The translations under genes and the position numbers were made by a program. The notes beneath the pieces are model-generated. The model saw only the letters and a program-made list of their open reading frames with translations, was not told where the DNA came from and ran no database searches. This document shows, one piece after another, positions 1 through 64,000 of a DNA stretch of 64,000 bases. Every line of letters starts with the position of its first letter. Position 1 is the first letter of the stretch. Source of the stretch: Akkermansia muciniphila (GTDB taxonomy: Bacteria; Verrucomicrobiota; Verrucomicrobiia; Verrucomicrobiales; Akkermansiaceae); NCBI GenBank assembly GCA_945890645.1, contig CAMDCV010000005.1:1-64000 (forward strand), read 5' to 3'.

Positions 1-291
1 GATTTTTATGTGATCATGGATGCCCGTGTGAAATGCACCGATTACACCATACCGAATGGTGACCATAAGTGTATGTTTTACCTCCGCAGCCACGCCACTG
101 GTCAGAACATCGCAACGGCATTCGCTCATCAGAACTCGCCTACCCACCAGAAGTTTGACAATCCCCTGAGCGGATTAAAATGGAAAAACCCCATGCCTGT
201 AGTCCTCACTCTCCAATGGAATACCTCTGAGGATGATGCGCGTCCATTCCTCGAAGTCATCGATATCAAATCACAAAATTGGCGGCCCTAA
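1..291 (+). CDS. C-terminal part of a hypothetical protein
   Basis: The reading frame is open from the first base of the window and stops at 289-291, so the gene starts upstream and only its last 96 codons are seen. A GTG at 10 could be a start, but no ribosome-binding site precedes it and the frame continues to the edge. The residues are mixed polar and aromatic with no membrane segment, and I recognise no family. Its reality rests on an uninterrupted frame with plausible composition directly upstream of a same-strand gene. Confidence 0.45.
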   Translation, partial: DFYVIMDARVKCTDYTIPNGDHKCMFYLRSHATGQNIATAFAHQNSPTHQKFDNPLSGLKWKNPMPVVLTLQWNTSEDDARPFLEVIDIKSQNWRP

Positions 292-332
292 ACCAATTCT
301 CATCAAAAGAAAAAAACGCTATCGCAATTGAG

Positions 333-360
333 TTGCGTTATTGGGACTGTATGTTATAAT
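333..360 (+). promoter_or_regulatory. Putative sigma-70-type promoter of the metal-binding protein gene
   Basis: TTGCGT at 333-338 and a perfect TATAAT at 355-360 are separated by 16 bases. The -10 box ends only 7 bases before the preferred ATG at 368, so a transcript would be leaderless or nearly so. Part of the region (ATGTTATAAT) resembles a half-site of Zur/Fur-type operators, but I see no convincing second half. Confidence 0.5.
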
Positions 361-367
361 TTTGGGC

Positions 368-1252
368 ATGAAATTTCTGTTATGCTTTTTCTTCAGTATC
401 AGTGGCGCATGGGCTCAGATCAAGACGGTCAGTCTGCATCCACTTCTTACTGACTTGATTCAGCAAGTCGGTGGTGAGCAAGTCACGGTGATCGATTTAA
501 TTGGAAAAACGGGCGACCCCCATCATTTCGAACCAAGCGCCGAGCAAATCAAATCTACCCAAGGTGCCGTGCTGTATTTTGTCTCAGGCAAAGGACTGGA
601 GTCCTATCTGCCATCACTCAAGAACATCATTGGCAATAGTGCCAAAGTGATCGAAGTCGGGGCCACGTTGCCATCGATTGAGGGCGCCTGCAATCACGAG
701 CACCACAATCATGATGACGAGCACGAGCACAGCATCGATCCGCACTGGTGGCATTCGATCGAAAATTTTCGCCGTGCCACCACTGTTGTAGCGAATGAAC
801 TCAGTACAGCTTCACCCACGCAACGCACCTACTTTGAAAAAAATGCCACAGCCTACCGCGCGAAGCTCGAAGAACTCGATCGCTGGGCTCGCAAAGAAAT
901 TGCGAAGATTCCCAAAGAAAAACGCCAACTCGCCACGGCGCATGATGCGTTCGGATATTTCTGCAAAGACTATCAATTTACCGCCATTCCCGTTCAGGGC
1001 ATCAATCGCGAGCAAGCTCCGGGCACAGCCGCACTCGCAGCGCTCATGAAAGAACTCAAGGACCATCGAGTGACTGCCATTTTCCCAGAAAAAGAATCAA
1101 ACCCAAAAATTCTTGCCGCCCTCACCAAAGACACGGGTATTGCACTTGCGGAGCCTCTGATCGCGGATGGCACGAATGTTGATACCTACGAGGAAATGAT
1201 ACGCCATAACATCTCCACCATCGTCAAGTCACTCAGCCCCGTGCGCGAATAG
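368..1252 (+). CDS. Zinc/manganese ABC transporter substrate-binding protein (ZnuA/TroA family)
   Basis: This is a periplasmic cluster A-I metal-binding protein that would deliver Zn or Mn to an ABC importer. The ATG at 368 gives a clean signal peptide (MKFLLCFFFSISGAWA); an upstream in-frame TTG at 341 would spoil it. Family landmarks are a His after the first strand (SLHPLL), the DPHHFEPS metal-site segment, a His/Asp-rich loop (HNHDDEHEHS) typical of zinc-type members, AHDAFGYF, and the C-terminal Asp loop. The length of 294 residues is normal. No permease or ATPase gene lies in the visible neighbourhood, and the next gene is convergent, so its transporter partners may be upstream of the window or elsewhere. 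Confidence 0.88.
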   Translation: MKFLLCFFFSISGAWAQIKTVSLHPLLTDLIQQVGGEQVTVIDLIGKTGDPHHFEPSAEQIKSTQGAVLYFVSGKGLESYLPSLKNIIGNSAKVIEVGATLPSIEGACNHEHHNHDDEHEHSIDPHWWHSIENFRRATTVVANELSTASPTQRTYFEKNATAYRAKLEELDRWARKEIAKIPKEKRQLATAHDAFGYFCKDYQFTAIPVQGINREQAPGTAALAALMKELKDHRVTAIFPEKESNPKILAALTKDTGIALAEPLIADGTNVDTYEEMIRHNISTIVKSLSPVRE

Positions 1253-1257
1253 CGTGA

Positions 1258-2502
1258 TCATTTTTGATGCTTATAGATGCCCTCCCGTCCACTAATGGCA
1301 TAAGAAATCAGGCAGGCGAGAGCAAACCATGCAAGGCAATGACTGCCGAACATCTCAACACCCAGGATCGTGCAGGCGAGCGGTGTGTTAGAAGCTGCTG
1401 CAAACACCGCAACCAACCCTAAGCCCGCAAAAATTTCGACAGGCTGCCCTGTGGCCAGGGCGAGAGTATTTCCTAACGCTGCTCCGATAAACAATAAAGG
1501 TGTCACCTCACCACCCTTAAACCCGCTTGCCAAGGTCACAATCGTGAACACCAATTTCCAAAACCAACTCCACGGCTCAGCCCCTCCAGCCGAAAAGCTG
1601 GAGAGTAAAGAAACCCCGCCCGTTCGCAAAGCATGAACGCCCAGACCGAGGTAGTCAGCAGTGCCCAAAAGAGACACCAGAACAATCACCAACAACCCAC
1701 CCCAAAAGGGACGCCACAACGGGTTCGGGCTAAGCTGGGCAAACCACACGGGAGACATGTGCGACAATTGCACAAAAAATCGACCGCATAAACCAAAGGC
1801 AATCGCGGCGAGCACCACGGCAAAAAAGAATGACCAAGAAAACCCCAACAATCCGGGCAGCGTCAGACCAAGCGAACGAAAATCCGTATGGGATACACCC
1901 CAAGCGAGACAAACTCCATGGCCCACCCACGAGGCGAGCAGCGCAGGTAACAACGAACGCGTGTGCCATCGACCACGCACGGGCAGTTCCACTGCAAAGA
2001 TCGAACCCGCCCAAGGAGTGCCGAAGACGGCACCAAATCCCGCGGCCATGCCCGCCATCAAAAGCAGGCGTTGATGTTCCTTCGGCAGAGAAAACACTCT
2101 TGATAACCAAGCCGCCACCGCGCCGCCCATCTGAACAGCCGTGCCCTCCCGACCAGCAGACCCACCCAACAAATGCGTCATCCAAGTTGCCAACAACACC
2201 AAGGGAGCCATTCGCAAGGGAACATTGCCCCGCTGCTCATGGATTTCCTCCACTAATAAATGACTTCCCTGCGCGGAGAGCGTGCCAAAGGTTTGATACA
2301 ACCAAGCAATCGCCATGCCGCCCATCGGCAACAGCAAGAGCAACCAAGGCTGGCTACTATGGTATCGAGTTATCGCATCCAATCCTAACAAAAAAACGGC
2401 ACTCAACGAACCGGCGATCACTCCAACCAACATCAATACGCCAATCAATCGCACCCATCGCAACGGCGATACCTTTGGGGAGATTGGCATTTCCAATGTC
2501 AT
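1258..2502 (-). CDS. CLC-family channel/antiporter, probably of the fluoride (CLC-F) clade
   Basis: This is a polytopic inner-membrane protein of 414 residues with about ten hydrophobic segments. The selectivity motifs are recognisable: GREGT at 117-121 instead of the chloride-type GREGP, GSHLL at about 79-83 where chloride CLCs have GSGIP, and a GGEVTP segment near 338 in place of GxFxP. Replacement of GREGP by GREGT is characteristic of the fluoride-proton antiporter branch, which exports fluoride. It lies 8 bp downstream of kdsD and is probably co-transcribed with it. No fluoride riboswitch is visible upstream of either gene. The family is certain; the fluoride assignment is inferred from motifs. 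Confidence 0.8.
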   Translation of the reverse strand: MTLEMPISPKVSPLRWVRLIGVLMLVGVIAGSLSAVFLLGLDAITRYHSSQPWLLLLLPMGGMAIAWLYQTFGTLSAQGSHLLVEEIHEQRGNVPLRMAPLVLLATWMTHLLGGSAGREGTAVQMGGAVAAWLSRVFSLPKEHQRLLLMAGMAAGFGAVFGTPWAGSIFAVELPVRGRWHTRSLLPALLASWVGHGVCLAWGVSHTDFRSLGLTLPGLLGFSWSFFFAVVLAAIAFGLCGRFFVQLSHMSPVWFAQLSPNPLWRPFWGGLLVIVLVSLLGTADYLGLGVHALRTGGVSLLSSFSAGGAEPWSWFWKLVFTIVTLASGFKGGEVTPLLFIGAALGNTLALATGQPVEIFAGLGLVAVFAAASNTPLACTILGVEMFGSHCLAWFALACLISYAISGREGIYKHQK

Positions 2503-2510
2503 CGAAAGTG

Positions 2511-3482
2511 TTAGACAATCCGCATACGCGCCAAGTCCTGCGTGTCAACGAGGCCGACGGGTTTATTGTGATCATCGAGCACCACCACATCATCGATACG
2601 ATGCGAACCAATCGTATTCACCGCCTGCACAGCAAGTGATGATGCCAGCACCGTGACCGGTTGTTTTGTCATAAAAATGGCGACACCCAACGGACCAAGT
2701 TGCGGGTCGCGTTGGAAGGAACGGACGAAGTCGCCATGCGTAAATACCCCCGCGAGCGAGTCGTCGTCATGAACAATCACACAAGCCCCCGAACGAGCAC
2801 GCGACATGGCAATCAGAGCGTCGTTAACGGAAGCATCTACGGAAACTTTGGCTAAGGAATCTCCTGCTCGCATGATGTCCGCGACTTTGGTCAGCAGCGC
2901 TCTGCCCAGGGCTCCACCCGGATGATACCGTGCAAAGTCTTCCTCCGTGAATCCCCGTGCTTCGAGTAATGCCATCGCCAACGCATCGCCCATCACCAAC
3001 ATGGCCGTGGACGACGAGGTCGGTGCCAAATTCAAAGGGCACGCCTCACGTTCCACAGAAGTGTCCAAAACAAGGTCCGCATGTTCTGCTAAGGTAGAAG
3101 AAGGTTTACCTGTCATCGCGATGACAGCGCCAGCCGAACGTTTTATAAATGGCAGCAAGTGCAGTAGCTCCGCTGTTTCTCCTGAGTAAGACAAAGCGAT
3201 CACTACATCGCCCTCACTGAGCAAGCCAAGGTCCCCATGCAGAGCATTTTGAGAATTGAGCACTACGGCTGTGGCCCCCGTTGAATTCAGCGTCGCCGCA
3301 ATTTTATGACCGATATTTCCCGATTTGCCCACGCCGACTACGACAATTTTACGCTGCTTTTCCAGTGTATTTTTCAGCACTTGAACGGCATTCGCAAAAG
3401 ACGCATCAAGCCGCTGCGCCATCGCCTTCAGAGCGTCGGCCTCCAGCACAATTACCTGTTGGGCAAATCGAATTACATCCAT
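2511..3482 (-). CDS. kdsD: Arabinose-5-phosphate isomerase KdsD/GutQ
   Basis: This cytoplasmic enzyme converts D-ribulose 5-phosphate to D-arabinose 5-phosphate, the first step of Kdo synthesis for lipopolysaccharide. An N-terminal SIS sugar-isomerase domain shows GKSG at 52-55, LHGDLG at 81-86 and SYSGET at 98-103, followed by the HPGGALGR segment. Two CBS domains occupy roughly residues 205-323. The length of 323 matches the family. The gene is separated from the upstream TPR gene by a perfect palindromic terminator and precedes the CLC gene by 8 bp. The organism therefore probably makes LPS. Confidence 0.93.
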   Translation of the reverse strand: MDVIRFAQQVIVLEADALKAMAQRLDASFANAVQVLKNTLEKQRKIVVVGVGKSGNIGHKIAATLNSTGATAVVLNSQNALHGDLGLLSEGDVVIALSYSGETAELLHLLPFIKRSAGAVIAMTGKPSSTLAEHADLVLDTSVEREACPLNLAPTSSSTAMLVMGDALAMALLEARGFTEEDFARYHPGGALGRALLTKVADIMRAGDSLAKVSVDASVNDALIAMSRARSGACVIVHDDDSLAGVFTHGDFVRSFQRDPQLGPLGVAIFMTKQPVTVLASSLAVQAVNTIGSHRIDDVVVLDDHNKPVGLVDTQDLARMRIV

Positions 3483-3489
3483 AATCGTT

Positions 3490-3518
3490 CAAGAAAAATG
3501 CCGCCCTAGGGCGGCATT
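3490..3518 (-). terminator. Intrinsic terminator after the 3535-4539 gene
   Basis: A perfect 22-base palindrome at 3497-3518 (AATGCCGCC-CTAG-GGCGGCATT in halves) is followed on the - strand by a T-rich run (TTTTTCTT). It sits between the stop of the small TPR gene and the kdsD start, separating the ExbBD/TPR operon from kdsD-CLC. Confidence 0.8.
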
Positions 3519-3534
3519 GGGAGCATTACCGGCA

Positions 3535-4539
3535 TTACCCTTCCTTTTTCACCTCAGGTGTTTCCTCCTTCGGTTTTTCAGGCTCGGGTTTGGTAATGTT
3601 AGGTTTGAACTTCAACAAAGGAACAAACTGGCTGGGCAATTTTTTGCCACCACCGAGCGTCAGATCATAAAGCGCAGCCACCGACGCCGCTTCCTGCAGA
3701 TGCATATAGCCGGTGGAATTTTTATTCTCATCTTCAGTGCCCCAGAGTTTGATCGCCATTTGCACTTCCTCATTTGCCTGATGGATGCGCATCACTGCCT
3801 GAGCCGCTTGATCAGCGATTTCTTCTGTGGCGCCGATGTCCGCTACCATGGCTGTATTAAAAGCGTTCAGAGCTTTCGATGGCTGCTTCAAAGCTTCATA
3901 GGCATGACCCACACAGAATGCGATTTGCGCGCGCTGGTAAGAAGGGATTTTTTCTTGCAAACGGGCTTCGCCCAAAGCAGCGAGACGATCCCATGACTTT
4001 GTGCGCAACGCATCCCAGAAAACATAGATTTCCAATTGGCTGATGTGGTGCTCGCGTGTCAAACCATCCTTGCGGAAGCCCTCCAGTGCTTTCGCCAATC
4101 CTTCCAAATCACCGAGACGACGCATGCACTCCATCTCGTAAAAGGCACCCAAGGTAGAATAGTTGTTATCCAAAGCGCTGGTCGGTTTGTAGGCAACCTT
4201 CGCCTGTGCGAACAATTCCTTCGCTTCTGCATACTTGCGCCCCTGATAGAGTTCCATCGCATCGCGAAACATTTTGGGTTCCAGCAAATAGACCGAGCTC
4301 AATTCCGATAGATTCATGTCCTCGGTATCGAGACCTTGGGCAGTCGTTTTGTAGCGGATCTGCGTTTTCGTAGCGGCAATGATAAAGACATTGTCAGAGG
4401 TGCCGTCATCGTAGATCAGCATCGCGGGTGCTTGCTGCGCAGCCGCAGCAGCCGGGGCGGCAGGGGCAGCGGGAGCCTGAGCATGAACCGATGCACTGAG
4501 CGCTAGGGCTGTGATCGCAAGAGAGAAAATGGTTTTCAT
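3535..4539 (-). CDS. Exported TPR-containing protein with Ala/Pro-rich N-terminus
   Basis: A 334-residue protein with a signal peptide (cleavage near ASVHA-Q), an Ala/Pro-rich linker at residues 22-40, a small beta-rich segment, then helical tetratricopeptide-like repeats (for example 'GRKYAEAKELFAQA' and 'AFCVGHAYEALKQPSKALNAF'). The C-terminus is Lys/Glu/Pro-rich. It lies 30 bp downstream of the 996-residue TPR gene and ends at a terminator, so it closes the ExbBD-TPR cluster. It probably acts in the periplasm as a scaffold for partners of the ExbB/ExbD motor. The export signal and repeats are seen directly; the function is inferred only from context. Confidence 0.8.
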   Translation of the reverse strand: MKTIFSLAITALALSASVHAQAPAAPAAPAAAAAQQAPAMLIYDDGTSDNVFIIAATKTQIRYKTTAQGLDTEDMNLSELSSVYLLEPKMFRDAMELYQGRKYAEAKELFAQAKVAYKPTSALDNNYSTLGAFYEMECMRRLGDLEGLAKALEGFRKDGLTREHHISQLEIYVFWDALRTKSWDRLAALGEARLQEKIPSYQRAQIAFCVGHAYEALKQPSKALNAFNTAMVADIGATEEIADQAAQAVMRIHQANEEVQMAIKLWGTEDENKNSTGYMHLQEAASVAALYDLTLGGGKKLPSQFVPLLKFKPNITKPEPEKPKEETPEVKKEG

Positions 4540-4569
4540 AATAATGATTCGTTGGGTTGATTAGGATGA

Positions 4570-7560
4570 TTATTTGCCTTCCAATTCTTTCTTCTGCTGT
4601 GCTTGGGACTTGATGCCAGGGCGGGCCTCATACTCCTTCACAAGATCTTCGATGTCATTCCACATCTCTTTTTCTTCTTGGCTCATCTTGTCGTAAATGC
4701 GTCGTGTGGAATCAATGTAATTAAAACCACCGTTGTAGGCACCCTGACGATCGCCTGGTTTCCCATCAACGCCGGCAGCGTCACGTTCCCAGAGCAATTC
4801 CATCCAACGTTTGCACGCAGGGGCGGAGTATTGGATGTTACCCCGCATGTTACCGAAGCAGATCTGCGAATAGCTGAAGATCGCATCGTTAATGGAATTT
4901 GATTTCTCATACGACTGCGCCAGTAGCATGTTCACCGCACCAGAATAGACATTGAAGTTGTTTGTCTTGCGATCCAAATAAACCTTCGCTTGCTCGTTCA
5001 CCTTGGACCATTCGCCTTTGGCTGCTAAGAGCTCGATTTTACGATACAATGCCCGTTCCTTTTGATTTTTCTTTTCGGCGTTTTCAAAAATCTCCGTCAA
5101 GTCTTTGATGCCGGTATCGAGGTCTGCCGGGGTTTTGCTACGGCCGAGAATGTCAGCACGACCGAACATGGCCTCGAACTTGTAACCACCGTCTTTGCGA
5201 TTGAGCGCTTCGGTGTAGTAATCCAATGCCTCGCGAGGTGCACCCGTTTTTTCCCGGATGAAGTCACCTACTCGCACGAGAATGAATGATGTGAGGTCTT
5301 TCGGAGTGAACTCGACTTTCAGCTCGTTGAACAAAACTTTCACCATGGCTTCTGCCTTGCTACGTTCTGCATCTTCCTTGGCATTTTTCGAGACTTCCTC
5401 AAACACGCCAATCACCGCCATGCGCAGAAGTGCACGGGCGACCACGTCTTTGGCTTTGATTTTCGGGAAATTATAGTAGTGCTCTTTCAGCTCTTCGGGT
5501 GAGTGTTTTGTTAGGTAAAATTCGGTGTAAGAACCAATCGCCTCTTCCAAACCTTGTGACATAGGATCGCCGGCCATTTCCGCGATCACGTCGCGCAAGC
5601 GCTCCAAACCTTCTTCGCCGCGCTCGACAGCATCCATGGCATAAATTCCAGCCACGGCCGCTTGCGTACGATACGGTGAACCATCTGCATATTCTTTCCA
5701 AAACTTATCAATCCATGGCACAGCGTCTTTGATGCGGGGATTCGGTTCTTTGTTAATCTGTTTCTCACCCAGCATGGCGATCAGCAGATAAACCGATTCA
5801 CTTGCCACAATACGTGCAGCACGGCGTTCCGCGAGTTCGAAACCTTTTTTGTAATACGTTTCCGCTTCATCTCGATTGTTTTCCGCCAAAAGCACATTGC
5901 CTTTGAGGTTGAAAGCAAGATCGAGAACTTCGGTTTGAGGGAATTCTTTTTCCAGGCGATTCAGCTTTTCCAAAGCGGGGGCATATTCGCTCTCTGCATA
6001 GTGGCAGTTCGCCCGGTCATATAAAGCGAAGGGGAGATATGGATTTTTTGCCGCTTCAGGATACTCTTTCAAGAATGCATCCAACAGCACTGCTGCTTTA
6101 ACGAACTCTTGCAGTTTCGCCATGTTCGAACCTTGCAAGAACAAAGCAGCCTGGCGGAACTTCGACTGGCCATACATGGTCACGTGCTGATCAAGATAAG
6201 GCTGGGCCACATCGTATTGACCCTCGTAGTAATACGAACCGCCGAGAACGTGCAAGCAGATATCATGCTGCTCTGTATTCTTGTCCAATTTTTCGATGAT
6301 GACCGTTGCGACCTCGATGCACTTTTTGTATTCACCTTCATAGAAAAGCGAAGTAAGCATCATGCGGCGCACTGCCGGAACATGTTCTGAAGAAGGAAAC
6401 GCTTTGAGGAAAATTTGGCCATACTTTTCAGTAATCAACACCTCGCCGACCACGGAGCTCGTACGCACAAGTTGGAACAAATTGTTCTCACGCTTCTCAT
6501 GTTTGGGATAATACAATTCCAAGTTTTCGTAGGCAGCGAAAGCCCCACGCACGTTGCCATTGATTTCATGGATGTAGGCGAGTGCTAGCAACTGAGTGAT
6601 TTCAGGTTGCTTATTTTCTTTGACCGATTTGCTAACGGACTCTTCCCCTGCTTTTAATTTGTCAGCAGTGATGGTGCGTGTGCCATCCAGCACGCCCTTG
6701 CGCTTGCCGATCATTTGCATACGAGCTTTGATATCTTCCATAGTAACCTCCGATGGTGCCACCATCTGATACAAAACAATGCAAGCGCGTTCCATCTGCG
6801 CACTGTAAGCGTCGTGCGCAAGTTTCAAAAACAGGCGATTGAACTCCTGCATTTCAAAGGGCTCGATCGTGATGTCTGACCGGTTTTTACTGATAAAGTC
6901 GAGGATCGATTGTTCGTTGTTTTTTTCGATCGCAGCGTTCACAAAAGCTTGGAATCCGGCCACAATGCCTGCATCGGGAGTGGGAAACACCTCTTTATTC
7001 TTGATGGCAATTTCGAGGTTTTCCATACCCTCGGGCAGTTTGGCCAGCTTGAAATAGCAGATGCAGAGGTTGATATGGAAGGGGCCTCTTTGATAAACGT
7101 CCTTGCCGCGCTCCTTGCTGCGCTCTTCCAGGAACTTTTTATACATGCGGATCGCCTCTTCAAACTTCTCTGCGCCGAGTGCGGCATCGCCGCCTTTGAG
7201 CAAAGCCATTTTGTGATAGATGTTGCCCGCACCGTCTTTCTCCGGGGGGAACTCTTTGTAGCAGGTCTCAAAAGCCTTCATGGCTTCGTCGAACTGATTC
7301 AATTTGCTGTGGCAAATCCCTTTGCGGTAATACAACACACCGATTTTTGATCCGTAAAGCTGTTTGATATTGGGCTTGGCGCAGGCCTGCGTCAATTGAT
7401 CCAGAGCTTCCGCCCATTTGCCGGCCTCCATGTTAATGAGGGAATTGGTCACCAGTTCATCGAGACTGGCACCTTGCTGGGCCTGAGCAAAAGGTGCGCC
7501 GACAAGAGCAACCGTAGCACCCAATAGGCTGCAGCGGTGAATAAAAGAAGGAGTGTTCAT
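4570..7560 (-). CDS. Large exported tetratricopeptide-repeat protein
   Basis: A 996-residue protein with a signal peptide (cleavage near APFAQA-Q) and TPR-type helix pairs over almost its whole length. Examples are 'YYRKGICHSKLNQFDEAMKAFETC', 'CHYAESEYAPALEKLNRLEKEFP' and 'GNVLLAENNRDEAETYYKKGFELA'. No catalytic domain is visible, so it is probably a periplasmic protein-protein scaffold. It is transcribed with the smaller TPR gene and lies downstream of exbB-exbD-exbD, from which it is separated by a terminator-like hairpin at 7664-7713. TPR proteins beside ExbB/ExbD-type motors are known in other phyla, for example with the Agl gliding motor of myxobacteria. The job here is not known. Confidence 0.85.
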   Translation of the reverse strand: MNTPSFIHRCSLLGATVALVGAPFAQAQQGASLDELVTNSLINMEAGKWAEALDQLTQACAKPNIKQLYGSKIGVLYYRKGICHSKLNQFDEAMKAFETCYKEFPPEKDGAGNIYHKMALLKGGDAALGAEKFEEAIRMYKKFLEERSKERGKDVYQRGPFHINLCICYFKLAKLPEGMENLEIAIKNKEVFPTPDAGIVAGFQAFVNAAIEKNNEQSILDFISKNRSDITIEPFEMQEFNRLFLKLAHDAYSAQMERACIVLYQMVAPSEVTMEDIKARMQMIGKRKGVLDGTRTITADKLKAGEESVSKSVKENKQPEITQLLALAYIHEINGNVRGAFAAYENLELYYPKHEKRENNLFQLVRTSSVVGEVLITEKYGQIFLKAFPSSEHVPAVRRMMLTSLFYEGEYKKCIEVATVIIEKLDKNTEQHDICLHVLGGSYYYEGQYDVAQPYLDQHVTMYGQSKFRQAALFLQGSNMAKLQEFVKAAVLLDAFLKEYPEAAKNPYLPFALYDRANCHYAESEYAPALEKLNRLEKEFPQTEVLDLAFNLKGNVLLAENNRDEAETYYKKGFELAERRAARIVASESVYLLIAMLGEKQINKEPNPRIKDAVPWIDKFWKEYADGSPYRTQAAVAGIYAMDAVERGEEGLERLRDVIAEMAGDPMSQGLEEAIGSYTEFYLTKHSPEELKEHYYNFPKIKAKDVVARALLRMAVIGVFEEVSKNAKEDAERSKAEAMVKVLFNELKVEFTPKDLTSFILVRVGDFIREKTGAPREALDYYTEALNRKDGGYKFEAMFGRADILGRSKTPADLDTGIKDLTEIFENAEKKNQKERALYRKIELLAAKGEWSKVNEQAKVYLDRKTNNFNVYSGAVNMLLAQSYEKSNSINDAIFSYSQICFGNMRGNIQYSAPACKRWMELLWERDAAGVDGKPGDRQGAYNGGFNYIDSTRRIYDKMSQEEKEMWNDIEDLVKEYEARPGIKSQAQQKKELEGK

Positions 7561-7663
7561 AGCGAGGTATTTTGGATTGTTTTTATGATACTACTGCCAT
7601 CAGAGTCGGCAAGTAAGATCGTAGGGAGTAACGAAGAAGAAGGAAAAAATCTTGGAGAAGAAA

Positions 7664-7713
7664 TAAAAAACCGGGGCGATCAGACCGCAGGGACGCGGAC
7701 GAGCGGCCCCGGT
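7664..7713 (-). terminator. Terminator or attenuator between exbD and the large TPR gene
   Basis: An 8-bp GC-rich stem pairs 7670-7677 with 7706-7713 around a 28-base loop. On the - strand it is followed by TTTTTATTT, the layout of an intrinsic terminator. It would reduce or stop read-through from the exb genes into the TPR genes. Confidence 0.65.
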
Positions 7714-7730
7714 GGGAAAATAGAATGGGT

Positions 7731-8195
7731 TCAGTCCACCAAGTCCGTGAATGTCACGGAGCTGATGCCAGCACCAACGAGTGCATTGAGAACGTCGATG
7801 ACACGTTGTTGATTGGCACCGGGATCCACCCACATTTGTACTAGGGGCTTCTTGTCACCCGAACTGGCACCTGCGACGTAAAGCGTCAACTGCTGTGTCA
7901 GCAAAGGCAGGACCCTTGAACCAGTGTCAGTGTCCAGCATCTCTTGGCTACTACCAGCACCCGTGTAAATCGCACCATTAGCATCGACCTTGATGAAAAG
8001 CGGATCGATATCAGGCATGTCTGCATCACTGGGCGCAGAAGAAGGTAGAGCGAGAGGAACATCTACTTCTTTTTTCTGAATCGTCGTCGCAACAAGGAAG
8101 TAAATCAGCAATAGAAAGCAGACGTCAATCAGCGAGGAAATGTCTAAGCCAGGATTGGCTTCTTCGTCTTGCTGGTATTTGCGGTGGCGGGCCAT
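7731..8195 (-). CDS. ExbD/TolR-family proton-channel subunit (second copy)
   Basis: A 154-residue protein with a short cytoplasmic N-terminus, one membrane helix carrying the essential Asp (SLIDVCFLLLIYFLV, about 21-35), and a periplasmic domain. With ExbB it would form an inner-membrane proton-driven motor that moves a periplasmic partner. The domain is divergent from the other ExbD copy in the operon (different loop, no long basic segment), so the two are probably distinct subunits rather than a recent duplication. It lies 18 bp after the first exbD. Confidence 0.87.
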   Translation of the reverse strand: MARHRKYQQDEEANPGLDISSLIDVCFLLLIYFLVATTIQKKEVDVPLALPSSAPSDADMPDIDPLFIKVDANGAIYTGAGSSQEMLDTDTGSRVLPLLTQQLTLYVAGASSGDKKPLVQMWVDPGANQQRVIDVLNALVGAGISSVTFTDLVD

Positions 8196-8213
8196 AGTAA
8201 GTAAAATTGGGAA

Positions 8214-8657
8214 TTATTTATCAGTAACGTAGGTGGCAAACATCACCTGTTCGACTCCTGCTTTCGCAGAGATTGCGATGACTTTGCGCGAATATTTGAA
8301 CACGGCGTCTTTGTCGCCACGCAGGTGCAACTTAGAACGGTAACTGCGAAGATCGTTCGCCTCTTTAGCTTTCAAAACCAACTCAAAAATATCTTCATCG
8401 GTCTCAAGGACAACTCCTTGTTCCGATTTGTAGGAACCGTCTTTGTATACGTTCACCACGATCCGACCGTTTTTCTCGTCCTGTTTCTTGCCATAACTGG
8501 CAACCGGCGGTTTGACATCGGAGTCTTGCTTGACCACGATCTGGCTGGAATTGACAACGAAGAAAATGAGCAACAGGAACACCATGTCGATCATCGACGA
8601 CATGTCCAAGGCGCATTCTTCTTCAGCTGCTGCAGACTTGCGAAGTTTGGATGACAT
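8214..8657 (-). CDS. ExbD/TolR-family proton-channel subunit (first copy)
   Basis: A 147-residue single-pass membrane protein. The N-terminal MSSMIDMVFLLLIFFVV helix contains the conserved proton-carrying Asp. It is followed by a Lys/Asp-rich linker and a periplasmic domain ending in 'AGVEQVMFATYVTDK', similar to the ExbD/TolR fold. It is flanked by exbB upstream (80 bp gap containing a strong hairpin) and the second exbD downstream. It probably partners with the ExbB protein encoded at 8738-9535. Confidence 0.88.
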   Translation of the reverse strand: MSSKLRKSAAAEEECALDMSSMIDMVFLLLIFFVVNSSQIVVKQDSDVKPPVASYGKKQDEKNGRIVVNVYKDGSYKSEQGVVLETDEDIFELVLKAKEANDLRSYRSKLHLRGDKDAVFKYSRKVIAISAKAGVEQVMFATYVTDK

Positions 8658-8696
8658 AAGGTTTTTATAGTGGAAGGTGGGAGATTGAGGGATTGC

Positions 8697-8727
8697 GCCC
8701 GCACTCGCTCAGTGAGCGAGTGCGGGC
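8697..8727. promoter_or_regulatory. Near-perfect hairpin between exbB and exbD
   Basis: A 15-bp inverted repeat (GCCCGCACTCGCTCA and its complement) is separated by one base and lies in the 80-bp exbB-exbD gap. No T-tract follows on either strand, so it is not a classical terminator. It may be an mRNA processing or 3'-stabilising hairpin that raises ExbB over ExbD, or a repeated palindrome. Confidence 0.55.
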
Positions 8728-8737
8728 ATCAATGAAA

Positions 8738-9535
8738 TCAAACGGCAATGCCTTCTGGAATCTTAGCGTAAATTGTATCAGCATTCACCGTAGCGGTGGC
8801 GGCATTCATCATGTCTTCGGCCGCTTTGATCGAATCGGCAGTAAGCGCATTAAGTCGGTTCTTGAAGAAGAAGAACATGGCGATACTTGGAATCGCGTTG
8901 AACAGACCCCACAGAGTCGTCAACAAAGCCACCGAGATCTGACCGGCCAAGAGGGCTGGGTCAGCGGAACCAGTTTCAGCGAGAACACCGAAGGCGCCCA
9001 CCATACCAATAACCGTTCCAGTCAGTCCAAGCATCGGGGATGCCTGAGCGCAGAGCGAAATATAGTTAATCCATGTCATCGACTTGCGCGACTCATTCGT
9101 GCTGAAGTCTGCCATGGCATCTTCCACCTGATCGCGACCGAGATCTTCCGGGCGAGTGGCATCAATGTTGGGGAAAGAGTAGGCAACCAAGCGACCGAGG
9201 TAGCTGGGATGGGAAGCGGCCAACTCGATAGCCGAGCGCACGCGCACATTTGCCATGTGATCCATCAGAGCCATTTTGAGGTCATCTGGGCAATACTTGG
9301 CCTTCGTCAAATTCATAAAGTTGTAAACCGTGAGCGCGATGAAGGCGATAATGGCCACACCGATGAACAGCATGGTTGGTCCGCCATCAATGATCCACTT
9401 CTGCAAAGCGTTTTTCTCTGCAGCAGCAGGAGTGGCTCCAGCAGCTTGCGCAAACAAGGCAGGCATTGTGACAAGACCTGTGGTGAGAATTGCGGCAGCC
9501 ATCTTGGTGCGCGAGGTTACGAGTTTTTCAATCAT
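8738..9535 (-). CDS. exbB: MotA/TolQ/ExbB-family proton channel protein
   Basis: A 265-residue inner-membrane protein, the pentameric stator of ExbB/ExbD-type motors. I chose the ATG at 9535 because it gives an N-terminal export-like hydrophobic segment (AAAILTTGLVTMPALFAQA). A longer in-frame start at 9679 would prefix unrelated Cys-rich sequence. A second hydrophobic segment follows (TMLFIGVAIIAFIALTVY). The hallmark helix pair is 'ASPMLGLTGTVIGMVGAF' and 'AGQISVALLTTLWGLFNAIPSIAMF', with the conserved polar residues of the ion path. It is the first gene of the exbB-exbD-exbD-TPR-TPR cluster and is divergent from uxaC. Confidence 0.92.
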   Translation of the reverse strand: MIEKLVTSRTKMAAAILTTGLVTMPALFAQAAGATPAAAEKNALQKWIIDGGPTMLFIGVAIIAFIALTVYNFMNLTKAKYCPDDLKMALMDHMANVRVRSAIELAASHPSYLGRLVAYSFPNIDATRPEDLGRDQVEDAMADFSTNESRKSMTWINYISLCAQASPMLGLTGTVIGMVGAFGVLAETGSADPALLAGQISVALLTTLWGLFNAIPSIAMFFFFKNRLNALTADSIKAAEDMMNAATATVNADTIYAKIPEGIAV

Positions 9536-9734
9536 AGGATTTGGTGTGTGTTGATAATGTGTGCAAGGCGTTTCTTCCCAATTTTCGCAAGTACGACAAG
9601 AAAGAATTTCTAAAATTTCGCAATTGCATTTCTTGGTTGACAAAGACTCAACGGATTGTTGGGCGAAAATCTTAGTCACACTAGAGCCGATGTGAGCTTT
9701 ACAGATGCGTCACATCCACTACCCTAACCGCACT

Positions 9735-11132
9735 ATGAACTACTTGCACGACGACTTTTTCCTCCACAGTGAAACCGCACGCCGGCTCTATCATGAAGTC
9801 GCAAAAGACGCGCCGATTTACGACTACCACTGTCATCTATCACCCGCAGAAATTGCCAACAACCACCGCTGGCAAAACATTACCGAACTCTGGCTCGGCG
9901 GTGATCATTACAAATGGCGGCTACTACGCGCGAACGGCATCGCCGAGCGCTTCATCACTGGCGATGCCACTCCCCGCGAAAAATTCCAAGCATGGGCGGA
10001 AACCGTGCCGCAGACTCTGCGAAACCCCATGCACCACTGGGTCCATATGGAACTACGCCGCTACTTCGGTATCGAAGAATTACTCTCTCCCGCTACCGCC
10101 GAGTCAATCTGGAATCGCTGCAATGCCGCCCTCGCTGAAGAAGATTTCTGCGTCCACGGACTGCTAAAAAAATTCCGCGTGAAAATGGTCGGCACGACCG
10201 ATGACCCCGCCGATTCGTTAGAACATCACCAAGCGATTCGCGCGTCGGACCTCGATACCAAAGTGCTGCCTACCTTCCGTCCCGACAAAGCCTTCGCCAT
10301 CGACCAAGGGCCCGCCTACCGCGCATGGGTCGAAAAACTCGCCGCAACCTGCGGGCGGAAAATTTCCACCCTCGATGACCTCTGCGCCGCCCTGCGCCAA
10401 CGCCACGATGACTTTCACGCCGCGGGTGCTCGCATGTCCGATCACGGGCTCGACCACTGCCCCACCGCCAGCTGCGATGATGCGCTCGCCGCTTGCATTT
10501 TTCACAAAGCCCTCCACGGCGAAACCATCACCACGTTGGAAAAAGAACAATTCACCCACTACCTCATGGTCCTCTTCGGCGAGCTCGATGCCGAGAAAGG
10601 CTGGACCAAACAACTCCACCTCGGCCCCTTCCGCAATGTCAACTCGCGCATGGCATCGAAGCTAGGACCCGATAGCGGCTTCGATACCGTCGGCGACAGC
10701 TCCCAGGGCCACGGACTCGTTCACTACCTGGATGCCCTCGCCTCACGCGACAAGCTCCCCGGCGTGATTCTTTACAATATCAACCCACGCGACAATTACC
10801 TCTTCGCCGCCCTCACCGGCGCCTTCCAAGACGGCACCCGCGCCGGTAAAATCCAGTTCGGCTCCGGTTGGTGGTTCCTCGATCAAAAAGACGGCATGGA
10901 ACTTCAGCTCAATGCTCTCTGCTCCACCGGACTGCTATCGCGCTTCGTCGGCATGCTCACCGACTCGCGGAGTTTCCTCTCCTTCCCCCGCCACGAATAC
11001 TTCCGCCGCATCCTCTGCAACATGATCGGCACCGAAGCCGATCGCGGTGAATTGCCCGATGATTTTCCCACACTGGCCAAGCTCATCAGCGATGTCTGCT
11101 CGGAAAACGCCAGACAAATGATAGGCCACTAA
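9735..11132 (+). CDS. uxaC: Glucuronate isomerase
   Basis: This cytoplasmic enzyme isomerises D-glucuronate to D-fructuronate (and galacturonate to tagaturonate) in uronic acid catabolism. The start at 9735 (MNYLHDDFFLHSETARRLY) matches the usual beginning of the family; an in-frame ATG at 9705 would add ten atypical residues. Landmarks are the amidohydrolase-type metal motif IYDYHCHLSP near the N-terminus, 'GTTDDPADSLEHH', and 'HLGPFRNVNSRM'. The length of 465 is standard. No other uronate genes are nearby. TTGACA at 9637-9642 in the 199-bp divergent gap could be part of its promoter, though no good -10 box follows. Confidence 0.95.
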   Translation: MNYLHDDFFLHSETARRLYHEVAKDAPIYDYHCHLSPAEIANNHRWQNITELWLGGDHYKWRLLRANGIAERFITGDATPREKFQAWAETVPQTLRNPMHHWVHMELRRYFGIEELLSPATAESIWNRCNAALAEEDFCVHGLLKKFRVKMVGTTDDPADSLEHHQAIRASDLDTKVLPTFRPDKAFAIDQGPAYRAWVEKLAATCGRKISTLDDLCAALRQRHDDFHAAGARMSDHGLDHCPTASCDDALAACIFHKALHGETITTLEKEQFTHYLMVLFGELDAEKGWTKQLHLGPFRNVNSRMASKLGPDSGFDTVGDSSQGHGLVHYLDALASRDKLPGVILYNINPRDNYLFAALTGAFQDGTRAGKIQFGSGWWFLDQKDGMELQLNALCSTGLLSRFVGMLTDSRSFLSFPRHEYFRRILCNMIGTEADRGELPDDFPTLAKLISDVCSENARQMIGH

Positions 11133-11145
11133 CCGCTTCCACCAC

Positions 11146-12156
11146 GTGAATAAAACCCTGTTGTTCCTGCTGCTGGCCATCGCGCCCGTCACGGCAGCAC
11201 CACCCGCATCCGATGAATTATTGGCCGCGCTACAGACCTGTATGGAGACAGGGAAACCCATCGATCCTCTCCTCCGCTCGATTCGTGATCTTCCCGCGGA
11301 GGAGTTGAAAAAACTCACCACCGCCATGGAAAAAGCATGGCTGCCTCTGCGCGCACAATACATCGAGGAACTGGAAAAAACTGCCAAGATGCTCAATGCA
11401 GGACCCGAAAAAAACAAAAACCAAGCCCGCATCCGCTCCCTGCGGGATCAATTCCAAGAAGTCTATCGTCTCGATGAAGATGCCATGAAACCCTTGCTCA
11501 AAACCAAGAGCATGCCGGCCATTGAGGAACTCCGCACTCTCCTTCTGCCTGACCCACAAACCTTGATCAAATCCGGCAGTCCCAAGCTTGCGCAACTCCG
11601 CCAAGGCGCACTCACCCTCGGCACCTTTCGCGATGCTGTACTCAACGCCGATCTCTCCACCATTCCCGCTGACTCTCTAACGACCTTGCAAGCCGCAGAA
11701 AAAGATGTCGCCGCTACTACATCGGGTATCGATAGAGATGGACTACGCATTCTCGAAACAAACGCTAAAATCGCCGCCAAAGAAGAACTGCCTGCGGAGG
11801 AAGTGAAAGGCATCGAAGAATGCAATATGTGGCGACTGCTCCTCGGCCTCAATGCCTGCCTCATCGATGTGAATCTTTGCCTTGCCGCGCGCGATCACTC
11901 GAAAGACATGGAGACGTTGAACTTCTTCGATCACGACAGCCCAGTGAAAGGAAAAGCCTCGCCCTCCGATCGCGCTGCTCGATTTAACACCACCTTCTCC
12001 GGCGAAAATATCTACATGGGATCGCCCGAATCATCGTCCGCCAATCGCGGATGGTTCTTTTCCCCAGGACACCACAAAAATATGTTCAGCCCCGGCCAAG
12101 CGCGCATCGGCCTCGGTCAACATGGCAGACACTGGACACAAATGTTCGGGCGCTGA
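11146..12156 (+). CDS. Secreted CAP-domain (SCP/PR-1-like) protein
   Basis: A 336-residue exported protein with a GTG start at 11146 and a signal peptide (TLLFLLLAIAPVTAA). Residues 30-235 are helical and charged with no recognised family. The C-terminal ~110 residues form a CAP domain: 'ARDHSKDMETLNFFDHDSP', 'SDRAARF', 'GENIYMG', 'GHHKNMFSP' and a final 'GRHWTQMFG'. Both CAP His residues and the Glu of GENI are present. CAP proteins are extracytoplasmic; bacterial members have no single established reaction. It follows uxaC by 13 bp, so co-transcription is possible but no functional link is evident. Confidence 0.82.
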   Translation: MNKTLLFLLLAIAPVTAAPPASDELLAALQTCMETGKPIDPLLRSIRDLPAEELKKLTTAMEKAWLPLRAQYIEELEKTAKMLNAGPEKNKNQARIRSLRDQFQEVYRLDEDAMKPLLKTKSMPAIEELRTLLLPDPQTLIKSGSPKLAQLRQGALTLGTFRDAVLNADLSTIPADSLTTLQAAEKDVAATTSGIDRDGLRILETNAKIAAKEELPAEEVKGIEECNMWRLLLGLNACLIDVNLCLAARDHSKDMETLNFFDHDSPVKGKASPSDRAARFNTTFSGENIYMGSPESSSANRGWFFSPGHHKNMFSPGQARIGLGQHGRHWTQMFGR

Positions 12157-12216
12157 TTTTAGGAAAAAACCTCTGATTCCTCGTCCGTTTCACTTTTCTC
12201 GATTCCTGCTTTTCCT

Positions 12217-12239
12217 AAGTGTGGAAATCTTTCACACTT
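12217..12239. promoter_or_regulatory. Inverted repeat just upstream of pyrE
   Basis: AAGTGTG and CACACTT flank a short GAAAtcTTTC core, giving a nearly continuous dyad with one bulged base. It ends 5 bases before the pyrE ATG. It could be an operator, or a hairpin in the mRNA that hides the start codon. Confidence 0.5.
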
Positions 12240-12244
12240 CGCCC

Positions 12245-12811
12245 ATGTCCGATTCCGCTTCTGCTCTTCGCTCGCTCCTGTTGCAAAAATCCGTCCGCAC
12301 CGGAACCTTTACTCTGGCTTCGGGAAAAATCAGCGACCTCTACATCGACTGCCGCGTCACCACGCTCGATGCCAATGGTGCCAATCTCGTCGGCGAAGTC
12401 GGCTGGGCTGCTGTGAAACAATACATCGCCGCGCACGGCTTACACATCGATGCCATCGGCGGCATGACCCTGGGCGCGGATCCGATTTCGCTCGCTGTCG
12501 GTATGACCTCGGCCCGCGAAAATCCCGCCGCGGCCCTGCAAGTCTTCACCGTGCGCAAGGAGCCGAAAGGCCACGGGCGCGGCAAACAGATCGAAGGAAA
12601 TTTCTCTACCGGCAATACTGTGATCGTCGTCGATGATGTGATCACCACTGGCGGCTCGACCTTGAAGGCGATCGATGCCATTGAAGCTGAAGGTGGAAAA
12701 ATCGCCTTCGCACTGGTACTCGTAGATCGCGAAGAAGGCGGACGCGCGGCCATCGAAGAACGGGGTATTCCCGTGCTTTCCCTCTACACTCGCAGCAATT
12801 TGTTAGGCTAG
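12245..12811 (+). CDS. pyrE: Orotate phosphoribosyltransferase
   Basis: This enzyme converts orotate and PRPP to orotidine 5'-monophosphate in de novo pyrimidine synthesis. The ATG at 12245 starts the family-typical sequence (MSDSASALRSLLLQKS), and the in-frame sequence further upstream is not homologous. Landmarks are 'FTLASGKISDLYIDCR', the 'RKEPKGHG' flexible-loop lysines and the PRPP-binding motif 'VIVVDDVITTGGST'. The length of 188 residues is normal. No Shine-Dalgarno sequence precedes the start; an inverted repeat lies directly upstream. Confidence 0.94.
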   Translation: MSDSASALRSLLLQKSVRTGTFTLASGKISDLYIDCRVTTLDANGANLVGEVGWAAVKQYIAAHGLHIDAIGGMTLGADPISLAVGMTSARENPAAALQVFTVRKEPKGHGRGKQIEGNFSTGNTVIVVDDVITTGGSTLKAIDAIEAEGGKIAFALVLVDREEGGRAAIEERGIPVLSLYTRSNLLG

Positions 12812-12824
12812 TCGCCTCACGTTC

Positions 12825-13847
12825 ATGATCTCGCGTTGCAAAGAAAAATATGCACCTTCCCCACTGCTACGGCAGTACTTGCATCGCTTTGCCCGACAAA
12901 TCGAAATCCCCATGGTGTATGACGATCTTTTTCGTTTTCATGGCGTTTCCCCCTACGAAGATCCGCATGGCAATGAGACGCTCTGGATGACGGTAATGTA
13001 TTCACCTGAAATGCGCGCCTCGTTGCATGCACGACTGACCCGTATTTATACGGAGCTAAAGATCGGTGGCGAGAGCGGACTGCACGAACACTTGAGCATC
13101 GATCGCATCGACTTCGGTGAGTTTGGAAATTCCAAACCCTTCCGCATCCGCATCACCAATCTTTACAACGACAACTCGGATTACTTTTACGTTAAACAAG
13201 CCGACGCCTCGCGCATCTATGGGCTCGAGTTAGAGCACATCCTTTCGCCGAATCGCATCAACTATTTGATCAACGGCAATACATTGATCGAGGAACACAT
13301 TGCCGGTGTCCCAGGCAATGTCTTTCAGCGCGATTACCTCAAACGCCCGGAACTCAATCGCGTGCGGATCGCCAAAGAATTCACGAAATTTAATGAACGC
13401 TGTTTCATCCGTTTGCTCGGCGATATGCGAAGTGTCAACTACGTCGTTGACATCACCCCAGACTTTGAAGAAGTGCAGTATCGCGTGCGACCCATTGACT
13501 TCGACCAACAGTCGTATGAAGGCCCAGGTCATACTTATCTCGCGTATCATTTCGATTCGAATCGCGCGGTCACACGTTTGGCATTTGCCGAACTCAACCG
13601 TCGCACGATTGAACAATACGTCGAAGAAGAACGAGCGCAAATGGCTCGCCGTGCCCGCGTCGAGGGTACGCGACTCAAAGCGTTACTCGGCATCATGCGT
13701 CGGGAAGAACTCGCACCACGCCCACACGTGGTCCGCCTCGCTAAGGACCTCATGAAGTACCATAAAACCGATGTGTTTCACGACTGCGAGACAATGGGAG
13801 CATTGACAGCGACCCACATCATTCACATGCTCGGATTATCCGAATAA
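12825..13847 (+). CDS. Uncharacterised protein with kinase-like motifs
   Basis: A 340-residue soluble protein I cannot assign to a named family. The middle has an order of residues resembling the protein-kinase/aminoglycoside-phosphotransferase fold. There is a Lys in a predicted strand ('YFYVKQAD', K124), 'LIEEHIAGVPG' as a possible hinge, a catalytic-loop-like 'LLGDMRSVNYVVD' (D200, N205), and 'RPIDFDQQSYEG' (D225/D227) in the place of a DFG-type metal-binding Asp. The C-terminus is helical and basic. It starts 13 bp after pyrE and ends 12 bp before the carbonic anhydrase gene, so the three are probably one transcript. The kinase fold is my inference from motif order only. Confidence 0.75.
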   Translation: MISRCKEKYAPSPLLRQYLHRFARQIEIPMVYDDLFRFHGVSPYEDPHGNETLWMTVMYSPEMRASLHARLTRIYTELKIGGESGLHEHLSIDRIDFGEFGNSKPFRIRITNLYNDNSDYFYVKQADASRIYGLELEHILSPNRINYLINGNTLIEEHIAGVPGNVFQRDYLKRPELNRVRIAKEFTKFNERCFIRLLGDMRSVNYVVDITPDFEEVQYRVRPIDFDQQSYEGPGHTYLAYHFDSNRAVTRLAFAELNRRTIEQYVEEERAQMARRARVEGTRLKALLGIMRREELAPRPHVVRLAKDLMKYHKTDVFHDCETMGALTATHIIHMLGLSE

Positions 13848-13859
13848 ACCAAAAAATCG

Positions 13860-14474
13860 ATGAATCTAAAAAAACTGTTAGACGCCAACCAAGACTGGGC
13901 CAAGAACATCGTCGCCGGTGATCCGGATTTTTTTCATCGCCTCGCCAACCAGCAAACTCCGGAGTATTTATGGATCGGTTGCTCGGACAGCCGCGTGCCA
14001 GCGAATCAAATCACCGGCCTCGCCCCAGGAGAAATTTTCGTCCATCGCAATGTCGCCAACATCGTACAGGAAACTGACTTTAATGTCTTGGCAGTGCTGC
14101 AATACGCGGTCGATGTGCTAAAAGTGAAGCACATCATCGTCTGCGGTCACTACGGCTGCGGCGGTGTAAGGGCGGCATTGGAAAATTTTCGCCATGGCCT
14201 GATCGATAACTGGCTGGCTGGTGTGCGCTCATTGCACCGTCGTCACGAAGCCGAACTTTCCGTATTACCTGTCGATGAAGCAGTCGATCGCCTATGCGAA
14301 CTGAACGTCATTTCCCAAGCGTTGCACGTGGCACGCACCACCATCGTCGAGGATGCTTGGGAGCGCGGGCAGCACATCGCGGTGCACTCGTGGATTTATC
14401 GACTTGATAACGGCCGCATTCAGCCGCTGGCGGAAGCGATCACGAAACCCTGTGATTTGCAGAATTTCGCTTGA
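13860..14474 (+). CDS. can: Beta-class carbonic anhydrase
   Basis: This enzyme interconverts CO2 and bicarbonate in the cytoplasm. Zinc ligands and the catalytic dyad are visible: C41 and D43-R45 in 'CSDSRVP', then H97 and C100 in 'CGHYGCGGV', with the 'HRNVAN' motif between. The length of 204 is typical of the Can/CynT branch. It follows the kinase-like gene by 12 bp and is followed by tmRNA. Confidence 0.95.
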   Translation: MNLKKLLDANQDWAKNIVAGDPDFFHRLANQQTPEYLWIGCSDSRVPANQITGLAPGEIFVHRNVANIVQETDFNVLAVLQYAVDVLKVKHIIVCGHYGCGGVRAALENFRHGLIDNWLAGVRSLHRRHEAELSVLPVDEAVDRLCELNVISQALHVARTTIVEDAWERGQHIAVHSWIYRLDNGRIQPLAEAITKPCDLQNFA

Positions 14475-14498
14475 ATCGGCGGAAAAGTGGAGTATACT
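14471..14498 (+). promoter_or_regulatory. tmRNA promoter
   Basis: TTGAAT (14471-14476) and TATACT (14493-14498) are spaced by 16 bases and lie just upstream of the tmRNA 5' end at 14516. They overlap the end of the carbonic anhydrase gene, whose stop is at 14472-14474. Confidence 0.7.
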
Positions 14499-14515
14499 AA
14501 TCGCTCACAGCAAAC

Positions 14516-14867
14516 GGGGGCGTTCTGGTTTCGACGGGATGTTTCACGCGCTGACTGCACGTGGAGGTTGATCGGTTGGCCTCCTTAATAGCCGATCAAA
14601 AAAAATAAATGCAAACTCTAACGAGCTCGCACTTGCTGCTTAATTGACGGCAACGTCTGAATCCTGACGCCTGTTGGGGAGGAAGGCGACACTTAACAGG
14701 CTGGGTATGAAGTCGGGGAACCGGATGGATTGCTGAGAAACTACAGGTTCCTAGGGGAGTAACGCCGCATGAGGGCCGAGCCACTTCGAAATACCGACCT
14801 CATGCTAAACGTGTAGAAGTCAGTGCCGACGGCGTTTCGGACAGGGGTTCGACTCCCCTCGCCTCCA
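14516..14867 (+). ncRNA. ssrA: Transfer-messenger RNA (tmRNA)
   Basis: This RNA rescues stalled ribosomes by trans-translation. The 5' end GGGGGCGTTCTGGTTTCGAC and the 3' part with the T-loop GTTCGACTCCCC and acceptor strand CGCCTCC pair as in a tRNA(Ala)-like domain, with A at 14867 as the discriminator base. The next bases are CTT, so CCA is not encoded and must be added. The tag reading frame at 14612-14644 is GCA AAC TCT AAC GAG CTC GCA CTT GCT GCT TAA, giving ANSNELALAA, with the usual LAA end recognised by ClpXP-type proteases. It is one-piece and not permuted. Confidence 0.96.
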
Positions 14868-14873
14868 CTTGCT

Positions 14874-14913
14874 TTCGCCAAGGCTTCGGTAAAATTACCG
14901 GGTTCTTGGCGAA
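14874..14913. other. Nested inverted repeats after tmRNA
   Basis: TTCGCCAAG (14874-14882) pairs with CTTGGCGAA (14905-14913). Inside, CGGTAA (14887-14892) pairs with TTACCG (14895-14900). The structure lies between the tmRNA and the convergent SLOG gene and probably serves as a bidirectional 3'-end structure, but no T-tract follows on either strand. Confidence 0.6.
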
Positions 14914-14944
14914 GGCAACCTGCTGGTTTACCTAGGTTCGCGGA

Positions 14945-16531
14945 TCAATGAGCTCCATTTTGTTTTTCTGATAGATGCCACTCGATCAATTCATCGAGCA
15001 GGATTTCCTCGATTATACCAACACATCGCCGACAGGAGGATTCGGTTTTGAGGTGGATCAGCTGTTCGCGAGAAATGCGCAGTCGCGTGGCGAGCTCTAG
15101 GTAGCGATACTTGCGTCTGCCGCAATCTTTAGCACTGCGCAGGGCCGCAGCGACACCCGCAATCAGTGGCAGGGCGATGGGCAGAAATTTGAAAAAGAAC
15201 ACGACACCGAAGTTGGCCAATCCCTTGGGTATATGGATTTCCGCTCCTGTAATCGAACCGTGCAACGCATGCGAACCCTTGTACAAAAACGCACCAAATA
15301 CAAAGATCACCGCGAACGATGAGGCGGCTTTCTGCACGCGGCTCAGTCGGTCAAAGATAGGGGCTGCCGCCGCTTGCTTCTGCAGAAAATGGGGAATCTG
15401 CCCAGTGCGTGGATCATCGAGACGAGCAGCAACATAGGCATCGCGCTCTGCCTGCCATGATTTATGGACTTTTCGCTCGGAGGCGATGCGCAATCCGGCC
15501 GTGATGGCAAAACGTACCCACTCCTTTTTATGACGAGCGATGGGAGGATTGAGAGGATCAATCAGGAAATGCGATCCAAACATCGCGCGCATGAGCTCCA
15601 CAGCGAATCGCGAGCGCATCCAGTTTGTGTGCGTTTGACCGCGCGACATACGCTTCATTTTCATCCACGCAATCACCACGAGCACCCACTCGAACAAGGC
15701 GAGTGACGCGACCATTTGCGCCGCTGCCAGAGAGGTGCCGTGCAACAATGCCGCAACTGCCGCTGTGATCGTGGCCAATGCATGCAGCCAAATGCCTTTC
15801 ACCACCGCATTGCGAAAACGTTGCGAATGCAAATTTGCCCGATCGTCCAGAGCATCGAACTGTTGCTCGCTAGTCAAGGTGGGATCAAGCTGCAATCCTT
15901 GCATGAGCTTTTGTCCCTCATCCTTCTGCGGCGCGAAGCGTTCGTTACGTTGCGTCTCAATGGCGCCCGTTTCAGGATCGATGCATTGTAACGGTAGTAG
16001 CAATTTATCCGCTTGCTCGACCATTTCTGCCGTGCCGCCCAGTCCGCGTGCAGCCTGTCGATCCCACACGGTCAGAAACAAATCCGCAATTTCCATGATC
16101 TGGATGCCTGCATCGTAATAGCACTCGGGTTCGACCTGCGTCCCACTGACCAATCGATAGGTCCAACCATCATCGCCGCTCTCCGCCTTGCGGATGAAAT
16201 CGTGCGCTTGTTGCCATTCGCGCAGCATTGGTTGGCCGTTAGCATCGATGAAATCACTGGCAAACCCCTCGATAAATGACACCTGCCCCTGCTCATCGAG
16301 AATCACCGGTTTCGGCAATAAAATGTGCACCGACATGCCTAACGATTGAGCCACCTCAATGCTCAGTAAGTCCGCTCCATAGGCGGCACTCACATACAAG
16401 TGCGCCTGGCCTCCGGCGGCTTCGATAGTCGCTTTTGTCGCGCTGAGTGCGGTATGCAATGCCTGTCGAACCACATCAGGATGCAACAAATTCCGATGGC
16501 CCGAAAAGCCGATAATCCAGGCGGGCTTCAT
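14945..16531 (-). CDS. SLOG-like Rossmann domain fused to a four-TM region
   Basis: A 528-residue protein. The first ~190 residues look like a SLOG-type nucleotide-binding Rossmann fold: '[10 protein letters not shown]' at the start, '[16 protein letters not shown]', 'VHILLP', and '[24 protein letters not shown]' with the GGT loop. Hydrophobic pairs follow at about 248-265/272-292 and 402-418/440-465, as in the SLATT-type membrane effectors associated with SLOG and SMODS proteins. I chose the ATG at 16531 because it overlaps the upstream stop as ATGA; a start at 16555 is possible. Known SLOG/SLATT proteins are proposed nucleotide-sensing, pore-forming conflict effectors, but this architecture and partner are not familiar to me. 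Confidence 0.75.
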
Positions 16532-17946
16532 GGTGTCGGAAATGTATTCGTCCAAGTATGAAGTGTGTATCCTGCCCCCACACCACCAATTTCTGCTAAT
16601 AGCTCCTCACAGCGCTTACGCCATTTTTCATAGTCGGGTGCACTACGCTCTTCTTCTCGCGTGTTTGGAAAAACGAGATACGTGACTTTTAAATCGGATA
16701 CGGGACGATTATAAGGAGTCGCACGCGGATTGATTTCTTTTGCCAAACGCAGTGATGCCTCCCCCGCTTTGAAAGTCGGTCCACCATCGCCGACAATCGC
16801 GGGATATAGTTTTTTCTCATGGATCACGACCGCATAGTCACCCACGCGCGGAGCATACGGGTCATTGCTCGCCGTGATGATGTGCACGGGCATCACAATA
16901 AACGGATCATATTCCGCCACCAAAAAACTGCGCGCTTTCATATCCTCAATCCCTCGTTTCAAATAAGCGATGCGTTCTCTCAACCATGTCTTGCGTGCGG
17001 CGGTGGTCGCGGGCAACGCTAATTCCTGCTGGGCGCTGGCGATGCGTTTTTCCCAACCCGCAATCATCGGATTAGGCGTAGTGCCAGACTTTTTCCATCC
17101 ATAACTCGTAAAGGGCTGATAGTTCGTCGAATCCACAATTTCCGCCGGCATGGTCGCCAAACGATCGCCATCCGAACCATCCGATACGACATCCATTTCC
17201 GATTGCATGAAAAACACGCGTCGGTTCGTGACAGGATCGCGCAGGTGAAGAATGGTTTCCAGATCGTAAAAATTGTGTTTGCTGAGCAATTCCTGGAGCA
17301 ATGTTGCGTCTTTTTTGATGCGTACGATCTTGTTGTTATAAAGTGTTTGGTATTGTGGCGATACTAAGCTTTTTTCTAACAACTGCGGCAACTTGGGCAG
17401 AATTTTTTCGATATCCGGGCTGACTTTTTGCAATTCCGGCAAGGTTTTGGCAGGCTGCGGCACTTTGACGGTGAGCTTGTATTCCGCCTTGTAACTATTC
17501 TTATCGACGCGTTCCTTTGAGGCCACAGTGCCCTCCGCGATGACCACTTCCGTCTCGAAGGGAATGCCGCTGCGCAACGTCGTGACATCGACGCCACTCA
17601 ACGAAACCGGTGGCACAACCTCGGGAGGTTCCACCGCGGGCGGCGGTGTAGGAGGGGTTGTCGGTTGACGATTGCGAATCTCGCGCATCTTTTCTGCCAA
17701 TTCCTGCTCGAACTCTGCGCGTAGGCGATTTTCTACTTGTCGCTCCAGATCGGCCTCCTCTTGTGTGCTGCGGCGCGTATCGGCCCGCAGGCTCAGTAAG
17801 CCCCGCTTGATCTTACCCGCCAGTGGCGAAAACAAAATGGCCGCTCCAACTACCATTGCCACGATCAATGTAATCCAGCCCCATGGCGGCTTAGGTCGGG
17901 ATTGCCGCGACTTAACTCCGGCAAACACATTTGGCTGATCACTCAT
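16528..17946 (-). CDS. Membrane-anchored GH75-like glycoside hydrolase
   Basis: A 472-residue protein from the ATG at 17946; longer in-frame starts up to 18024 exist but add atypical sequence. A membrane segment lies at about 24-40, followed by a charged coiled coil at 60-92, a Pro-rich linker at 95-113 and a C-terminal region resembling glycoside hydrolase family 75 (chitosanase type). Signature parts are '[17 protein letters not shown]', '[21 protein letters not shown]' and '[11 protein letters not shown]', with acidic residues at D387 and E396 where the family has its VGD-GP and GE motifs. If exported through the single TM helix, the domain would face the periplasm. It is translationally coupled to the SLOG gene by an ATGA overlap. 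Confidence 0.72.
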
Positions 17947-18096
17947 CGCGCGCAATTGTAATGAGGAAACCATGCACTTCCAATCAAAAAAGAAGTCCGC
18001 ATGGTACCATCCGTCTCTTTCCAATGCGTTAGAACAGCCAGCGGCTCATCCATGATAATAACTGGCATTCGCTGAAATCTTGTTCATGCTCACGGC

Positions 18097-20874
18097 ATGC
18101 GATTGTTTCTTCTCGACGGCATGGCTCTGATTTACCGGGCGCACTTTGCATTCATCACCAACCCAATCCGTAATTCGAAAGGTGTCAACACCTCTGCCCT
18201 TTACGGATTTACCAATACACTGCTGACCATCATCGAAAAGGAAAATCCCACTCACCTTGGCGTGGCATTCGACACCCATGCGCCCACGGCCCGGCATATT
18301 AAATACCCCGCTTACAAAGCCCAACGCGATGCCACGCCGGAAGAACTGCTGGCTGCCATCCCGCATGTGAAACGACTTTGCCAAGCGTTTCAAATTCCCG
18401 TGCTCGAACTCGATGGCTACGAGGCCGATGACATCATCGGAACGCTCGCACATCAAGCAGATGCCTCGGGCGATTTTCACACATACATGGTCACGCCCGA
18501 TAAAGACTTTTCCCAACTCGTCTCCGCCACCACTTCGATTTGGCGACCCGGTCGCAAGGGCACCGACCATGAAATTCTCGACGTCGCCACCATTCTCAAA
18601 AACTGGGAAATTTCGCGACCCGACCAAGTCATCGACATTCTCGGACTGTGGGGTGATGCCTCCGATAACATCCCCGGCATTCCCGGAGTGGGAGAAAAAA
18701 CTGCCAAAAAACTCATCGGCGAGTGGGACTCCATCGAAAATTTGTTAGCCAATGCCAGCAAGGTCAAAGGCAAGCTCGGTGAAAATCTCATAGCCTATGG
18801 CGATCAGGCATTGCTATCGAAAGATCTCGCCACCATTCAACTCGACGTGCCAATTCATTCTTCGTGGGATGATCTGAAACTTTCAACCTATAACGAAGCC
18901 GACATCAAAGAGCTGTTCGCAGAGTTTGAATTCCGGACCCTCACGAAACGACTTTTCCCCGGCGTAAGCGCCACCACGGAGTCTGAGGAAGAGGTTCCAA
19001 AACCCGCGCCCGTTGCGACAACATGCCAAACCATTCGCGATGTCGCCCACGTGTACCACCTCGCCGATACACCAGAAAAACAATCGCAGCTCTTCACAGC
19101 ACTCGCGGGCCAAAAGTCATTTTGTTTTGATACGGAAACAACATCGCTCGATCCCTTCTCCGCAAAACTGTTAGGTATCGCGTTTTCTTGGAATGCCCAC
19201 GAAGGATGGTATCTTCCCATCAACGCCGCCACAAGAATCCCTGATGAATTGCGCCAACTCTTCATCACTCCAACGGAAAAAATCGGCCATAATCTCAAAT
19301 ACGATCTGGCGATTTTGCAACAACAAGGCATCGAATGCTGCGGGCCTTACTTCGACACCATGTTAGCGCACAGTCTGTTGCATCCCGATCAGCGGCACAA
19401 CATGGACCGATTGGCGGAATCGTATTTTTCATATTCACCGATAAAATTTTCTGATATCGCCACATCCGATACTGCGACTGTTGCAAGCGATGATTTGTTC
19501 GCCTATGCGGCCGCCCCTTCTAACAAAAAAGATCTGTCTGTCGCTACTATTCCGTTAGAAATTCTCGCCGAATACGCTGCAGAAGATGCCGACATCACAT
19601 GGCAACTCGCTGGTCGCCTGCGCGAGGAATTGGCAAGCTCAGGACAAAGTGCAGTGTTTGAACATATCGAGTCGCCGCTGCTGCCCGTGCTCGTGCGCAT
19701 GGAACAACAAGGCATCGCGTTAGATATTGTCGCACTCAAAGAGATTGGCCATGAGTTACAGACAGCCATCGATCATCTCACATTGAGCATCCACCAGCAC
19801 GCGGGCGGAAATTTCAACATCAACTCGCCCAAACAACTCGGAGAAATTTTGTTCACTCGACTGCAGCTCGCGGAAAAGGCGAAGAAGACCACCACCGGGC
19901 AATTTAAGACAGATGAAGCGACACTGCTCACACTCGAAGGAGCACATCCCATCGTCGCCGACATCCTCCAATACCGCGAGGCCAGTAAGTTGAAATCCAC
20001 TTATGTCGATGCGCTACCAACGCATATCCAGCCTAAGACGGGTCGCATCCACACGACATTTCATCAGCTCGTTGCCGCTACCGGACGTCTCGCCTCCAGC
20101 GATCCCAACATTCAAAACATTCCCGTGCGATCAACCTTGGGCAAAAGAATCCGCAAGGCATTCATCCCCGCTGCGGGCAGCACGTTGCTGAGCTGCGACT
20201 ACTCACAAATCGAGCTGCGCATCATGGCCGCACTTTCCGGTGACCCTGGCATGATCGCGGCATTCGAACAAAATCTCGATGTTCACACTGCCACCGCCGC
20301 CAAGGTTTATGGGATTCCGTTAGAGGAAGTGACCAAGGAAATGCGCAGTCACGCGAAGATGGTAAACTTCGGCATCATCTATGGCATTTCCGCATTCGGC
20401 TTGAGTCAACGACTTGGCATCCCGCGCACCGATGCTGCGAAGCTGATCGACACCTACTTCGAGGAATACCCCGGCATCAAGATTTTCATGGATGCGACCA
20501 TCGCGAAAACACGCGAGCAAGGTTTCATCGAAACACTTTCCGGCAGAAGACGCTTTTTGCCCGACATCCATTCGGCAAATCAAAACATCCGCGGCAATGC
20601 CGAACGCGCCGCCATCAACACACCGATCCAAGGCACAGCCGCGGATATGATCAAGCTCGCGATGATCCAGATCGATGCATTGTTAGAAAATAATTTCCAA
20701 AGCAAGCTGCTCCTACAAGTGCACGACGAATTAGTCTTCGATCTAAAATTAGAGGAACAAGAAATCCTGGTCCCGCAGATCTTGATGATCATGCAAACAG
20801 CCCTGCCGCTACCGCATCATGTGCCCATCATCGTAGAGTCCGGTACCGGCCCGAACTGGTTGGCTGCACATTAA
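18097..20874 (+). CDS. polA: DNA polymerase I with 5'-3' and 3'-5' exonuclease domains
   Basis: A 925-residue repair and replication polymerase. The N-terminal FEN-type nuclease has 'YEADDIIGTLA', 'TPDKDFSQLV' and 'WGDASDNIPGIPGVGEKTA'. The proofreading domain keeps its acidic residues ('FCFDTETTSLDP', 'IGHNLKYDLAIL', 'YAAEDADITW'), so it should be active. The polymerase shows motif A 'CDYSQIELRIMAALSGD', motif B 'RSHAKMVNFGIIYGIS' with Phe at the ddNTP-discriminating position, and motif C 'QVHDELVFD'. Nine of its ten TTA leucine codons are followed by G (counted by eye). It stands alone between a divergent GH75 gene and the convergent DUF1552 gene. Confidence 0.97.
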   Translation: MRLFLLDGMALIYRAHFAFITNPIRNSKGVNTSALYGFTNTLLTIIEKENPTHLGVAFDTHAPTARHIKYPAYKAQRDATPEELLAAIPHVKRLCQAFQIPVLELDGYEADDIIGTLAHQADASGDFHTYMVTPDKDFSQLVSATTSIWRPGRKGTDHEILDVATILKNWEISRPDQVIDILGLWGDASDNIPGIPGVGEKTAKKLIGEWDSIENLLANASKVKGKLGENLIAYGDQALLSKDLATIQLDVPIHSSWDDLKLSTYNEADIKELFAEFEFRTLTKRLFPGVSATTESEEEVPKPAPVATTCQTIRDVAHVYHLADTPEKQSQLFTALAGQKSFCFDTETTSLDPFSAKLLGIAFSWNAHEGWYLPINAATRIPDELRQLFITPTEKIGHNLKYDLAILQQQGIECCGPYFDTMLAHSLLHPDQRHNMDRLAESYFSYSPIKFSDIATSDTATVASDDLFAYAAAPSNKKDLSVATIPLEILAEYAAEDADITWQLAGRLREELASSGQSAVFEHIESPLLPVLVRMEQQGIALDIVALKEIGHELQTAIDHLTLSIHQHAGGNFNINSPKQLGEILFTRLQLAEKAKKTTTGQFKTDEATLLTLEGAHPIVADILQYREASKLKSTYVDALPTHIQPKTGRIHTTFHQLVAATGRLASSDPNIQNIPVRSTLGKRIRKAFIPAAGSTLLSCDYSQIELRIMAALSGDPGMIAAFEQNLDVHTATAAKVYGIPLEEVTKEMRSHAKMVNFGIIYGISAFGLSQRLGIPRTDAAKLIDTYFEEYPGIKIFMDATIAKTREQGFIETLSGRRRFLPDIHSANQNIRGNAERAAINTPIQGTAADMIKLAMIQIDALLENNFQSKLLLQVHDELVFDLKLEEQEILVPQILMIMQTALPLPHHVPIIVESGTGPNWLAAH

Positions 20875-20882
20875 TCCGTGGC

Positions 20883-20899
20883 GGAGGCGTCTCGCCTCC
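20883..20899. repeat. Short GC-rich palindrome after polA
   Basis: GGAGGCG-TCT-CGCCTCC forms a 7-bp stem in the 52-bp gap between the convergent polA and DUF1552 genes. No T-tract follows on either strand. The surrounding CCGTGGCGGAGGCG resembles the palindrome at 60204-60232 (CGTGGCGACG). Confidence 0.5.
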
Positions 20900-20926
20900 C
20901 AGCCTATCTATATAGCGCCGCCACGC

Positions 20927-22225
20927 TCAAACCGAAAGCTTCCCAGTGGAGTCTCCCACTCGCTCAGCCTTAACGCCCATACGATCTAGGAGAGACAAAT
21001 GCAAATTCGTCAGTGGTGTTTCCTCTCTCGTTTCCAGCAATCGACCTGCCTGCAAGGTGCCATTACCATGACCTGCTAAGATAATCGGCAACTCATCGTG
21101 ATTGTGTCTATCACCATCGCTGATGCCACCGCCATAGACAATCATCGAGTGATCAAGCAAGGTGCCGTTTCCTTCTTTAATGTCGCGCATGTTTTTCAAA
21201 AAGCGTGCAAACTCTGCCGCGTAATACTCATCGATCTTGGCAATTAATGACAGACGACGTTCATCGCGTTGATGATGGGAAATGCCATGGTGTGCTTCAT
21301 TGACCCCAATTTCCGGAAAGGTGCGATTCGATCCATCGTGCGCGAGCATAAAGGAAGCAACGCGAGTGGAATCCGTTTGGAAAGCCACTAGCATCAAATC
21401 ATACATCGCACGGATGTGTTCGCGATAGGTTTCCGGCACACCATTTGGCACATCAATTTCGGGACGCTCCCGGCGATGCTTTTCTGCACGCTCGATGCGT
21501 TGCTCGATCTCGCGCACGGAAGTGAAATATTCATCCAGCTTGTTTTTGTCACCGCCTGTCGCACGTGACTGCAACCGCTTGGCATCCTCCATGACAAAAT
21601 CGAGTACTGACTTTTTGCGGTCCTGGCGTTCTGCATTTTTCGAGGAATCTGCTGAGCCGAATAAGGCCTCAAAGACGGAACGAGGATCGCGCATCGGCGG
21701 TGCCGGAGTGGTGTCGGAGCGCCAGGCGAGATTGTATTGATAGGCGCAAGAGTAGCCAGAATCGCAATTGCCTGATCGACGCGGTTCATCGGTGGAGAGT
21801 TCTAGCGAAGGAAGGCGTGTCAGATGACCAACCTCGCGCGCAGCGAGTTGATCCGCAGACATACCGATGCGGATATCGGCACCAGCGGTCTTGCGCGCTT
21901 GGCAACCGGTGAGAAAAGTGGCGTTTGCGCGGGCATGATCGCCAGCACCATCGCCATTCGCGCGAGCTTTATCCAAGGCAAGACCTTTGATCACTTGAAA
22001 ATGATCGCGCATTTCCGCCAACGGTTCGAGCGAGGGGGAAAGCTTGTAATTTTTCCCAGAACCAGTCGGAAACCACAGTTTTGTGTTCACGCCATTCGGC
22101 ATGTAAACATAAGCCAAGCGCAAGGGAGAACCCGGCGCCGTAACCGTAGCCGCACGCAATGGTTCAAGCATCGGCAATGCCAACGTCGAAGCCAAACTTT
22201 TCAAAAACATGCGTCGCGTATTCAT
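20927..22225 (-). CDS. DUF1552 family protein, Tat-exported
   Basis: A 432-residue protein. The ATG at 22225 gives a twin-arginine-type signal (NTRRMFLKSLASTLALPML). Features typical of DUF1552 proteins are 'LAYVYMPNGVN', 'GDHARANATFLTG', 'RDPRSVFEALFG', 'DEYFTSVREIEQRI' and 'MIVYGGGISDGDRHNHDELPIILAGHGNG'. Members are abundant in Planctomycetes and Verrucomicrobia and resemble sulfatase/phosphatase-like folds, but their substrate is unknown. They usually sit next to a DUF1592/DUF1588-type partner; none is present here, so this is an orphan copy. Confidence 0.88.
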   Translation of the reverse strand: MNTRRMFLKSLASTLALPMLEPLRAATVTAPGSPLRLAYVYMPNGVNTKLWFPTGSGKNYKLSPSLEPLAEMRDHFQVIKGLALDKARANGDGAGDHARANATFLTGCQARKTAGADIRIGMSADQLAAREVGHLTRLPSLELSTDEPRRSGNCDSGYSCAYQYNLAWRSDTTPAPPMRDPRSVFEALFGSADSSKNAERQDRKKSVLDFVMEDAKRLQSRATGGDKNKLDEYFTSVREIEQRIERAEKHRRERPEIDVPNGVPETYREHIRAMYDLMLVAFQTDSTRVASFMLAHDGSNRTFPEIGVNEAHHGISHHQRDERRLSLIAKIDEYYAAEFARFLKNMRDIKEGNGTLLDHSMIVYGGGISDGDRHNHDELPIILAGHGNGTLQAGRLLETREETPLTNLHLSLLDRMGVKAERVGDSTGKLSV

Positions 22226-22409
22226 AACACAGTGATCTACACGCATGATGCGGCAAAAATTACATTTTTCAAGTGATCGATCGCAAAAAAAATCCTTTCG
22301 ACTAAGTCACTGGTAAGGAGAGAAATAGTCTCAGCCTATTGAAAAATGCCATCATCTTGGAATGGTAAAAATTTACGGGTCTGTTTTACTACCCTGCGTG
22401 AGAGAACTT

Positions 22410-22943
22410 ATGCTTTTAATCGGCGTGCCGACGCTGTTGCTTCTATTAGTAGTAGCGATCATGTATAACACGCTTATTAATCGGCGCAACCAAGTGCGCT
22501 ATGCGTTTTCTTGCATAGATGTGCAATTGAAAAAACGCTACGATTTAGTGCCAAATTTGGTCGAAACGGTAAAAGGCTACGCTGCTCACGAACGGGAAAT
22601 TTTGACCGCCGTCACTCAGGCGCGTGAGGCGGCGGGACGTCCAGGAGCATCTTGGACACAAGAGGAAATGCTGCAACAACAAGTGCAACTTTTAATCGCC
22701 CGCGCCGAGGCTTACCCCGAATTACGCGCCAACGAGCAATTTCTTTTGTTGCAACGACAGCTCACCGAATGCGAAGAACAAATCGCTGCCGCTCGCCGTG
22801 CCTACAACGCCTCCGTCATGGATTACCAAAATTCCATCGGCATGTTTCCCTCGTCTTTGATCGCATCGATATTCCGCTTCAACCCGATGCCATCCTTTGA
22901 AGCTGCTGTCGCCGAAAGAGCCAATGTCCATGTCCAGTTCTGA
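22410..22943 (+). CDS. lemA: LemA family membrane protein
   Basis: A 177-residue protein with one N-terminal membrane helix (LLIGVPTLLLLLVVAIMY) and the LemA signature 'NTLINRRNQVRYAFSCIDVQLKKRYDLVPNLVETVKGYAAHE'. The ATG at 22410 is preferred because LemA proteins start at this helix and GAGAG lies upstream; an in-frame start at 22362 adds 16 residues. LemA domains are four-helix bundles exposed to the periplasm or cell surface with no defined reaction. The gene overlaps the next one (DUF3137), a recurrent pairing. Confidence 0.92.
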   Translation: MLLIGVPTLLLLLVVAIMYNTLINRRNQVRYAFSCIDVQLKKRYDLVPNLVETVKGYAAHEREILTAVTQAREAAGRPGASWTQEEMLQQQVQLLIARAEAYPELRANEQFLLLQRQLTECEEQIAAARRAYNASVMDYQNSIGMFPSSLIASIFRFNPMPSFEAAVAERANVHVQF

Positions 22944-23934
22944 CAGACGCACTACTGACGCCATGCATGATCTCGCCAAGTTTCCCGAAGAAATGGCGCC
23001 ACTGATCCAATCGCTGGAAGCCATGCGACAGGAGTATTTGAGCAAAAAAATCAAAGCGAATCGAGTCGCGCTGACTGTCGGTGTGATTGGCTTATGCGGT
23101 GTGATTGCCTTGATCGCCTCGCGAGTTTCCATTTTTCCCCTATTTATCGTGGCGGGCTTCATCGCTATTATCGTCTCGATGGTTCGTCACCTGATGCTGA
23201 ACAGCACACGGACGCAGTATCTGACCCGCTTTAAATTTGAATTGTTCACGCAAGTGACGAAGCGCATCGCCCCGGAAATTGACTACCAGCCACATACTTC
23301 TCGCAGTAAAGAGGATCTGAAAGCCACGGGACTGATCAGCTCGCGCATCGACCGCTTCTCCGGTCAGGATTATTTCAGCGGCAAGTTTGGCGAGACGCAG
23401 ATGGGATTTTCCGAAGTGCATGCGGAGCGCCGAGAAACCACCACGGATTCCAAGGGACGATCCCGAACACGCTGGGTCACCGTGTTTCGCGGCATCTTTT
23501 TCAGCGCGGATTTTCACAAGCATTTTCAGGGTGAGGTGCTCATCGAGCCTGACTTCGCCGAGTCCACCTTTGGTTGGTTAGGTCGCAAAGTTCAGGGACT
23601 TTCCGGCGATCTCGTTCGCCTTGAAAACCCGGTGTTTGAACAGGCCTACAAAGTGCGTGCCACCGACCAAGTGGAAGCGCGTTACTTGCTGACGCCTACG
23701 ATGCAGGAACGTTTGTTGGAACTACAAAATACTTGGGGAAGCAAGACGATGATATCCTTGAAAGCAGGATGGATTCACATATTGATTCCCTCGCCGGGTG
23801 ATTGGTTCGAGTGCGATCCTGAAATCGCTGCAGCCGATCTCAGACAAATGCAAACATTCGCTGATCAGTTGCTGCGTCTGCTGGATGTCATCGATACGCT
23901 TGATCTAAATACACGCTTGTGGACAAAGTCATGA
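22924..23934 (+). CDS. DUF3137 membrane protein
   Basis: A 336-residue protein with two adjacent membrane helices (ALTVGVIGLCGVIALIA and IFPLFIVAGFIAIIVSMV), followed by a soluble domain of the DUF3137 type: 'SGQDYFSGKFGETQMGFSEVHAERR', 'VFRGIFFSADFHKHFQGEVLIEPD'. Its start overlaps the last codons of lemA by 20 bp, so the two are translationally coupled, as in many LemA-DUF3137 operons. The role is unknown; membrane homeostasis is the usual guess. The start could also be the ATG six bases later. Confidence 0.85.
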   Translation: MSMSSSDRRTTDAMHDLAKFPEEMAPLIQSLEAMRQEYLSKKIKANRVALTVGVIGLCGVIALIASRVSIFPLFIVAGFIAIIVSMVRHLMLNSTRTQYLTRFKFELFTQVTKRIAPEIDYQPHTSRSKEDLKATGLISSRIDRFSGQDYFSGKFGETQMGFSEVHAERRETTTDSKGRSRTRWVTVFRGIFFSADFHKHFQGEVLIEPDFAESTFGWLGRKVQGLSGDLVRLENPVFEQAYKVRATDQVEARYLLTPTMQERLLELQNTWGSKTMISLKAGWIHILIPSPGDWFECDPEIAAADLRQMQTFADQLLRLLDVIDTLDLNTRLWTKS

Positions 23935-23937
23935 TGA

Positions 23938-24894
23938 TCACAAATCGGCATCATGATGAGTGCCTGTGATCGGATATCCCGAGTAACCGATGCAGCTCTG
24001 CAAATAAGCAGCATTTTCCACCTGACTCATCGGCCATAGCACCGAGTCGCGGATGACAGCGCCCGCATCCACCACCGATCCTGCTCCGATGAAGCTGCGC
24101 TCAATAATGGCATCGGCGGCAATGTTGGCAGAAGGATGAGTGGGATCGCCTAACATCATTTGCTGATGGGCTTGTAGGTAACTTACTCGTTCGCCGAGAT
24201 CAAACCAAACACCCTCATCGATGACGACACAACCCAGTTTCCCCAACTCCGCAAGGCGCAGGAATGCAGGAATCACCGACACTACATTCTGAGCGGGCAG
24301 GTAATCTAAGAGCTCGGCATTCATGCAATAGATACCGCTAAAGACATGAGTTCCCTCGGCCTTGCCGAGCATATGGCGAATATCAATGACGCGCCCCTCC
24401 TCATACGCGATGTGTTTAGCGGGGCCCTGCGAGCGTAGCGCGAGAGTCACGGGAAATCCCGATTGGCGATGCGCTTGCTCTAACTTTTCAAGTGGCATTG
24501 TCGAAAAAATATCACCATTGTGAACGAGCACTGTGTCATCGCACATCCATGCGCGCACATTGCGCAATCCGCCACCAGTCTCTAACAGCAGTGGCTCATG
24601 AAACAAACGGATTGATGATCCCTGCAAGTTTCCCTGTTCGACAAATTCACCGTTTTCGCCCTGTTCAGGCAGCATTTCCCAGTCGGCACAGCCCCATCCC
24701 CAGAGCGGATCTTTCCACATCTGTGGCAGATGGTGCGTATTAACTGCGAAGTCATCGCATCCCAGCGCAACACAGGCTTGCCAAGCATGCTTGATCAATG
24801 GCTGCGCGCCAAAGGGCACCAAAGGCTTAGGCAGTCGATGAGTGAGTGGTTGCAACCGAGTGCCCAGTCCCGCGCCCAATAAAAATGCCTTCAT
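23938..24894 (-). CDS. Sugar-1-phosphate nucleotidyltransferase (MurU/ManC-like)
   Basis: A 318-residue enzyme. The start at 24894 begins with the diagnostic loop 'MKAFLLGAGLGTRLQPLTHRLPKPLVPFG'; the open frame extends upstream but without homology. The catalytic Asp lies in 'VLVHNGDIFS' and the sugar-binding 'ETGGGL' is present. The C-terminus 'AIIERSFIGAGSVVDAGAVIRDSVLW' is a left-handed beta-helix of hexapeptide repeats. Members activate hexose- or MurNAc-1-phosphate with NTP for cell-wall or polysaccharide synthesis; the exact sugar cannot be read from the sequence. It is divergent from fabH. Confidence 0.85.
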   Translation of the reverse strand: MKAFLLGAGLGTRLQPLTHRLPKPLVPFGAQPLIKHAWQACVALGCDDFAVNTHHLPQMWKDPLWGWGCADWEMLPEQGENGEFVEQGNLQGSSIRLFHEPLLLETGGGLRNVRAWMCDDTVLVHNGDIFSTMPLEKLEQAHRQSGFPVTLALRSQGPAKHIAYEEGRVIDIRHMLGKAEGTHVFSGIYCMNAELLDYLPAQNVVSVIPAFLRLAELGKLGCVVIDEGVWFDLGERVSYLQAHQQMMLGDPTHPSANIAADAIIERSFIGAGSVVDAGAVIRDSVLWPMSQVENAAYLQSCIGYSGYPITGTHHDADL

Positions 24895-25020
24895 CACCCG
24901 CCTCTTATGCCGCGCAGCATCTTTATTGGCGAATCTTTTTTCTGTAGCCCACCCACACGCAATCCTCCCCATGAAAATTTCAGACTTCCCATCGGCATCA
25001 ATTGCCTTCATGCTGTCGCC

Positions 25021-26010
25021 ATGAGCGATACCGCTGTGACGATTGCCGGCACCGGCAGCTACGTGCCCGAGAAAATTTTGACTAACGCTGAACTCGAAAA
25101 GCGCATCGAAACATCGGACGAATGGATCACCACCCGCACGGGCATCAAAGAGCGACGCATCGCCGCCGATGACGAATTTACTTCGCACATGGCGACCAAA
25201 GCGGGCCTTCGCGCCCTAGAGCAAGCGCACCTCGCGCCAGAAGATGTCGAACTCATCATCGTTGCCACCATCACGCCGGACACACTCACCCCTGCGACTG
25301 CTTGTTACGTACAAGAAAATATCGGCGCCCGTCGGGCCATCGCATTCGATATCTCTGCCGCTTGTTCCGGCTTTCTGTATGCCATGGAAATCGCCCGCAA
25401 ACTGATCGCTGGCGGCACGGTGCACAATGCACTGATCATCGGTGCGGAAAAACTTTCCGCATTCGTCAATTGGAACGATCGCGGGACCTGCATTCTCTTC
25501 GGCGATGGCGCTGGTGCGGCTGTCTTGCGCAAGTCACAACCCGGGGAAGGTCACATCCTCGCGATGGATCTCGGTACCGATGGTTCGCTCACTCACCTGC
25601 TCAATATCCCTGGCGGTGGATCGGCACGACCGATCACCGCAGAAAATGCCGATGAACACTTGGCCACTCTAGCGATGCTCGGAAAAGAAGTTTTCAAACA
25701 CGCGGTCAACCGCATGAAATCCGCCGCTGAGACCGTCATTACACGCGCTGGATTGCAAGCCGAGGACATCGCCTGCGTAATCCCCCATCAAGCGAACCTG
25801 CGCATCATTGATGCCATCGCTGACCGACTCTCCGTGCCGAACGAAAAAGTGTTCGTCAACCTACACAAATACGGCAATACCTCCGCCGCCGCTGTCGCCA
25901 TCGCGCTCGACGAAGCGCATCGCAGTGGTGCCTTCAAACGTGGAGACAACATCGTACTTGTGGTATTCGGAGCAGGCCTCACCTGGGCCGCCGCCGCGAT
26001 CGAGTGGTGA
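25021..26010 (+). CDS. fabH: 3-oxoacyl-ACP synthase III
   Basis: This enzyme condenses acetyl-CoA with malonyl-ACP to begin fatty acid synthesis. The ATG at 25021 (MSDTAVTIAGTGSYVPEKILTN) is the family-typical start. The catalytic triad is visible: Cys in 'DISAACSGFLYA', His in 'VIPHQANLRI' and Asn in 'HKYGNTSAA'. The 'TSDEWITTRTGI' substrate motif is present. The length of 329 is normal. It is a single gene away from other fab genes and is followed by a probable terminator at 26060-26084. Confidence 0.96.
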   Translation: MSDTAVTIAGTGSYVPEKILTNAELEKRIETSDEWITTRTGIKERRIAADDEFTSHMATKAGLRALEQAHLAPEDVELIIVATITPDTLTPATACYVQENIGARRAIAFDISAACSGFLYAMEIARKLIAGGTVHNALIIGAEKLSAFVNWNDRGTCILFGDGAGAAVLRKSQPGEGHILAMDLGTDGSLTHLLNIPGGGSARPITAENADEHLATLAMLGKEVFKHAVNRMKSAAETVITRAGLQAEDIACVIPHQANLRIIDAIADRLSVPNEKVFVNLHKYGNTSAAAVAIALDEAHRSGAFKRGDNIVLVVFGAGLTWAAAAIEW

Positions 26011-26059
26011 TGTTGGGTTAAAAAATCAAAAATTAAAAATCGTCATTCGGCAATGCAGT

Positions 26060-26084
26060 GCAGAGACAAGTTCTCTGCGTTTTC
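26060..26084 (+). terminator. Probable intrinsic terminator after fabH
   Basis: GCAGAGA (26060-26066) pairs with TCTCTGC (26072-26078) around a 5-base loop. It is followed by GTTTTC, a short T-run, 50 bases after the fabH stop. Confidence 0.55.
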
Positions 26085-26164
26085 AGACATAAGACATAAG
26101 AGTTGATTGCGAACTCCTAAGAGGCCACTTACACAGTGGTAAACAATAGGAGTATTACGCTAGA

Positions 26165-26653
26165 ATGAAAGCTTCCACCATCAGAGTGCTAATCCCGGTT
26201 TTTAGAATTCTGCCATTCTACGCGGGAGCTTTTGCCGTCAGTATGTGGGAATATGTTAGGTATGAACCACCCCTTCAAAAAGAATTCTATGCCCGCCTTG
26301 CAATGGGTCTTTGGGGCGTTCTTGCCTTAACTCCTTTTATCCTAATCAGACATCGCCTTGCTTTTCTTCTCTACTGTTTTTTGTATGTTTCCTGTCTCGC
26401 TTTTATGCTCTACGACAGATTCGTGCCGTTCCGATACGTTTCTCCCGATTACCGAGGTCCGGTTTACAACTCTGACACCATTGCCCACTCGGGTGACAAA
26501 GTGACCTACTGGGTTTCCAACCCACCTTCCCTCGATGGTGAAAACATATTGATGGCTGTTATTTACGCTACACCACTTCTGCTGGCCTGCGTTTATCGAA
26601 GGTACTTCAGGTCGTGGGTCTCCTCTTCATCGCGTTCAAGCCTGCCAACATGA
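26165..26653 (+). CDS. Small multi-pass membrane protein, hypothetical
   Basis: A 162-residue protein with four hydrophobic segments (around residues 8-27, 45-62, 65-82 and 129-143) and a short extracellular-type loop. I recognise no family. The gene is more AT-rich than its neighbours and sits in a patch (26.0-26.8 kb) of looser coding density before a toxin-antitoxin pair, which fits an accessory insertion. AGGAG occurs 12 bases upstream of the start, a little far for an ideal ribosome-binding site. Confidence 0.6.
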   Translation: MKASTIRVLIPVFRILPFYAGAFAVSMWEYVRYEPPLQKEFYARLAMGLWGVLALTPFILIRHRLAFLLYCFLYVSCLAFMLYDRFVPFRYVSPDYRGPVYNSDTIAHSGDKVTYWVSNPPSLDGENILMAVIYATPLLLACVYRRYFRSWVSSSSRSSLPT

Positions 26654-26800
26654 CACTTCTTCAAACAACTGACATGCGAACAGACAACAAACACAGAGAT
26701 CGACAAAATGAATGCCTCAATTCCTAACGAAAAAACCATCGCTAACCTTCACTACTATGACAACACATCCGCTGCCTCGACGATTCAGTGGAGATAAGAG

Positions 26801-27205
26801 TTACGAATTCGTGGGCTCTACCGCGCGTGCAATTTGCGGCAGGTTCTGAAAATGCAGATCAGCCGTCACCAATAGCCCTTGGCTTTCAAAGCACTGCGCC
26901 GCGATCCAGATGTCATTCGTAGGAATCGGCGTTCCAGCGGTTTTGAGTTGTAACACAAATTCCGCATAACGCTTCGCAGTTGAAAGTCGAATCGGAATCA
27001 CTTCCACACATGGCTCCGCCAGAAATTTCTCCAGTTGCTGGGCATTGCGTTGAAATTGATCACCCATCAAAAAACCGGCCCATAACTCGCCGATCACCGT
27101 GCTCGGCATTAAGACCTTTTCTGCTGTGCTAATCACATGATTCCAGCGCCCATATCGACACCAGTCAGAATAGGCATTTGTGTCGAGGACCGCGATCATT
27201 TCCAA
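26801..27205 (-). CDS. vapC: PIN-domain toxin, VapC family
   Basis: A 134-residue PIN-domain ribonuclease toxin. The acidic metal-binding set is visible: Asp in 'VLDTNAYSDW' near the N-terminus, Glu in 'STVIGELWAG', Asp in 'PTNDIWIAA' and Asp in 'LLVTADLHF'. Such toxins cleave tRNA or rRNA when released from the antitoxin. Its start overlaps the end of the antitoxin gene by 10 bp, giving translational coupling. Confidence 0.9.
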   Translation of the reverse strand: MEMIAVLDTNAYSDWCRYGRWNHVISTAEKVLMPSTVIGELWAGFLMGDQFQRNAQQLEKFLAEPCVEVIPIRLSTAKRYAEFVLQLKTAGTPIPTNDIWIAAQCFESQGLLVTADLHFQNLPQIARAVEPTNS

Positions 27206-27441
27206 ATTTCCTCATCAATTTTCATCAAGTCGCGAGTGAGATATTCATCCCATCCACTGCCAAAATCAGCTCCGCCGGCATATTTTTCTAAGCCGTTCGT
27301 GGCAGCTTCGCCATTGGCTCCTAAACCCTTGGCAAGTGCTTCCACGAATACCTGGTTCAGTGAAACTTGGCGCACTTTTGCACGCTGCTTTGCCAATTCA
27401 ATCCACTGATCTTCAACTCTGCGCACCGTAATCTGTTTCAT
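27196..27441 (-). CDS. Antitoxin of the VapC pair
   Basis: An 81-residue protein. The N-terminus 'MKQITVRRVEDQWIELAKQRAKVRQVSLNQVFVEAL' is typical of ribbon-helix-helix DNA-binding antitoxins, and the acidic, aromatic C-terminus ('GGADFGSGWDEYLTRDL') would wrap the toxin. It lies first in the operon, overlaps vapC, and its promoter carries two copies of an 8-bp palindrome likely to be its own operator. Confidence 0.85.
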   Translation of the reverse strand: MKQITVRRVEDQWIELAKQRAKVRQVSLNQVFVEALAKGLGANGEAATNGLEKYAGGADFGSGWDEYLTRDLMKIDEEIWK

Positions 27442-27475
27442 GCATGCACTGTATTCAAATATTGCATGCAGTCAA
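27441..27475 (-). promoter_or_regulatory. Promoter and operator of the toxin-antitoxin operon
   Basis: On the - strand, TTGACT (complement of 27470-27475), a 16-base spacer and TACAGT (complement of 27448-27453) form a good promoter. TGCATGCA occurs twice, at 27441-27448 and 27463-27470, 22 bp apart (two helical turns), flanking the -10 box and overlapping the spacer. This fits autorepression by the antitoxin. The -10 box ends 6 bases before the ATG, so the mRNA is probably leaderless. Confidence 0.72.
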
Positions 27476-27506
27476 GCGACATTTCGCTGCTTAGTCTCAA
27501 TGGGCT

Positions 27507-28322
27507 TTACTTCTTCGGCACCAGCCGGATCTGATAGATCTTCGGCCAACATTTTCCCGTAACATACAACTCACGCGCTGCTGGGTCATAAGCGATGCCA
27601 TTCAAGACATGATCGGGATTGCGCCGCGTCTCTTTCGCATCGATACCCGTCAAATCGATCACGCCTATCACTTTACCATCGGCAGGATCGATGCGGACAA
27701 TTTCCTCAGTATACCAGACATTCGCGAAAATCTCGCCCTCGATAAATTCCAGCTCATTCAGTTTGTCCACGGCTTTGCCATCTCGTCGCACTACCACCTC
27801 ACGCAATACGCGGAAAGAGTTTGGATCAAGATAGCGCAGACGATCACTGCCATTGCTCATGATGAGCGACTTACCATCAGTCGTAAGCCCCCAGCCTTCC
27901 CCACTATAGGTAAAGTTTTTCTGCCATTCCAAAGTCTTCGCATCATAGACAAATCCCTGCTGATTTTTCCACGTCAACTGAAAGAGCTTTCCATTCAATT
28001 CCGCTACGCCTTCGCCAAAAAAATTTGCGACCAAATCCTTTTTTAACAACACTTTGCCCGTGTTCTTTTCCACACGACGGATTGTCGTCGTTCCGTTACC
28101 ACCGGTGCTTTCGATCCAATTGCCTTGCGACAACAGCAACCCTTGGGTGTAGGCCTCCGCATCGTGCGGCAATTCTTGCACAACTTCATAAGCCAGCCGC
28201 GCATGGCTTTTCCACTCGGGTGCCGGGCGATTGTCTATCACCGCAGGAGCTGGCGTCGCGGGCACTGGCTTTTTTTGACAAGCCACGCCTAACAAAACGA
28301 TACCGCAGAGAAGAAGTTTCAT
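27507..28322 (-). CDS. Glutaminyl-peptide cyclotransferase-like lipoprotein (plant/bacterial type)
   Basis: A 271-residue protein with a lipoprotein signal from the ATG at 28322 (MKLLLCGIVLLGVAC, lipobox LGVAC). The rest is a beta-propeller of the glutamine cyclotransferase family: 'HDAEAYTQGLLLSQGNWIESTGGNGTTTIRRV', 'FGEGVAELNGKLFQLTW', 'EGWGLTTDGKSLIMSNGSDRLRYLDP' and 'LNGIAYDPAARELYVTGKCWPKIYQI'. Members convert N-terminal Gln to pyroglutamate. It would act at the periplasmic face of a membrane. It starts immediately before the ParB stop (overlap with a longer start), so it is probably co-transcribed with parB. Confidence 0.87.
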   Translation of the reverse strand: MKLLLCGIVLLGVACQKKPVPATPAPAVIDNRPAPEWKSHARLAYEVVQELPHDAEAYTQGLLLSQGNWIESTGGNGTTTIRRVEKNTGKVLLKKDLVANFFGEGVAELNGKLFQLTWKNQQGFVYDAKTLEWQKNFTYSGEGWGLTTDGKSLIMSNGSDRLRYLDPNSFRVLREVVVRRDGKAVDKLNELEFIEGEIFANVWYTEEIVRIDPADGKVIGVIDLTGIDAKETRRNPDHVLNGIAYDPAARELYVTGKCWPKIYQIRLVPKK

Positions 28323-28333
28323 GATCAAAAAAA

Positions 28334-29236
28334 TCACTCATCCACCCCTAACAACTCAAGAATGCGCTGCAAGTCATCATTGCCGTAGTATTCGATTTCG
28401 ATACGACCTTTTTTGGGTGCATGAGAAATTGATACTTGCGTGGCAAACAAAGTACGAAGGCGGTTTTCAAGATCGCGCAAGTGTGGTTCGAGATCGCGTG
28501 GGCTTGTTGAGGTACCCGCATTTTTCGTCTTGCTAGCTGGTGGATTGAGAATCTCCTGAACCAGTTTCTCAGTCGCGCGGACGGTCATCGATTTGCGCAT
28601 CACTTGGTCCGATGCCAGCAACTGCGAGGCTTTATCCTTCAGAGCCAGTAATGCCTTCGCATGTCCTACGCTCACGCGGCCTTGTGCGACTTGCAGTTGC
28701 ACGTCATCGTGGAGATCGAGCAAGCGCATCGCATTGGCGACGCTGGCGCGTGATTTCCCAACACGTCCGGCGATTTCTTCTTGCTTGAGTGCGTATTCCT
28801 TGGCGAGGCGCACATAGCCGGCGGCTTCCTCCATTGGATTCAGGTCCTGACGTTGCAGGTTCTCAATGAGTGCCATTTCTAACACATCGCGATCTGTTGC
28901 CTCACGTTCAATGACAGGAACCGTAGCGAGGCCGAGTTTACTCGAGGCACGCCAGCGACGTTCCCCCGCGATCAACTCTAACAGATCACCGACACGGCGT
29001 ACGATCAATGGTTGAATAATGCCATGCTGACGGATCGATTCCATCAATTCATCGAGAGGTGCCTCTACGAAATGCTTACGCGGCTGCAAGGGGCTGGGTA
29101 TGACTTGCGCAATTGCCACATCGCGCACGAGCTTGCGTTCATCAGGTGAAATCGTAGCCTCGGGAATCGAGTTCGCGCTCGCTTGTTTTTTGATCAGCGC
29201 GCCGAGTCCTTTGCCGAGTGCAGTTTTGGTAGCCAT
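28334..29236 (-). CDS. parB: Chromosome-partitioning protein ParB
   Basis: A 300-residue ParB/Spo0J CTPase clamp. The order is a 'KGLGALI' N-terminal segment (ParA-stimulating region), the N-domain with 'SPLQPRKHF', 'IRQHGIIQPLIVR', 'LIAGERRWRAS' (CTP-binding GERRW box) and 'ALIENLQRQDLNPMEEA', a helix-turn-helix with 'KSRASVANAMRLLDL', and a C-terminal dimerisation region. The usual parA partner does not precede it; the neighbours are an exported lactonase-like protein and a lipoprotein. I saw no full parS site in the window. Confidence 0.94.
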   Translation of the reverse strand: MATKTALGKGLGALIKKQASANSIPEATISPDERKLVRDVAIAQVIPSPLQPRKHFVEAPLDELMESIRQHGIIQPLIVRRVGDLLELIAGERRWRASSKLGLATVPVIEREATDRDVLEMALIENLQRQDLNPMEEAAGYVRLAKEYALKQEEIAGRVGKSRASVANAMRLLDLHDDVQLQVAQGRVSVGHAKALLALKDKASQLLASDQVMRKSMTVRATEKLVQEILNPPASKTKNAGTSTSPRDLEPHLRDLENRLRTLFATQVSISHAPKKGRIEIEYYGNDDLQRILELLGVDE

Positions 29237-29370
29237 GGGGGGATGAGTATGAAGAAACGTGACGAAAAAATCAAAGAGGATTTGCGATGGAACGAATGTT
29301 TGAGCGGCAATCCTTTACTGGTGAATGGTTTGTAAGGGAAAAAAAATCCACATGAAATCATGAACGGTAC

Positions 29371-30465
29371 TTATGGCTTCACAAACAGCAAACAAATCGG
29401 TGACGGAACTGCCAGAGTATGTTCCGTTTTGCTAAGTTTACCGGATTGCGGATCGATGGCTAATACTTGCAAGTTATCGGAATCCTGCCCCGCTACGATT
29501 AAAAACGCGCCACCGGGTGCTATCGCAAAATGTCGTGGCGTTTTCACATCTGCCACCGTCTGTCCCAGTTCGCTCAGCTCACCCGTTTCTTGATGGATGG
29601 CGAATGCAGCGATCGATTGATGACCCCGATTCGAGGCATACAAGAAGCGCCCATTGGGATGCACTTCAATTTCTGCCGTTGTATTTTTTTCCTGAAAATC
29701 GGCGGGAAGCGTTGTGATCGATTTCTGCGCCGTCAAGACATGTCCGGCTCGCGTAAAATGTGTCACAGTATTGGTTAGCTCATTGAGCACGTACACCCAT
29801 GGTCGCTGCGGATGAATCGCCAAATGGCGAGGACCATCGCCGGGAGCCGAACTCATAAATGGTGGCTGAGCCGCGGCAATCGAACCGGTAGTGGCATCGA
29901 AAGTAAAAACGAGGGTCTGATCCAGTCCCAAATCCGGCACGAATAAGCTTTCGCCAGAAAAATAAACTCCATGCGCATGAGGCCCCGTCTGCCGCTGCGG
30001 ATGCACTCTTTTTCCTTCATGTTTGATGAGCGAGATCGCTTCAGAAGGCAGGCCTTTTTTATCTAACAAAAACGATGCCGTGGAGCCATCGCCATAGTTG
30101 GCGACGGCGACCATTCGCTGGCTAGGATCGAGCGCCAAGTGACAAGGTCCTTTTCCACCCGAGGGCACATCTCCGAGAAATGTAAGTATGTGGTTTTTAC
30201 CGATCGCAAAAGTCGCCAAGGTGCCCGTACCGTCCGCACGCGCGCCGATGGAATAGAGCAACTTTTTTTGTGGATGGAGGCAGAGGAACCCTGGATCTTT
30301 GTAAGTAGCAGCGAGACGCAAATTACTCAGTGCACCGGTGCTGTCCTCGAAGTCCACCAGATAAATGCCCTTGCTCTCGCGATCTGTGCGCGTGCCGACA
30401 TAAAATTGATGAACTGCCGCTTGGGAAAAATGGGTTAAAGCTAAAGAGAGAATCAGGTTTTTCAT
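29371..30465 (-). CDS. Exported lactonase-fold beta-propeller (6-phosphogluconolactonase YbhE-like)
   Basis: A 364-residue protein with a signal peptide from the ATG at 30465 (MKNLILSLALTHFSQA). The seven-bladed lactonase fold is indicated by 'FYVGTRTDRESKGIYLVDFEDSTGAL', 'GKGPCHLALDPSQRMVAVANYGDGSTASFLL', 'TGPHAHGVYFSGESLFVPDLGLDQTLVF', 'GDGPRHLAIHPQRPWVYVLNELTNTV' and 'HPNGRFLYASNRGHQSIAAF'. Cytoplasmic relatives hydrolyse 6-phosphogluconolactone; an exported copy is common in Verrucomicrobia and Planctomycetes and its substrate is uncertain. It lies between the proline-rich gene and parB on the same strand. Confidence 0.85.
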   Translation of the reverse strand: MKNLILSLALTHFSQAAVHQFYVGTRTDRESKGIYLVDFEDSTGALSNLRLAATYKDPGFLCLHPQKKLLYSIGARADGTGTLATFAIGKNHILTFLGDVPSGGKGPCHLALDPSQRMVAVANYGDGSTASFLLDKKGLPSEAISLIKHEGKRVHPQRQTGPHAHGVYFSGESLFVPDLGLDQTLVFTFDATTGSIAAAQPPFMSSAPGDGPRHLAIHPQRPWVYVLNELTNTVTHFTRAGHVLTAQKSITTLPADFQEKNTTAEIEVHPNGRFLYASNRGHQSIAAFAIHQETGELSELGQTVADVKTPRHFAIAPGGAFLIVAGQDSDNLQVLAIDPQSGKLSKTEHTLAVPSPICLLFVKP

Positions 30466-30565
30466 GGGACTAGGCAAATCTAAAAACAGCCTCAACAGAG
30501 GTCGAGAGAAATCGTCCGATGATTTAACGGAGCGAACGATAATTCAGGAATCGCCTGTACGTAGA

Positions 30566-31381
30566 CTATTGAATTTCGAGGCCCGAAGTAGGCCAAATCC
30601 AGCGTACTACCTTGCCATTTTGGATCATCGCTTTGGCTTGGATATTCTTCACGCCAAAGATGGTTTCCGCTTTGTAGGCAGCGAGGCCAGTCTGGTATTT
30701 TTGGCCATCCGCTTCTTCCTCCTCTGTCGCTTTCCATCCGATGACTTGATCGAACGTAAACTCCTTGATCTGTCCCGAACGGATGCTTTCCTGCATGACC
30801 TTGACAATTTCGTCGGCCGAAAGACTACCCGCGCTGGCCACGGGAGCAGGAACTGGTTCTGGCTCAGGTGCCACCTCAGGGACTTTATCTGGCATTGGCA
30901 CGACCTCCGGCACGGGTGGTGGTTCGTTTTGCACTACCACAGGCGGAGGAGTTTCTTGAACCGGTGGGGCCGCTGGCGGTGGCGGATTGGCCATGAGTTG
31001 CTCCACCAAGTTGGTATTCACGACAGCGGTTTTTCCTTGCGCGGTTCCCAGCACAGAAAAATGAATGTCGCTCCCCTCGATCCGCAGGGGTTTCACTTTG
31101 GTGCCAGCGGGCAATGGGACGGCATCCGTTTCGCCGGGAGCGGTTGCAACAGCCTGCGCTTTGAGAACGATTTTTTCTGGCAATTGGTTGGGCTGCAGTT
31201 GCGAATAATCGTAGCTAGGGGCAATCGGAGGAACTCCTGTCACCGTTGGTTCTGTGACAGGCACCGGGGTTACGGGTGGTTTCGTACCCATGCCCGTGAG
31301 GCTATAGCGCAAATCAGGTTCCAGTACATATCCGAGCAAGCCTGAACCGAGGATGCCGATGATTGCGAGGAGAAATTTCAT
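30566..31381 (-). CDS. Membrane-anchored proline-rich protein
   Basis: A 271-residue protein from the ATG at 31381 (MKFLLAIIGILGSGLLGYVL). The N-terminal hydrophobic segment may be an uncleaved anchor. The centre (about 130-185) is a Pro/Val/Glu-rich stretch typical of a periplasm-spanning linker. The C-terminal ~80 residues ('SADEIVKVMQESIRSGQIKEFTFDQVIGWKATEEEEADGQKYQTGLAAYKAETIFGVKNIQAKAMIQNGKVVRWIWP') form a small compact domain. I recognise no family. It follows the ABC permease by 55 bp and could be an accessory periplasmic subunit of that transporter. Confidence 0.7.
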   Translation of the reverse strand: MKFLLAIIGILGSGLLGYVLEPDLRYSLTGMGTKPPVTPVPVTEPTVTGVPPIAPSYDYSQLQPNQLPEKIVLKAQAVATAPGETDAVPLPAGTKVKPLRIEGSDIHFSVLGTAQGKTAVVNTNLVEQLMANPPPPAAPPVQETPPPVVVQNEPPPVPEVVPMPDKVPEVAPEPEPVPAPVASAGSLSADEIVKVMQESIRSGQIKEFTFDQVIGWKATEEEEADGQKYQTGLAAYKAETIFGVKNIQAKAMIQNGKVVRWIWPTSGLEIQ

Positions 31382-31436
31382 AGAGCTTGTTGGGGAATTA
31401 CTATTACTACGGAGCGAATGCCAGAAAAAATTCAAA

Positions 31437-32453
31437 TTAGTAGTCGCGCCGAATCATTATTCTGGCGGCAAGCGCGAGAATCAAAATTTCAAAAATGAGC
31501 GATGTGCCGATTATCGTGAACCACGAATGGCGGAGTTCATACTTTTGCATCGCTTCTTTCACCACCGGGTCTGCATCGCCTCCTGCGAAGACGGAACCAA
31601 GATCGACACCCGCGAGCATGGAATCCCTTTCTTGAAATCGGATCAAACGTTTCAGGGAGATTGTGCATTCCCGGGTTTTCGGCAAGACTTTGGTGACTGA
31701 TTGGATGCGTAGATAGGTCTTCTTCATGCCGCTGCTCGCGTCTTCAGGCGTCTCCTGAAACTCACCTGTTTGCATGTTTACGCTCAATCCGACTTCTGGG
31801 AGAACGTAGGCCATTTTATAGACAAAATCTTCGGTCCATTGCGCAACTAAAGTCACCGCCCAAAACAACAGCGCACCTAACAAAGCAAATACTGTCGAGC
31901 GAGTGGCGACACCAATGAATACACCGACGCAATAAATGAGGCTGAAGGCAAAAGTAATCACCGGCACAGCCCAAAAAATGCTTACGTTCCACTCGCTGAC
32001 GCGGATGCCAATCGCCACAAAGGCAACCAAGCAAAACAGCCCTGTTTGCACAGCAACAAACAACAATCCTCCCAGATACTTCAGCAAAAACAAGCGCAGG
32101 CGGCTAAGGGGTTTTGAAAGCGCCAACTCAATTGACCCTGTCTGCAGGAACTGAGGAAAAATCGAGCATGTGGAAATGATGGCGAGCACCAGAGAAAACC
32201 AACCCAACCAGAAACGCACAATGACATCGGTGAATAGAAGCAGATAGAACGCTTCCGATTCGGGGGATCCCTCACGGATGACAGGCACATCAAAATCCCA
32301 CAGCCCGAAACCCACCGACATACCCGTCGACGTAAAACCAACCGAAGCATAAACAATCGCGACTAACAGGGAAATCCACATGGATACCCAAAACAATTTG
32401 CTCGAGCGCAGCATGCGCAGTGAATCTAACAAAATGGTGTAAGCTTGGATCAT
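31437..32453 (-). CDS. ABC transporter permease (ABC-2 type)
   Basis: A 338-residue membrane protein with six hydrophobic segments: 'LFWVSMWISLLVAIVYASVGF', 'VIVRFWLGWFSLVLAIISTC', 'GGLLFVAVQTGLFCLVAFVAI', 'IFWAVPVITFAFSLIYCVGVFIGVA', 'STVFALLGALLFWAVTLVA' and a C-terminal one. 'QTGSIELALSKPLSRLRLFLLKYLGGL' after TM2 is the ABC-2 export permease pattern. A ~100-residue extracytoplasmic loop precedes the last helix. Its start overlaps the ABC ATPase stop (ATGA). The substrate is unknown. Confidence 0.87.
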   Translation of the reverse strand: MIQAYTILLDSLRMLRSSKLFWVSMWISLLVAIVYASVGFTSTGMSVGFGLWDFDVPVIREGSPESEAFYLLLFTDVIVRFWLGWFSLVLAIISTCSIFPQFLQTGSIELALSKPLSRLRLFLLKYLGGLLFVAVQTGLFCLVAFVAIGIRVSEWNVSIFWAVPVITFAFSLIYCVGVFIGVATRSTVFALLGALLFWAVTLVAQWTEDFVYKMAYVLPEVGLSVNMQTGEFQETPEDASSGMKKTYLRIQSVTKVLPKTRECTISLKRLIRFQERDSMLAGVDLGSVFAGGDADPVVKEAMQKYELRHSWFTIIGTSLIFEILILALAARIMIRRDY

Positions 32454-33394
32454 GGTTTACCTCCTTTCGCCGTAGCGCTCTCTTCGCGAGATTGGGTGAC
32501 GGCTTGCAAAAACAATTCTTCTAACGAAAATCTTTCCTCTTTGATTTCGCGAATCACCACCAAGGCGGCGCGTAGTCGATCGATCAGTGGCTGGATTTGC
32601 AAAGGACCATCAGCACGACAGGTGATACGATCTCCTTCGATTTTCATTTGTTGTTGATGACACCACTCTAAAAGGGCTACGGGCATTTGACCGTGAAATT
32701 TGACTTCGTAGCGAGCATCGCGCCGTGTCAAGTCTTCGACCAACCCCTGCTTGATGATGCGACCTTTGGTTAAGATGGCGACGCGGTCCGCGACTTGTTC
32801 CACTTCCGCTAACAGATGCGAATTGACAAAGACGGTGCGCCCGTCGCCGCGCATCGAGGAAATCATGTTTTTAAAATCGATGCGCCCTTCCGGATCCACG
32901 CCGTCCGTGGGTTCATCGAGAAACACCACCACCGGATCATTGATCAATGCCTGCGCAAGGCCGATCCGTTGCTTCATGCCCTTGGAGTATGTGCGAATGT
33001 TGCGTCCCGCTGCCTCGGTCATGCCGACTTTTTCTAATAACATATCGCAACGCGAGCGACAGGCGGCACGAGAAAGATTTGCTAAGCCGGCTGCATACTC
33101 AATCACCTGCCGACCCGTGAGGTAGTCAGGAAAACTGGCGTGTTCCGGGAGATAACCGACTTTTGCCAAAATCGATTTGTTGCCGATCTTTTCACCGAGC
33201 ATCGTGCCGCGGCACTCGGTAGGTCGCAGAATACTGAGCAAGGATTTCACCATCGTGCTCTTTCCCGCACCGTTCGGACCGATAAGCCCGAAGATGCTTC
33301 CATACGGAACTTGCAAACTCACACCCGCCAGTGCTTCCACGCCATTGGAATAGCGTTTGCGTAATGTTTCTATATCAACTGCGAAATCACTCAT
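32450..33394 (-). CDS. ABC transporter ATP-binding protein
   Basis: A 314-residue ATPase with Walker A 'GPNGAGKST', signature 'YSKGMKQRIGLAQAL', Walker B 'VVFLDEPTDGVDPEG' and an H-loop 'VNSHLLAEVEQVADRV'. The C-terminal extension of ~80 residues is like those of exporters of the CcmA/Nod/DrrA group. It overlaps both the upstream AAA+ gene and the downstream permease by 4 bp (ATGA), so the three are tightly coupled. Confidence 0.93.
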   Translation of the reverse strand: MSDFAVDIETLRKRYSNGVEALAGVSLQVPYGSIFGLIGPNGAGKSTMVKSLLSILRPTECRGTMLGEKIGNKSILAKVGYLPEHASFPDYLTGRQVIEYAAGLANLSRAACRSRCDMLLEKVGMTEAAGRNIRTYSKGMKQRIGLAQALINDPVVVFLDEPTDGVDPEGRIDFKNMISSMRGDGRTVFVNSHLLAEVEQVADRVAILTKGRIIKQGLVEDLTRRDARYEVKFHGQMPVALLEWCHQQQMKIEGDRITCRADGPLQIQPLIDRLRAALVVIREIKEERFSLEELFLQAVTQSREESATAKGGKP

Positions 33395-34869
33395 GCATTG
33401 GGTGGGGAAAAGATAAGGGAGCGCTCACGGAATTGTCGAAGCAGTTCATTGACGGGATCGATATCAGCATTCTGATTCAAAGCTGCCATCGTAACAGGCT
33501 GATGACGGGAGGTAGAATCAATGATGGATTGAAAATCACTGGCAATATCGGTGAGCGGAATGGAGGAGAAGGGAGAAGCAGCTACAAAATCGGACGTGCG
33601 AACTTGCGGTTCGAGTTGAAAGGGTTCCGGATCCGCAAAACCATTTTCTACTAACGCATCCATTCTCTGCAGATCACTATCCGTCCACCATCCTCGCGAT
33701 GCCACGGTTGACTCGGCCAAAGGTTGCATCATCGCCCAAGGTTCTTCTACTTTTGTCGGCTGGGGAGCAGGGGCGAAAAACGGCAGAGCTTCATACAAAT
33801 CGGCAGCACGCAATACAGCGCGCGCATACAAATCACCCCTCAGTTGCAGTTGTTCTATGTTCTCCATCGTCGCACTCGGATGACGACCTTGAAAAAGAGA
33901 CAATGCTTCTTGTTCCGTGAGTGGAGACAACCGCACAAAAGCCTCGGTCAAACGATCTAACAAACCGGCGCTCAAACGAGGAACGAAAGCACTTTCCCAG
34001 ATATCGTCATTGACCGAGAGAATCACATCCACACGTTCCGCTCCGTGACGCATCGTCGCGAGAAACGTCGCCAAACGAAGCGCGGCTTCAGGATTTACCG
34101 ATAGTCCTTCTAACTCATCGACCACTAAAACGATGCGTTGCCACTGGGAAAGCAAATGCAACAAAATGGATAACCGATCGTGCGCAGCCGTGGGTGAGGA
34201 AGCTCCCACGGCAGACAGGAGCTGCACGATACGGCTGGGATGCTCTAGGGGAGTGACGGCATAGCGGAAGAGAACATCCACCCAGAAAGTAATATCGCGC
34301 ATCGGGGAATGGAGACATTGCGATAGCTCCACCATCAAACGCGGACCTAAAATTTCAAAATGATCGCGAACCCAGTGCGCTGTCACGGCGGAGGGATGAT
34401 GAAAATCTAACGTTTCCGTGGGACGTTTGGTGAGAGATAGTAGCGCGCATTCGCGATCTTGGCTAGGAACTTCGCCCGAGCGCACCAAGGGCTCTAGCCC
34501 CATCGCTAATAATTTTCTCGCTAGAAGATCCAGCGCCGACAGGCCAGCCCCCCCCGGCAGCGCGCGGGTCATCTGCATCAGCACATTTTCGAGAGATGCG
34601 ACGGCATCAAAGCGATTACCCTCAGCCGCTTGCAACAATACAAATTCATGAGTGCCGCGGAGACTTTGTTGCAGACGGCACAACAAATGCGATTTGCCAT
34701 AGCCAGCGCGCGGAGCTCGCAGTAGGGTACAGACACCATCGTCTTGCAAGGGTCGCTGTAAAATGGCAAGCATATGCATGAAAGCGGTGTGATTAATGCT
34801 CTCCACAGTATTCGGTGTGTCACGACCAAACACCTGAAACAAAGGCGAGTATGTGGTGCTTGAGTTCAT
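33391..34869 (-). CDS. AAA+/STAND-like P-loop ATPase
   Basis: A 492-residue soluble protein. Walker A is 'APRAGYGKSHLL' with GKS at 58-60; Walker B is 'IVLVVDELEG' with D251-E252. A sensor-1-like 'VDVILSVNDDIWES' and 'SAGLLDRLTEAFVRLSPLTEQEALSLF' (a winged-helix-type region) follow, then ~120 C-terminal residues of low complexity. The layout recalls ExeA/GspA-like ATPases that help secretins assemble, and a secretin gene lies two genes upstream; this is an inference. The stop overlaps the ABC ATPase start as ATGA, an unusual coupling of an AAA+ ATPase to an ABC exporter. Confidence 0.78.
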   Translation of the reverse strand: MNSSTTYSPLFQVFGRDTPNTVESINHTAFMHMLAILQRPLQDDGVCTLLRAPRAGYGKSHLLCRLQQSLRGTHEFVLLQAAEGNRFDAVASLENVLMQMTRALPGGAGLSALDLLARKLLAMGLEPLVRSGEVPSQDRECALLSLTKRPTETLDFHHPSAVTAHWVRDHFEILGPRLMVELSQCLHSPMRDITFWVDVLFRYAVTPLEHPSRIVQLLSAVGASSPTAAHDRLSILLHLLSQWQRIVLVVDELEGLSVNPEAALRLATFLATMRHGAERVDVILSVNDDIWESAFVPRLSAGLLDRLTEAFVRLSPLTEQEALSLFQGRHPSATMENIEQLQLRGDLYARAVLRAADLYEALPFFAPAPQPTKVEEPWAMMQPLAESTVASRGWWTDSDLQRMDALVENGFADPEPFQLEPQVRTSDFVAASPFSSIPLTDIASDFQSIIDSTSRHQPVTMAALNQNADIDPVNELLRQFRERSLIFSPPNA

Positions 34870-34928
34870 GGTTTACACTACATTCTTACAACAAAATACT
34901 GATCAGAGTGGCACCGCAGATCAAGCCA

Positions 34929-36479
34929 TCAATTTCCTTCCAATTCTTTTTCGATATCCAACGTAGGATTTTCGCCAGGGGGCGGAGAAGCATCGGCCGT
35001 TTTATCGATGTTTTGCAGTGCCTGCTCCACTTGCATTGCAAAGTTATCGGCTGGTTGGGTGGGCGTGCCGCTAAGCTCGATACGACACCACTGATAACCG
35101 TTTTCTTGTCTGGAAAAAATCGCTTTGACGCCGAGGTTCATCTCAGGATCGAGGAATTGCGTAAAGGGTAGTCCGACATTGAGCGCTCCACCTAACTTAC
35201 CGTTTTCTACAAAAATATCACCCTTCACAACGAAGCTTCCTTTCTTCTCGAGATGAAGCGCCTGAATGCGCGTCGCACTGCCTTGGCGTAGCAGCTCGCC
35301 CTCGACACGATCCGCAAAATAATACTGGCGAGCGTATTCAGGGTTGCGAAACTCTCGGCTCAAATCATCCAAGAACGGCATGTTCATCAGCGTGAGCGGG
35401 TCGCGCTTACTACCACGAAAACCGATCTGAATTTTTAGCGAACCCATGTCACCGGGCACAAAGCTAAAGAGTCGAGTCACGGCATCTTTGGGGGTATCAA
35501 CCTTGCCAATTAACATCACTTCCATCTCATTGCCTAACAAAATTTCTAGGGGGAAATCATTCAGCACGACTTGCAGTTCCGACATTTCCGGACTGTATAG
35601 CTTGATGCTGTTTTGTATTTCTAAGGTGCCTTCGCCCGTAGGTGGCTTGAGACGCATGTTTTCGATGCGCATTTGTCCAAGTTCGAAATAAATGCTGCCA
35701 CGGTCCAGTTGCATCGGCTGGAAACCCGCGAGTTTCACAACACCGCCCACATAGCGCGTTTCTGCGCCACGCGCAGTTTTGGTTAGTGAGGCTTCCGTAC
35801 CTTCCACCGTCATCCAGGGCAGTCGATCTTTCCCCAGCCCGGTGATGTCAAGTTTCTCGCAGCGATAACTCGAGAAAGTAAAAGGAAAAGGGCTGCCCTC
35901 AGGGCTGACGCCATTCCGTTTGGGAGCATCCGCTTGGGCCGCTGAAAAAGACAACTTGCCTGTCTTACACAAGACATTCGTGCCGCCCCATTTGTTCCCA
36001 AGAAAACTGGAGACATTCAAATACGCGGTGGGGTAAGTTACATGCAAATGGCGCAAATAATTGCCCTCGGGCCAAGTGAAGTTGGCAGTTGCGCACTTGG
36101 CGTTGTTTGGAGTAACAGTGAATTCAGCAAGTTCCACTTCGGCAGCGGACCAAGCAGCAATGCGCTCCCGTGTGGTTTCACGGAACTTGTTGCTGTTGTA
36201 ATAAATCAACATTCCCACTGCCAACCCAAGTACGCCGGTGATGATAAAAAACACCAAACCGAGCTGCAAAATTTTCAGACGCTGGCTGCGTTTCGCTTCT
36301 TCTTTGTGCGGTTGCTTACTGCGACGTTTACGCTTTCTCACTTTTACCGCCACCGTGCCATCGGCGCGAGTGACCAATTCTCCTTCATCATGACCACGCT
36401 CCTTCAAGCGCTGCATCATTTCATCGAGACTATAGTTTTCCGGTTCGTTTTCGGGCCCAGGTGGGTTGGTGGATGGCAT
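34929..36479 (-). CDS. Membrane-anchored periplasmic protein, unknown family
   Basis: A 516-residue protein. The N-terminal ~70 residues are charged and cytoplasmic with a Lys/Arg-rich stretch ('VRKRKRRSKQPHKEEAKRSQRLK'), followed by one membrane helix (LQLGLVFFIITGVLGLAVGMLIYY, about 72-94). The remaining ~420 residues are beta-rich and periplasmic. The topology resembles inner-membrane assembly factors of envelope machines (AsmA- or PilN-type), but I cannot assign it. It sits 46 bp downstream of the secretin and 59 bp upstream of the AAA+ gene, so it may bridge the two. Confidence 0.75.
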   Translation of the reverse strand: MPSTNPPGPENEPENYSLDEMMQRLKERGHDEGELVTRADGTVAVKVRKRKRRSKQPHKEEAKRSQRLKILQLGLVFFIITGVLGLAVGMLIYYNSNKFRETTRERIAAWSAAEVELAEFTVTPNNAKCATANFTWPEGNYLRHLHVTYPTAYLNVSSFLGNKWGGTNVLCKTGKLSFSAAQADAPKRNGVSPEGSPFPFTFSSYRCEKLDITGLGKDRLPWMTVEGTEASLTKTARGAETRYVGGVVKLAGFQPMQLDRGSIYFELGQMRIENMRLKPPTGEGTLEIQNSIKLYSPEMSELQVVLNDFPLEILLGNEMEVMLIGKVDTPKDAVTRLFSFVPGDMGSLKIQIGFRGSKRDPLTLMNMPFLDDLSREFRNPEYARQYYFADRVEGELLRQGSATRIQALHLEKKGSFVVKGDIFVENGKLGGALNVGLPFTQFLDPEMNLGVKAIFSRQENGYQWCRIELSGTPTQPADNFAMQVEQALQNIDKTADASPPPGENPTLDIEKELEGN

Positions 36480-36525
36480 AGGATCAGGGGAAGTAGGCCG
36501 CTATGTAGATGATGCGGATGAATGT

Positions 36526-38985
36526 TCAGCGATTGCGATAAGGTTTGCCTGCAGGATCTTGCAGTTCCACATTCACCATGATGAGAACATTGCGACGGAT
36601 GGGTTGACGTGCTTTGCTTTGGAACAAACGTCCCACGAATGGCATGCTGCCTAAAATGGGTACTTTGTCTTCTACATTCTGCACGCGCTCTTCTACCATG
36701 CCGCCTAAGACAATCGTAGCACCATCAGCAATGGTGACACTGGTATCGGTGCGAATGATGCTGAATACCGGTTGTAAAATGCGGTTGGGTGTCACTTCGC
36801 CAAATGTTGACGAGCTTTCCGATAAGCCACCAAAGTCAAAACTGGACGATGATCCGCTGCTGATCGGTGTGCCGTAGTTGACGAAACCATCAAAATTGGT
36901 GACTTCCGGCTTCAAGGACAACTCAATGTAGCGACGATCGGCGCTGACGATCGGATTGACTTCGAGCACGACACCTACATCGCGCTTTTCGAATGCGGTA
37001 GGCATGGCCGGAGTAATCGGCGTGAGAGGTGTGTTCTGCCCCACGATGTTCCCCGTATTGATGTCAACAAATTGCTCACCACCCACGGTGTTCGGCAGTT
37101 CGGGGGGCTCGTATTCGGTGGGATAGATGAATTCGCGAATGACTTCGATTTTCGATGTCTGACCGCTGCGTGTCACCGTTGCCGGTTGGGTCATCAAGTC
37201 AGTGCTTTTCTTCTGATCCAATCCGCGCATCAGCATTTCGATTTGGCCGCCGCTGACGTTATTCGCCAGCAATGAGAGCACACCCGGGGCGCGACGCGGA
37301 GGAGGCGAGAAGCCGTTGTTACTATCTTGAATCAGGGCATCGATGCTGTTGCCCTGAATGGCGCCATCGCCACTGCGGTTACCAGCAGTCACGGGATTCG
37401 CATTCGGGCTCACTAGCGAGACATCGTTGATATTAAAACCATTGCCCGCGGTACCGCCCCCGAGGAAGAGGGCGTCGCTGCCGGGAGAAATGCCAGTGCC
37501 TCCCAGGCCGACATTGCCAAACAACCAATCATAACTGAGCTCCTTTAATTCCGTCTCCAAGACCTTGATGATGGTCACGCGGATCACGACTTGAACGGGC
37601 TCTGTTTGCGCCATCGTGTCGACCACTTGTTGCACCAAATCATGATTGAGCGCGGTATTTAAAACGAAAAGCGAACTATTGACGGCATTGTAGGAGGCTT
37701 TGGCACCATCCGGAAAGCTGATCCCATAAGTGCGGAGCTTTTCCGTGGCTGTCATGCGAGTCGCACTCAGTCCCTCCTCAGGCTTGTTATCAAAAGGATC
37801 AGCCGGGGCAGCTGCAGCCGCACCAACGGAGTCAGCGGCAAGGAAGTCGGGGGGGACTTTATAGGTGCGGCCGACAAGCTGCACGTCGTCGGACCCAATG
37901 GGCCGAATATTGATCGCAAAATCATCGACGACATACTGTGTGCGCGTTTGCTCGCAAATGTATTTCAGCAATTGATCAATAGGAACGTTTTTGATTTTCA
38001 GATCGAAACGATAGGCGCGCACTCTCTGACCGATCTCAGAACCTTGGTTGCCCAAATTTAATACAATGTTGAACCCTTTTTCCACCGGATTCGTGGTGGT
38101 GGTATCGAGTTGCTTTGATTGGGTACGAATGAAGTCGATCGCTTCTTCAATGCCAACTCCTTCAAGATCGACCGAAGGGAAAATGATCTGTCGCATTTTT
38201 TCGGTGACAAATTGCACCTTGCGTTGCGTCGAAACTTCCGTGGGATTTTGCATCACAGAGTCAGCGAAATTTGTCACTGGCTTTTCCCAAAGCGCATCGA
38301 CTTCCTGCAGCAGTTGTGAGCGAGCTTGGTCGTAGGCGGCAATGGAATAATCCGTTTTTTGTGCCGCCACTTTTTCCATACCACGACGGGCAGCGGTGTT
38401 GGTAGGATCGATGCGTAATACATCTTGATACATGGCTTTCGCCATGTCGAACTTGCCCAATTGAAAAAATCCATCGGCTTCGTAAAGCGTGCGACGCACT
38501 TCATCGACGTCTTTGGCATGCTCTTTGGTGATGGCAGGATTGGTGCGGATCGGGTCGTTTAATTTATCACGCATCGCTAGGGCCGCTCCGTGAGTCGGGG
38601 CCACGTTTTCCGCAAGCACTTGTTCGATCAGTCGTTTTGCGCCCTCGACATCACCTTTGCGGGAGAGATGTGCGGCGGCTTGCACGGTTGCAGTGGCATA
38701 GCGCTCGGTGGCGGCCTGCCTCAATTCGAGAGTGGCTGGAGCATCGGGTAAAAGATTGCGGGCCTTGAGGAATTGTTCCGCAGCCTCTGCATGCTTACCG
38801 GCACTATAAGAAACGTCCCCTTGCATCAACAACTGCTGCGCTTCCGTCGTGCGCTCCATGCGTGCATTCGCTTCTTTTTGCGCGGTGCTTTGCCCGAAAG
38901 AAAGCGCCATCGATAGCGAGGTCGCGATCAGTGCTTGTCTCCAGCCGAGCGGGTGTTTGTGTTTTGCAAATGTTGCGTGCGCCAT
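36526..38985 (-). CDS. TPR-headed secretin (type II/IV pilus family)
   Basis: An 819-residue exported protein. A signal sequence (WRQALIATSLSMALSFGQSTAQ) is followed by TPR-like helices to about residue 215, then secretin N-domains ('IFPSVDLEGVGIEEAIDFIRTQS', 'IKNVPIDQLLKYICEQT') and the secretin core. The core ends with 'VTRSGQTSKIEVIREF', 'KRDVGVVLEVNPIVSADRRYIELSLKPEVTNF', 'IADGATIVLGGMVEERVQNVEDKVPILGSMPFVGRLFQSKA'. It would form an outer-membrane ring. TPR-headed secretins of this kind occur in Verrucomicrobia (for example the Amuc_1098 locus of Akkermansia). The usual PilM/PilN-like partners are absent here; instead an anchored protein, an AAA+ ATPase and an ABC transporter follow. Confidence 0.88.
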   Translation of the reverse strand: MAHATFAKHKHPLGWRQALIATSLSMALSFGQSTAQKEANARMERTTEAQQLLMQGDVSYSAGKHAEAAEQFLKARNLLPDAPATLELRQAATERYATATVQAAAHLSRKGDVEGAKRLIEQVLAENVAPTHGAALAMRDKLNDPIRTNPAITKEHAKDVDEVRRTLYEADGFFQLGKFDMAKAMYQDVLRIDPTNTAARRGMEKVAAQKTDYSIAAYDQARSQLLQEVDALWEKPVTNFADSVMQNPTEVSTQRKVQFVTEKMRQIIFPSVDLEGVGIEEAIDFIRTQSKQLDTTTTNPVEKGFNIVLNLGNQGSEIGQRVRAYRFDLKIKNVPIDQLLKYICEQTRTQYVVDDFAINIRPIGSDDVQLVGRTYKVPPDFLAADSVGAAAAAPADPFDNKPEEGLSATRMTATEKLRTYGISFPDGAKASYNAVNSSLFVLNTALNHDLVQQVVDTMAQTEPVQVVIRVTIIKVLETELKELSYDWLFGNVGLGGTGISPGSDALFLGGGTAGNGFNINDVSLVSPNANPVTAGNRSGDGAIQGNSIDALIQDSNNGFSPPPRRAPGVLSLLANNVSGGQIEMLMRGLDQKKSTDLMTQPATVTRSGQTSKIEVIREFIYPTEYEPPELPNTVGGEQFVDINTGNIVGQNTPLTPITPAMPTAFEKRDVGVVLEVNPIVSADRRYIELSLKPEVTNFDGFVNYGTPISSGSSSSFDFGGLSESSSTFGEVTPNRILQPVFSIIRTDTSVTIADGATIVLGGMVEERVQNVEDKVPILGSMPFVGRLFQSKARQPIRRNVLIMVNVELQDPAGKPYRNR

Positions 38986-39290
38986 GTGGTTTCGCGATTC
39001 GTAACAAAATTCCTTACCGACTGTAAGCGGAAAATCCGCAAAACGGCATTTTTTTTAGTCGAACGGCAAACGCAATTGTTCGAAACGCGGATGCGCCCGT
39101 TTCCGCCGCCGCTCTCGCTGCCAGCGGGCCGCTTTGTTTTTCCACCGTTGACAAAAAAACCAGAATCGGATTTTGAAAGTATTCATGCGAACACATGTTA
39201 TCCTGAACAGTAATGTGCGCAAGAAAAAATACCAAGTTTTTCCAAAAAAGGCGTGATTTATGATCTGCTAGGCGTTAATAACAGGAATCT
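38986..39290. promoter_or_regulatory. Divergent intergenic region, secretin / lipoprotein
   Basis: This 305-bp gap separates two divergent genes and must hold both promoters. It contains a small hairpin GCGGA-AAA-TCCGC at 39027-39039, a T8 run at 39049-39056 and TTGACA at 39148-39153. I could not match a good -10 box at the right spacing. I see no gene in it. Confidence 0.5.
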
Positions 39291-40130
39291 ATGAATATTC
39301 GCACATCAATCCGTGGAATCTCAGCAGCTGTTATCGCACTGGGATTGAGTAGCTGCCTTGAAATACACGAAACCATTCACCTGAAAAAGGATGGTTCTGG
39401 CACGATCGTCGAAGAAACTCTGCTCGGCGCCCAAACCAGCGCCATGATGCAGCAACTGTCGGCACTGCAAGGGGGACAAGCACCGGAGTTGTTAGGCGAA
39501 GATGCAGCAAAACAACGTGCGGAAAAATTTGGCAAAGGAGTCTCCGTCGCCAAAGTTGAAAAAATCGACAAAGACGGACGCACCGGATCCCGCGTGACGT
39601 TTAATTTTACGGACATCAACACGGTCACTCTCAACATGAGCGATGGTGCCGATGCCCTCAGCGACATGTCGCCGCAGGCCGCGGCAGCTGCCGAAGAAAA
39701 AGCCGACGACGTGAAACCGATTACTTTTGTTTATCAAGACGGCTTGCTCACGATTCAGATACCGCAACCGAAAAAAGAAGACATCGCCGATGCCAAAGAT
39801 GCCGCAGCGGAAGCTGATACCCCTGCGCCAGAAGCAGGTCCACAAGCCGCACAAATGCAGGCCATGGCGATGCAAATGATGAAGGACATGAAAGTATCCG
39901 CAAAAATCATTTTTGAACCCGGCATCGCAGAAACAAACGCCACGTATCACGACGGCAATACCATTACACTCATGGAAATGGACATGGGCAAACTCATGGC
40001 CGATCCGGAGATGATGAAAAAAATGCAAAACCTCGACATGAAGGACCCAGCCGTTTTTGAAGATAAACTCAAAGGCATGGAAGGCATCAAGAGCGAGACG
40101 AAGGATAAAATTACCGTGAAGGTAAAATGA
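39291..40130 (+). CDS. Lipoprotein of unknown function
   Basis: A 279-residue protein with a lipoprotein signal ending in LGLSSC (Cys about residue 22). The mature part starts 'LEIHETIHLKKDGSGTIVEETLLGAQ', a beta-type segment seen in several lipoproteins of unknown role. It continues with an Ala/Glu-rich linker and a Met-rich helical segment ('QAAQMQAMAMQMMKDMK'). It would be anchored in the outer or inner membrane facing the periplasm. No family is recognised. Confidence 0.8.
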   Translation: MNIRTSIRGISAAVIALGLSSCLEIHETIHLKKDGSGTIVEETLLGAQTSAMMQQLSALQGGQAPELLGEDAAKQRAEKFGKGVSVAKVEKIDKDGRTGSRVTFNFTDINTVTLNMSDGADALSDMSPQAAAAAEEKADDVKPITFVYQDGLLTIQIPQPKKEDIADAKDAAAEADTPAPEAGPQAAQMQAMAMQMMKDMKVSAKIIFEPGIAETNATYHDGNTITLMEMDMGKLMADPEMMKKMQNLDMKDPAVFEDKLKGMEGIKSETKDKITVKVK

Positions 40131-40148
40131 GTCTAGCCACTACGAATC

Positions 40149-40748
40149 ATGATGTCCGCATTTATCGGTGCTGATGGTGCTGGCGTTTTTGTTTTATACG
40201 GGTTAGCCATATTGACCTTGGTCTCGGTGCCCTGGTTTGTCTTGGAAATCATTTTGGCATGTAAGAGAAAAACATATTTCTCGATCCCAGCGTTGTGCAT
40301 CGCGCTTTTCATTTTCCCCTTTTTGTATTCGTATTATTCGGATTTTAAGAGATCAGCAGACACGGAACGAAGTCGAAAAAAAGAATCCACTGTTGTCGTC
40401 CGGCTCACTGAGAAAGGGGAGGTCATGGTAGATGGTGCACTTAATTCTGATGAGATGATATTCCTGAGTGGTAAAATCACATTTTCAATCGACTTTGCAG
40501 ATTCGAGACAATTGGAAGGAATATGCTCGGAATTTTACTTTTATAGAATTGAGGAACAATTCAGTTCTCTAGTTTTAAAGGGCATTCCCATTTCTGATAA
40601 GGATCGCCTTGCATTCATGGCAACTATGCCTCCGTCTCCGGAGGGAACTCCGCGATACGCACAAACAGAAATTTATAGATTACAGTTCGATAGAGATAAT
40701 CAGTTGTTCAGTTTCACGTGTCAATCGAGAGCAAAGTTAGCACTTTGA
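40149..40748 (+). CDS. Two-TM hypothetical protein
   Basis: A 199-residue protein with two membrane helices (about 13-36 and 45-62) and a soluble C-terminal domain of ~130 residues with no recognised family. The gene is clearly more AT-rich than its neighbours, which suggests a later acquisition or relaxed constraint. It begins 18 bp after the lipoprotein gene. Confidence 0.65.
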   Translation: MMSAFIGADGAGVFVLYGLAILTLVSVPWFVLEIILACKRKTYFSIPALCIALFIFPFLYSYYSDFKRSADTERSRKKESTVVVRLTEKGEVMVDGALNSDEMIFLSGKITFSIDFADSRQLEGICSEFYFYRIEEQFSSLVLKGIPISDKDRLAFMATMPPSPEGTPRYAQTEIYRLQFDRDNQLFSFTCQSRAKLAL

Positions 40749-40888
40749 TCACAAATCAGCCGATACATTGAAAACTCAGTTTGACATGCAAAAAGATTGA
40801 AAACTGCCGCGCCTACATCGCGATGCAAATATTTTGTAACGCGTCGAATTTTTCCGTGTAACTCCGGAGTGAAGCAACCAATACCATC

Positions 40889-43183
40889 ATGCGACACTCA
40901 TTCCTTTGCACACAAATCCTTCGTCACTTCAGTCTCTCCATCGCCACTAGTTCTTGCCTCTGGGCCGGATTGGAAAACGTTCGCCTCCACGATGCGGTAG
41001 GGTCGCCCCCGCTCATGTACGCCAATGGATTTTCCATCGCGCCGGACTCATCCACGGTGGCATTTCGCGCGAACTTCGCAAGCCCCACGTTGCAGGAATT
41101 CTTTCTCGTGCCCATCACGGGCGGCACTCCGGTTCCGGCGAATTTGAATGCACCAGGCGCAACGAATGGCGAACTAGACGCCACCGCTGCCACGGGTCAC
41201 TTTTATGGGCAAGGATCAATCTTCGCAAGCCTCGTTGAACTCAACCAAAATGGCTCGCCAAAGTCCGCGATTCAAGCGGCAGGAACAACGGTGGCAGCGC
41301 AAAACGTGAACATTTCGCCCGCGAGCGGCATTGTTGATGTCCTTGATGCGCCCGCGCGTAATCAAATCGCATATGTATACAGTTTCTCTGGTGCGAACAG
41401 CGTGCGCGGCCAAGAGGTAGGCACACCCAGTCCCAATCTGCTGAGTCCCTCTGGGCTAAATGTCACTGATCAAGCTATCTCACCCGATGGTAATTATTTA
41501 ATCACTTCCGGCACAGGTGGTTCGGTGTTGCGCGAGGCTGTTTATAGCACTTTGCTAGACGAGGATTCTGGGGTGATTGATGTGGCCCTCACAGGAGCAC
41601 CAGTGTTAGGCGGAGGCATTACCGATTTTAAAATTTCCGATGACTCGGCTTCGGTTGTCATCCGTGGTGCGATCAGCGCCATAAGTGTCGAGGAATTGTA
41701 TGCCTGTCCGATTGATGGTTCCGGACCACTTGTGGCTTTAGTCTCCAGCCCGGCATCGGTGACCGATTACGCGATTTCACCCGATGGCACCAAGGTAGTC
41801 TATTTACGGAAAGTCGGCATCGGCACTCCGGAACTTTATGTAAAACCCATCACGGGCGGAACTGCGGTGAAACTCAACGGCACCCTTCCGAGCGGTGCCA
41901 ATGGCATCTCCAACTTCGCCATCACAGCTGACAGTCAACGTGTGGTTTATCTAGCAGACCAAACGACTGTCGGCGTCAATGAACTGTTTGTCACAATGAT
42001 GGATGGCACTGGCAACACCAAGCTCAACAGTGCATTGGTACGATCCATCAGCGCTTTCAAACTCAGTCCCGAAGGCGGCTTCGCCATCTACCGTGCCGAT
42101 CCCGATGCGGTGGGCCGTCATGAGTTATTCCACGTCGCTGTGACAGGTGGCACCGTAACTCGTCAACATCCCCCACTGGGAATCGGACGCACTGTACGCA
42201 ATGACTTTTTGATTCCTTCGGAACAACACATTGCCTTTCGCGGCGATATCAGCGGCATTCCTGGCCAAGTCCAACTCTACGTAGCTCGTGCCGCAAATCC
42301 CGCCATCACCCGCATGGATACCATTTCGATTGCGGCAGGTGATGTCGACTCCTTCGAGGCGGCGCCTGATGGCAATACGCTCGTCTATCTAGCCGATGTC
42401 GAAAATGACACCTCTGTCGAAGTTCACGCGGCGTGGGGTGTTCCAGAAATCACTCCGCTCGTCAATCGTTGGGGCCAGATTGGTACTCCCGTCATCAATC
42501 AAACATTTACTATCTCCGATGTCGAAACGCCCGCTAACAATTTGATCGTCACAACCTCTTCTTCTAACACTGCCGTAGTAGCTGAGACGGGCATTTCAGT
42601 GACGGGCATCGGTTCAAGTCGCACGATTTCAATCACTCCAGTCAGCGGAGCCACGGGCTCCACCATCATCACGGTTCAAGTTTCAGACGGCACCTACGTT
42701 GCCACGCGCACCTTCTCGGTGATCCGTTACAGCAGCGAATACTGGAATTGGTTGATTTCCCATTTCGGCTTAACGGTCATCACCAATGAAACACTCAAAA
42801 CCAGTATCTGGGGCCCTAACGCAGATTCCGATGGCGACGATCGCGAAAACTATGTTGAATATGCGCTCGGTTCATCGCCCACCACAGCAGAAAACTTTCT
42901 CAATCCCATCACGATCGCAATCGCCGATGTATCGGGCACAAGTTATGCACGCATCTCCCATCGGATTCGCACGAACGAAACAATGCTCACCTATCGTTTA
43001 AATGTGAGCACGAATCTCCAAGACTGGAGCACGACAGAAACGGGTTGGGTCAACGCAGGCACAGTTTCCTCCTCCACCATCGACGCCAACTTCAGTCAAA
43101 TCGAGCGCCAATTGTCCCGCTCCACAACGATAGAGCCACGACAATTCGTAGCACTCGAGATTATCTGGGGCGTTGATGAGTAA
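40889..43183 (+). CDS. Large secreted beta-propeller protein with Ig-like and Verrucomicrobial C-terminal modules
   Basis: A 764-residue protein with a hydrophobic N-terminus. Residues ~40-515 contain TolB/WD40-like blades with the repeated pattern 'xxYAISPDGTKVVYLRK...ELYVKPITGG' ('DQAISPDGNYLI', 'NFAITADSQRVVYLAD', 'SFEAAPDGNTLVYLAD'). A ~90-residue Ig/cadherin-like segment ('TPVINQTFTISDVETPANNLIVTTSSSNTAVV') follows, then 'WGPNADSDGDDRENYVEYALGSSP' and 'YRLNVSTNLQDWSTTETGW', both typical of exported Verrucomicrobial proteins. It is probably extracellular or cell-surface bound; the ligand is unknown. TTGTAA and TGTAAC with 17-base spacing lie upstream and may be its promoter. Confidence 0.82.
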   Translation: MRHSFLCTQILRHFSLSIATSSCLWAGLENVRLHDAVGSPPLMYANGFSIAPDSSTVAFRANFASPTLQEFFLVPITGGTPVPANLNAPGATNGELDATAATGHFYGQGSIFASLVELNQNGSPKSAIQAAGTTVAAQNVNISPASGIVDVLDAPARNQIAYVYSFSGANSVRGQEVGTPSPNLLSPSGLNVTDQAISPDGNYLITSGTGGSVLREAVYSTLLDEDSGVIDVALTGAPVLGGGITDFKISDDSASVVIRGAISAISVEELYACPIDGSGPLVALVSSPASVTDYAISPDGTKVVYLRKVGIGTPELYVKPITGGTAVKLNGTLPSGANGISNFAITADSQRVVYLADQTTVGVNELFVTMMDGTGNTKLNSALVRSISAFKLSPEGGFAIYRADPDAVGRHELFHVAVTGGTVTRQHPPLGIGRTVRNDFLIPSEQHIAFRGDISGIPGQVQLYVARAANPAITRMDTISIAAGDVDSFEAAPDGNTLVYLADVENDTSVEVHAAWGVPEITPLVNRWGQIGTPVINQTFTISDVETPANNLIVTTSSSNTAVVAETGISVTGIGSSRTISITPVSGATGSTIITVQVSDGTYVATRTFSVIRYSSEYWNWLISHFGLTVITNETLKTSIWGPNADSDGDDRENYVEYALGSSPTTAENFLNPITIAIADVSGTSYARISHRIRTNETMLTYRLNVSTNLQDWSTTETGWVNAGTVSSSTIDANFSQIERQLSRSTTIEPRQFVALEIIWGVDE

Positions 43184-43417
43184 ACTTAGCCTTGTCATCA
43201 GCTAACATTCTAAACGAATCTATATCGGCATCTGCAGAAATCCGGTCAAATGTAGCTTCTATAGCTCATGGAAACTCTATCACTAGCGACATGGCCGTTT
43301 AGGCAGATGACGAATTTGCGCTTGCACGGAAAAGTGCGACGCGCTATCGGAGGGGTGTCATTTCGGTTTCCTCGGGAAATCGTTCTACCAAAAATTCGTT
43401 CACTCTCTCGATGCACC

Positions 43418-44179
43418 ATGTCGCGCCCCTACAAGGCACCTGCGGAGACTGTCCGCACTGAACGGGGCGGCCTCATGCCTCACACACCGTGGACGATGCT
43501 ATTCCACGCCCGCGGCAATGATCAAGCGGCGCTCGAGCATCTCGGCGAAGTGCTGCGACTTTATTGGCGACCACTGCGCATTTGCATCGAACGTCGCGGC
43601 TTCGGACCAGATGAGTCAGAGGACCTCACACAGGAATTCATCTCTCGACTATTACAGAAAGGCAGCTTTGACGATGTGGATCCGCAAAAAGGCCGACTGC
43701 GCTCCTACTTACTCACAGGGTTGAATCATTTCCTCTCAAACGTACGTCGCGAACGAACGGCCCAACGTCGTGGTGGCGGGCAGGCGCATCTTTCGCTCGA
43801 TGCCACACTGGAAGAAGGCGGTGCGGGCGAGGTTGCGGCAGAGAATTGCACGCAGGATTCAGAATTCGACCGCGAATGGGCGTTTTCCTTGATCGGTAAT
43901 GTCATTGATGAACTGCGCGCGGAATTCTCCGCACAAGGAAAGTCCGAGTTGTTTGAAGCACTTCAGCCCGGCCTGATGCCGAATGGTAGTGTTTCCGGTG
44001 ATCTTGGTGATTTGGGGAAAGCCGTTGGCCTCAGCTCAGGAGCAACCCGTGTAGCATTGCATCGATTGCGCTTGCGGTTCCGCAATTTACTCTATCGACA
44101 TGTCGCCGCCACGGTGGGCAGCGAAGAGGAAATCGAAGATGAGGTGCGCGGTTTGATTCTCACTCTGCGCCAACAATGA
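43418..44179 (+). CDS. ECF-type RNA polymerase sigma factor
   Basis: A 253-residue protein from the ATG at 43418; an in-frame start at 43268 adds 50 residues without homology. The sigma-2 region is 'LGEVLRLYWRPLRICIERRGFGPDESEDLTQEFISRLLQKGSFDDVDPQKGRLRSYLLTGLNHFLSNVRR', and the sigma-4-like region is 'LGDLGKAVGLSSGATRVALHRLRLRFRNLL'. It resembles the kinase-associated ECF sigma factors of Planctomycetes and Verrucomicrobia. The Ser/Thr kinase gene follows by 7 bp, so phosphorylation or interaction with that kinase is the likely control; no anti-sigma gene is seen. Confidence 0.88.
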   Translation: MSRPYKAPAETVRTERGGLMPHTPWTMLFHARGNDQAALEHLGEVLRLYWRPLRICIERRGFGPDESEDLTQEFISRLLQKGSFDDVDPQKGRLRSYLLTGLNHFLSNVRRERTAQRRGGGQAHLSLDATLEEGGAGEVAAENCTQDSEFDREWAFSLIGNVIDELRAEFSAQGKSELFEALQPGLMPNGSVSGDLGDLGKAVGLSSGATRVALHRLRLRFRNLLYRHVAATVGSEEEIEDEVRGLILTLRQQ

Positions 44180-44186
44180 CTTGTTT

Positions 44187-47100
44187 ATGATCGACGATCT
44201 CGATGCCCTCTCCTCGCAAGCGGAAGCCGCCGCCCGCTTGTTAGAGGCCGCATTTTTCCAAGATCCGACAGGCATCGGCCAAGTGGACTCAGATCTCGAT
44301 GCCGATGTGCCGCTCGTCAACGGATACAATCTTGTAAAGTTGTTAGGCGAGGGCGGCTTCGGCATGGTTTATGAAGCCGAGCAATTGCTGCCCATACGCC
44401 GACGCGTGGCATTAAAAATTTTGCGTCCGGGATTCACAACTCGCGAGTTGTTAGCCCGCTTCGAGCAAGAGCGTCAGGCACTCGCGCTGATGAATCACCC
44501 GCACATTGCGCGCATTCACGATGCCGGTGAAACGGATGACGGTCGCCCATTCATCGCCATGGAAATGGTGGATGGTCCCACCATCGACCGCTACGCTCGC
44601 GATGCCTCACCACGAGAAATTGTCAGCATGATGGCGCTAGTTTGCCATGCCGTCGCGCACGCCCATCATAAGGGCATCATCCATCGCGATCTCAAGCCTT
44701 CGAACATCCTCGTCGCCACTGGTGCCGATGGCACACCGGAACCGCGCGTGATCGATTTTGGCATTGCCAAGGCACTTGAGGGGCCACTCATCACGCGGGT
44801 GTTTTTCACCGGTATGCGGCAAGTAGTGGGCACGCCCGGATACATGGGGCCCGAACGTGAAACCTCCGCACCCAGCGGCCAACCGGCGGACACACGCTCT
44901 GATGTTTATGCACTCGGTGCCATCTTATGGGAACTTCTCTCCGGAGAACGCTCATCGATTCACACAGAAGGTGCTTTACTCCGAGTGAACTTGCCCGAAG
45001 GCAAACCCGTGGCTCCAGAATTACGATGGATCGCAGAAATGGCCACCGCCGTAGAGCTGGACCGCCGCTATCCCGATGCCACCGCGCTGGCGGCGGATCT
45101 CGATGCATGGCTTTCCGGCCAACCCGTCCACGCGGCACCACCGGGTGTGTTGTATCGCTTACGCAAATGGGCGGGTCTCCATCCGTGGACCGGCACTGCA
45201 CTTGCGACCGCGTTGCTTGGATTGATCGCTGCTACGGCGTTTATCACTTTCCAGAATCGTAAGATCAGCAAGCAGGTGCTCGAGCTCCAAACCGCAGCTG
45301 CAGACGTGCGGGCTCGCTCTGCGGAACAGGCATTTCTGTTAGGTCTACAAGCCGTAGATGACTCACCATTACGAGCCGTGCAGTATTGGAACGAGTGCCT
45401 TCGTCTCGCGCCGGACCACCAGCGAGCGTCCGGCCACTTGGCGAGTGCGCTTCGCCAAGAACACCTGGTGGCATTTCTGGGTGAGTCGCCCGTGCTTCCT
45501 GACGGAACTTGGAACGAAGCAAAAATTTCGCCCAACGGCAACTGGATCGCGACGCGTGGCGTTGTCGGGCACGGTCGTACGATCTTGCGCATGAAACGGG
45601 GAGAAACCTCGTTTTCCTTAGTCGAAACTCCTGCTGCCGGTGGCCCGTGGGCGCTGGATGATGAAGGCAGTGTTTATTATCTGAATGGTTCAGGACAATT
45701 GGCGCGAACGAATAGAGAAGGTCATGTCGCTACCGACTCGTTTCGCTTTCGCGGGCTGCGCGATATCATCATCACGTCGCAGGGCGTCATGGCGATTGCT
45801 GGTGCTGGTGGTTTTGGTTGGCGCTGGCCCGATGGGACATGGAAAGTTCATCACCATAGCAATCTACCGGAAGCCTTAGTTGTTTCGCAGGATGGGTCCA
45901 CCCTCGTCGTGTCGGAAGGCTTTCAATTGCAGCGCTGGAAAATTTCCGACTCAAAGCCTTTCGCCATAAACAAATTCATTTCCGTATCCACATCGGCCCT
46001 AGCCATTTCTGCAGACGGGAAAACCACTTGCGTGGGTTCGCGCAGCGGCGTCGTGCAAGTTCTCACAGGCAATGAATCCACGGGTGAATTTGTCAACAAA
46101 TCGGCAGCGCTCGACATTTACCCCTCAGCCGACGCCACGGCCTGGATTGTCCGTAGCCCCGCGGGCTTGATATGGTGGGATCAAAAAACGAGTCGAGAAA
46201 TCTCGCGCTGGGATTCCGCGCAAGTTGTTCGCTGGTGCCTGCCATTAGGAAACTCAGGCGCCGTCGTTTCCCCTGCGGCAGGAGGCGTGGTGGTCATTGA
46301 TACACGCGGTGGTGAGGCACGCACGTGGAACTTGCCAGGAACGGAAGGTAAGGGACCGATGGCATTGGCTAACGATGGCAAAACCTTTGCGGTGTTGGAT
46401 GAAAATGCGCACGTATTCCGTTGGTTTGAACTCCGCCCTGCGACCGAACCAGCCATCTCGACGCGATCCGTGCCTGCCAACGCTCTCTGTTTAGCCATAG
46501 ATCCATATGGTTCGTTAAAATCGATGAATCGCTATGATTCCGAGGACGGCAACTATTACCGACTCGCGGCCCTATCCTCATGCGGTAAAGTTTCCGTCGC
46601 GGACCGTGCCAATGCGCCCGGAGTCGTGATCTCCAAGGAGGGAAAAAAAGAAGTGCGCGACTGGCCGAAATCCAGCGCCCTTGCGATCTCTCCATCGGGA
46701 CTGTGGCTCGCGACAGGCATGCCTAACGGAAATTTCAAAGTCATTTCACCCGATTCACAAACCCCTCTGCATGCTGGTGCCATCCAAGGCAGCGTGATCA
46801 CCGCTCTCGCCGTCAGCGACCATGGCCGCCTCGCAGCCGCAGCCGGGGGCCGCATTCATCTGCGCGGCGGGGGCATCGATGCCGCCACCATCGCCCGACC
46901 GGATGGAACTCATTTGATCCAGTTCTCGAACGATGGCCAGCGCCTCGCCATCTCTCGCGATGATGGGCTCATTGAGTGGAACAATGCGACCAACGGCGAG
47001 TCGCTTGCACTGCCAACGAGAATTCCCGGTAAGGCGCTGCAACTTGGTTGGTGCGCTGATGATTCCCTACTTCGTGTCCTTCTCACAGATGGCCGCATGT

Positions 47101-47192
47101 TGACTCTTCCCGCCAACCACGGCAGTCATTCAGTCGACTCCAATTTGTTAGGCTGGTATCTCGACGCCAACGGACGACTTCGTTGCAAATGA
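44187..47192 (+). CDS. Membrane-anchored Ser/Thr protein kinase with WD40-like sensor
   Basis: A 1001-residue protein (start ATG 44187). The Hanks-type kinase spans about 48-310: glycine loop GEGGFG at 54-59, catalytic Lys in 'VALKIL' (K77), 'HRDLKPSN' at 166-173, 'DFG' at 190-192 and 'GTPGYMGPE' near 215-223. It is followed by one TM helix (335-355), a coiled segment, and a ~600-residue beta-propeller of WD40-like repeats ('[18 protein letters not shown]', '[19 protein letters not shown]') that would be extracytoplasmic. It forms a two-gene unit with the upstream sigma factor, a signal-transduction pair that probably senses an envelope or external cue. Confidence 0.93.
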
Positions 47193-47258
47193 GAGAGCTC
47201 CCTCGTTCTGTGAAAACTCCTTGCCAAGTTCGCTGCTTTCCGCCACGTTCCGCGCGTC

Positions 47259-48399
47259 ATGTCCGAACTTCCTACTGCCGACCTCCTGTCGCTCGATACT
47301 GACGGCCTTCGTAGCCGTCTTTCGAAGCTCAGGAGGTATCTTTGACATCCCTACCCTCGAAAACAAAATCGCGGAACTCGAAACCGCGATGTCGAATCCC
47401 GACTTCTGGAACAATCCCGATAAAGCCCGCGAGGTCAATGGTCAGGCCAGTGCGATGAAAAAAAAGGTCGAAACGTTTCTCTCACTCGAAACTCGCGCGG
47501 AAAATATCGATGCCGCTGTCGCTCTTGCCAAGGAATTCGATGATCTCGATACCGCACGTGAAGCGCTGAGTGAATTCCGCACGCTCGACCAAGCCATTAC
47601 TTCGTTTGAGTTGTTGACCTTGCTCAATCAGCCGAACGACGCGGGCAACTGCTACCTCGTCATTTCCGCTGGTGCTGGCGGCACCGAGGCCTGTGACTGG
47701 GCACAAATCCTCCATCGCATGTACTCGCGCTGGGCCGAGCGCAAAGGCTTCGAAGTCGAAACGCTCGACTGGCAAGACGGCGATGAAGCCGGCCTCCGCA
47801 CCGCTACGATTAAAATCACTGGCGAATACGCCTATGGCTATCTGAAAAATGAGCGCGGCGTGCATCGACTCGTGCGCATTTCTCCTTTTGATGCTGCTGG
47901 CAAGCGCCACACCTCATTTGCGTCCATCGATGCAACACCAGAAATTTCTAACGAAATTAAAATCGAGATCAACGAGAAGGACGTCGAAATCCAGACCACA
48001 CGCTCCGGCGGCAAAGGCGGTCAGAACGTGAACAAGGTGGAAACTTGCGTCATCCTGCGCCACTTACCGACAGGCATTTTGATTCGCTCCTCAGCATCTC
48101 GAACCCAAGGCGCCAATAAGGAACAAGCCTTCGCGATCTTGAAAGCGAAATTGTTCCAGATCGAAGAAGACAAACAGAAAGCGGAGTCCGAGCGCGCCTA
48201 TGGCGAAAAGGGTGACGTTTCTTGGGGTAACCAGATTCGCTCCTATGTGTTCCAGCCGTATCAAAAAATTGTCGATCTACGCACCGGCCAAGAAACGGGC
48301 AACATCCAGCCCGTCATGGACGGCGATATCGATGCCTTTATCGAAGCAAAATTGCGCGGGAAAGTTCGCGTCAAAGGTGCTAAGGACGAAGACGATTGA
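47259..48399 (+). CDS. prfB: Peptide chain release factor 2 with programmed +1 frameshift
   Basis: RF2 recognises UGA and UAA stops and releases the peptide. The zero-frame begins at ATG 47259 and stops at TGA 47343-47345 after 28 codons; the rest of the protein continues in the +1 frame from GAC 47344. The site AGGAGG TAT CTT TGA C matches the canonical RF2 autoregulatory frameshift, including the internal Shine-Dalgarno. Domain markers are the tripeptide anticodon SPF in '[12 protein letters not shown]' and the GGQ motif in '[14 protein letters not shown]'. The total length is about 379 residues. The coordinates cover both frames. Confidence 0.94.
47334..47346 (+). promoter_or_regulatory. 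Programmed +1 frameshift site of prfB
   Basis: It comprises a Shine-Dalgarno-like AGGAGG (from about 47331), the slippery CTT and the in-frame TGA followed by C. Low RF2 slows termination at TGA and favours the shift, so RF2 controls its own synthesis. Confidence 0.93.
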
Positions 48400-48499
48400 T
48401 CCTTAGCAAAAGGAGTCTGCGCAATTTTTTCGTGAGTATCCATCACGTCGATTTCCATTGACGGTGTTGCTCACCTATTCCATTTTACTTTCAACGATC

Positions 48500-49039
48500 A
48501 TGCGGTTTGTTCTTAAAGCTTTGTCATTTGCTGCTCGGCATTTGTTAGCATCCCCGCTTGCGGCTGTGATCGGGTGCTTGCTTTGGACCATCATGTATCT
48601 CGTGCTTCTATTGATTGCGATGATCGGTGGTGGTGGAGTCGGCGGGCCCTTGGCCTATCCTGCCGGACTCTTTGCCATCCTATTGACCAGCCTGTGGATC
48701 GGCTGGGGAATATTTGCTCCTGCATGCCTCGTCGGGATCGTTTCATGCTCGGTACTGAATTGGCCTCGACTTGCTGCGATCCCGATCGTGTTCTTAGCAG
48801 GCTTCGCCTTAAGCTATCTGCATTACGCAGCATATATCGAATGGGTCACCACGCATAGCATGCTTCCGGTGGCTACCGTTTTTAAAAATTATTGCCTATT
48901 CATCTCCATCCCCATTGGCCTCTACTGGTGGATTACCGAGGGTCCAGGCGCCATAATCGATGTCTTTCGGCGGTGGCTTAAAAATCGTCGAGGTAAAAAA
49001 TCACTCGGCAAATCTGCTCTGCCATGCTCGGTCCCCTAA
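48500..49039 (+). CDS. Multi-pass membrane protein, hypothetical
   Basis: A 179-residue protein from the ATG at 48500 (MRFVLKALSFAARHLL); an in-frame start at 48458 adds 14 residues. Four to five hydrophobic segments ('AAVIGCLLWTIMYLVLLLIAMIG', 'LAYPAGLFAILLTSLWIGWGIFAPACLVGIVSC', 'AAIPIVFLAGFALSYLHYA', 'LFISIPIGLYWWI') are followed by a basic C-terminus. I recognise no family. It stands between prfB and yebC with no obvious link to either. Confidence 0.65.
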   Translation: MRFVLKALSFAARHLLASPLAAVIGCLLWTIMYLVLLLIAMIGGGGVGGPLAYPAGLFAILLTSLWIGWGIFAPACLVGIVSCSVLNWPRLAAIPIVFLAGFALSYLHYAAYIEWVTTHSMLPVATVFKNYCLFISIPIGLYWWITEGPGAIIDVFRRWLKNRRGKKSLGKSALPCSVP

Positions 49040-49125
49040 TGACCTAGTTCCCCTCTCCCCCTTCTGTAAGAGAAGTTTTGGCTTATTTCAGCAGGCTCGC
49101 AATTGGCGGGCAAAAGGTAAAAAAA

Positions 49126-49240
49126 AGGGTTGCCACCGGGAATCGGGTGAGGCATAGTTTCCTCGTTAGCACGCAAGGGCACCCCCGATTCGGGAGATGC
49201 CAGCGGCATGCGCCTCGGTTCGGTAATTTTTTGGCCGCCC
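49126..49240 (+). promoter_or_regulatory. Structured region upstream of yebC
   Basis: The 295-bp gap before yebC holds paired segments: GAATCGGG (49140-49147) with CCCGATTC (49184-49191), and GGCAT (49151-49155) with ATGCC (49197-49201), plus a later T6 run near 49230. This could be a leader hairpin or an unannotated RNA. I do not recognise a known riboswitch class. No coding frame is convincing. Confidence 0.35.
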
Positions 49241-49334
49241 CACTTTTTGGACATGTAGCTCACACCCCTTCTTCTGTTTCGTATGCCTTACTCTAGGCAC
49301 GAACCCAAACCACCACACTCTCAAACGATTTTTC

Positions 49335-50087
49335 ATGGCCGGTCATAACAAATGGTCTAAGGTCAAGCACATCAAAGCTAAGGTCGATGCTGTCAAAGGC
49401 CGTATCTTTTCCAAGTGCGCGCACGAGATCGCTCTCGCAGCTCGCGCGGGCGGTGGCGACCCTACGGCTAACGCCCGTCTGCGCACGTCTATCGACAACG
49501 CCAAGGCTGTTTCCATGCCCCGCGAAAACATCGAGCGCGCCATCAAAAAAGGCACTGGCGAGTTGGGCGGCGCGGCCATTCAAGAAGTCACCTACGAAGG
49601 CTACGGCCCATCCGGCACGGCGTTTTTGATCGAAATCGCGACAGATAACCTCAACCGATCCGCCCAAGACATCCGTACGATTTTTTCGAAAAATCAAGGT
49701 GCCGCCGCTACTCCTGGATCGGTGGCCTATCAATTCGAACGCAAGGGCGAAATCATTTTACCTGCGGAAGTAGCCGACAACGAACGCATCCTTGAAGTCG
49801 CAGTCATGGCAGGCGCGGATGATGTGATCTCAGACGAAATAGAACACGTGATTCACACGCCGCCCAATGGTCTCGCGACCGTCGCGCAAGAGCTCCGCTC
49901 CCAAGGCCTTCCGATCCAATCGGAAAAATTTACTTCCATTCCCCAAACTCCCGTCCTCATCGATGATCTCACGATCGCCCGGCAAGCTCTCAAATTGTTC
50001 GACTTGCTTGATTCCTATGACGACACCCGCAACGTTTTTACTAACTTCGAGCTATCGGATTCGATCCTCGCCCAACTTGATACCTAA
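49335..50087 (+). CDS. yebC: YebC/PmpR-family protein
   Basis: A 250-residue protein of the YebC/TACO1 family. The N-terminus 'MAGHNKWSKVKHIKAKVDAVKGRIFSK' is diagnostic. Later segments are 'GGGDPTANARLRTSIDNAKAVSMPRENIERAIKKGTGE', 'YEGYGPSGTAFLIEIATDNLNRSAQDIRTIFSKNQG' and 'AGADDVISDE'. Members act as DNA-binding regulators or as translation factors that relieve ribosome stalling at poly-proline; the Pro-rich Rho encoded next could be a client. It precedes rho by 21 bp. Confidence 0.96.
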   Translation: MAGHNKWSKVKHIKAKVDAVKGRIFSKCAHEIALAARAGGGDPTANARLRTSIDNAKAVSMPRENIERAIKKGTGELGGAAIQEVTYEGYGPSGTAFLIEIATDNLNRSAQDIRTIFSKNQGAAATPGSVAYQFERKGEIILPAEVADNERILEVAVMAGADDVISDEIEHVIHTPPNGLATVAQELRSQGLPIQSEKFTSIPQTPVLIDDLTIARQALKLFDLLDSYDDTRNVFTNFELSDSILAQLDT

Positions 50088-50108
50088 CCCATTGATTCAT
50101 CTCCACGC

Positions 50109-51845
50109 ATGAGCGATTCTTCCCTATCCAACGCTGATCAAACTCCAGCGAAAAAGCGCGCCGCTAAAAAAGCAGCTGTTAAAAAAACATCGTCTGTCTC
50201 CGAATCCGCACCACCTCCTGCGGCAAAAAAAGCAGCGAAAAAAGCGGCAAAAGTCGCTGTTAAAAAAGCGGCGAAAACAGCTATAGTTGCCGATACCACA
50301 GCACCAAAAAAACGCGCTACCAAAAAAGCCGCGCTGCCCCCGGAAGCTCCGGCTCCAGCCGTCAAAACCGCACGTCCGAAAAAAACCGCGACACCAAAAG
50401 CGACCAATGCCCCAAGTGCGGCGCCCGCTCCCGCCCCCTCGCCTGCACCTACTCCGATTGCGGCCGTAGCTCCTGCCGCAGTGCCAACTCCCTCACCTGC
50501 GCCTCCACAGCAACCACAGCATCCACACGCGCATGCTCAACCGCAGCACCAACATCCGCGTCCGCCGCATCAACAGCAACAACGCCAGCACCCGAACGAC
50601 TTCAAAAAGAACAAGTTCAACAAAAATAAAAAGAACGGCTTTGATCGCCACGCCAAAAACAAAAACTTTTCGAATGGCCCCAGTCAGCCGAAGTTCGACC
50701 CTGATGTGGATCGCAGTAATGTCGTTTTAGACGGACCAAAAGTAGAAGTAGAAGGATTGCTGGAAGTTACTCCCAAGGGCAGTGGCTTCTTGCGCAGCCT
50801 CAAGAAAAGCTTCGAAGTATTTAAGGACGATGCTTTTGTGGGCGCGACCATGATCAATCGCCTCGGGCTTCGTACTGGTGCTGTGATCAAGGCTCTTGCC
50901 CAAACCGGACCACGCGGTCCACAAGTAGTGGAAGTTGTATCTGTCAACGATATCCCAGCCGATGAAGCACGCCGCTTGCCCCACTTTGAGGAGTTAACGG
51001 CAGTCAATCCCTCGAAACGCATCCCTTTTGAAAATGATCAAAATCGTTTTACCACTCGTGTGCTCGACATCGTCGCACCCGTCGGTCGCGGCCAACGGGG
51101 TTTGATCGTTTCACCACCACGCTCAGGAAAAACCACACTAATGCTGCATATCGCGGAGTCGGTGCGTCAACGCGAGGACGATAACTTGCACCTGATCATT
51201 TTATTAGTCGATGAACGTCCCGAAGAAGTCACGGAATTCCGCCGCGCTTTGCCGGGGGTGGAAATTTTCGCGAGTTCGAACGATGAACATCCGCGCAACC
51301 ATTGCCGCATCGCCGAGCTGACCATCGAACGCGCCAAACGCCTCGTGGAAGCTGGCAAGCATGTATTTTTGCTAATGGATTCGATTACCCGTTTGGCACG
51401 CGCCTACAACAATACGGGATCGACACAAGGTCGTGGCATCGGATCGGGCGGGGTTACCGTCGGTGCTCTCGAAGCACCGCGACGTTTGTTTGCCGCAGCG
51501 CGCAACACTCGCGGCGCTGGTTCGCTAACGATTTTGGCAACGGCCCTGATCCAAACCAACTCCCGTGCCGACGAAGCCATTTTCCAAGAATTCAAAGGCA
51601 CTGGCAACATGGAGATTGTTCTCGATCGCAAAATCGCGGAAAATTACATTTATCCTGCTGTCGATATCTTTAAGTCCGGCACGCGTCGTGAGGAGTTACT
51701 GCTACCCGAGCACATGCTGCACAAAATCCATCTGATCCGCCGTGGTTTGTCCGGTCACAAACCGCTCGAAGCGATGGAACGTCTGACCTATTTCTTGAAA
51801 AAATTTCCCTCAAATGCGCAGATGCTGTTAGAGATCAAAGGCTAA
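50109..51845 (+). CDS. rho: Transcription termination factor Rho with long disordered N-terminus
   Basis: A 578-residue hexameric RNA helicase. The C-terminal ~380 residues are canonical: 'GLLEVTPKGSGFLRSLKKSF' (cold-shock-like RNA-binding domain), 'VDIVAPVGRGQRGLIVSPPRSGKTTLM'-type Walker A (PPRSGKTT), 'LLVDERPEEVTEFRR', 'MDSITRLARAYN' and 'GSGGVTVGALEAPRRLFAAARN'. The first ~190 residues are unusual: Lys/Ala repeats of the histone-H1 type (KKAAKKAA, about 14-100), a Pro/Ala stretch, a His/Gln/Pro-rich stretch (about 130-165) and Asn/Lys-rich 'KKNKFNKNKKNGF'. Such tails occur in Bacteroidetes and Verrucomicrobia and may bind nucleic acid. Confidence 0.96.
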   Translation: MSDSSLSNADQTPAKKRAAKKAAVKKTSSVSESAPPPAAKKAAKKAAKVAVKKAAKTAIVADTTAPKKRATKKAALPPEAPAPAVKTARPKKTATPKATNAPSAAPAPAPSPAPTPIAAVAPAAVPTPSPAPPQQPQHPHAHAQPQHQHPRPPHQQQQRQHPNDFKKNKFNKNKKNGFDRHAKNKNFSNGPSQPKFDPDVDRSNVVLDGPKVEVEGLLEVTPKGSGFLRSLKKSFEVFKDDAFVGATMINRLGLRTGAVIKALAQTGPRGPQVVEVVSVNDIPADEARRLPHFEELTAVNPSKRIPFENDQNRFTTRVLDIVAPVGRGQRGLIVSPPRSGKTTLMLHIAESVRQREDDNLHLIILLVDERPEEVTEFRRALPGVEIFASSNDEHPRNHCRIAELTIERAKRLVEAGKHVFLLMDSITRLARAYNNTGSTQGRGIGSGGVTVGALEAPRRLFAAARNTRGAGSLTILATALIQTNSRADEAIFQEFKGTGNMEIVLDRKIAENYIYPAVDIFKSGTRREELLLPEHMLHKIHLIRRGLSGHKPLEAMERLTYFLKKFPSNAQMLLEIKG

Positions 51846-51936
51846 GATACTTTTCCCAACAGCGGAGAGCGACAGACGATACGCCTATCTTTTGTCACTT
51901 GCCAGTTCTCATTCGCTGGGCTATATCAGGCCCACA

Positions 51937-52581
51937 ATGAAACGCACTATTGCCACACTGATTCTGTCTCTCAGCACCTTGCTCACCTGTTGCGGAGAGG
52001 ATAAAAATGCCGCCGCTTCTAACAAAGAAGCAGGCACCAAAGTTACCGTCAAAACCAATCACGGCAGCTTTGTCGTTGAGCTTAACGCGGAAAAGGCTCC
52101 GGTCACAGTCGCCAATTTTCTCTCTTACGTGGACAAAAAACACTACGACGGAACAGTCTTTCATCGCGTCATTGGCACTTTCATGATCCAAGGCGGTGGC
52201 TTCGCGGCGGACGGCGGAAATCTAACGGAAAAAGAAACTGGCAAGGGCATTCAAAATGAAGCCAAAAACGGTCTGAAAAATGTCAAAGGTTCCATCGCCA
52301 TGGCACGCACCGGCGACCCAAACTCCGCGACTTCTCAGTTTTTCGTCAACGTCACCGATAACGCCATGCTCGATGCGCCCAATCCTGATGGTCACGGCTA
52401 TGCAGTCTTCGGCAAGGTTGTAGAGGGTATGGACGTCGTCGAGAAAATCAAAGCCGTCCCTACTGGCACCCGCCCACTGACCATGATTCATCCGCGCACT
52501 GGCGAAAAAATCACCCAGCCCAGCCCCGATGTTCCCAACACCAACGTCGTGATTGAATCGATCACCAAGAACGCTAAGTAA
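51937..52581 (+). CDS. Cyclophilin-type peptidyl-prolyl isomerase lipoprotein
   Basis: A 214-residue protein from the ATG at 51937 with a lipoprotein signal (LILSLSTLLTCC, lipobox LTC-C). The cyclophilin core is clear: 'VTVKTNHGSFVVELNAEKAPVTVANFLSYVD', 'HYDGTVFHRVIGTFMIQGGGF', 'SIAMARTGDPNSATSQFFVNVTDNAMLD' and 'YAVFGKVVEGMDVV', with the catalytic Arg of FHRV and the QFF segment. It would fold proteins in the periplasm from a membrane anchor. It is separate from rho by about 90 bp. Confidence 0.94.
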   Translation: MKRTIATLILSLSTLLTCCGEDKNAAASNKEAGTKVTVKTNHGSFVVELNAEKAPVTVANFLSYVDKKHYDGTVFHRVIGTFMIQGGGFAADGGNLTEKETGKGIQNEAKNGLKNVKGSIAMARTGDPNSATSQFFVNVTDNAMLDAPNPDGHGYAVFGKVVEGMDVVEKIKAVPTGTRPLTMIHPRTGEKITQPSPDVPNTNVVIESITKNAK

Positions 52582-52691
52582 CCCAGACGGGCCCTGCGAC
52601 CCGCTCAGATAGTGCGCAAGGTTTCGCAAGAAATGCCCATCAATGCGCATTGCCTAGTCGGGCGGACAAGTTGATGCTTCTCCCCACGCCC

Positions 52692-53825
52692 ATGAATGCC
52701 GAACTCTCCACCACCATGATTCCCACCGAGCACTCCGATCCGATTAACGCCCAAATCCTCGCTATTTCGGAGGATCTCATCGCAGGCTTTCAAGCGCATC
52801 CGTTTCAGCTGATCGCAGAAAAATCAGGTGTACCCTTTGACACCGTCATCGAACGCATCAAGGCGATGGTCGAAGCCGGTGTGATTCGTCGCGTGCGCCA
52901 GACTCTCCTCTCCACCAAGCTCGCCCACGGGGCTCTCGTCGCTTGGCGCTTGCCCGAGGAACATCTCAATGCCGCTTTCGAGTTCATGTCGAAACAGGAT
53001 CCTTTCTCGGGGCACGTCGTCATTCGCTCGACCGATACCGAAGTTTCCGGCTCGGGTTATCGTTTGTGGACGACACTCAAAGTCCCCGTCGGACAATCTC
53101 TCGATCACCATGCCACGGTGTTGAAGCGCCTTGTCAAAGCCGATGAATACTTGCTTATGCCTGCGAATGGCGTATTTGCCTTAGGCGTTGGCCACGTACG
53201 ACGCAAGACTCTCGAACCCGGTGACAAAACCGATGAGCCCGCCGTGATGATGACCACCGCCACCGTCGAGCTCGATGCGGAAGAATGGAGCGTTTTGTTA
53301 GCCTTAAAAGAAGAACTCACCCTTGATGAAATCGGTGCCAATCCCTGGGACAAACGTGCTGAAATTGCCGGAGTTTCGTTAGAGCGATTCTGCGAAGTCG
53401 CGGAAGGTCTCAACCACAAAAAAGTCATCGGTCGTTTTTCCACTTTCCTCGAACACGTCAAGCCCTCTGCCACGGGCGAGCGCGTCACACGTTTCAACGG
53501 CCTCTTCCACTGGGCCGTACCGAAAGGCCGCGAGATCGAAGCTGGCGCGGAAGTCGGTCGACACTTTTGCATGACCCACTGCTACTGGCGCGAAGGCGGC
53601 CCGCAGTTTGGTGATGTCAACATCATGGGCGTTGTTCACGGCACCGAAAAAGATCGCGTTCTAGAGCACAAAGCCGCCATAGACCGCCACCTAGAATCTG
53701 TCGGCATCCCCGTCAGCTACACCAACGTCTTCTGGGGCGGTCGCTCCGAAATCAAACCCTCGGAAATTTCCCCGAAGGTCTATCAAGAGTGGCACGAGCA
53801 ATTCAAAATGGAGCGCGGACTTTAG
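52692..53825 (+). CDS. Fused Lrp/AsnC-type protein resembling siroheme decarboxylase AhbA-AhbB
   Basis: A 377-residue protein made of two related halves, each with an N-terminal winged-helix-like part and an AsnC/RAM-type ligand domain. The first half has 'HPFQLIAEKSGVPFDTVIERIKAMVEAGVIRRVRQTL'. The second has 'LTLDEIGANPWDKRAEIAGVSLERFCEVAEGLNHKKVIGRFSTFLEHVK' and 'FNGLFHWAVPKGREIEAGAEVGRHFCMTHCYWREGGPQFGDVNIMGVVHG', which closely matches the AhbB/NirD-type catalytic domain. AhbA and AhbB are normally separate subunits; here they are one chain. Siroheme decarboxylation or a regulatory role are both possible, and no other haem genes are nearby. The start could be the ATG at 52716. Confidence 0.78.
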   Translation: MNAELSTTMIPTEHSDPINAQILAISEDLIAGFQAHPFQLIAEKSGVPFDTVIERIKAMVEAGVIRRVRQTLLSTKLAHGALVAWRLPEEHLNAAFEFMSKQDPFSGHVVIRSTDTEVSGSGYRLWTTLKVPVGQSLDHHATVLKRLVKADEYLLMPANGVFALGVGHVRRKTLEPGDKTDEPAVMMTTATVELDAEEWSVLLALKEELTLDEIGANPWDKRAEIAGVSLERFCEVAEGLNHKKVIGRFSTFLEHVKPSATGERVTRFNGLFHWAVPKGREIEAGAEVGRHFCMTHCYWREGGPQFGDVNIMGVVHGTEKDRVLEHKAAIDRHLESVGIPVSYTNVFWGGRSEIKPSEISPKVYQEWHEQFKMERGL

Positions 53826-53833
53826 TCCGCTCC
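53810..53833. repeat. Palindrome overlapping the stop of the AhbA-AhbB-like gene
   Basis: GGAG-(CG)-CGGACT pairs with AGTCCG-CTCC around a TT loop, a ~10-bp stem with a 2-base bulge that spans the TAG stop. There is no T-tract. It is similar in style to other short palindromes at gene ends in this window. Confidence 0.5.
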
Positions 53834-53878
53834 TATTCAAAACGGCTCCCTCACCAATTCAAACCTCGTGCCACTGGT

Positions 53879-54853
53879 CTACCGAGCGAAGTAGTAATCC
53901 AGAATCGCACGCGGGGCGGCGGGGGTGTCATCATTAATCTCAACTTCCGCGTTCGACGGCCCCAAGACCTCCTCCGGCAGTTCCAGATCGGGGTTATTAT
54001 GGAGGTAAAGCTGTGACAACACCGTGAGGTTCCAGATCTCCAGAGGCAGGCTACTCAATTGATTTTCACTAAGGTCAAGCTGAGTGAGAGCAGTAAGTTT
54101 GCCGATCTCAGGCGGCAAGGTGATCAGTCGGTTCTGGTGCAAGTGAAGCACCTCGAGCACGGTGAGACTGCCGATTTCCGGCGGTAGGGAATTCAATTGA
54201 TTGTGGCTGAGTTTAAGCTCCGTGAGCTCTCTGAGATTGACAATCTCCGGCGGAAGGGTGGTAAGTTGATTACCCCAGAGTCGAAGATTCTTCAGCGTGG
54301 TGAGTTTGCAGATCTCAAGCGGGAGGATACTTAGTAGATTTTCCGCGAGGGATAGCTCCGTGAGTGCTGTGAGCTGACCGATCTCCATTGGCAGGGTGCT
54401 CAGTTGATTGTCCACGAGGGTAAGCAACGTGAGCTCCGTGAGGTGGCCTATTTCTGGTGGAAGGGTGCTCAGTTGATTTACATCGAGCAATAACCTCGTG
54501 AGGGCGGTAAGATTGCCAATCTCTATCGGCAGGGAGCTTAGTTGATTGCACTGTAGTTGAAGCCCCCTAAGCGCGGTGAGCTTGCAAATCTCAGGCGGCA
54601 GGCTGCTCAGTTGATTATGTCCGAGATCAAGATTCGTGAGCGCGGTAAGCTTGAGTATCTCTGGCGGAAGACTATATAGTTTATTGTCCCAAAGGTTAAG
54701 GCACGTCAGCGCGGTGAGCTTACCAATTTCTGGAGGCAGGACGGTCAGCCCCAAGAAGCCCAGATCGAGAATTTTGCCCTCTTCGCCATACCGATGGCAC
54801 TCCTCAATCCTTTTCAGCGCCTCGTCATAGGCTTTCTGCTCTTCCTCAGTCAT
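53879..54853 (-). CDS. Leucine-rich repeat protein, apparently a truncated Roco-type N-terminus
   Basis: A 324-residue protein. A short N-terminal helix ('EEQKAYDEALKRIEECHRYGEEGKILDLGFLGLTVLP') leads into about ten 23-residue LRRs of the 'LPPEIGKLTALTxLxLxxNQLSS' type. The end, 'DDTPAAPRAILDYYFAR', is the linker that in Roco (LRR-Roc-COR) and related multidomain proteins leads into the next domain, but here the frame stops. The protein lacks any signal peptide or enzymatic domain. It may be a remnant of a larger gene or a free LRR adaptor. The repeats are near-identical at the DNA level (69-bp period), consistent with recent amplification. Confidence 0.8.
   Translation of the reverse strand: MTEEEQKAYDEALKRIEECHRYGEEGKILDLGFLGLTVLPPEIGKLTALTCLNLWDNKLYSLPPEILKLTALTNLDLGHNQLSSLPPEICKLTALRGLQLQCNQLSSLPIEIGNLTALTRLLLDVNQLSTLPPEIGHLTELTLLTLVDNQLSTLPMEIGQLTALTELSLAENLLSILPLEICKLTTLKNLRLWGNQLTTLPPEIVNLRELTELKLSHNQLNSLPPEIGSLTVLEVLHLHQNRLITLPPEIGKLTALTQLDLSENQLSSLPLEIWNLTVLSQLYLHNNPDLELPEEVLGPSNAEVEINDDTPAAPRAILDYYFAR
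54010..54745 (-). repeat. 69-bp tandem repeats encoding LRRs
   Basis: About ten tandem units of 69 bp encode 23-residue LRRs, each with a conserved CTGCCGCCGGAGAT-like core on the - strand. The units are more alike in DNA than expected for old repeats. This is a coding repeat, not a CRISPR array. Confidence 0.75.
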
Positions 54854-55144
54854 TTCTTGTTCCTCAGATATATGGGGTTTCGATTTCGTCTAGGCCGCAG
54901 TTAGAATATTCGCATTTAATCATAGAACACTTCATCGCTCGTGCAGGGGCTTGACAAGCGAAAATGCAGGAATTTTTCAGCAGTAGCCGGGAGGTAGTGA
55001 TAGTTTTCTCACTGTAACGACTCGTGCCCCGTGCCACGCCGTCCCTTCAAACGCCAACCACTGATCACTGCTCGCTCGCCACTCACCACTTCCCCCCATT
55101 TTCCCTGTTGACGAACCATTTTCCCGACGGATGCTACCCCATCC

Positions 55145-55999
55145 ATGACAGGACACAGTGAATCCAATCAACCAACCGATGATGAATCATGGGTCACGGT
55201 CCGGCGTTTTACTACGCTCGATGATGCCTACGATCATGGACTGGTTGTTTTGGCCATGGGAGAGGATTGTCGCGTGGAGCGCGAACCTAACGACGAGGCC
55301 TTTATCTTACAAACAGAAGAGACACCCAGTGCTTCATTGGAAAATGAACTCGATGCCTTCAGCGAAGAAACCATCGCGGCTGTTCACAAATCCGAAATCC
55401 CCGAAGGTCGTAGCTACCCAGCGGGTTGGACGTGGTATTTCGCTTGGTTGACTGCTTTGGTGGCCGCGTATTATTGGCAGGGATCACCCTCTGCTGATGT
55501 GGATCGCTACGTTTCTTCCAGCGTTGGTCTTATTGCAGACGGGGATTTTTGGCGTCCCTTCACCTCGTTGTTTCTTCACGCGGATCTCCCTCACCTTGTA
55601 GGAAATCTGTTAGTCGGTCTTGGCTTCACTGTATTTGTCGCTAGGAGTCTCGGCGCTTGGAAAGCATGGACACTCATCTTGCTTTGCGGAGCACTTGGCA
55701 ACGCACTGAATTCGTGGATTAAGTATCCGGAAGAATTTTATTCGCTGGGAGCTTCGACCGCCGTCTTCGCAGCACTTGGTTTGTTATCGGGCAGTGGCGT
55801 CTCACAAAGCTGGCACATGCGCCCCCACTGGACATGGCCAAAAATTGCCGCCCCATTGTTAGCGGGCATTGTTCTGTTAGGCATGCTGGGGGGAAGCAGC
55901 GACCCACGAACCGACGTGCTTGGGCACGTTTGTGGCTTTGCTGTCGGCCTCGGTGCTGGAGTGGTTGCCGGACATTTCGAACACAAGCCCATGACGTGA
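55145..55999 (+). CDS. Rhomboid-family intramembrane serine protease
   Basis: A 284-residue protein. The first ~90 residues are acidic and soluble, then six to seven TM helices follow. Rhomboid motifs are 'HADLPHLVGNLLVGLGF' (the H-N helix), the catalytic Ser in 'SLGASTAVFAALG' (GxSx pattern) and the catalytic His in 'DVLGHVCGFAVGLG'. It cleaves membrane proteins within the bilayer; the substrate is unknown. TTGACG (55108-55113) and GATGCT (55130-55135) with 16-base spacing may be the promoter. It is divergent from the LRR gene. Confidence 0.9.
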   Translation: MTGHSESNQPTDDESWVTVRRFTTLDDAYDHGLVVLAMGEDCRVEREPNDEAFILQTEETPSASLENELDAFSEETIAAVHKSEIPEGRSYPAGWTWYFAWLTALVAAYYWQGSPSADVDRYVSSSVGLIADGDFWRPFTSLFLHADLPHLVGNLLVGLGFTVFVARSLGAWKAWTLILLCGALGNALNSWIKYPEEFYSLGASTAVFAALGLLSGSGVSQSWHMRPHWTWPKIAAPLLAGIVLLGMLGGSSDPRTDVLGHVCGFAVGLGAGVVAGHFEHKPMT

Positions 56000-56039
56000 T
56001 TTTTCTTTTCCGGACCATCGATCTGCGCAAAGCTCCGCC

Positions 56040-56933
56040 GTGTCTGCGATCCATTATTTCAATAGCCTCACAGGAACCACCGAGACCGAACAAGTCTATG
56101 GCGAATCATTCCTGCGCTATGCTTACGGGAATCCCTTAGGCAAACTGGCACTGCATACTTTCATCAAGCGACCGATGTTCTCGCACTGGTATGGTTGGCG
56201 CATGAACCAAGCGGTTTCACAAAATAAAATCGCGCCATTCATCGACCATTACGGTCTCGACCCCAACGAATTTGCCGAAAGCCCCGATCATTACAAAACC
56301 TTCAATCAATTTTTCTACCGCAAGCTCAAGCCCTCCGCGCGCCCGATCGATACCGATCCCAACTCGATTGTCTTCCCCGCCGATGGTCGTCATCTCGCCT
56401 TCGCCAACGCGGCGGAAATTTCTTCCGTCTTCGTCAAGGGACAAAAATTCGATCTCGCTGCTTTACTCGGCTCACCCGAACTCGCCGCACGTTATGAAAA
56501 CGGCGCACTGTTACTATCGCGTCTTTGCCCCGTCGATTACCATCGTTTCCATTTTCCCGCAGCCGGCATCCCGCAAGCCACCAAGGTGATCAATGGACCA
56601 TTGTTTTCCGTATCGCCCATCGCGCTGCGACAAAATCTCAGCTACTTTTGGCAAAACAAACGCAGCATCACGCCACTCGCCACACCGAATTGCGGCACCG
56701 TTCTTTTGTTAGAAATCGGTGCCACCTGCGTCGGCTCCATCCATCAAACCTATCGCCCCGGCGAATCGATAAATAAGGGCGCAGAGAAAGGCTACTTCGC
56801 CTTCGGCGGCTCTTCCACCATCCTACTCTTCGAACCAGGCCGCATCACCATCGATGCCGAACTGTTAGAGAGAAGCCAACACTGCACCGAAACCTACGCC
56901 CGCATGGGCACCCGCTTCGCGCAAGTCGTTTGA
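56040..56933 (+). CDS. psd: Phosphatidylserine decarboxylase
   Basis: A 297-residue inner-membrane enzyme making phosphatidylethanolamine. The GTG at 56040 begins 'SAIHYFNSLTGTTETEQVYGES'. Landmarks are 'DPNEFAESPDHYKTFNQFFYRKLKPSARPID', 'VFPADGRH', 'LCPVDYHRFHFPAAG' and the self-cleavage site 'FGGSSTILLFEPG' near the C-terminus, where the Ser becomes the pyruvoyl group (GGSS instead of the E. coli LGST). It follows the rhomboid gene by 40 bp. Confidence 0.95.
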   Translation: MSAIHYFNSLTGTTETEQVYGESFLRYAYGNPLGKLALHTFIKRPMFSHWYGWRMNQAVSQNKIAPFIDHYGLDPNEFAESPDHYKTFNQFFYRKLKPSARPIDTDPNSIVFPADGRHLAFANAAEISSVFVKGQKFDLAALLGSPELAARYENGALLLSRLCPVDYHRFHFPAAGIPQATKVINGPLFSVSPIALRQNLSYFWQNKRSITPLATPNCGTVLLLEIGATCVGSIHQTYRPGESINKGAEKGYFAFGGSSTILLFEPGRITIDAELLERSQHCTETYARMGTRFAQVV

Positions 56934-57039
56934 AGATCAGTCGGATTAGATCAATCAGGCACATCCGACCGATCTCCTTCTGTTTTCAGTCGTCAAGCCA
57001 CGGATTCACCTGTAGCCTATTCGTAACCACGCAGCTTTC

Positions 57040-57849
57040 ATGTCCTCTACCATCCGCATTCTATTTCTCGGCGATGTCGTCGGCGAACCCGGTCGCAAGG
57101 CCGTGCAACAAATATTGCCCGAAATCAAACGTTCCCAAAACATCGATTTCACCATCGTCAACGGCGAAAACTCCGCCGCCGGTCGCGGCATCACGCCGAA
57201 GATCGCCATCGACCTACTTCGCGCTGGTGCCACCGTGATCACTACCGGCGACCACGTTTGGGACCAAGCAGAAATCGTTCACTACTTCCCCACCGAACCA
57301 CGATTGCTGCGTCCAGGAAATTACCCGAAAGGCACCCCCGGCGCCGGCACGGTCATTCTCGATACCGACAAAGGAAAAGTCGCTGTTATGCAGGCACAAG
57401 GACGTTCCTTCATGCAGCCGCCGTTAGAAAATCCCTTCATCTGGGCGGACGACGAAGCACTGCGTCTACACGAACTCGGCGTCAAGGTCGTGTTCATGGA
57501 TTTCCATGCCGAAACCACTAGCGAAAAAATCGCCATGGGTCGCATGCTCGATGGCAAGGTCTCTGCCGTGGTCGGAACTCACACCCACGTGCAAACCGCC
57601 GACGACACCGTCCTCCCGCATGGCACCGCCTATCTCACCGATGCCGGCATGTGCGGACCCGATGACTCCGTGCTGGGCCGCGTTTGCGAATCCGTGATCT
57701 GGCGTTTCCGCTCGGGTCTGCCCACGCGTTTTCCCATCGCCAAAGGTCCTGTGCGTCTTTGTGGTGCAATTGTCGAAGTCGATACCGAAACTGGCAAGGC
57801 ACTCAGCATCACTCGCTACAACCACTTGATGGCCATCGGCGAAATCTAA
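57040..57849 (+). CDS. ymdB: YmdB-family metallophosphoesterase
   Basis: A 269-residue protein of the TIGR00282/YmdB family, which hydrolyses 2',3'-cyclic nucleotides. Motifs are 'RILFLGDVVGEPGRKAV' (metal-binding Asp), 'VNGENSAAGRGI', 'VITTGDHVWDQAEI', 'VKVVFMDFHAETTSEK' and 'AVVGTHTHVQTADD'. The third motif has GDH where the usual form is GNH, a conservative change at a metal ligand. It overlaps nothing and precedes miaA by 7 bp, suggesting one transcript. Confidence 0.92.
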   Translation: MSSTIRILFLGDVVGEPGRKAVQQILPEIKRSQNIDFTIVNGENSAAGRGITPKIAIDLLRAGATVITTGDHVWDQAEIVHYFPTEPRLLRPGNYPKGTPGAGTVILDTDKGKVAVMQAQGRSFMQPPLENPFIWADDEALRLHELGVKVVFMDFHAETTSEKIAMGRMLDGKVSAVVGTHTHVQTADDTVLPHGTAYLTDAGMCGPDDSVLGRVCESVIWRFRSGLPTRFPIAKGPVRLCGAIVEVDTETGKALSITRYNHLMAIGEI

Positions 57850-57856
57850 CAGAATC

Positions 57857-58723
57857 ATGTCGATCCGGCCCTACTACGTCTGTGGTCCCACCGCCAGCGG
57901 CAAGTCCGCTCGCGCGATCGCACTCGCTAAGGAATGGAATGGAGAAATCGTCAACGCCGATGCCTTCCAACTCTATCGCGGCCTCGAAACCATCACCGCC
58001 GCGCCATCTCCAGGGGAACAAGCCCAAGTCCCCCATCACCTCTACAGCGTCCTTGACCCAAGCGATACCTGCGATGCCCAACACTATTGTTCGCTGGCAC
58101 AGCCCGTGATCGAGGCCATCATCGCTCGCGGGAAAATCCCCATCGTTGTGGGCGGTTCGGGACTTTATCTGAAATTTCTCACTCACGGTCCTTCTCCTCT
58201 GCCCCAAGGAAATGCGTTTATACGCGCAGAGCTTGATGGCATTCCGTTAGATGATCTCATCGCCGAGCTGCAAAGCATCGATCCCATCGAGGCCGCGCAG
58301 ATCAATCTCAAGAATCGCCGCTACGTCTCACGCGCCGTGGAAATTTTCCGACTCAGTGGCATTCCCGCCTCGCTACAACGTCGCAATTGGGAACACGTCA
58401 GCGCAGCAAAGCAAGAACAACTCCAAGGCACCGTTCTCCAACTCCCGCGCGAGCATCTTCACCAGCGCATCGCAGAACGCAGCATGCGCATCCTACAAAA
58501 CGGTGCCATTGATGAAGTACAAGCACATCGAGAACAACTTTCAGAAACCTGCCGCAAAGCAATTGGCGTGCCGCAAATTCTCGAGCTGCTCGATGGCACC
58601 ATCGATCAATCTACATGCCTACAAAAAATCATCGAAGCCACAAGGCAATACGCGAAGCGTCAGGAAACTTGGTTCCGGCGAGAGGCTTGGCTCACCCCCT
58701 TTATTGTTAATCCTTTTGCGTGA
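57857..58723 (+). CDS. miaA: tRNA dimethylallyltransferase
   Basis: A 288-residue enzyme that transfers dimethylallyl to A37 of tRNAs reading UNN codons. The P-loop is 'VCGPTASGKSARAIALA', followed by 'EIVNADAFQLYRGLETITA', 'VPHHLYSVLDPSDTCDAQHY', 'PIVVGGSGLYLKFL' and the C-terminal 'ATRQYAKRQETWFRREAWL'. The usual DSxQxY motif reads DAFQLY here. The length is normal. It lies immediately after ymdB. Confidence 0.95.
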   Translation: MSIRPYYVCGPTASGKSARAIALAKEWNGEIVNADAFQLYRGLETITAAPSPGEQAQVPHHLYSVLDPSDTCDAQHYCSLAQPVIEAIIARGKIPIVVGGSGLYLKFLTHGPSPLPQGNAFIRAELDGIPLDDLIAELQSIDPIEAAQINLKNRRYVSRAVEIFRLSGIPASLQRRNWEHVSAAKQEQLQGTVLQLPREHLHQRIAERSMRILQNGAIDEVQAHREQLSETCRKAIGVPQILELLDGTIDQSTCLQKIIEATRQYAKRQETWFRREAWLTPFIVNPFA

Positions 58724-58787
58724 AGGTAATTATTAAAATCGTTTGACCACTTACAAAACTCGTCACACCGTAGTCCTATCAAAAAAT

Positions 58788-60194
58788 ATGAAATCGAAGT
58801 TGCTCATCTCTCACCTGTGCCTGTTCTTTTTGACTCTATTGCCCGCATTCGGCTCAGAGCCTAAGCATCTCATGGGCCATCGATTTCTCACACTCAATAC
58901 GATGGTTCGAGTAAACCAAATCGAAGTCACACGCGATACCAGCCATGGCGAAGATGAGTCGAGCGTCCACACCGCCGCCGAAGCGAAAACGTTTCGCGAA
59001 GCAATCGAAACAGCGTGGCCCGGCGCTCGCATCACGTGGGCCTTCAGTTGGCGTGCTCTTCACGACGAACGCGAATCCTACAAAGAACTGCGTACCCTCA
59101 TCGTTTCCTATCAGAAAAAATTCGGCGACGAGATCACCTTCATTCCCGGTGCCTACTTTGCGAACATGTATAACACCCGCGAGCAAGTAAATCGCGACCT
59201 CCACGAGGGCCTCAAGCGCGTTTCCGAACTCGTCGGCGGTGGCTATCGACCTCGGAGCGTAGTCGCAGGATTTCTCTCTGCCGATAATCTTCGTTACCTC
59301 GCGGAAGTGGAAAAAATCCACGTCTGCCAAGGCAACATCTGGAGTCAATACGCCGTCGATAATGGCGACGGCGAGGGCTCAATCGCTTATCCGTATTACC
59401 CATCACGAGAACATTTCTGCAAGCCCGCGCGCGGGAAAGATGACTTCATTGATTGCGTCAATCTCGATGGCTGGACCGTTGATTTTCTTTCCGCTCGCAT
59501 CGCTGGCGCACGCATCGTCAATGGCGAAAGATGGCGCAGTCGACAAGGCGTAGGCCCGATCGAAACATTGCTCGACATGGGCACCGAGCGCGGTTCACAA
59601 GCGATGCTCGCCACAACTGCCAGCCACTTCGACGATGGCTTCAAACGCAATGGTTTTGCCTGGGTCACCTGCGGTTGGGAGATGAGTCTCGTCGAAGCGC
59701 GGAAAATCTACGGCTACGGCGGTCGCAATGGTATGGAAGGTCTGCATATTTGGCTCGCCGAAACGCGCAAGCGTTGGCCAGATGCACATCTGGTCACGCA
59801 AGGCGAATTCGGGGAAATATGGCGCGCGCATTTTAAAAACAATGACGACATCAACTACCGCTTCGTGCACCGCGGTTGCGGCATCCGAGCCTCAGAAGCC
59901 AATAAAGAAATACGATGGTTCATGAACAACGACTTTCGTCTTGCCCTCGAACGCAACTGGCAGGACGGCACACCAGAAAAGGTCATCGACTTCACCCGCT
60001 ATGATCTACCCGCTAAAGAGCCCGCCGATCCCGAGCCCGGCAAGCACTCACGCAACTGGAGCTTGATGAACCGACTCAACCAAAAACAATCCCGTCCACA
60101 AGACCAACCGATTTTAATCAACGAGCTCAATGCCGAAGAACAAACACTCATCCGCAAGCACTATCCCGAGTTGTTAGAGCCTGTGAAAAAATAA
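58788..60194 (+). CDS. Exported DUF3863-type protein
   Basis: A 468-residue protein from the ATG at 58788 with a signal peptide (LLISHLCLFFLTLLPAFG). The body matches my memory of the DUF3863/DUF3864 proteins of Bacteroidetes: 'MVRVNQIEVTRDTSHGEDESSVHTAAEAKTFREAIETAWPGARITWAFSWRALHDE', 'EITFIPGAYFANMYNTREQVNRDLHEGL', 'IHVCQGNIWSQYAVDNGDGEGSIAYPYYPSREHFCKPA', 'VGPIETLLDMGTERG'. The fold is probably a carbohydrate-active TIM-barrel, but the reaction is not known. It stands alone after miaA. Confidence 0.75.
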   Translation: MKSKLLISHLCLFFLTLLPAFGSEPKHLMGHRFLTLNTMVRVNQIEVTRDTSHGEDESSVHTAAEAKTFREAIETAWPGARITWAFSWRALHDERESYKELRTLIVSYQKKFGDEITFIPGAYFANMYNTREQVNRDLHEGLKRVSELVGGGYRPRSVVAGFLSADNLRYLAEVEKIHVCQGNIWSQYAVDNGDGEGSIAYPYYPSREHFCKPARGKDDFIDCVNLDGWTVDFLSARIAGARIVNGERWRSRQGVGPIETLLDMGTERGSQAMLATTASHFDDGFKRNGFAWVTCGWEMSLVEARKIYGYGGRNGMEGLHIWLAETRKRWPDAHLVTQGEFGEIWRAHFKNNDDINYRFVHRGCGIRASEANKEIRWFMNNDFRLALERNWQDGTPEKVIDFTRYDLPAKEPADPEPGKHSRNWSLMNRLNQKQSRPQDQPILINELNAEEQTLIRKHYPELLEPVKK

Positions 60195-60203
60195 ATTTAT
60201 TAC

Positions 60204-60232
60204 CGTGGCGACGCTCAAAAATCGTCGCCACG
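60204..60232. repeat. Perfect palindrome after the DUF3863 gene
   Basis: CGTGGCGACG (60204-60213) pairs with CGTCGCCACG (60223-60232) around a 9-base loop. No T-tract follows. The left arm resembles the palindrome after polA (CCGTGGCGGAGG). Confidence 0.55.
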
Positions 60233-60353
60233 TATAAACCCATGCAACCGATTGTGAACGCTCTGTAAAGAATTGTTAAGCGTAGGTAAAAGAGAGCGAC
60301 ATTTCCAGCGATTTTTCCAAAGTGGCATTGCGAATCAACCTTCGCACACCACA

Positions 60354-61718
60354 ATGAAAACAAACTCATACCTCAGTATCGGAATCACATTGCTTTTCCA
60401 TTCTCTGATTTCTGCGCAAACGACCACGCCGTCCACACCCGGCGTTATTGACCTAACAAAACTCAACAACTACGCCAATCAAGGCAAACCCGTTTACATC
60501 ACGCGCACGAACACGCCCGTAAACAACACCATCACCGATGCCGGTGCTACCCTCGGTCGCGTGCTCTTTCACGACAAACGCCTTTCGCGCAACAGCACCG
60601 TCAGCTGCGCCTCGTGCCACCAGCAGGAAAACGGCTTTGGCGATACTGCCATCGCCAGCACAGGCGTGAATGGCAGCACCGGACGGCATTCCATGCGACT
60701 GATCAATGCGGGCTTCGCTACCGAATCCAAATTCTTCTGGGACGAACGCGCCGCCACCTTGGAAATCCAAACTACGCAACCCGTTCGAGATCATGTCGAA
60801 ATGGGTTTCAGCGGCACCAGTGGCGACCCTGCATTCAGCGAGCTAGTCACCCGCCTCAGTGCGATCCCTGAGTATCGCGTATTATTCGCCATGACATTCG
60901 GCACCGCCACCATCAACGAAACTCGCATCCAAAATTCCTTAGCACAATTTGTCCGCAGCATCCAATCCTTTGATTCGAAATACGATGTCGGACGCGCCCA
61001 AGTGCCCGATAATCAAAACTTCCCCAACTTCACCGCACAAGAAAATGCCGGCAAGCAACTGTTTCTCAATCCTCCCGGACCAAATGGTGCGGGTTGCGCC
61101 ACTTGCCATGCACCGCCAGAATTCGCCATTGATCCCAACAGCCGCAATAACGGTGTCACCGGCGCGATCGGCGGCGGCACGGATCTCACCAACACTCGCT
61201 CGCCCAGCCTGCGCGACATGGTGGGACCGAATGGGAAATCGAACGGCCCGCTCATGCATAACGGAGCATTCGCTACAGCCGCCGATGTCATCAATCACTA
61301 CAATCTCATCCCCGGTGATAACGCCAATCTTGATAACCGTCTGCGCCGTCCCGGCGGTAATGTGCAAAACCTCAACCTCAACCAAACACAAAAAAATAAC
61401 CTCGCCGCCTTCCTGCGCACCCTCACCGGAACAAATGTTTACACCGATCCCAAGTGGTCGAACCCTTTCAACGCCAGCAACGAACTTACCCTGATTATTC
61501 TTCCAGAAAATGCCACGACCGTCACAAAGAATAATAACAATACTTTAACTCTAAGCTGCGTCGCGGCACCCAATCTCACCTATCAAATGGAAAGCTCCAC
61601 CAATCTCAAAGACTGGACCACTTATGAACAAATCAGCGTGGACGCCACCGGTCTGATCGAACGCACCGTGCCCATCACTTCCACCAACACCTTTTTCCGC
61701 TTCACCTACACACCTTGA
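60354..61718 (+). CDS. Di-haem cytochrome c peroxidase (MauG/CcpA-like), exported
   Basis: A 454-residue protein from the ATG at 60354 with a signal peptide (SIGITLLFHSLISAQ). Two c-type haem sites are seen: 'CASCHQQENGFGD' and 'CATCHAPPEFAIDP'. Intervening features are 'LGRVLFHDKRLSRNSTV' and 'FWDERAATLEIQTTQPVRDHVEMGF', and later 'RSPSLRDMVGPNG...LMHNGAF' typical of the family. The C-terminal ~80 residues ('LTYQMESSTNLKDWTTYEQISV') are an extra Verrucomicrobial module also found in the propeller protein at 40889. It would act in the periplasm, reducing peroxide or oxidising a partner. Confidence 0.9.
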   Translation: MKTNSYLSIGITLLFHSLISAQTTTPSTPGVIDLTKLNNYANQGKPVYITRTNTPVNNTITDAGATLGRVLFHDKRLSRNSTVSCASCHQQENGFGDTAIASTGVNGSTGRHSMRLINAGFATESKFFWDERAATLEIQTTQPVRDHVEMGFSGTSGDPAFSELVTRLSAIPEYRVLFAMTFGTATINETRIQNSLAQFVRSIQSFDSKYDVGRAQVPDNQNFPNFTAQENAGKQLFLNPPGPNGAGCATCHAPPEFAIDPNSRNNGVTGAIGGGTDLTNTRSPSLRDMVGPNGKSNGPLMHNGAFATAADVINHYNLIPGDNANLDNRLRRPGGNVQNLNLNQTQKNNLAAFLRTLTGTNVYTDPKWSNPFNASNELTLIILPENATTVTKNNNNTLTLSCVAAPNLTYQMESSTNLKDWTTYEQISVDATGLIERTVPITSTNTFFRFTYTP

Positions 61719-61749
61719 TTTTTCTGATTCGTTTATCCCACCTCCCACA

Positions 61750-61779
61750 TTGACACCACGCAAGGCAGCAACTCATAGT
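61750..61779 (+). promoter_or_regulatory. Putative promoter upstream of the radical SAM gene
   Basis: TTGACA (61750-61755) and CATAGT (61774-61779) are separated by 18 bases. A start would lie about 61786, upstream of the small frame at 61797 and the radical SAM gene at 61991. Confidence 0.5.
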
Positions 61780-61796
61780 GGTTCCTAGTTAATTCT

Positions 61797-61979
61797 ATGA
61801 ATCAAATTAGATCCTTACATGCGTTGCTAAAAACTTCTACACTCTCCCAAGCAGCCGGCCCGATCTCTCGGGGCAGGAAAGGAGACTCGTCATTGTTGCC
61901 CAAGGCATTGTCTTGGCTGGGAGAAAAATTCGCTGCCCGCTGTCTAGAAATCATCAGGCATACATCTTGTAAACTTTGA
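61797..61979 (+). CDS. Possible 60-residue small protein or leader
   Basis: A short frame starting ATG 61797, 18 bases after a promoter-like -10 box, and ending 11 bases before the radical SAM gene. The second half ('LLPKALSWLGEKFAARCLEIIRHTSCKL') is amphipathic. No family is recognised. It may be a leader peptide or simply untranslated leader sequence. Confidence 0.3.
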   Translation: MNQIRSLHALLKTSTLSQAAGPISRGRKGDSSLLPKALSWLGEKFAARCLEIIRHTSCKL

Positions 61980-61990
61980 ATCTCTGACTC

Positions 61991-63310
61991 ATGAACATCG
62001 GTTACATCGCCATGAGCGGCCTCCGATTGGTCGATCAGGAGCTACTCGATCTGGGACTATCTTTTCCTGCAGTGGCCCGTCGTGCGAGGGAAATTGAGGC
62101 ACTCCCCTCGCTTGGTTTGCTTACGATAGCGGGCATGTCGCCATCGCACATGGGAGCGGAATATCTGGAAGTAAGAGATTGCGATGAGATTCCTGCACGC
62201 TTTGATGCTATTGCGCTTTCCACGCTCAGCGCTACGTCAAAAGAAGCATACGCAATGGCGGCTCGCATTCGCGCGATGGGAATTCCTGTGATTCTCGGAG
62301 GGCTTCATGCCACCCTTGCACCGCAGGAAGCTGCTAGACATGTGGATGCTGTTGTCATGGGCGAGGGAGAGTGCGTATGGCCGGAAGTATTGCAAGATCT
62401 CGAAAAAGGCACATTAAAACCTATCTACGATGCACGTAGTAGAAAGCCTTTTGATTTCAATTTCGCCCCAATGCCTCGATTTGATTTACTAGGACCCGAT
62501 CGCTACCCGCGCTTTACCGTGCAAACGCAACGCGGTTGTCCCTGGGCCTGTGAATTTTGCGCTGCTTCGATGCGCTTGTCGCCCACCTTCCGCACCAAAC
62601 CCGTGGAAAAGGTCATCGCTGAACTTCACCGCCTGCGCGATTTATTTCAGCGTCCTTTCATTGAATTTGCGGACGACAATACCTTTGCCGACAAACGTCA
62701 TGGTCGCGCCTTGATGAAAGCCATGGCTAACGAGGGCTTTCGCTGGTTTACCGAGACGGATGTATCCGTTGCCGATGATGAAGACTTGCTGCGCATGATG
62801 CGTGATGCTGGATGCCAGCAAATTCTCATTGGCTTCGAGAGCCCCCGCTTTGCATCGCTGGATGGCATCGAAAAAAATGCCAACTGGAAAGCGAGGCGAA
62901 CCGATCGCTATCTCAGGGCTGTCGAAACGATCCAAAAACATGGCATCACCGTCAATGGCTGCTTTATGCTGGGCCTAGACGGTGATGATCCGAGTAGCTT
63001 TGAGGATGTCTTTCAGTTTGTCGAAAGCAGTGGTCTGTACGATGTGCAGGTAACATATCTCACTCCTTTTCCCGGCACGCCCTTGTGGAAACGTCTGTCG
63101 GAAGAAGGCCGAATACTTTGCGAAGATGCCGCAGATCGCTGTACCTTGTTTGATATCAATTTCCAACCCACGCATATGAGTGTCGAGGAATTACGCAGTG
63201 GATTCCATAATCTTGTCAGGCGACTTTATGCTCCCGAATTTGTGGATCGTCGCAGCCGTGCATTTCGTAAGCATTTGAAACATTCCATTCGTAATAGAAA
63301 ACAATCATGA
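61991..63310 (+). CDS. B12-binding-domain radical SAM protein
   Basis: A 439-residue enzyme. An N-terminal cobalamin-binding-like region ('FDAIALSTLSATSKEAYAMAARIRAMGIPVILGGLHATLAPQEAARHVDAVVMGEGE', about 70-130) precedes the radical SAM core, whose 4Fe-4S cluster motif is 'RGCPWACEFCAAS'. 'FIEFADDNTFAD', 'CQQILIGFESP' and 'TPFPGTPLWKRL' follow as in HpnJ/BchE-like members. Such enzymes do methyl transfers or ring chemistry on lipids, tetrapyrroles or antibiotics; the substrate cannot be read here. It overlaps the next membrane-protein gene as ATGA. Confidence 0.92.
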   Translation: MNIGYIAMSGLRLVDQELLDLGLSFPAVARRAREIEALPSLGLLTIAGMSPSHMGAEYLEVRDCDEIPARFDAIALSTLSATSKEAYAMAARIRAMGIPVILGGLHATLAPQEAARHVDAVVMGEGECVWPEVLQDLEKGTLKPIYDARSRKPFDFNFAPMPRFDLLGPDRYPRFTVQTQRGCPWACEFCAASMRLSPTFRTKPVEKVIAELHRLRDLFQRPFIEFADDNTFADKRHGRALMKAMANEGFRWFTETDVSVADDEDLLRMMRDAGCQQILIGFESPRFASLDGIEKNANWKARRTDRYLRAVETIQKHGITVNGCFMLGLDGDDPSSFEDVFQFVESSGLYDVQVTYLTPFPGTPLWKRLSEEGRILCEDAADRCTLFDINFQPTHMSVEELRSGFHNLVRRLYAPEFVDRRSRAFRKHLKHSIRNRKQS

Positions 63311-64000
63311 CAATGACCACCCGTCCCGCCTCTATGCGTCCCCTTGATTTGTTGCTCTATCTTTTCGGGCATCGGCGAGCAATCGAGCGGATCGCAGCCA
63401 CACCATCGGCAATTCTTGTGGGTGCCATTCTCGTGCTGAGTGCCGGACTAGCACGCAACTATGACCACCTCGATTTACTCCAACAGCCATCATGGTTTCT
63501 CGGCCCGTTCATCGCCTCCTTGGTCTCGACATTCTTTATCTGGTTGTGGTTGCTCACTGGATTGAACTTGAATCAGCCAAAGCAAAAAATCAATGACACG
63601 CTGACCTTTCTCAATCTCATCTGGCTTACCGCACCCTGCGCCTGGCTCTATGCCATCCCCGTGGAAATGTACACCGATCTCACCACGGCGACGAAATGGA
63701 ACATCGCATTTTTGGCCATCGTGGCTCTGTGGCGCGTGGCTATCATTGTTCGCGCTGTGACTATATTATCGGGCGCTCCTTGGTTTCGCGTCACTTTATT
63801 GGTGATGGCTCCCGCGTCTTGTGAGATGTTAGTTGGTTCCTTTTTCAAGAGTCTTTCTTTGATCGGCATTATGGGCGGCGTGCGCTTGCCACCGCATCAG
63901 GAACTGCTCAGAGAAGCTACGGGATTCACAGCGGGAGCCTCGTTTTGGATTTTCATTGCATCCTGTATTTTACTGTTTTTCATCAAAGGTCGAGCGATCA
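63307..64000 (+). CDS. Multi-pass membrane protein, 3' end beyond the window
   Basis: The reading frame opens at ATG 63307, overlapping the radical SAM stop by 4 bp (ATGA), and is still open at the window end (231 codons seen). It has several hydrophobic segments ('AILVGAILVLSAGLA', 'LGPFIASLVSTFFIWLWLLTGL', 'LIWLTAPCAWLYAIP', 'IAFLAIVALWRVAIIVRAV', 'WIFIASCILLFFI'). The look is Yip1-like but I cannot assign it. The coupling suggests it acts with the radical SAM enzyme, perhaps on a membrane lipid or its carrier. Confidence 0.75.
   Translation, partial: MTMTTRPASMRPLDLLLYLFGHRRAIERIAATPSAILVGAILVLSAGLARNYDHLDLLQQPSWFLGPFIASLVSTFFIWLWLLTGLNLNQPKQKINDTLTFLNLIWLTAPCAWLYAIPVEMYTDLTTATKWNIAFLAIVALWRVAIIVRAVTILSGAPWFRVTLLVMAPASCEMLVGSFFKSLSLIGIMGGVRLPPHQELLREATGFTAGASFWIFIASCILLFFIKGRAI

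Follow-up and report, generated by a model that had tools for sequence, protein, structure and literature searches.

A probable MUL1-type ExbB-ExbD-ExbD and TPR gene cluster recurs across the Akkermansiaceae and their order, and alternates with a related motor set

The founding paper on MUL1, the mucin-utilisation locus of Akkermansia muciniphila, is said to be that of Davey (2023), which reportedly assigned Mul1A and gave results on the exb genes; we take the name Mul1A to denote the large TPR protein. MUL genes encode pili and periplasmic complexes and are required for the internal accumulation of mucin products, according to the available part of PMC12418764. The partial text of PMC12928651 adds that they are expressed independently of mucin and confer a competitive edge in the gut, and a figure legend in the accessible portion of PMC11790493 sorts enzymes by 'Mul1A association'. 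According to a recent study, aquatic Akkermansiaceae lack MUL1 synteny and the locus may be specific to mucin (PMC13174399, 2026); the same study gives Luteolibacter as predominant in freshwater. In Fibrobacter, the genes FSU_2397, 2398 and 2400-2403 (TPR, TPR, ExbB, ExbD, ExbD, TonB family) rise on cellulose, and the TPR protein FSU_2397 is reported in complex with cellulases (excerpted text of PMC6851124).

We analysed a stretch of DNA of 64,000 nucleotides (the window) in which an initial annotation had described one ExbB, two different ExbDs and two exported TPR proteins. All five were confirmed on one strand, the minus strand, with coordinates to the base. The first gene encodes an ExbB/TolQ-like proton-channel subunit, hereafter type A (8738-9535; PF01618, 1.6e-22; ATG start codon at 9535). 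It is followed by ExbD1, the first ExbD/TolR subunit (8214-8657; PF02472, 1.2e-17), and by ExbD2, the second and divergent one (7731-8195; PF02472, 5.1e-17), both of which keep Asp24. Next come TPR996, an exported TPR solenoid of 996 residues (4570-7560; TPR families, TPR_2 2.4e-19), and TPR334, an exported TPR protein of 334 residues in which TPR_2 is found only below threshold (3535-4539; 1.2e-3). In terms of open reading frames the four successive gaps measure 80, 18, 170 and 30 bases. The most hydrophobic stretch of both TPR proteins is an N-terminal segment resembling a signal peptide. Upstream of ExbB lies the divergent gene uxaC. On the other side, a terminator-like hairpin with a perfect 9-pair stem (3497-3518, minus strand) sits 16 bases past the TPR334 stop, between this gene and the next, which encodes an SIS/CBS protein. 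The transcription unit therefore probably ends there; the hairpin is a consensus match, from a scan that gave 13 terminator-like sites against 8.9 in shuffles. Families for TonB, TolA, TolB, Pal, SusC and SusD were absent from the five cluster proteins and the two flanking proteins scanned, which bears out the earlier description of a cluster devoid of TonB, TolA, TolB and Pal. No carbohydrate enzyme, porin or receptor was found within the five genes. Elsewhere in the window (14516-14868) we noted an ordinary tmRNA gene with the tag ANSNELALAA.

TPR334 matches the NCBIfam model NF052542.1, "Mul1B family putative transporter subunit", at 248.2 bits (E 1.2e-73; cut-off 75), and all 25 homologues tested, which we chose among the loci already collected, match the same model at E <= 1e-5. 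The protein at the corresponding position in the Akkermansia locus L039 scores 291.8 bits. Seven Akkermansia loci carry the full five-gene order (L039, L044, L045, L049, L108, L109 and L110), L039 with the same order and strand. Because TPR334 and its homologues match the Mul1B model and the Akkermansia loci share the gene order, there is a strong case that the cluster is this organism's version of MUL1. TPR996 gave no Mul1A match in NCBIfam; its homologue adjoins the Mul1B protein in L039, and by position it is the probable counterpart of Mul1A. Compared with their counterparts in three Akkermansia loci, the two TPR proteins show 20 to 29% identity. Amuc_0546 is listed, going by order, as a biopolymer transporter in the available part of PMC11480725, which fits an ExbD at that place, and Amuc_0543, among the vesicle-enriched proteins in the partial text of PMC13335810, would be the TPR334 counterpart if the numbering runs as we suppose. 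Against a MUL1-type reading stands the description of MUL1 as Sus-like in PMC13174399, which is unlike the content of the cluster.

Structural comparison was less informative. The AlphaFold2 model of TPR996 (mean pLDDT 84.8, pTM 0.49) is a single long solenoid, helical almost throughout residues 33-995, and that of TPR334 (mean pLDDT 79.3) has five strands in residues 37-85 followed by 12 helices; the models were built on few sequences, six and five respectively. A Foldseek search with TPR334 returned nothing below E 1e-3, the best hit being MamA at 9.5e-3, and VIA-align gave generic TPR proteins with a best Z of 12.6, within the range that repeats may give by common arrangement. TPR996 matched many helical solenoids at low TM-score, including a flagellar periplasmic scaffold of Campylobacter. 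With only generic TPR and solenoid relatives, no function was drawn from fold.

In order to describe how widely the cluster occurs, we turn to its distribution. The complete gene order is found in 46 of 60 Akkermansiaceae genomes (42 of 53 loci in one neighbourhood scan, and four read separately in G126, G129, G132 and G152; G131, with a short ExbD2 frame of 101 residues, is scored as complete) and, beyond these, in 23 of 29 loci from the taxonomic order, a set that includes three Akkermansia loci and counts G047 twice. The recurrence is therefore far beyond chance. Incomplete at the order level are G009, G006, G014, G086, G075 and G005, several of them at contig ends. Among the matches listed in a wider contig scan, five of 80 loci show the full order, and one of these lies on the contig that also contains L049. 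A Luteolibacter sp. and an uncultured Verrucomicrobia isolate are among the named records in which all five genes stand in this order. This spread conflicts with the distribution given in PMC13174399, unless MUL1 was defined there by further genes. Strong matches to the type A ExbB occur in 48 of the 60 family genomes and TPR996 in 57; in a larger set of 260 Akkermansiaceae genomes, type A was found in 190, covering 14 of 16 genera.

The 14 family genomes with an incomplete order fall into eight with TPR996 and no motor, three cut at contig ends (G112, G145 and G154, of which G145 and G154 are counted as incomplete) and three in which TPR996 gave no match (G128, G113 and G022). G022, an Akkermansia genome that is 99% complete, has neither the type A nor the type B ExbB described below. 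Each of the 48 motor-bearing genomes contains TPR996, which in G145 lies on a different contig from the motor. The expectation that the TPR genes co-occur with the exb genes thus holds for 48 of the 57 genomes with TPR996; of the other nine, eight truly lack the motor and one (G112) is cut by its contig. G112, 72% complete and beginning inside the TPR996 gene at the start of a contig, was excluded from the motorless set, which consists of G106, G064, G077, G100, G094, G103, G138 and G144. TPR334 lies beside TPR996 in four of these (G106, G077, G103 and G138). In G106, which belongs to the window's genus, both TPR genes are full length, and less than 300 bases separate uxaC from TPR996, leaving no room for motor genes. 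In three others (G077, G094 and G144) the TPR996 frame is shortened to 482-539 residues, as if decaying. A stop in the TPR996 match of G103 was dropped as a sign of decay, since it is located at the very end of the gene. These eight genomes are the chief evidence against a tight machine.

The two ExbD subunits are distinct lines. In a comparison of 18 loci, ExbD1 formed a single clade (support 0.985), and ExbD2 formed a separate one that also takes in an orphan copy encoded elsewhere in the window genome (support 0.936); the proton-channel Asp is retained in 18 of 18 ExbD1 and 18 of 18 ExbD2 sequences. Since the two fall into separate clades, the pair predates the compared loci, and these come from several families of the order. 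By analogy with ExbBD and AglRQS, a 5:2 motor with an ExbD heterodimer would be the natural reading. The orphan ExbD2 copy (L194:6354-6818, that is G000:C7:70368-70784 of the window genome) scores 180 bits against the ExbD2 profile, and no ExbB was recognised in the 13 kb read around it.

The window genome (3.82 Mb, 97.6% complete) holds several other motors. A search for TonB-like proteins elsewhere in it, as proposed earlier, found two TonB genes by their TonB_C matches, at C9 and C11, each with its own ExbB/ExbD, and the view that the cluster is a motor with dedicated TPR partners, distinct from the TonB systems, was borne out. The same applies to relatives: TonB_C was absent within 75 kb on the same contig in the 48 family genomes with this ExbB, and the nearest TonB-dependent receptor among the matches listed is about 18 kb from ExbB (in G120). 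At C2 (L191), an ExbB-ExbD pair followed by an 821-residue TPR protein forms a second TPR-linked motor. Another set at C13:73000-90000 (L197) has two ExbDs and a 2185-residue TPR/BamD-like protein, and also encodes a short membrane protein with an S/T-x3-H motif and a DUF4159 protein. Further motor sets are present besides those at C2, C9, C11 and C13.

All eight motorless genomes with TPR996 carry a diverged motor, type B. An ExbB scoring at least 446 bits against the type-B profile is present in nine of the 60 family genomes, namely these eight and G128, with all others at or below 133 bits. The type-A profile gives scores of 159 bits in G094 and 146 bits in G144, matches that we counted as another ExbB; G094 holds in addition, on another contig, a 62-residue piece 60% identical to the window ExbB, perhaps a remnant. 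Clusters with the order TPR-ExbB-ExbD-ExbD were noted at L219-L222, L224, L226, L227 and L232, most of them with a second small TPR gene. L223 and L225 were omitted from the type-B alignment, their ExbB being 27-29% like the rest. In the eight type-B loci read, among which that of G094 was not included, ExbB and its own ExbDs follow a large TPR gene; the TPR334 profile recognised a small TPR gene in six of these loci. Of six small TPR proteins tested, four match the Mul1B model, at 30 bits or less, below its cut-off.

Among the 60 genomes, 48 have type A, nine have type B and none has both. In the set of 260, which contains the 60, the figures are 190 with type A, 59 with type B, six with both and 17 with neither, where 43 would be expected to have both by hypergeometric statistics that use no tree and ignore shared ancestry. 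Strict exclusion is rejected by the six dual genomes (G218, G239, G254, G276, G278 and G286), two of which are doubtful, G218 being 72% complete and G254 measuring 12.6 Mb with 6% contamination. The two types show strong avoidance of each other, short of exclusion. Type B is limited to three genera: type A, type B and both occur in 7, 2 and 0 of 10 genomes in genus g1, in 11, 8 and 1 of 18 in g3, and in 27, 49 and 5 of 73 in g4, to which G244 and G285 were assigned by handle order. In G128, of the window's genus, the site of the cluster is reduced to a gap of about 250 bases between the neighbouring SIS and uxaC genes; type B is located directly beyond uxaC and the next gene. The pattern looks like the replacement of one motor version by the other. 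Motor and scaffold are thus separable, eight of the 57 genomes with TPR996 having no type-A motor, although each of these carries type B.

TonB and TolA hold their motors by a kind of motif that can be written S/T-x3-H, the spacing being that of Ser16 and His20 of TonB. The rule and its spacing are our own definition. A protein anchored in the membrane and carrying this motif in its membrane segment was found in seven of the eight type-B loci, in the stretch read; the match in L232 was antisense and was dropped, so that seven of eight stands. Three of four such anchored proteins scanned are squalene-cyclase-like outside the membrane segment, and one of four has a vWA domain. For PVC transducers, the available part of PMC12204202 names an SHLS motif and a conserved His. 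No anchored S/T-x3-H candidate was found in the first 20 kb of the window, and under a loose rule, with hits unreviewed, the motif occurs in seven type-A loci out of 70, a set that includes the window. Of the 60 genomes, 54 have homologues of the type-B anchored protein, some Akkermansia among them, and we considered whether such a homologue, encoded elsewhere, might serve type A as transducer. Among 15 open frames from nine loci, including the window genome (G000), 11 have a membrane segment, and none of the 11 carries S/T-x3-H in it; these homologues were set aside as the transducer of type A, and a different unlinked protein may serve. At L237:1013-4188 (G000:C3), two membrane-anchored relatives of the type-B anchor lie in tandem, neither with the motif. 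It is conceivable, and we put it forward tentatively as the less probable case, that type A works as a 5:2 motor whose ExbDs form a heterodimer and which passes force straight to the secreted TPR solenoid, with no anchored transducer of the TonB/TolA kind, and which is evolutionarily interchangeable with the transducer-bearing type B. If so, motors would be swapped within genera, one ancestral polymer-import machine of the order would underlie both, and mucin uptake by Akkermansia would be a late specialisation.

The reading we favour, with reasonable though not high confidence, is that the cluster is a MUL1-type system in which the motor, acting through a TPR scaffold and without TonB, powers the import of large glycans or their handling in the periplasm. 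In this model ExbB, as an expected pentamer, and ExbD1-ExbD2, as an expected heterodimer, would assemble in the inner membrane into a 5:2 motor driven by protons. Its targets would be two periplasmic proteins, the long solenoid and the Mul1B-family protein, which may serve as scaffold and coupling arm and work together with carbohydrate enzymes. By moving or tensioning this scaffold, on which the enzymes would be held, the motor could carry large glycans through the outer membrane, or onward into stores in the periplasm. For this organism we infer the stoichiometry, the assembly, the contact between motor and TPR proteins, the path of force, the substrate and glycan uptake itself. The starting points are observed: gene content and order, membership of TPR334 in the Mul1B family, two retained Asp residues, old and separate ExbD lines, conservation across the order, and alternation with a related motor set. 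The initial annotation had proposed a force-driven process other than TonB uptake, perhaps movement of surface structures or maintenance of envelope integrity. Its first part stands, in that the dedicated motor has TPR partners of its own and is distinct from the TonB sets; the proposed roles are not supported as the likely ones. Glycan uptake is most likely the better reading, because of the Mul1B match, the same five genes in Akkermansia and the role of MUL in mucin accumulation given in the accessible text of PMC12418764.

A different use of the same parts would be a machine like AglRQS/Glt, in which the motor drags TPR-linked envelope complexes for gliding or the spreading of a surface polymer. 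The composition is that of M. xanthus, where, in the part available of PMC3169522, AglR, AglQ and AglS go with the exported TPR proteins GltD (1191 aa) and GltE (471 aa). TPR334 has no match to the NCBIfam GltE model NF033758 within E 1, no other Glt-like gene lies within the cluster, and the Mul1B match points to uptake and not to such movement, so that we regard this machine as unlikely. GltE was over the cut-off in neither the window genome nor five others; as a route to Myxococcus-type homologues the model was set aside, giving only sub-threshold matches in six of six genomes and likewise in 12 of 14 control genomes.

The motorless genomes suggest another arrangement, an enzyme scaffold with an optional motor, in which the TPR proteins would organise periplasmic carbohydrate enzymes and the motor merely position them. 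Retention of TPR996 without the type-A motor in eight genomes fits this, as do the full-length TPR genes of G106 with no space for motor genes between uxaC and TPR996. The presence of TPR996 in 48 of 48 motor genomes, its half-length frames in three of the eight motorless ones (G077, G094 and G144), as if decaying, and type B in all eight argue the other way and make an optional motor rather improbable. A Tol-like envelope-integrity system, with the TPR proteins replacing CpoB and the TolB-Pal part unlinked, is improbable: TPR996 has generic YbgF/CpoB and BamD matches and both ExbDs score best against TolR among the named models, but the YbgF/CpoB, BamD and TolR-type matches are all below the models' cut-offs, TolA, TolB and Pal are absent from the cluster, and the system seems to be dispensable, given that the 99% complete G022 lacks both types.

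MUL1 itself is already known, and the wider interest lies in the spread of the cluster and in the alternation of types A and B. The mucin locus of Akkermansia is present gene for gene in other genera of the family and in other families of the order; its uptake mechanism is therefore open to study in organisms that do not live in the gut, and mucin need not have been its origin. This bears on the current claim that MUL1 is an adaptation of the gut lineage. The comparison turns a gene list into a testable machine. The near-exclusive distribution of the two types supplies natural replacements with which to ask which part of the machine moves glycan, and also by what route a motor lacking TonB extends its action to the outer membrane.

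Compared with known systems, the cluster shares the ExbB/ExbD motor families with TonB-ExbB-ExbD, and differs in that neither TonB nor a receptor occurs among the proteins scanned in the cluster and at its flanks. With AglRQS and GltD/GltE of Myxococcus gliding, as described in the part consulted of PMC3169522, it shares one TolQ, two TolR and a large and a small exported TPR protein; the feature of a TolQ with two TolR-type subunits bearing the proton-channel Asp is present in the window cluster. Motor and TPR genes form one cluster here and separate clusters in Myxococcus (same source), and the GltE model finds no match. The PVC sets of TPR, tolQ-like, paired tolR-like and vWA transducer genes, in the excerpt of PMC12204202, likewise have one ExbB/TolQ, two different ExbD/TolR and TPR. 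Unlike these, the window cluster places its motor genes ahead of a pair of TPR genes and lacks a transducer, whether an anchored vWA protein or another kind; what that excerpt describes fits the type-B clusters better. FSU_2396-2403 of Fibrobacter succinogenes run TPR, TPR, ExbB, ExbD, ExbD by locus tag, a parallel by description, and include a TonB-family protein and OmpA, unlike the window cluster (partial text of PMC6851124). MUL1 of A. muciniphila is described in PMC13174399 as a Sus-like, mucin-specific adaptation, whereas the cluster has neither SusC nor SusD, the TPR sequences are distant (20-29% identity), and the window genome is placed in a genus other than Akkermansia; the two agree in a small TPR protein of the Mul1B family and in five genes that have the same order and strand as in L039.
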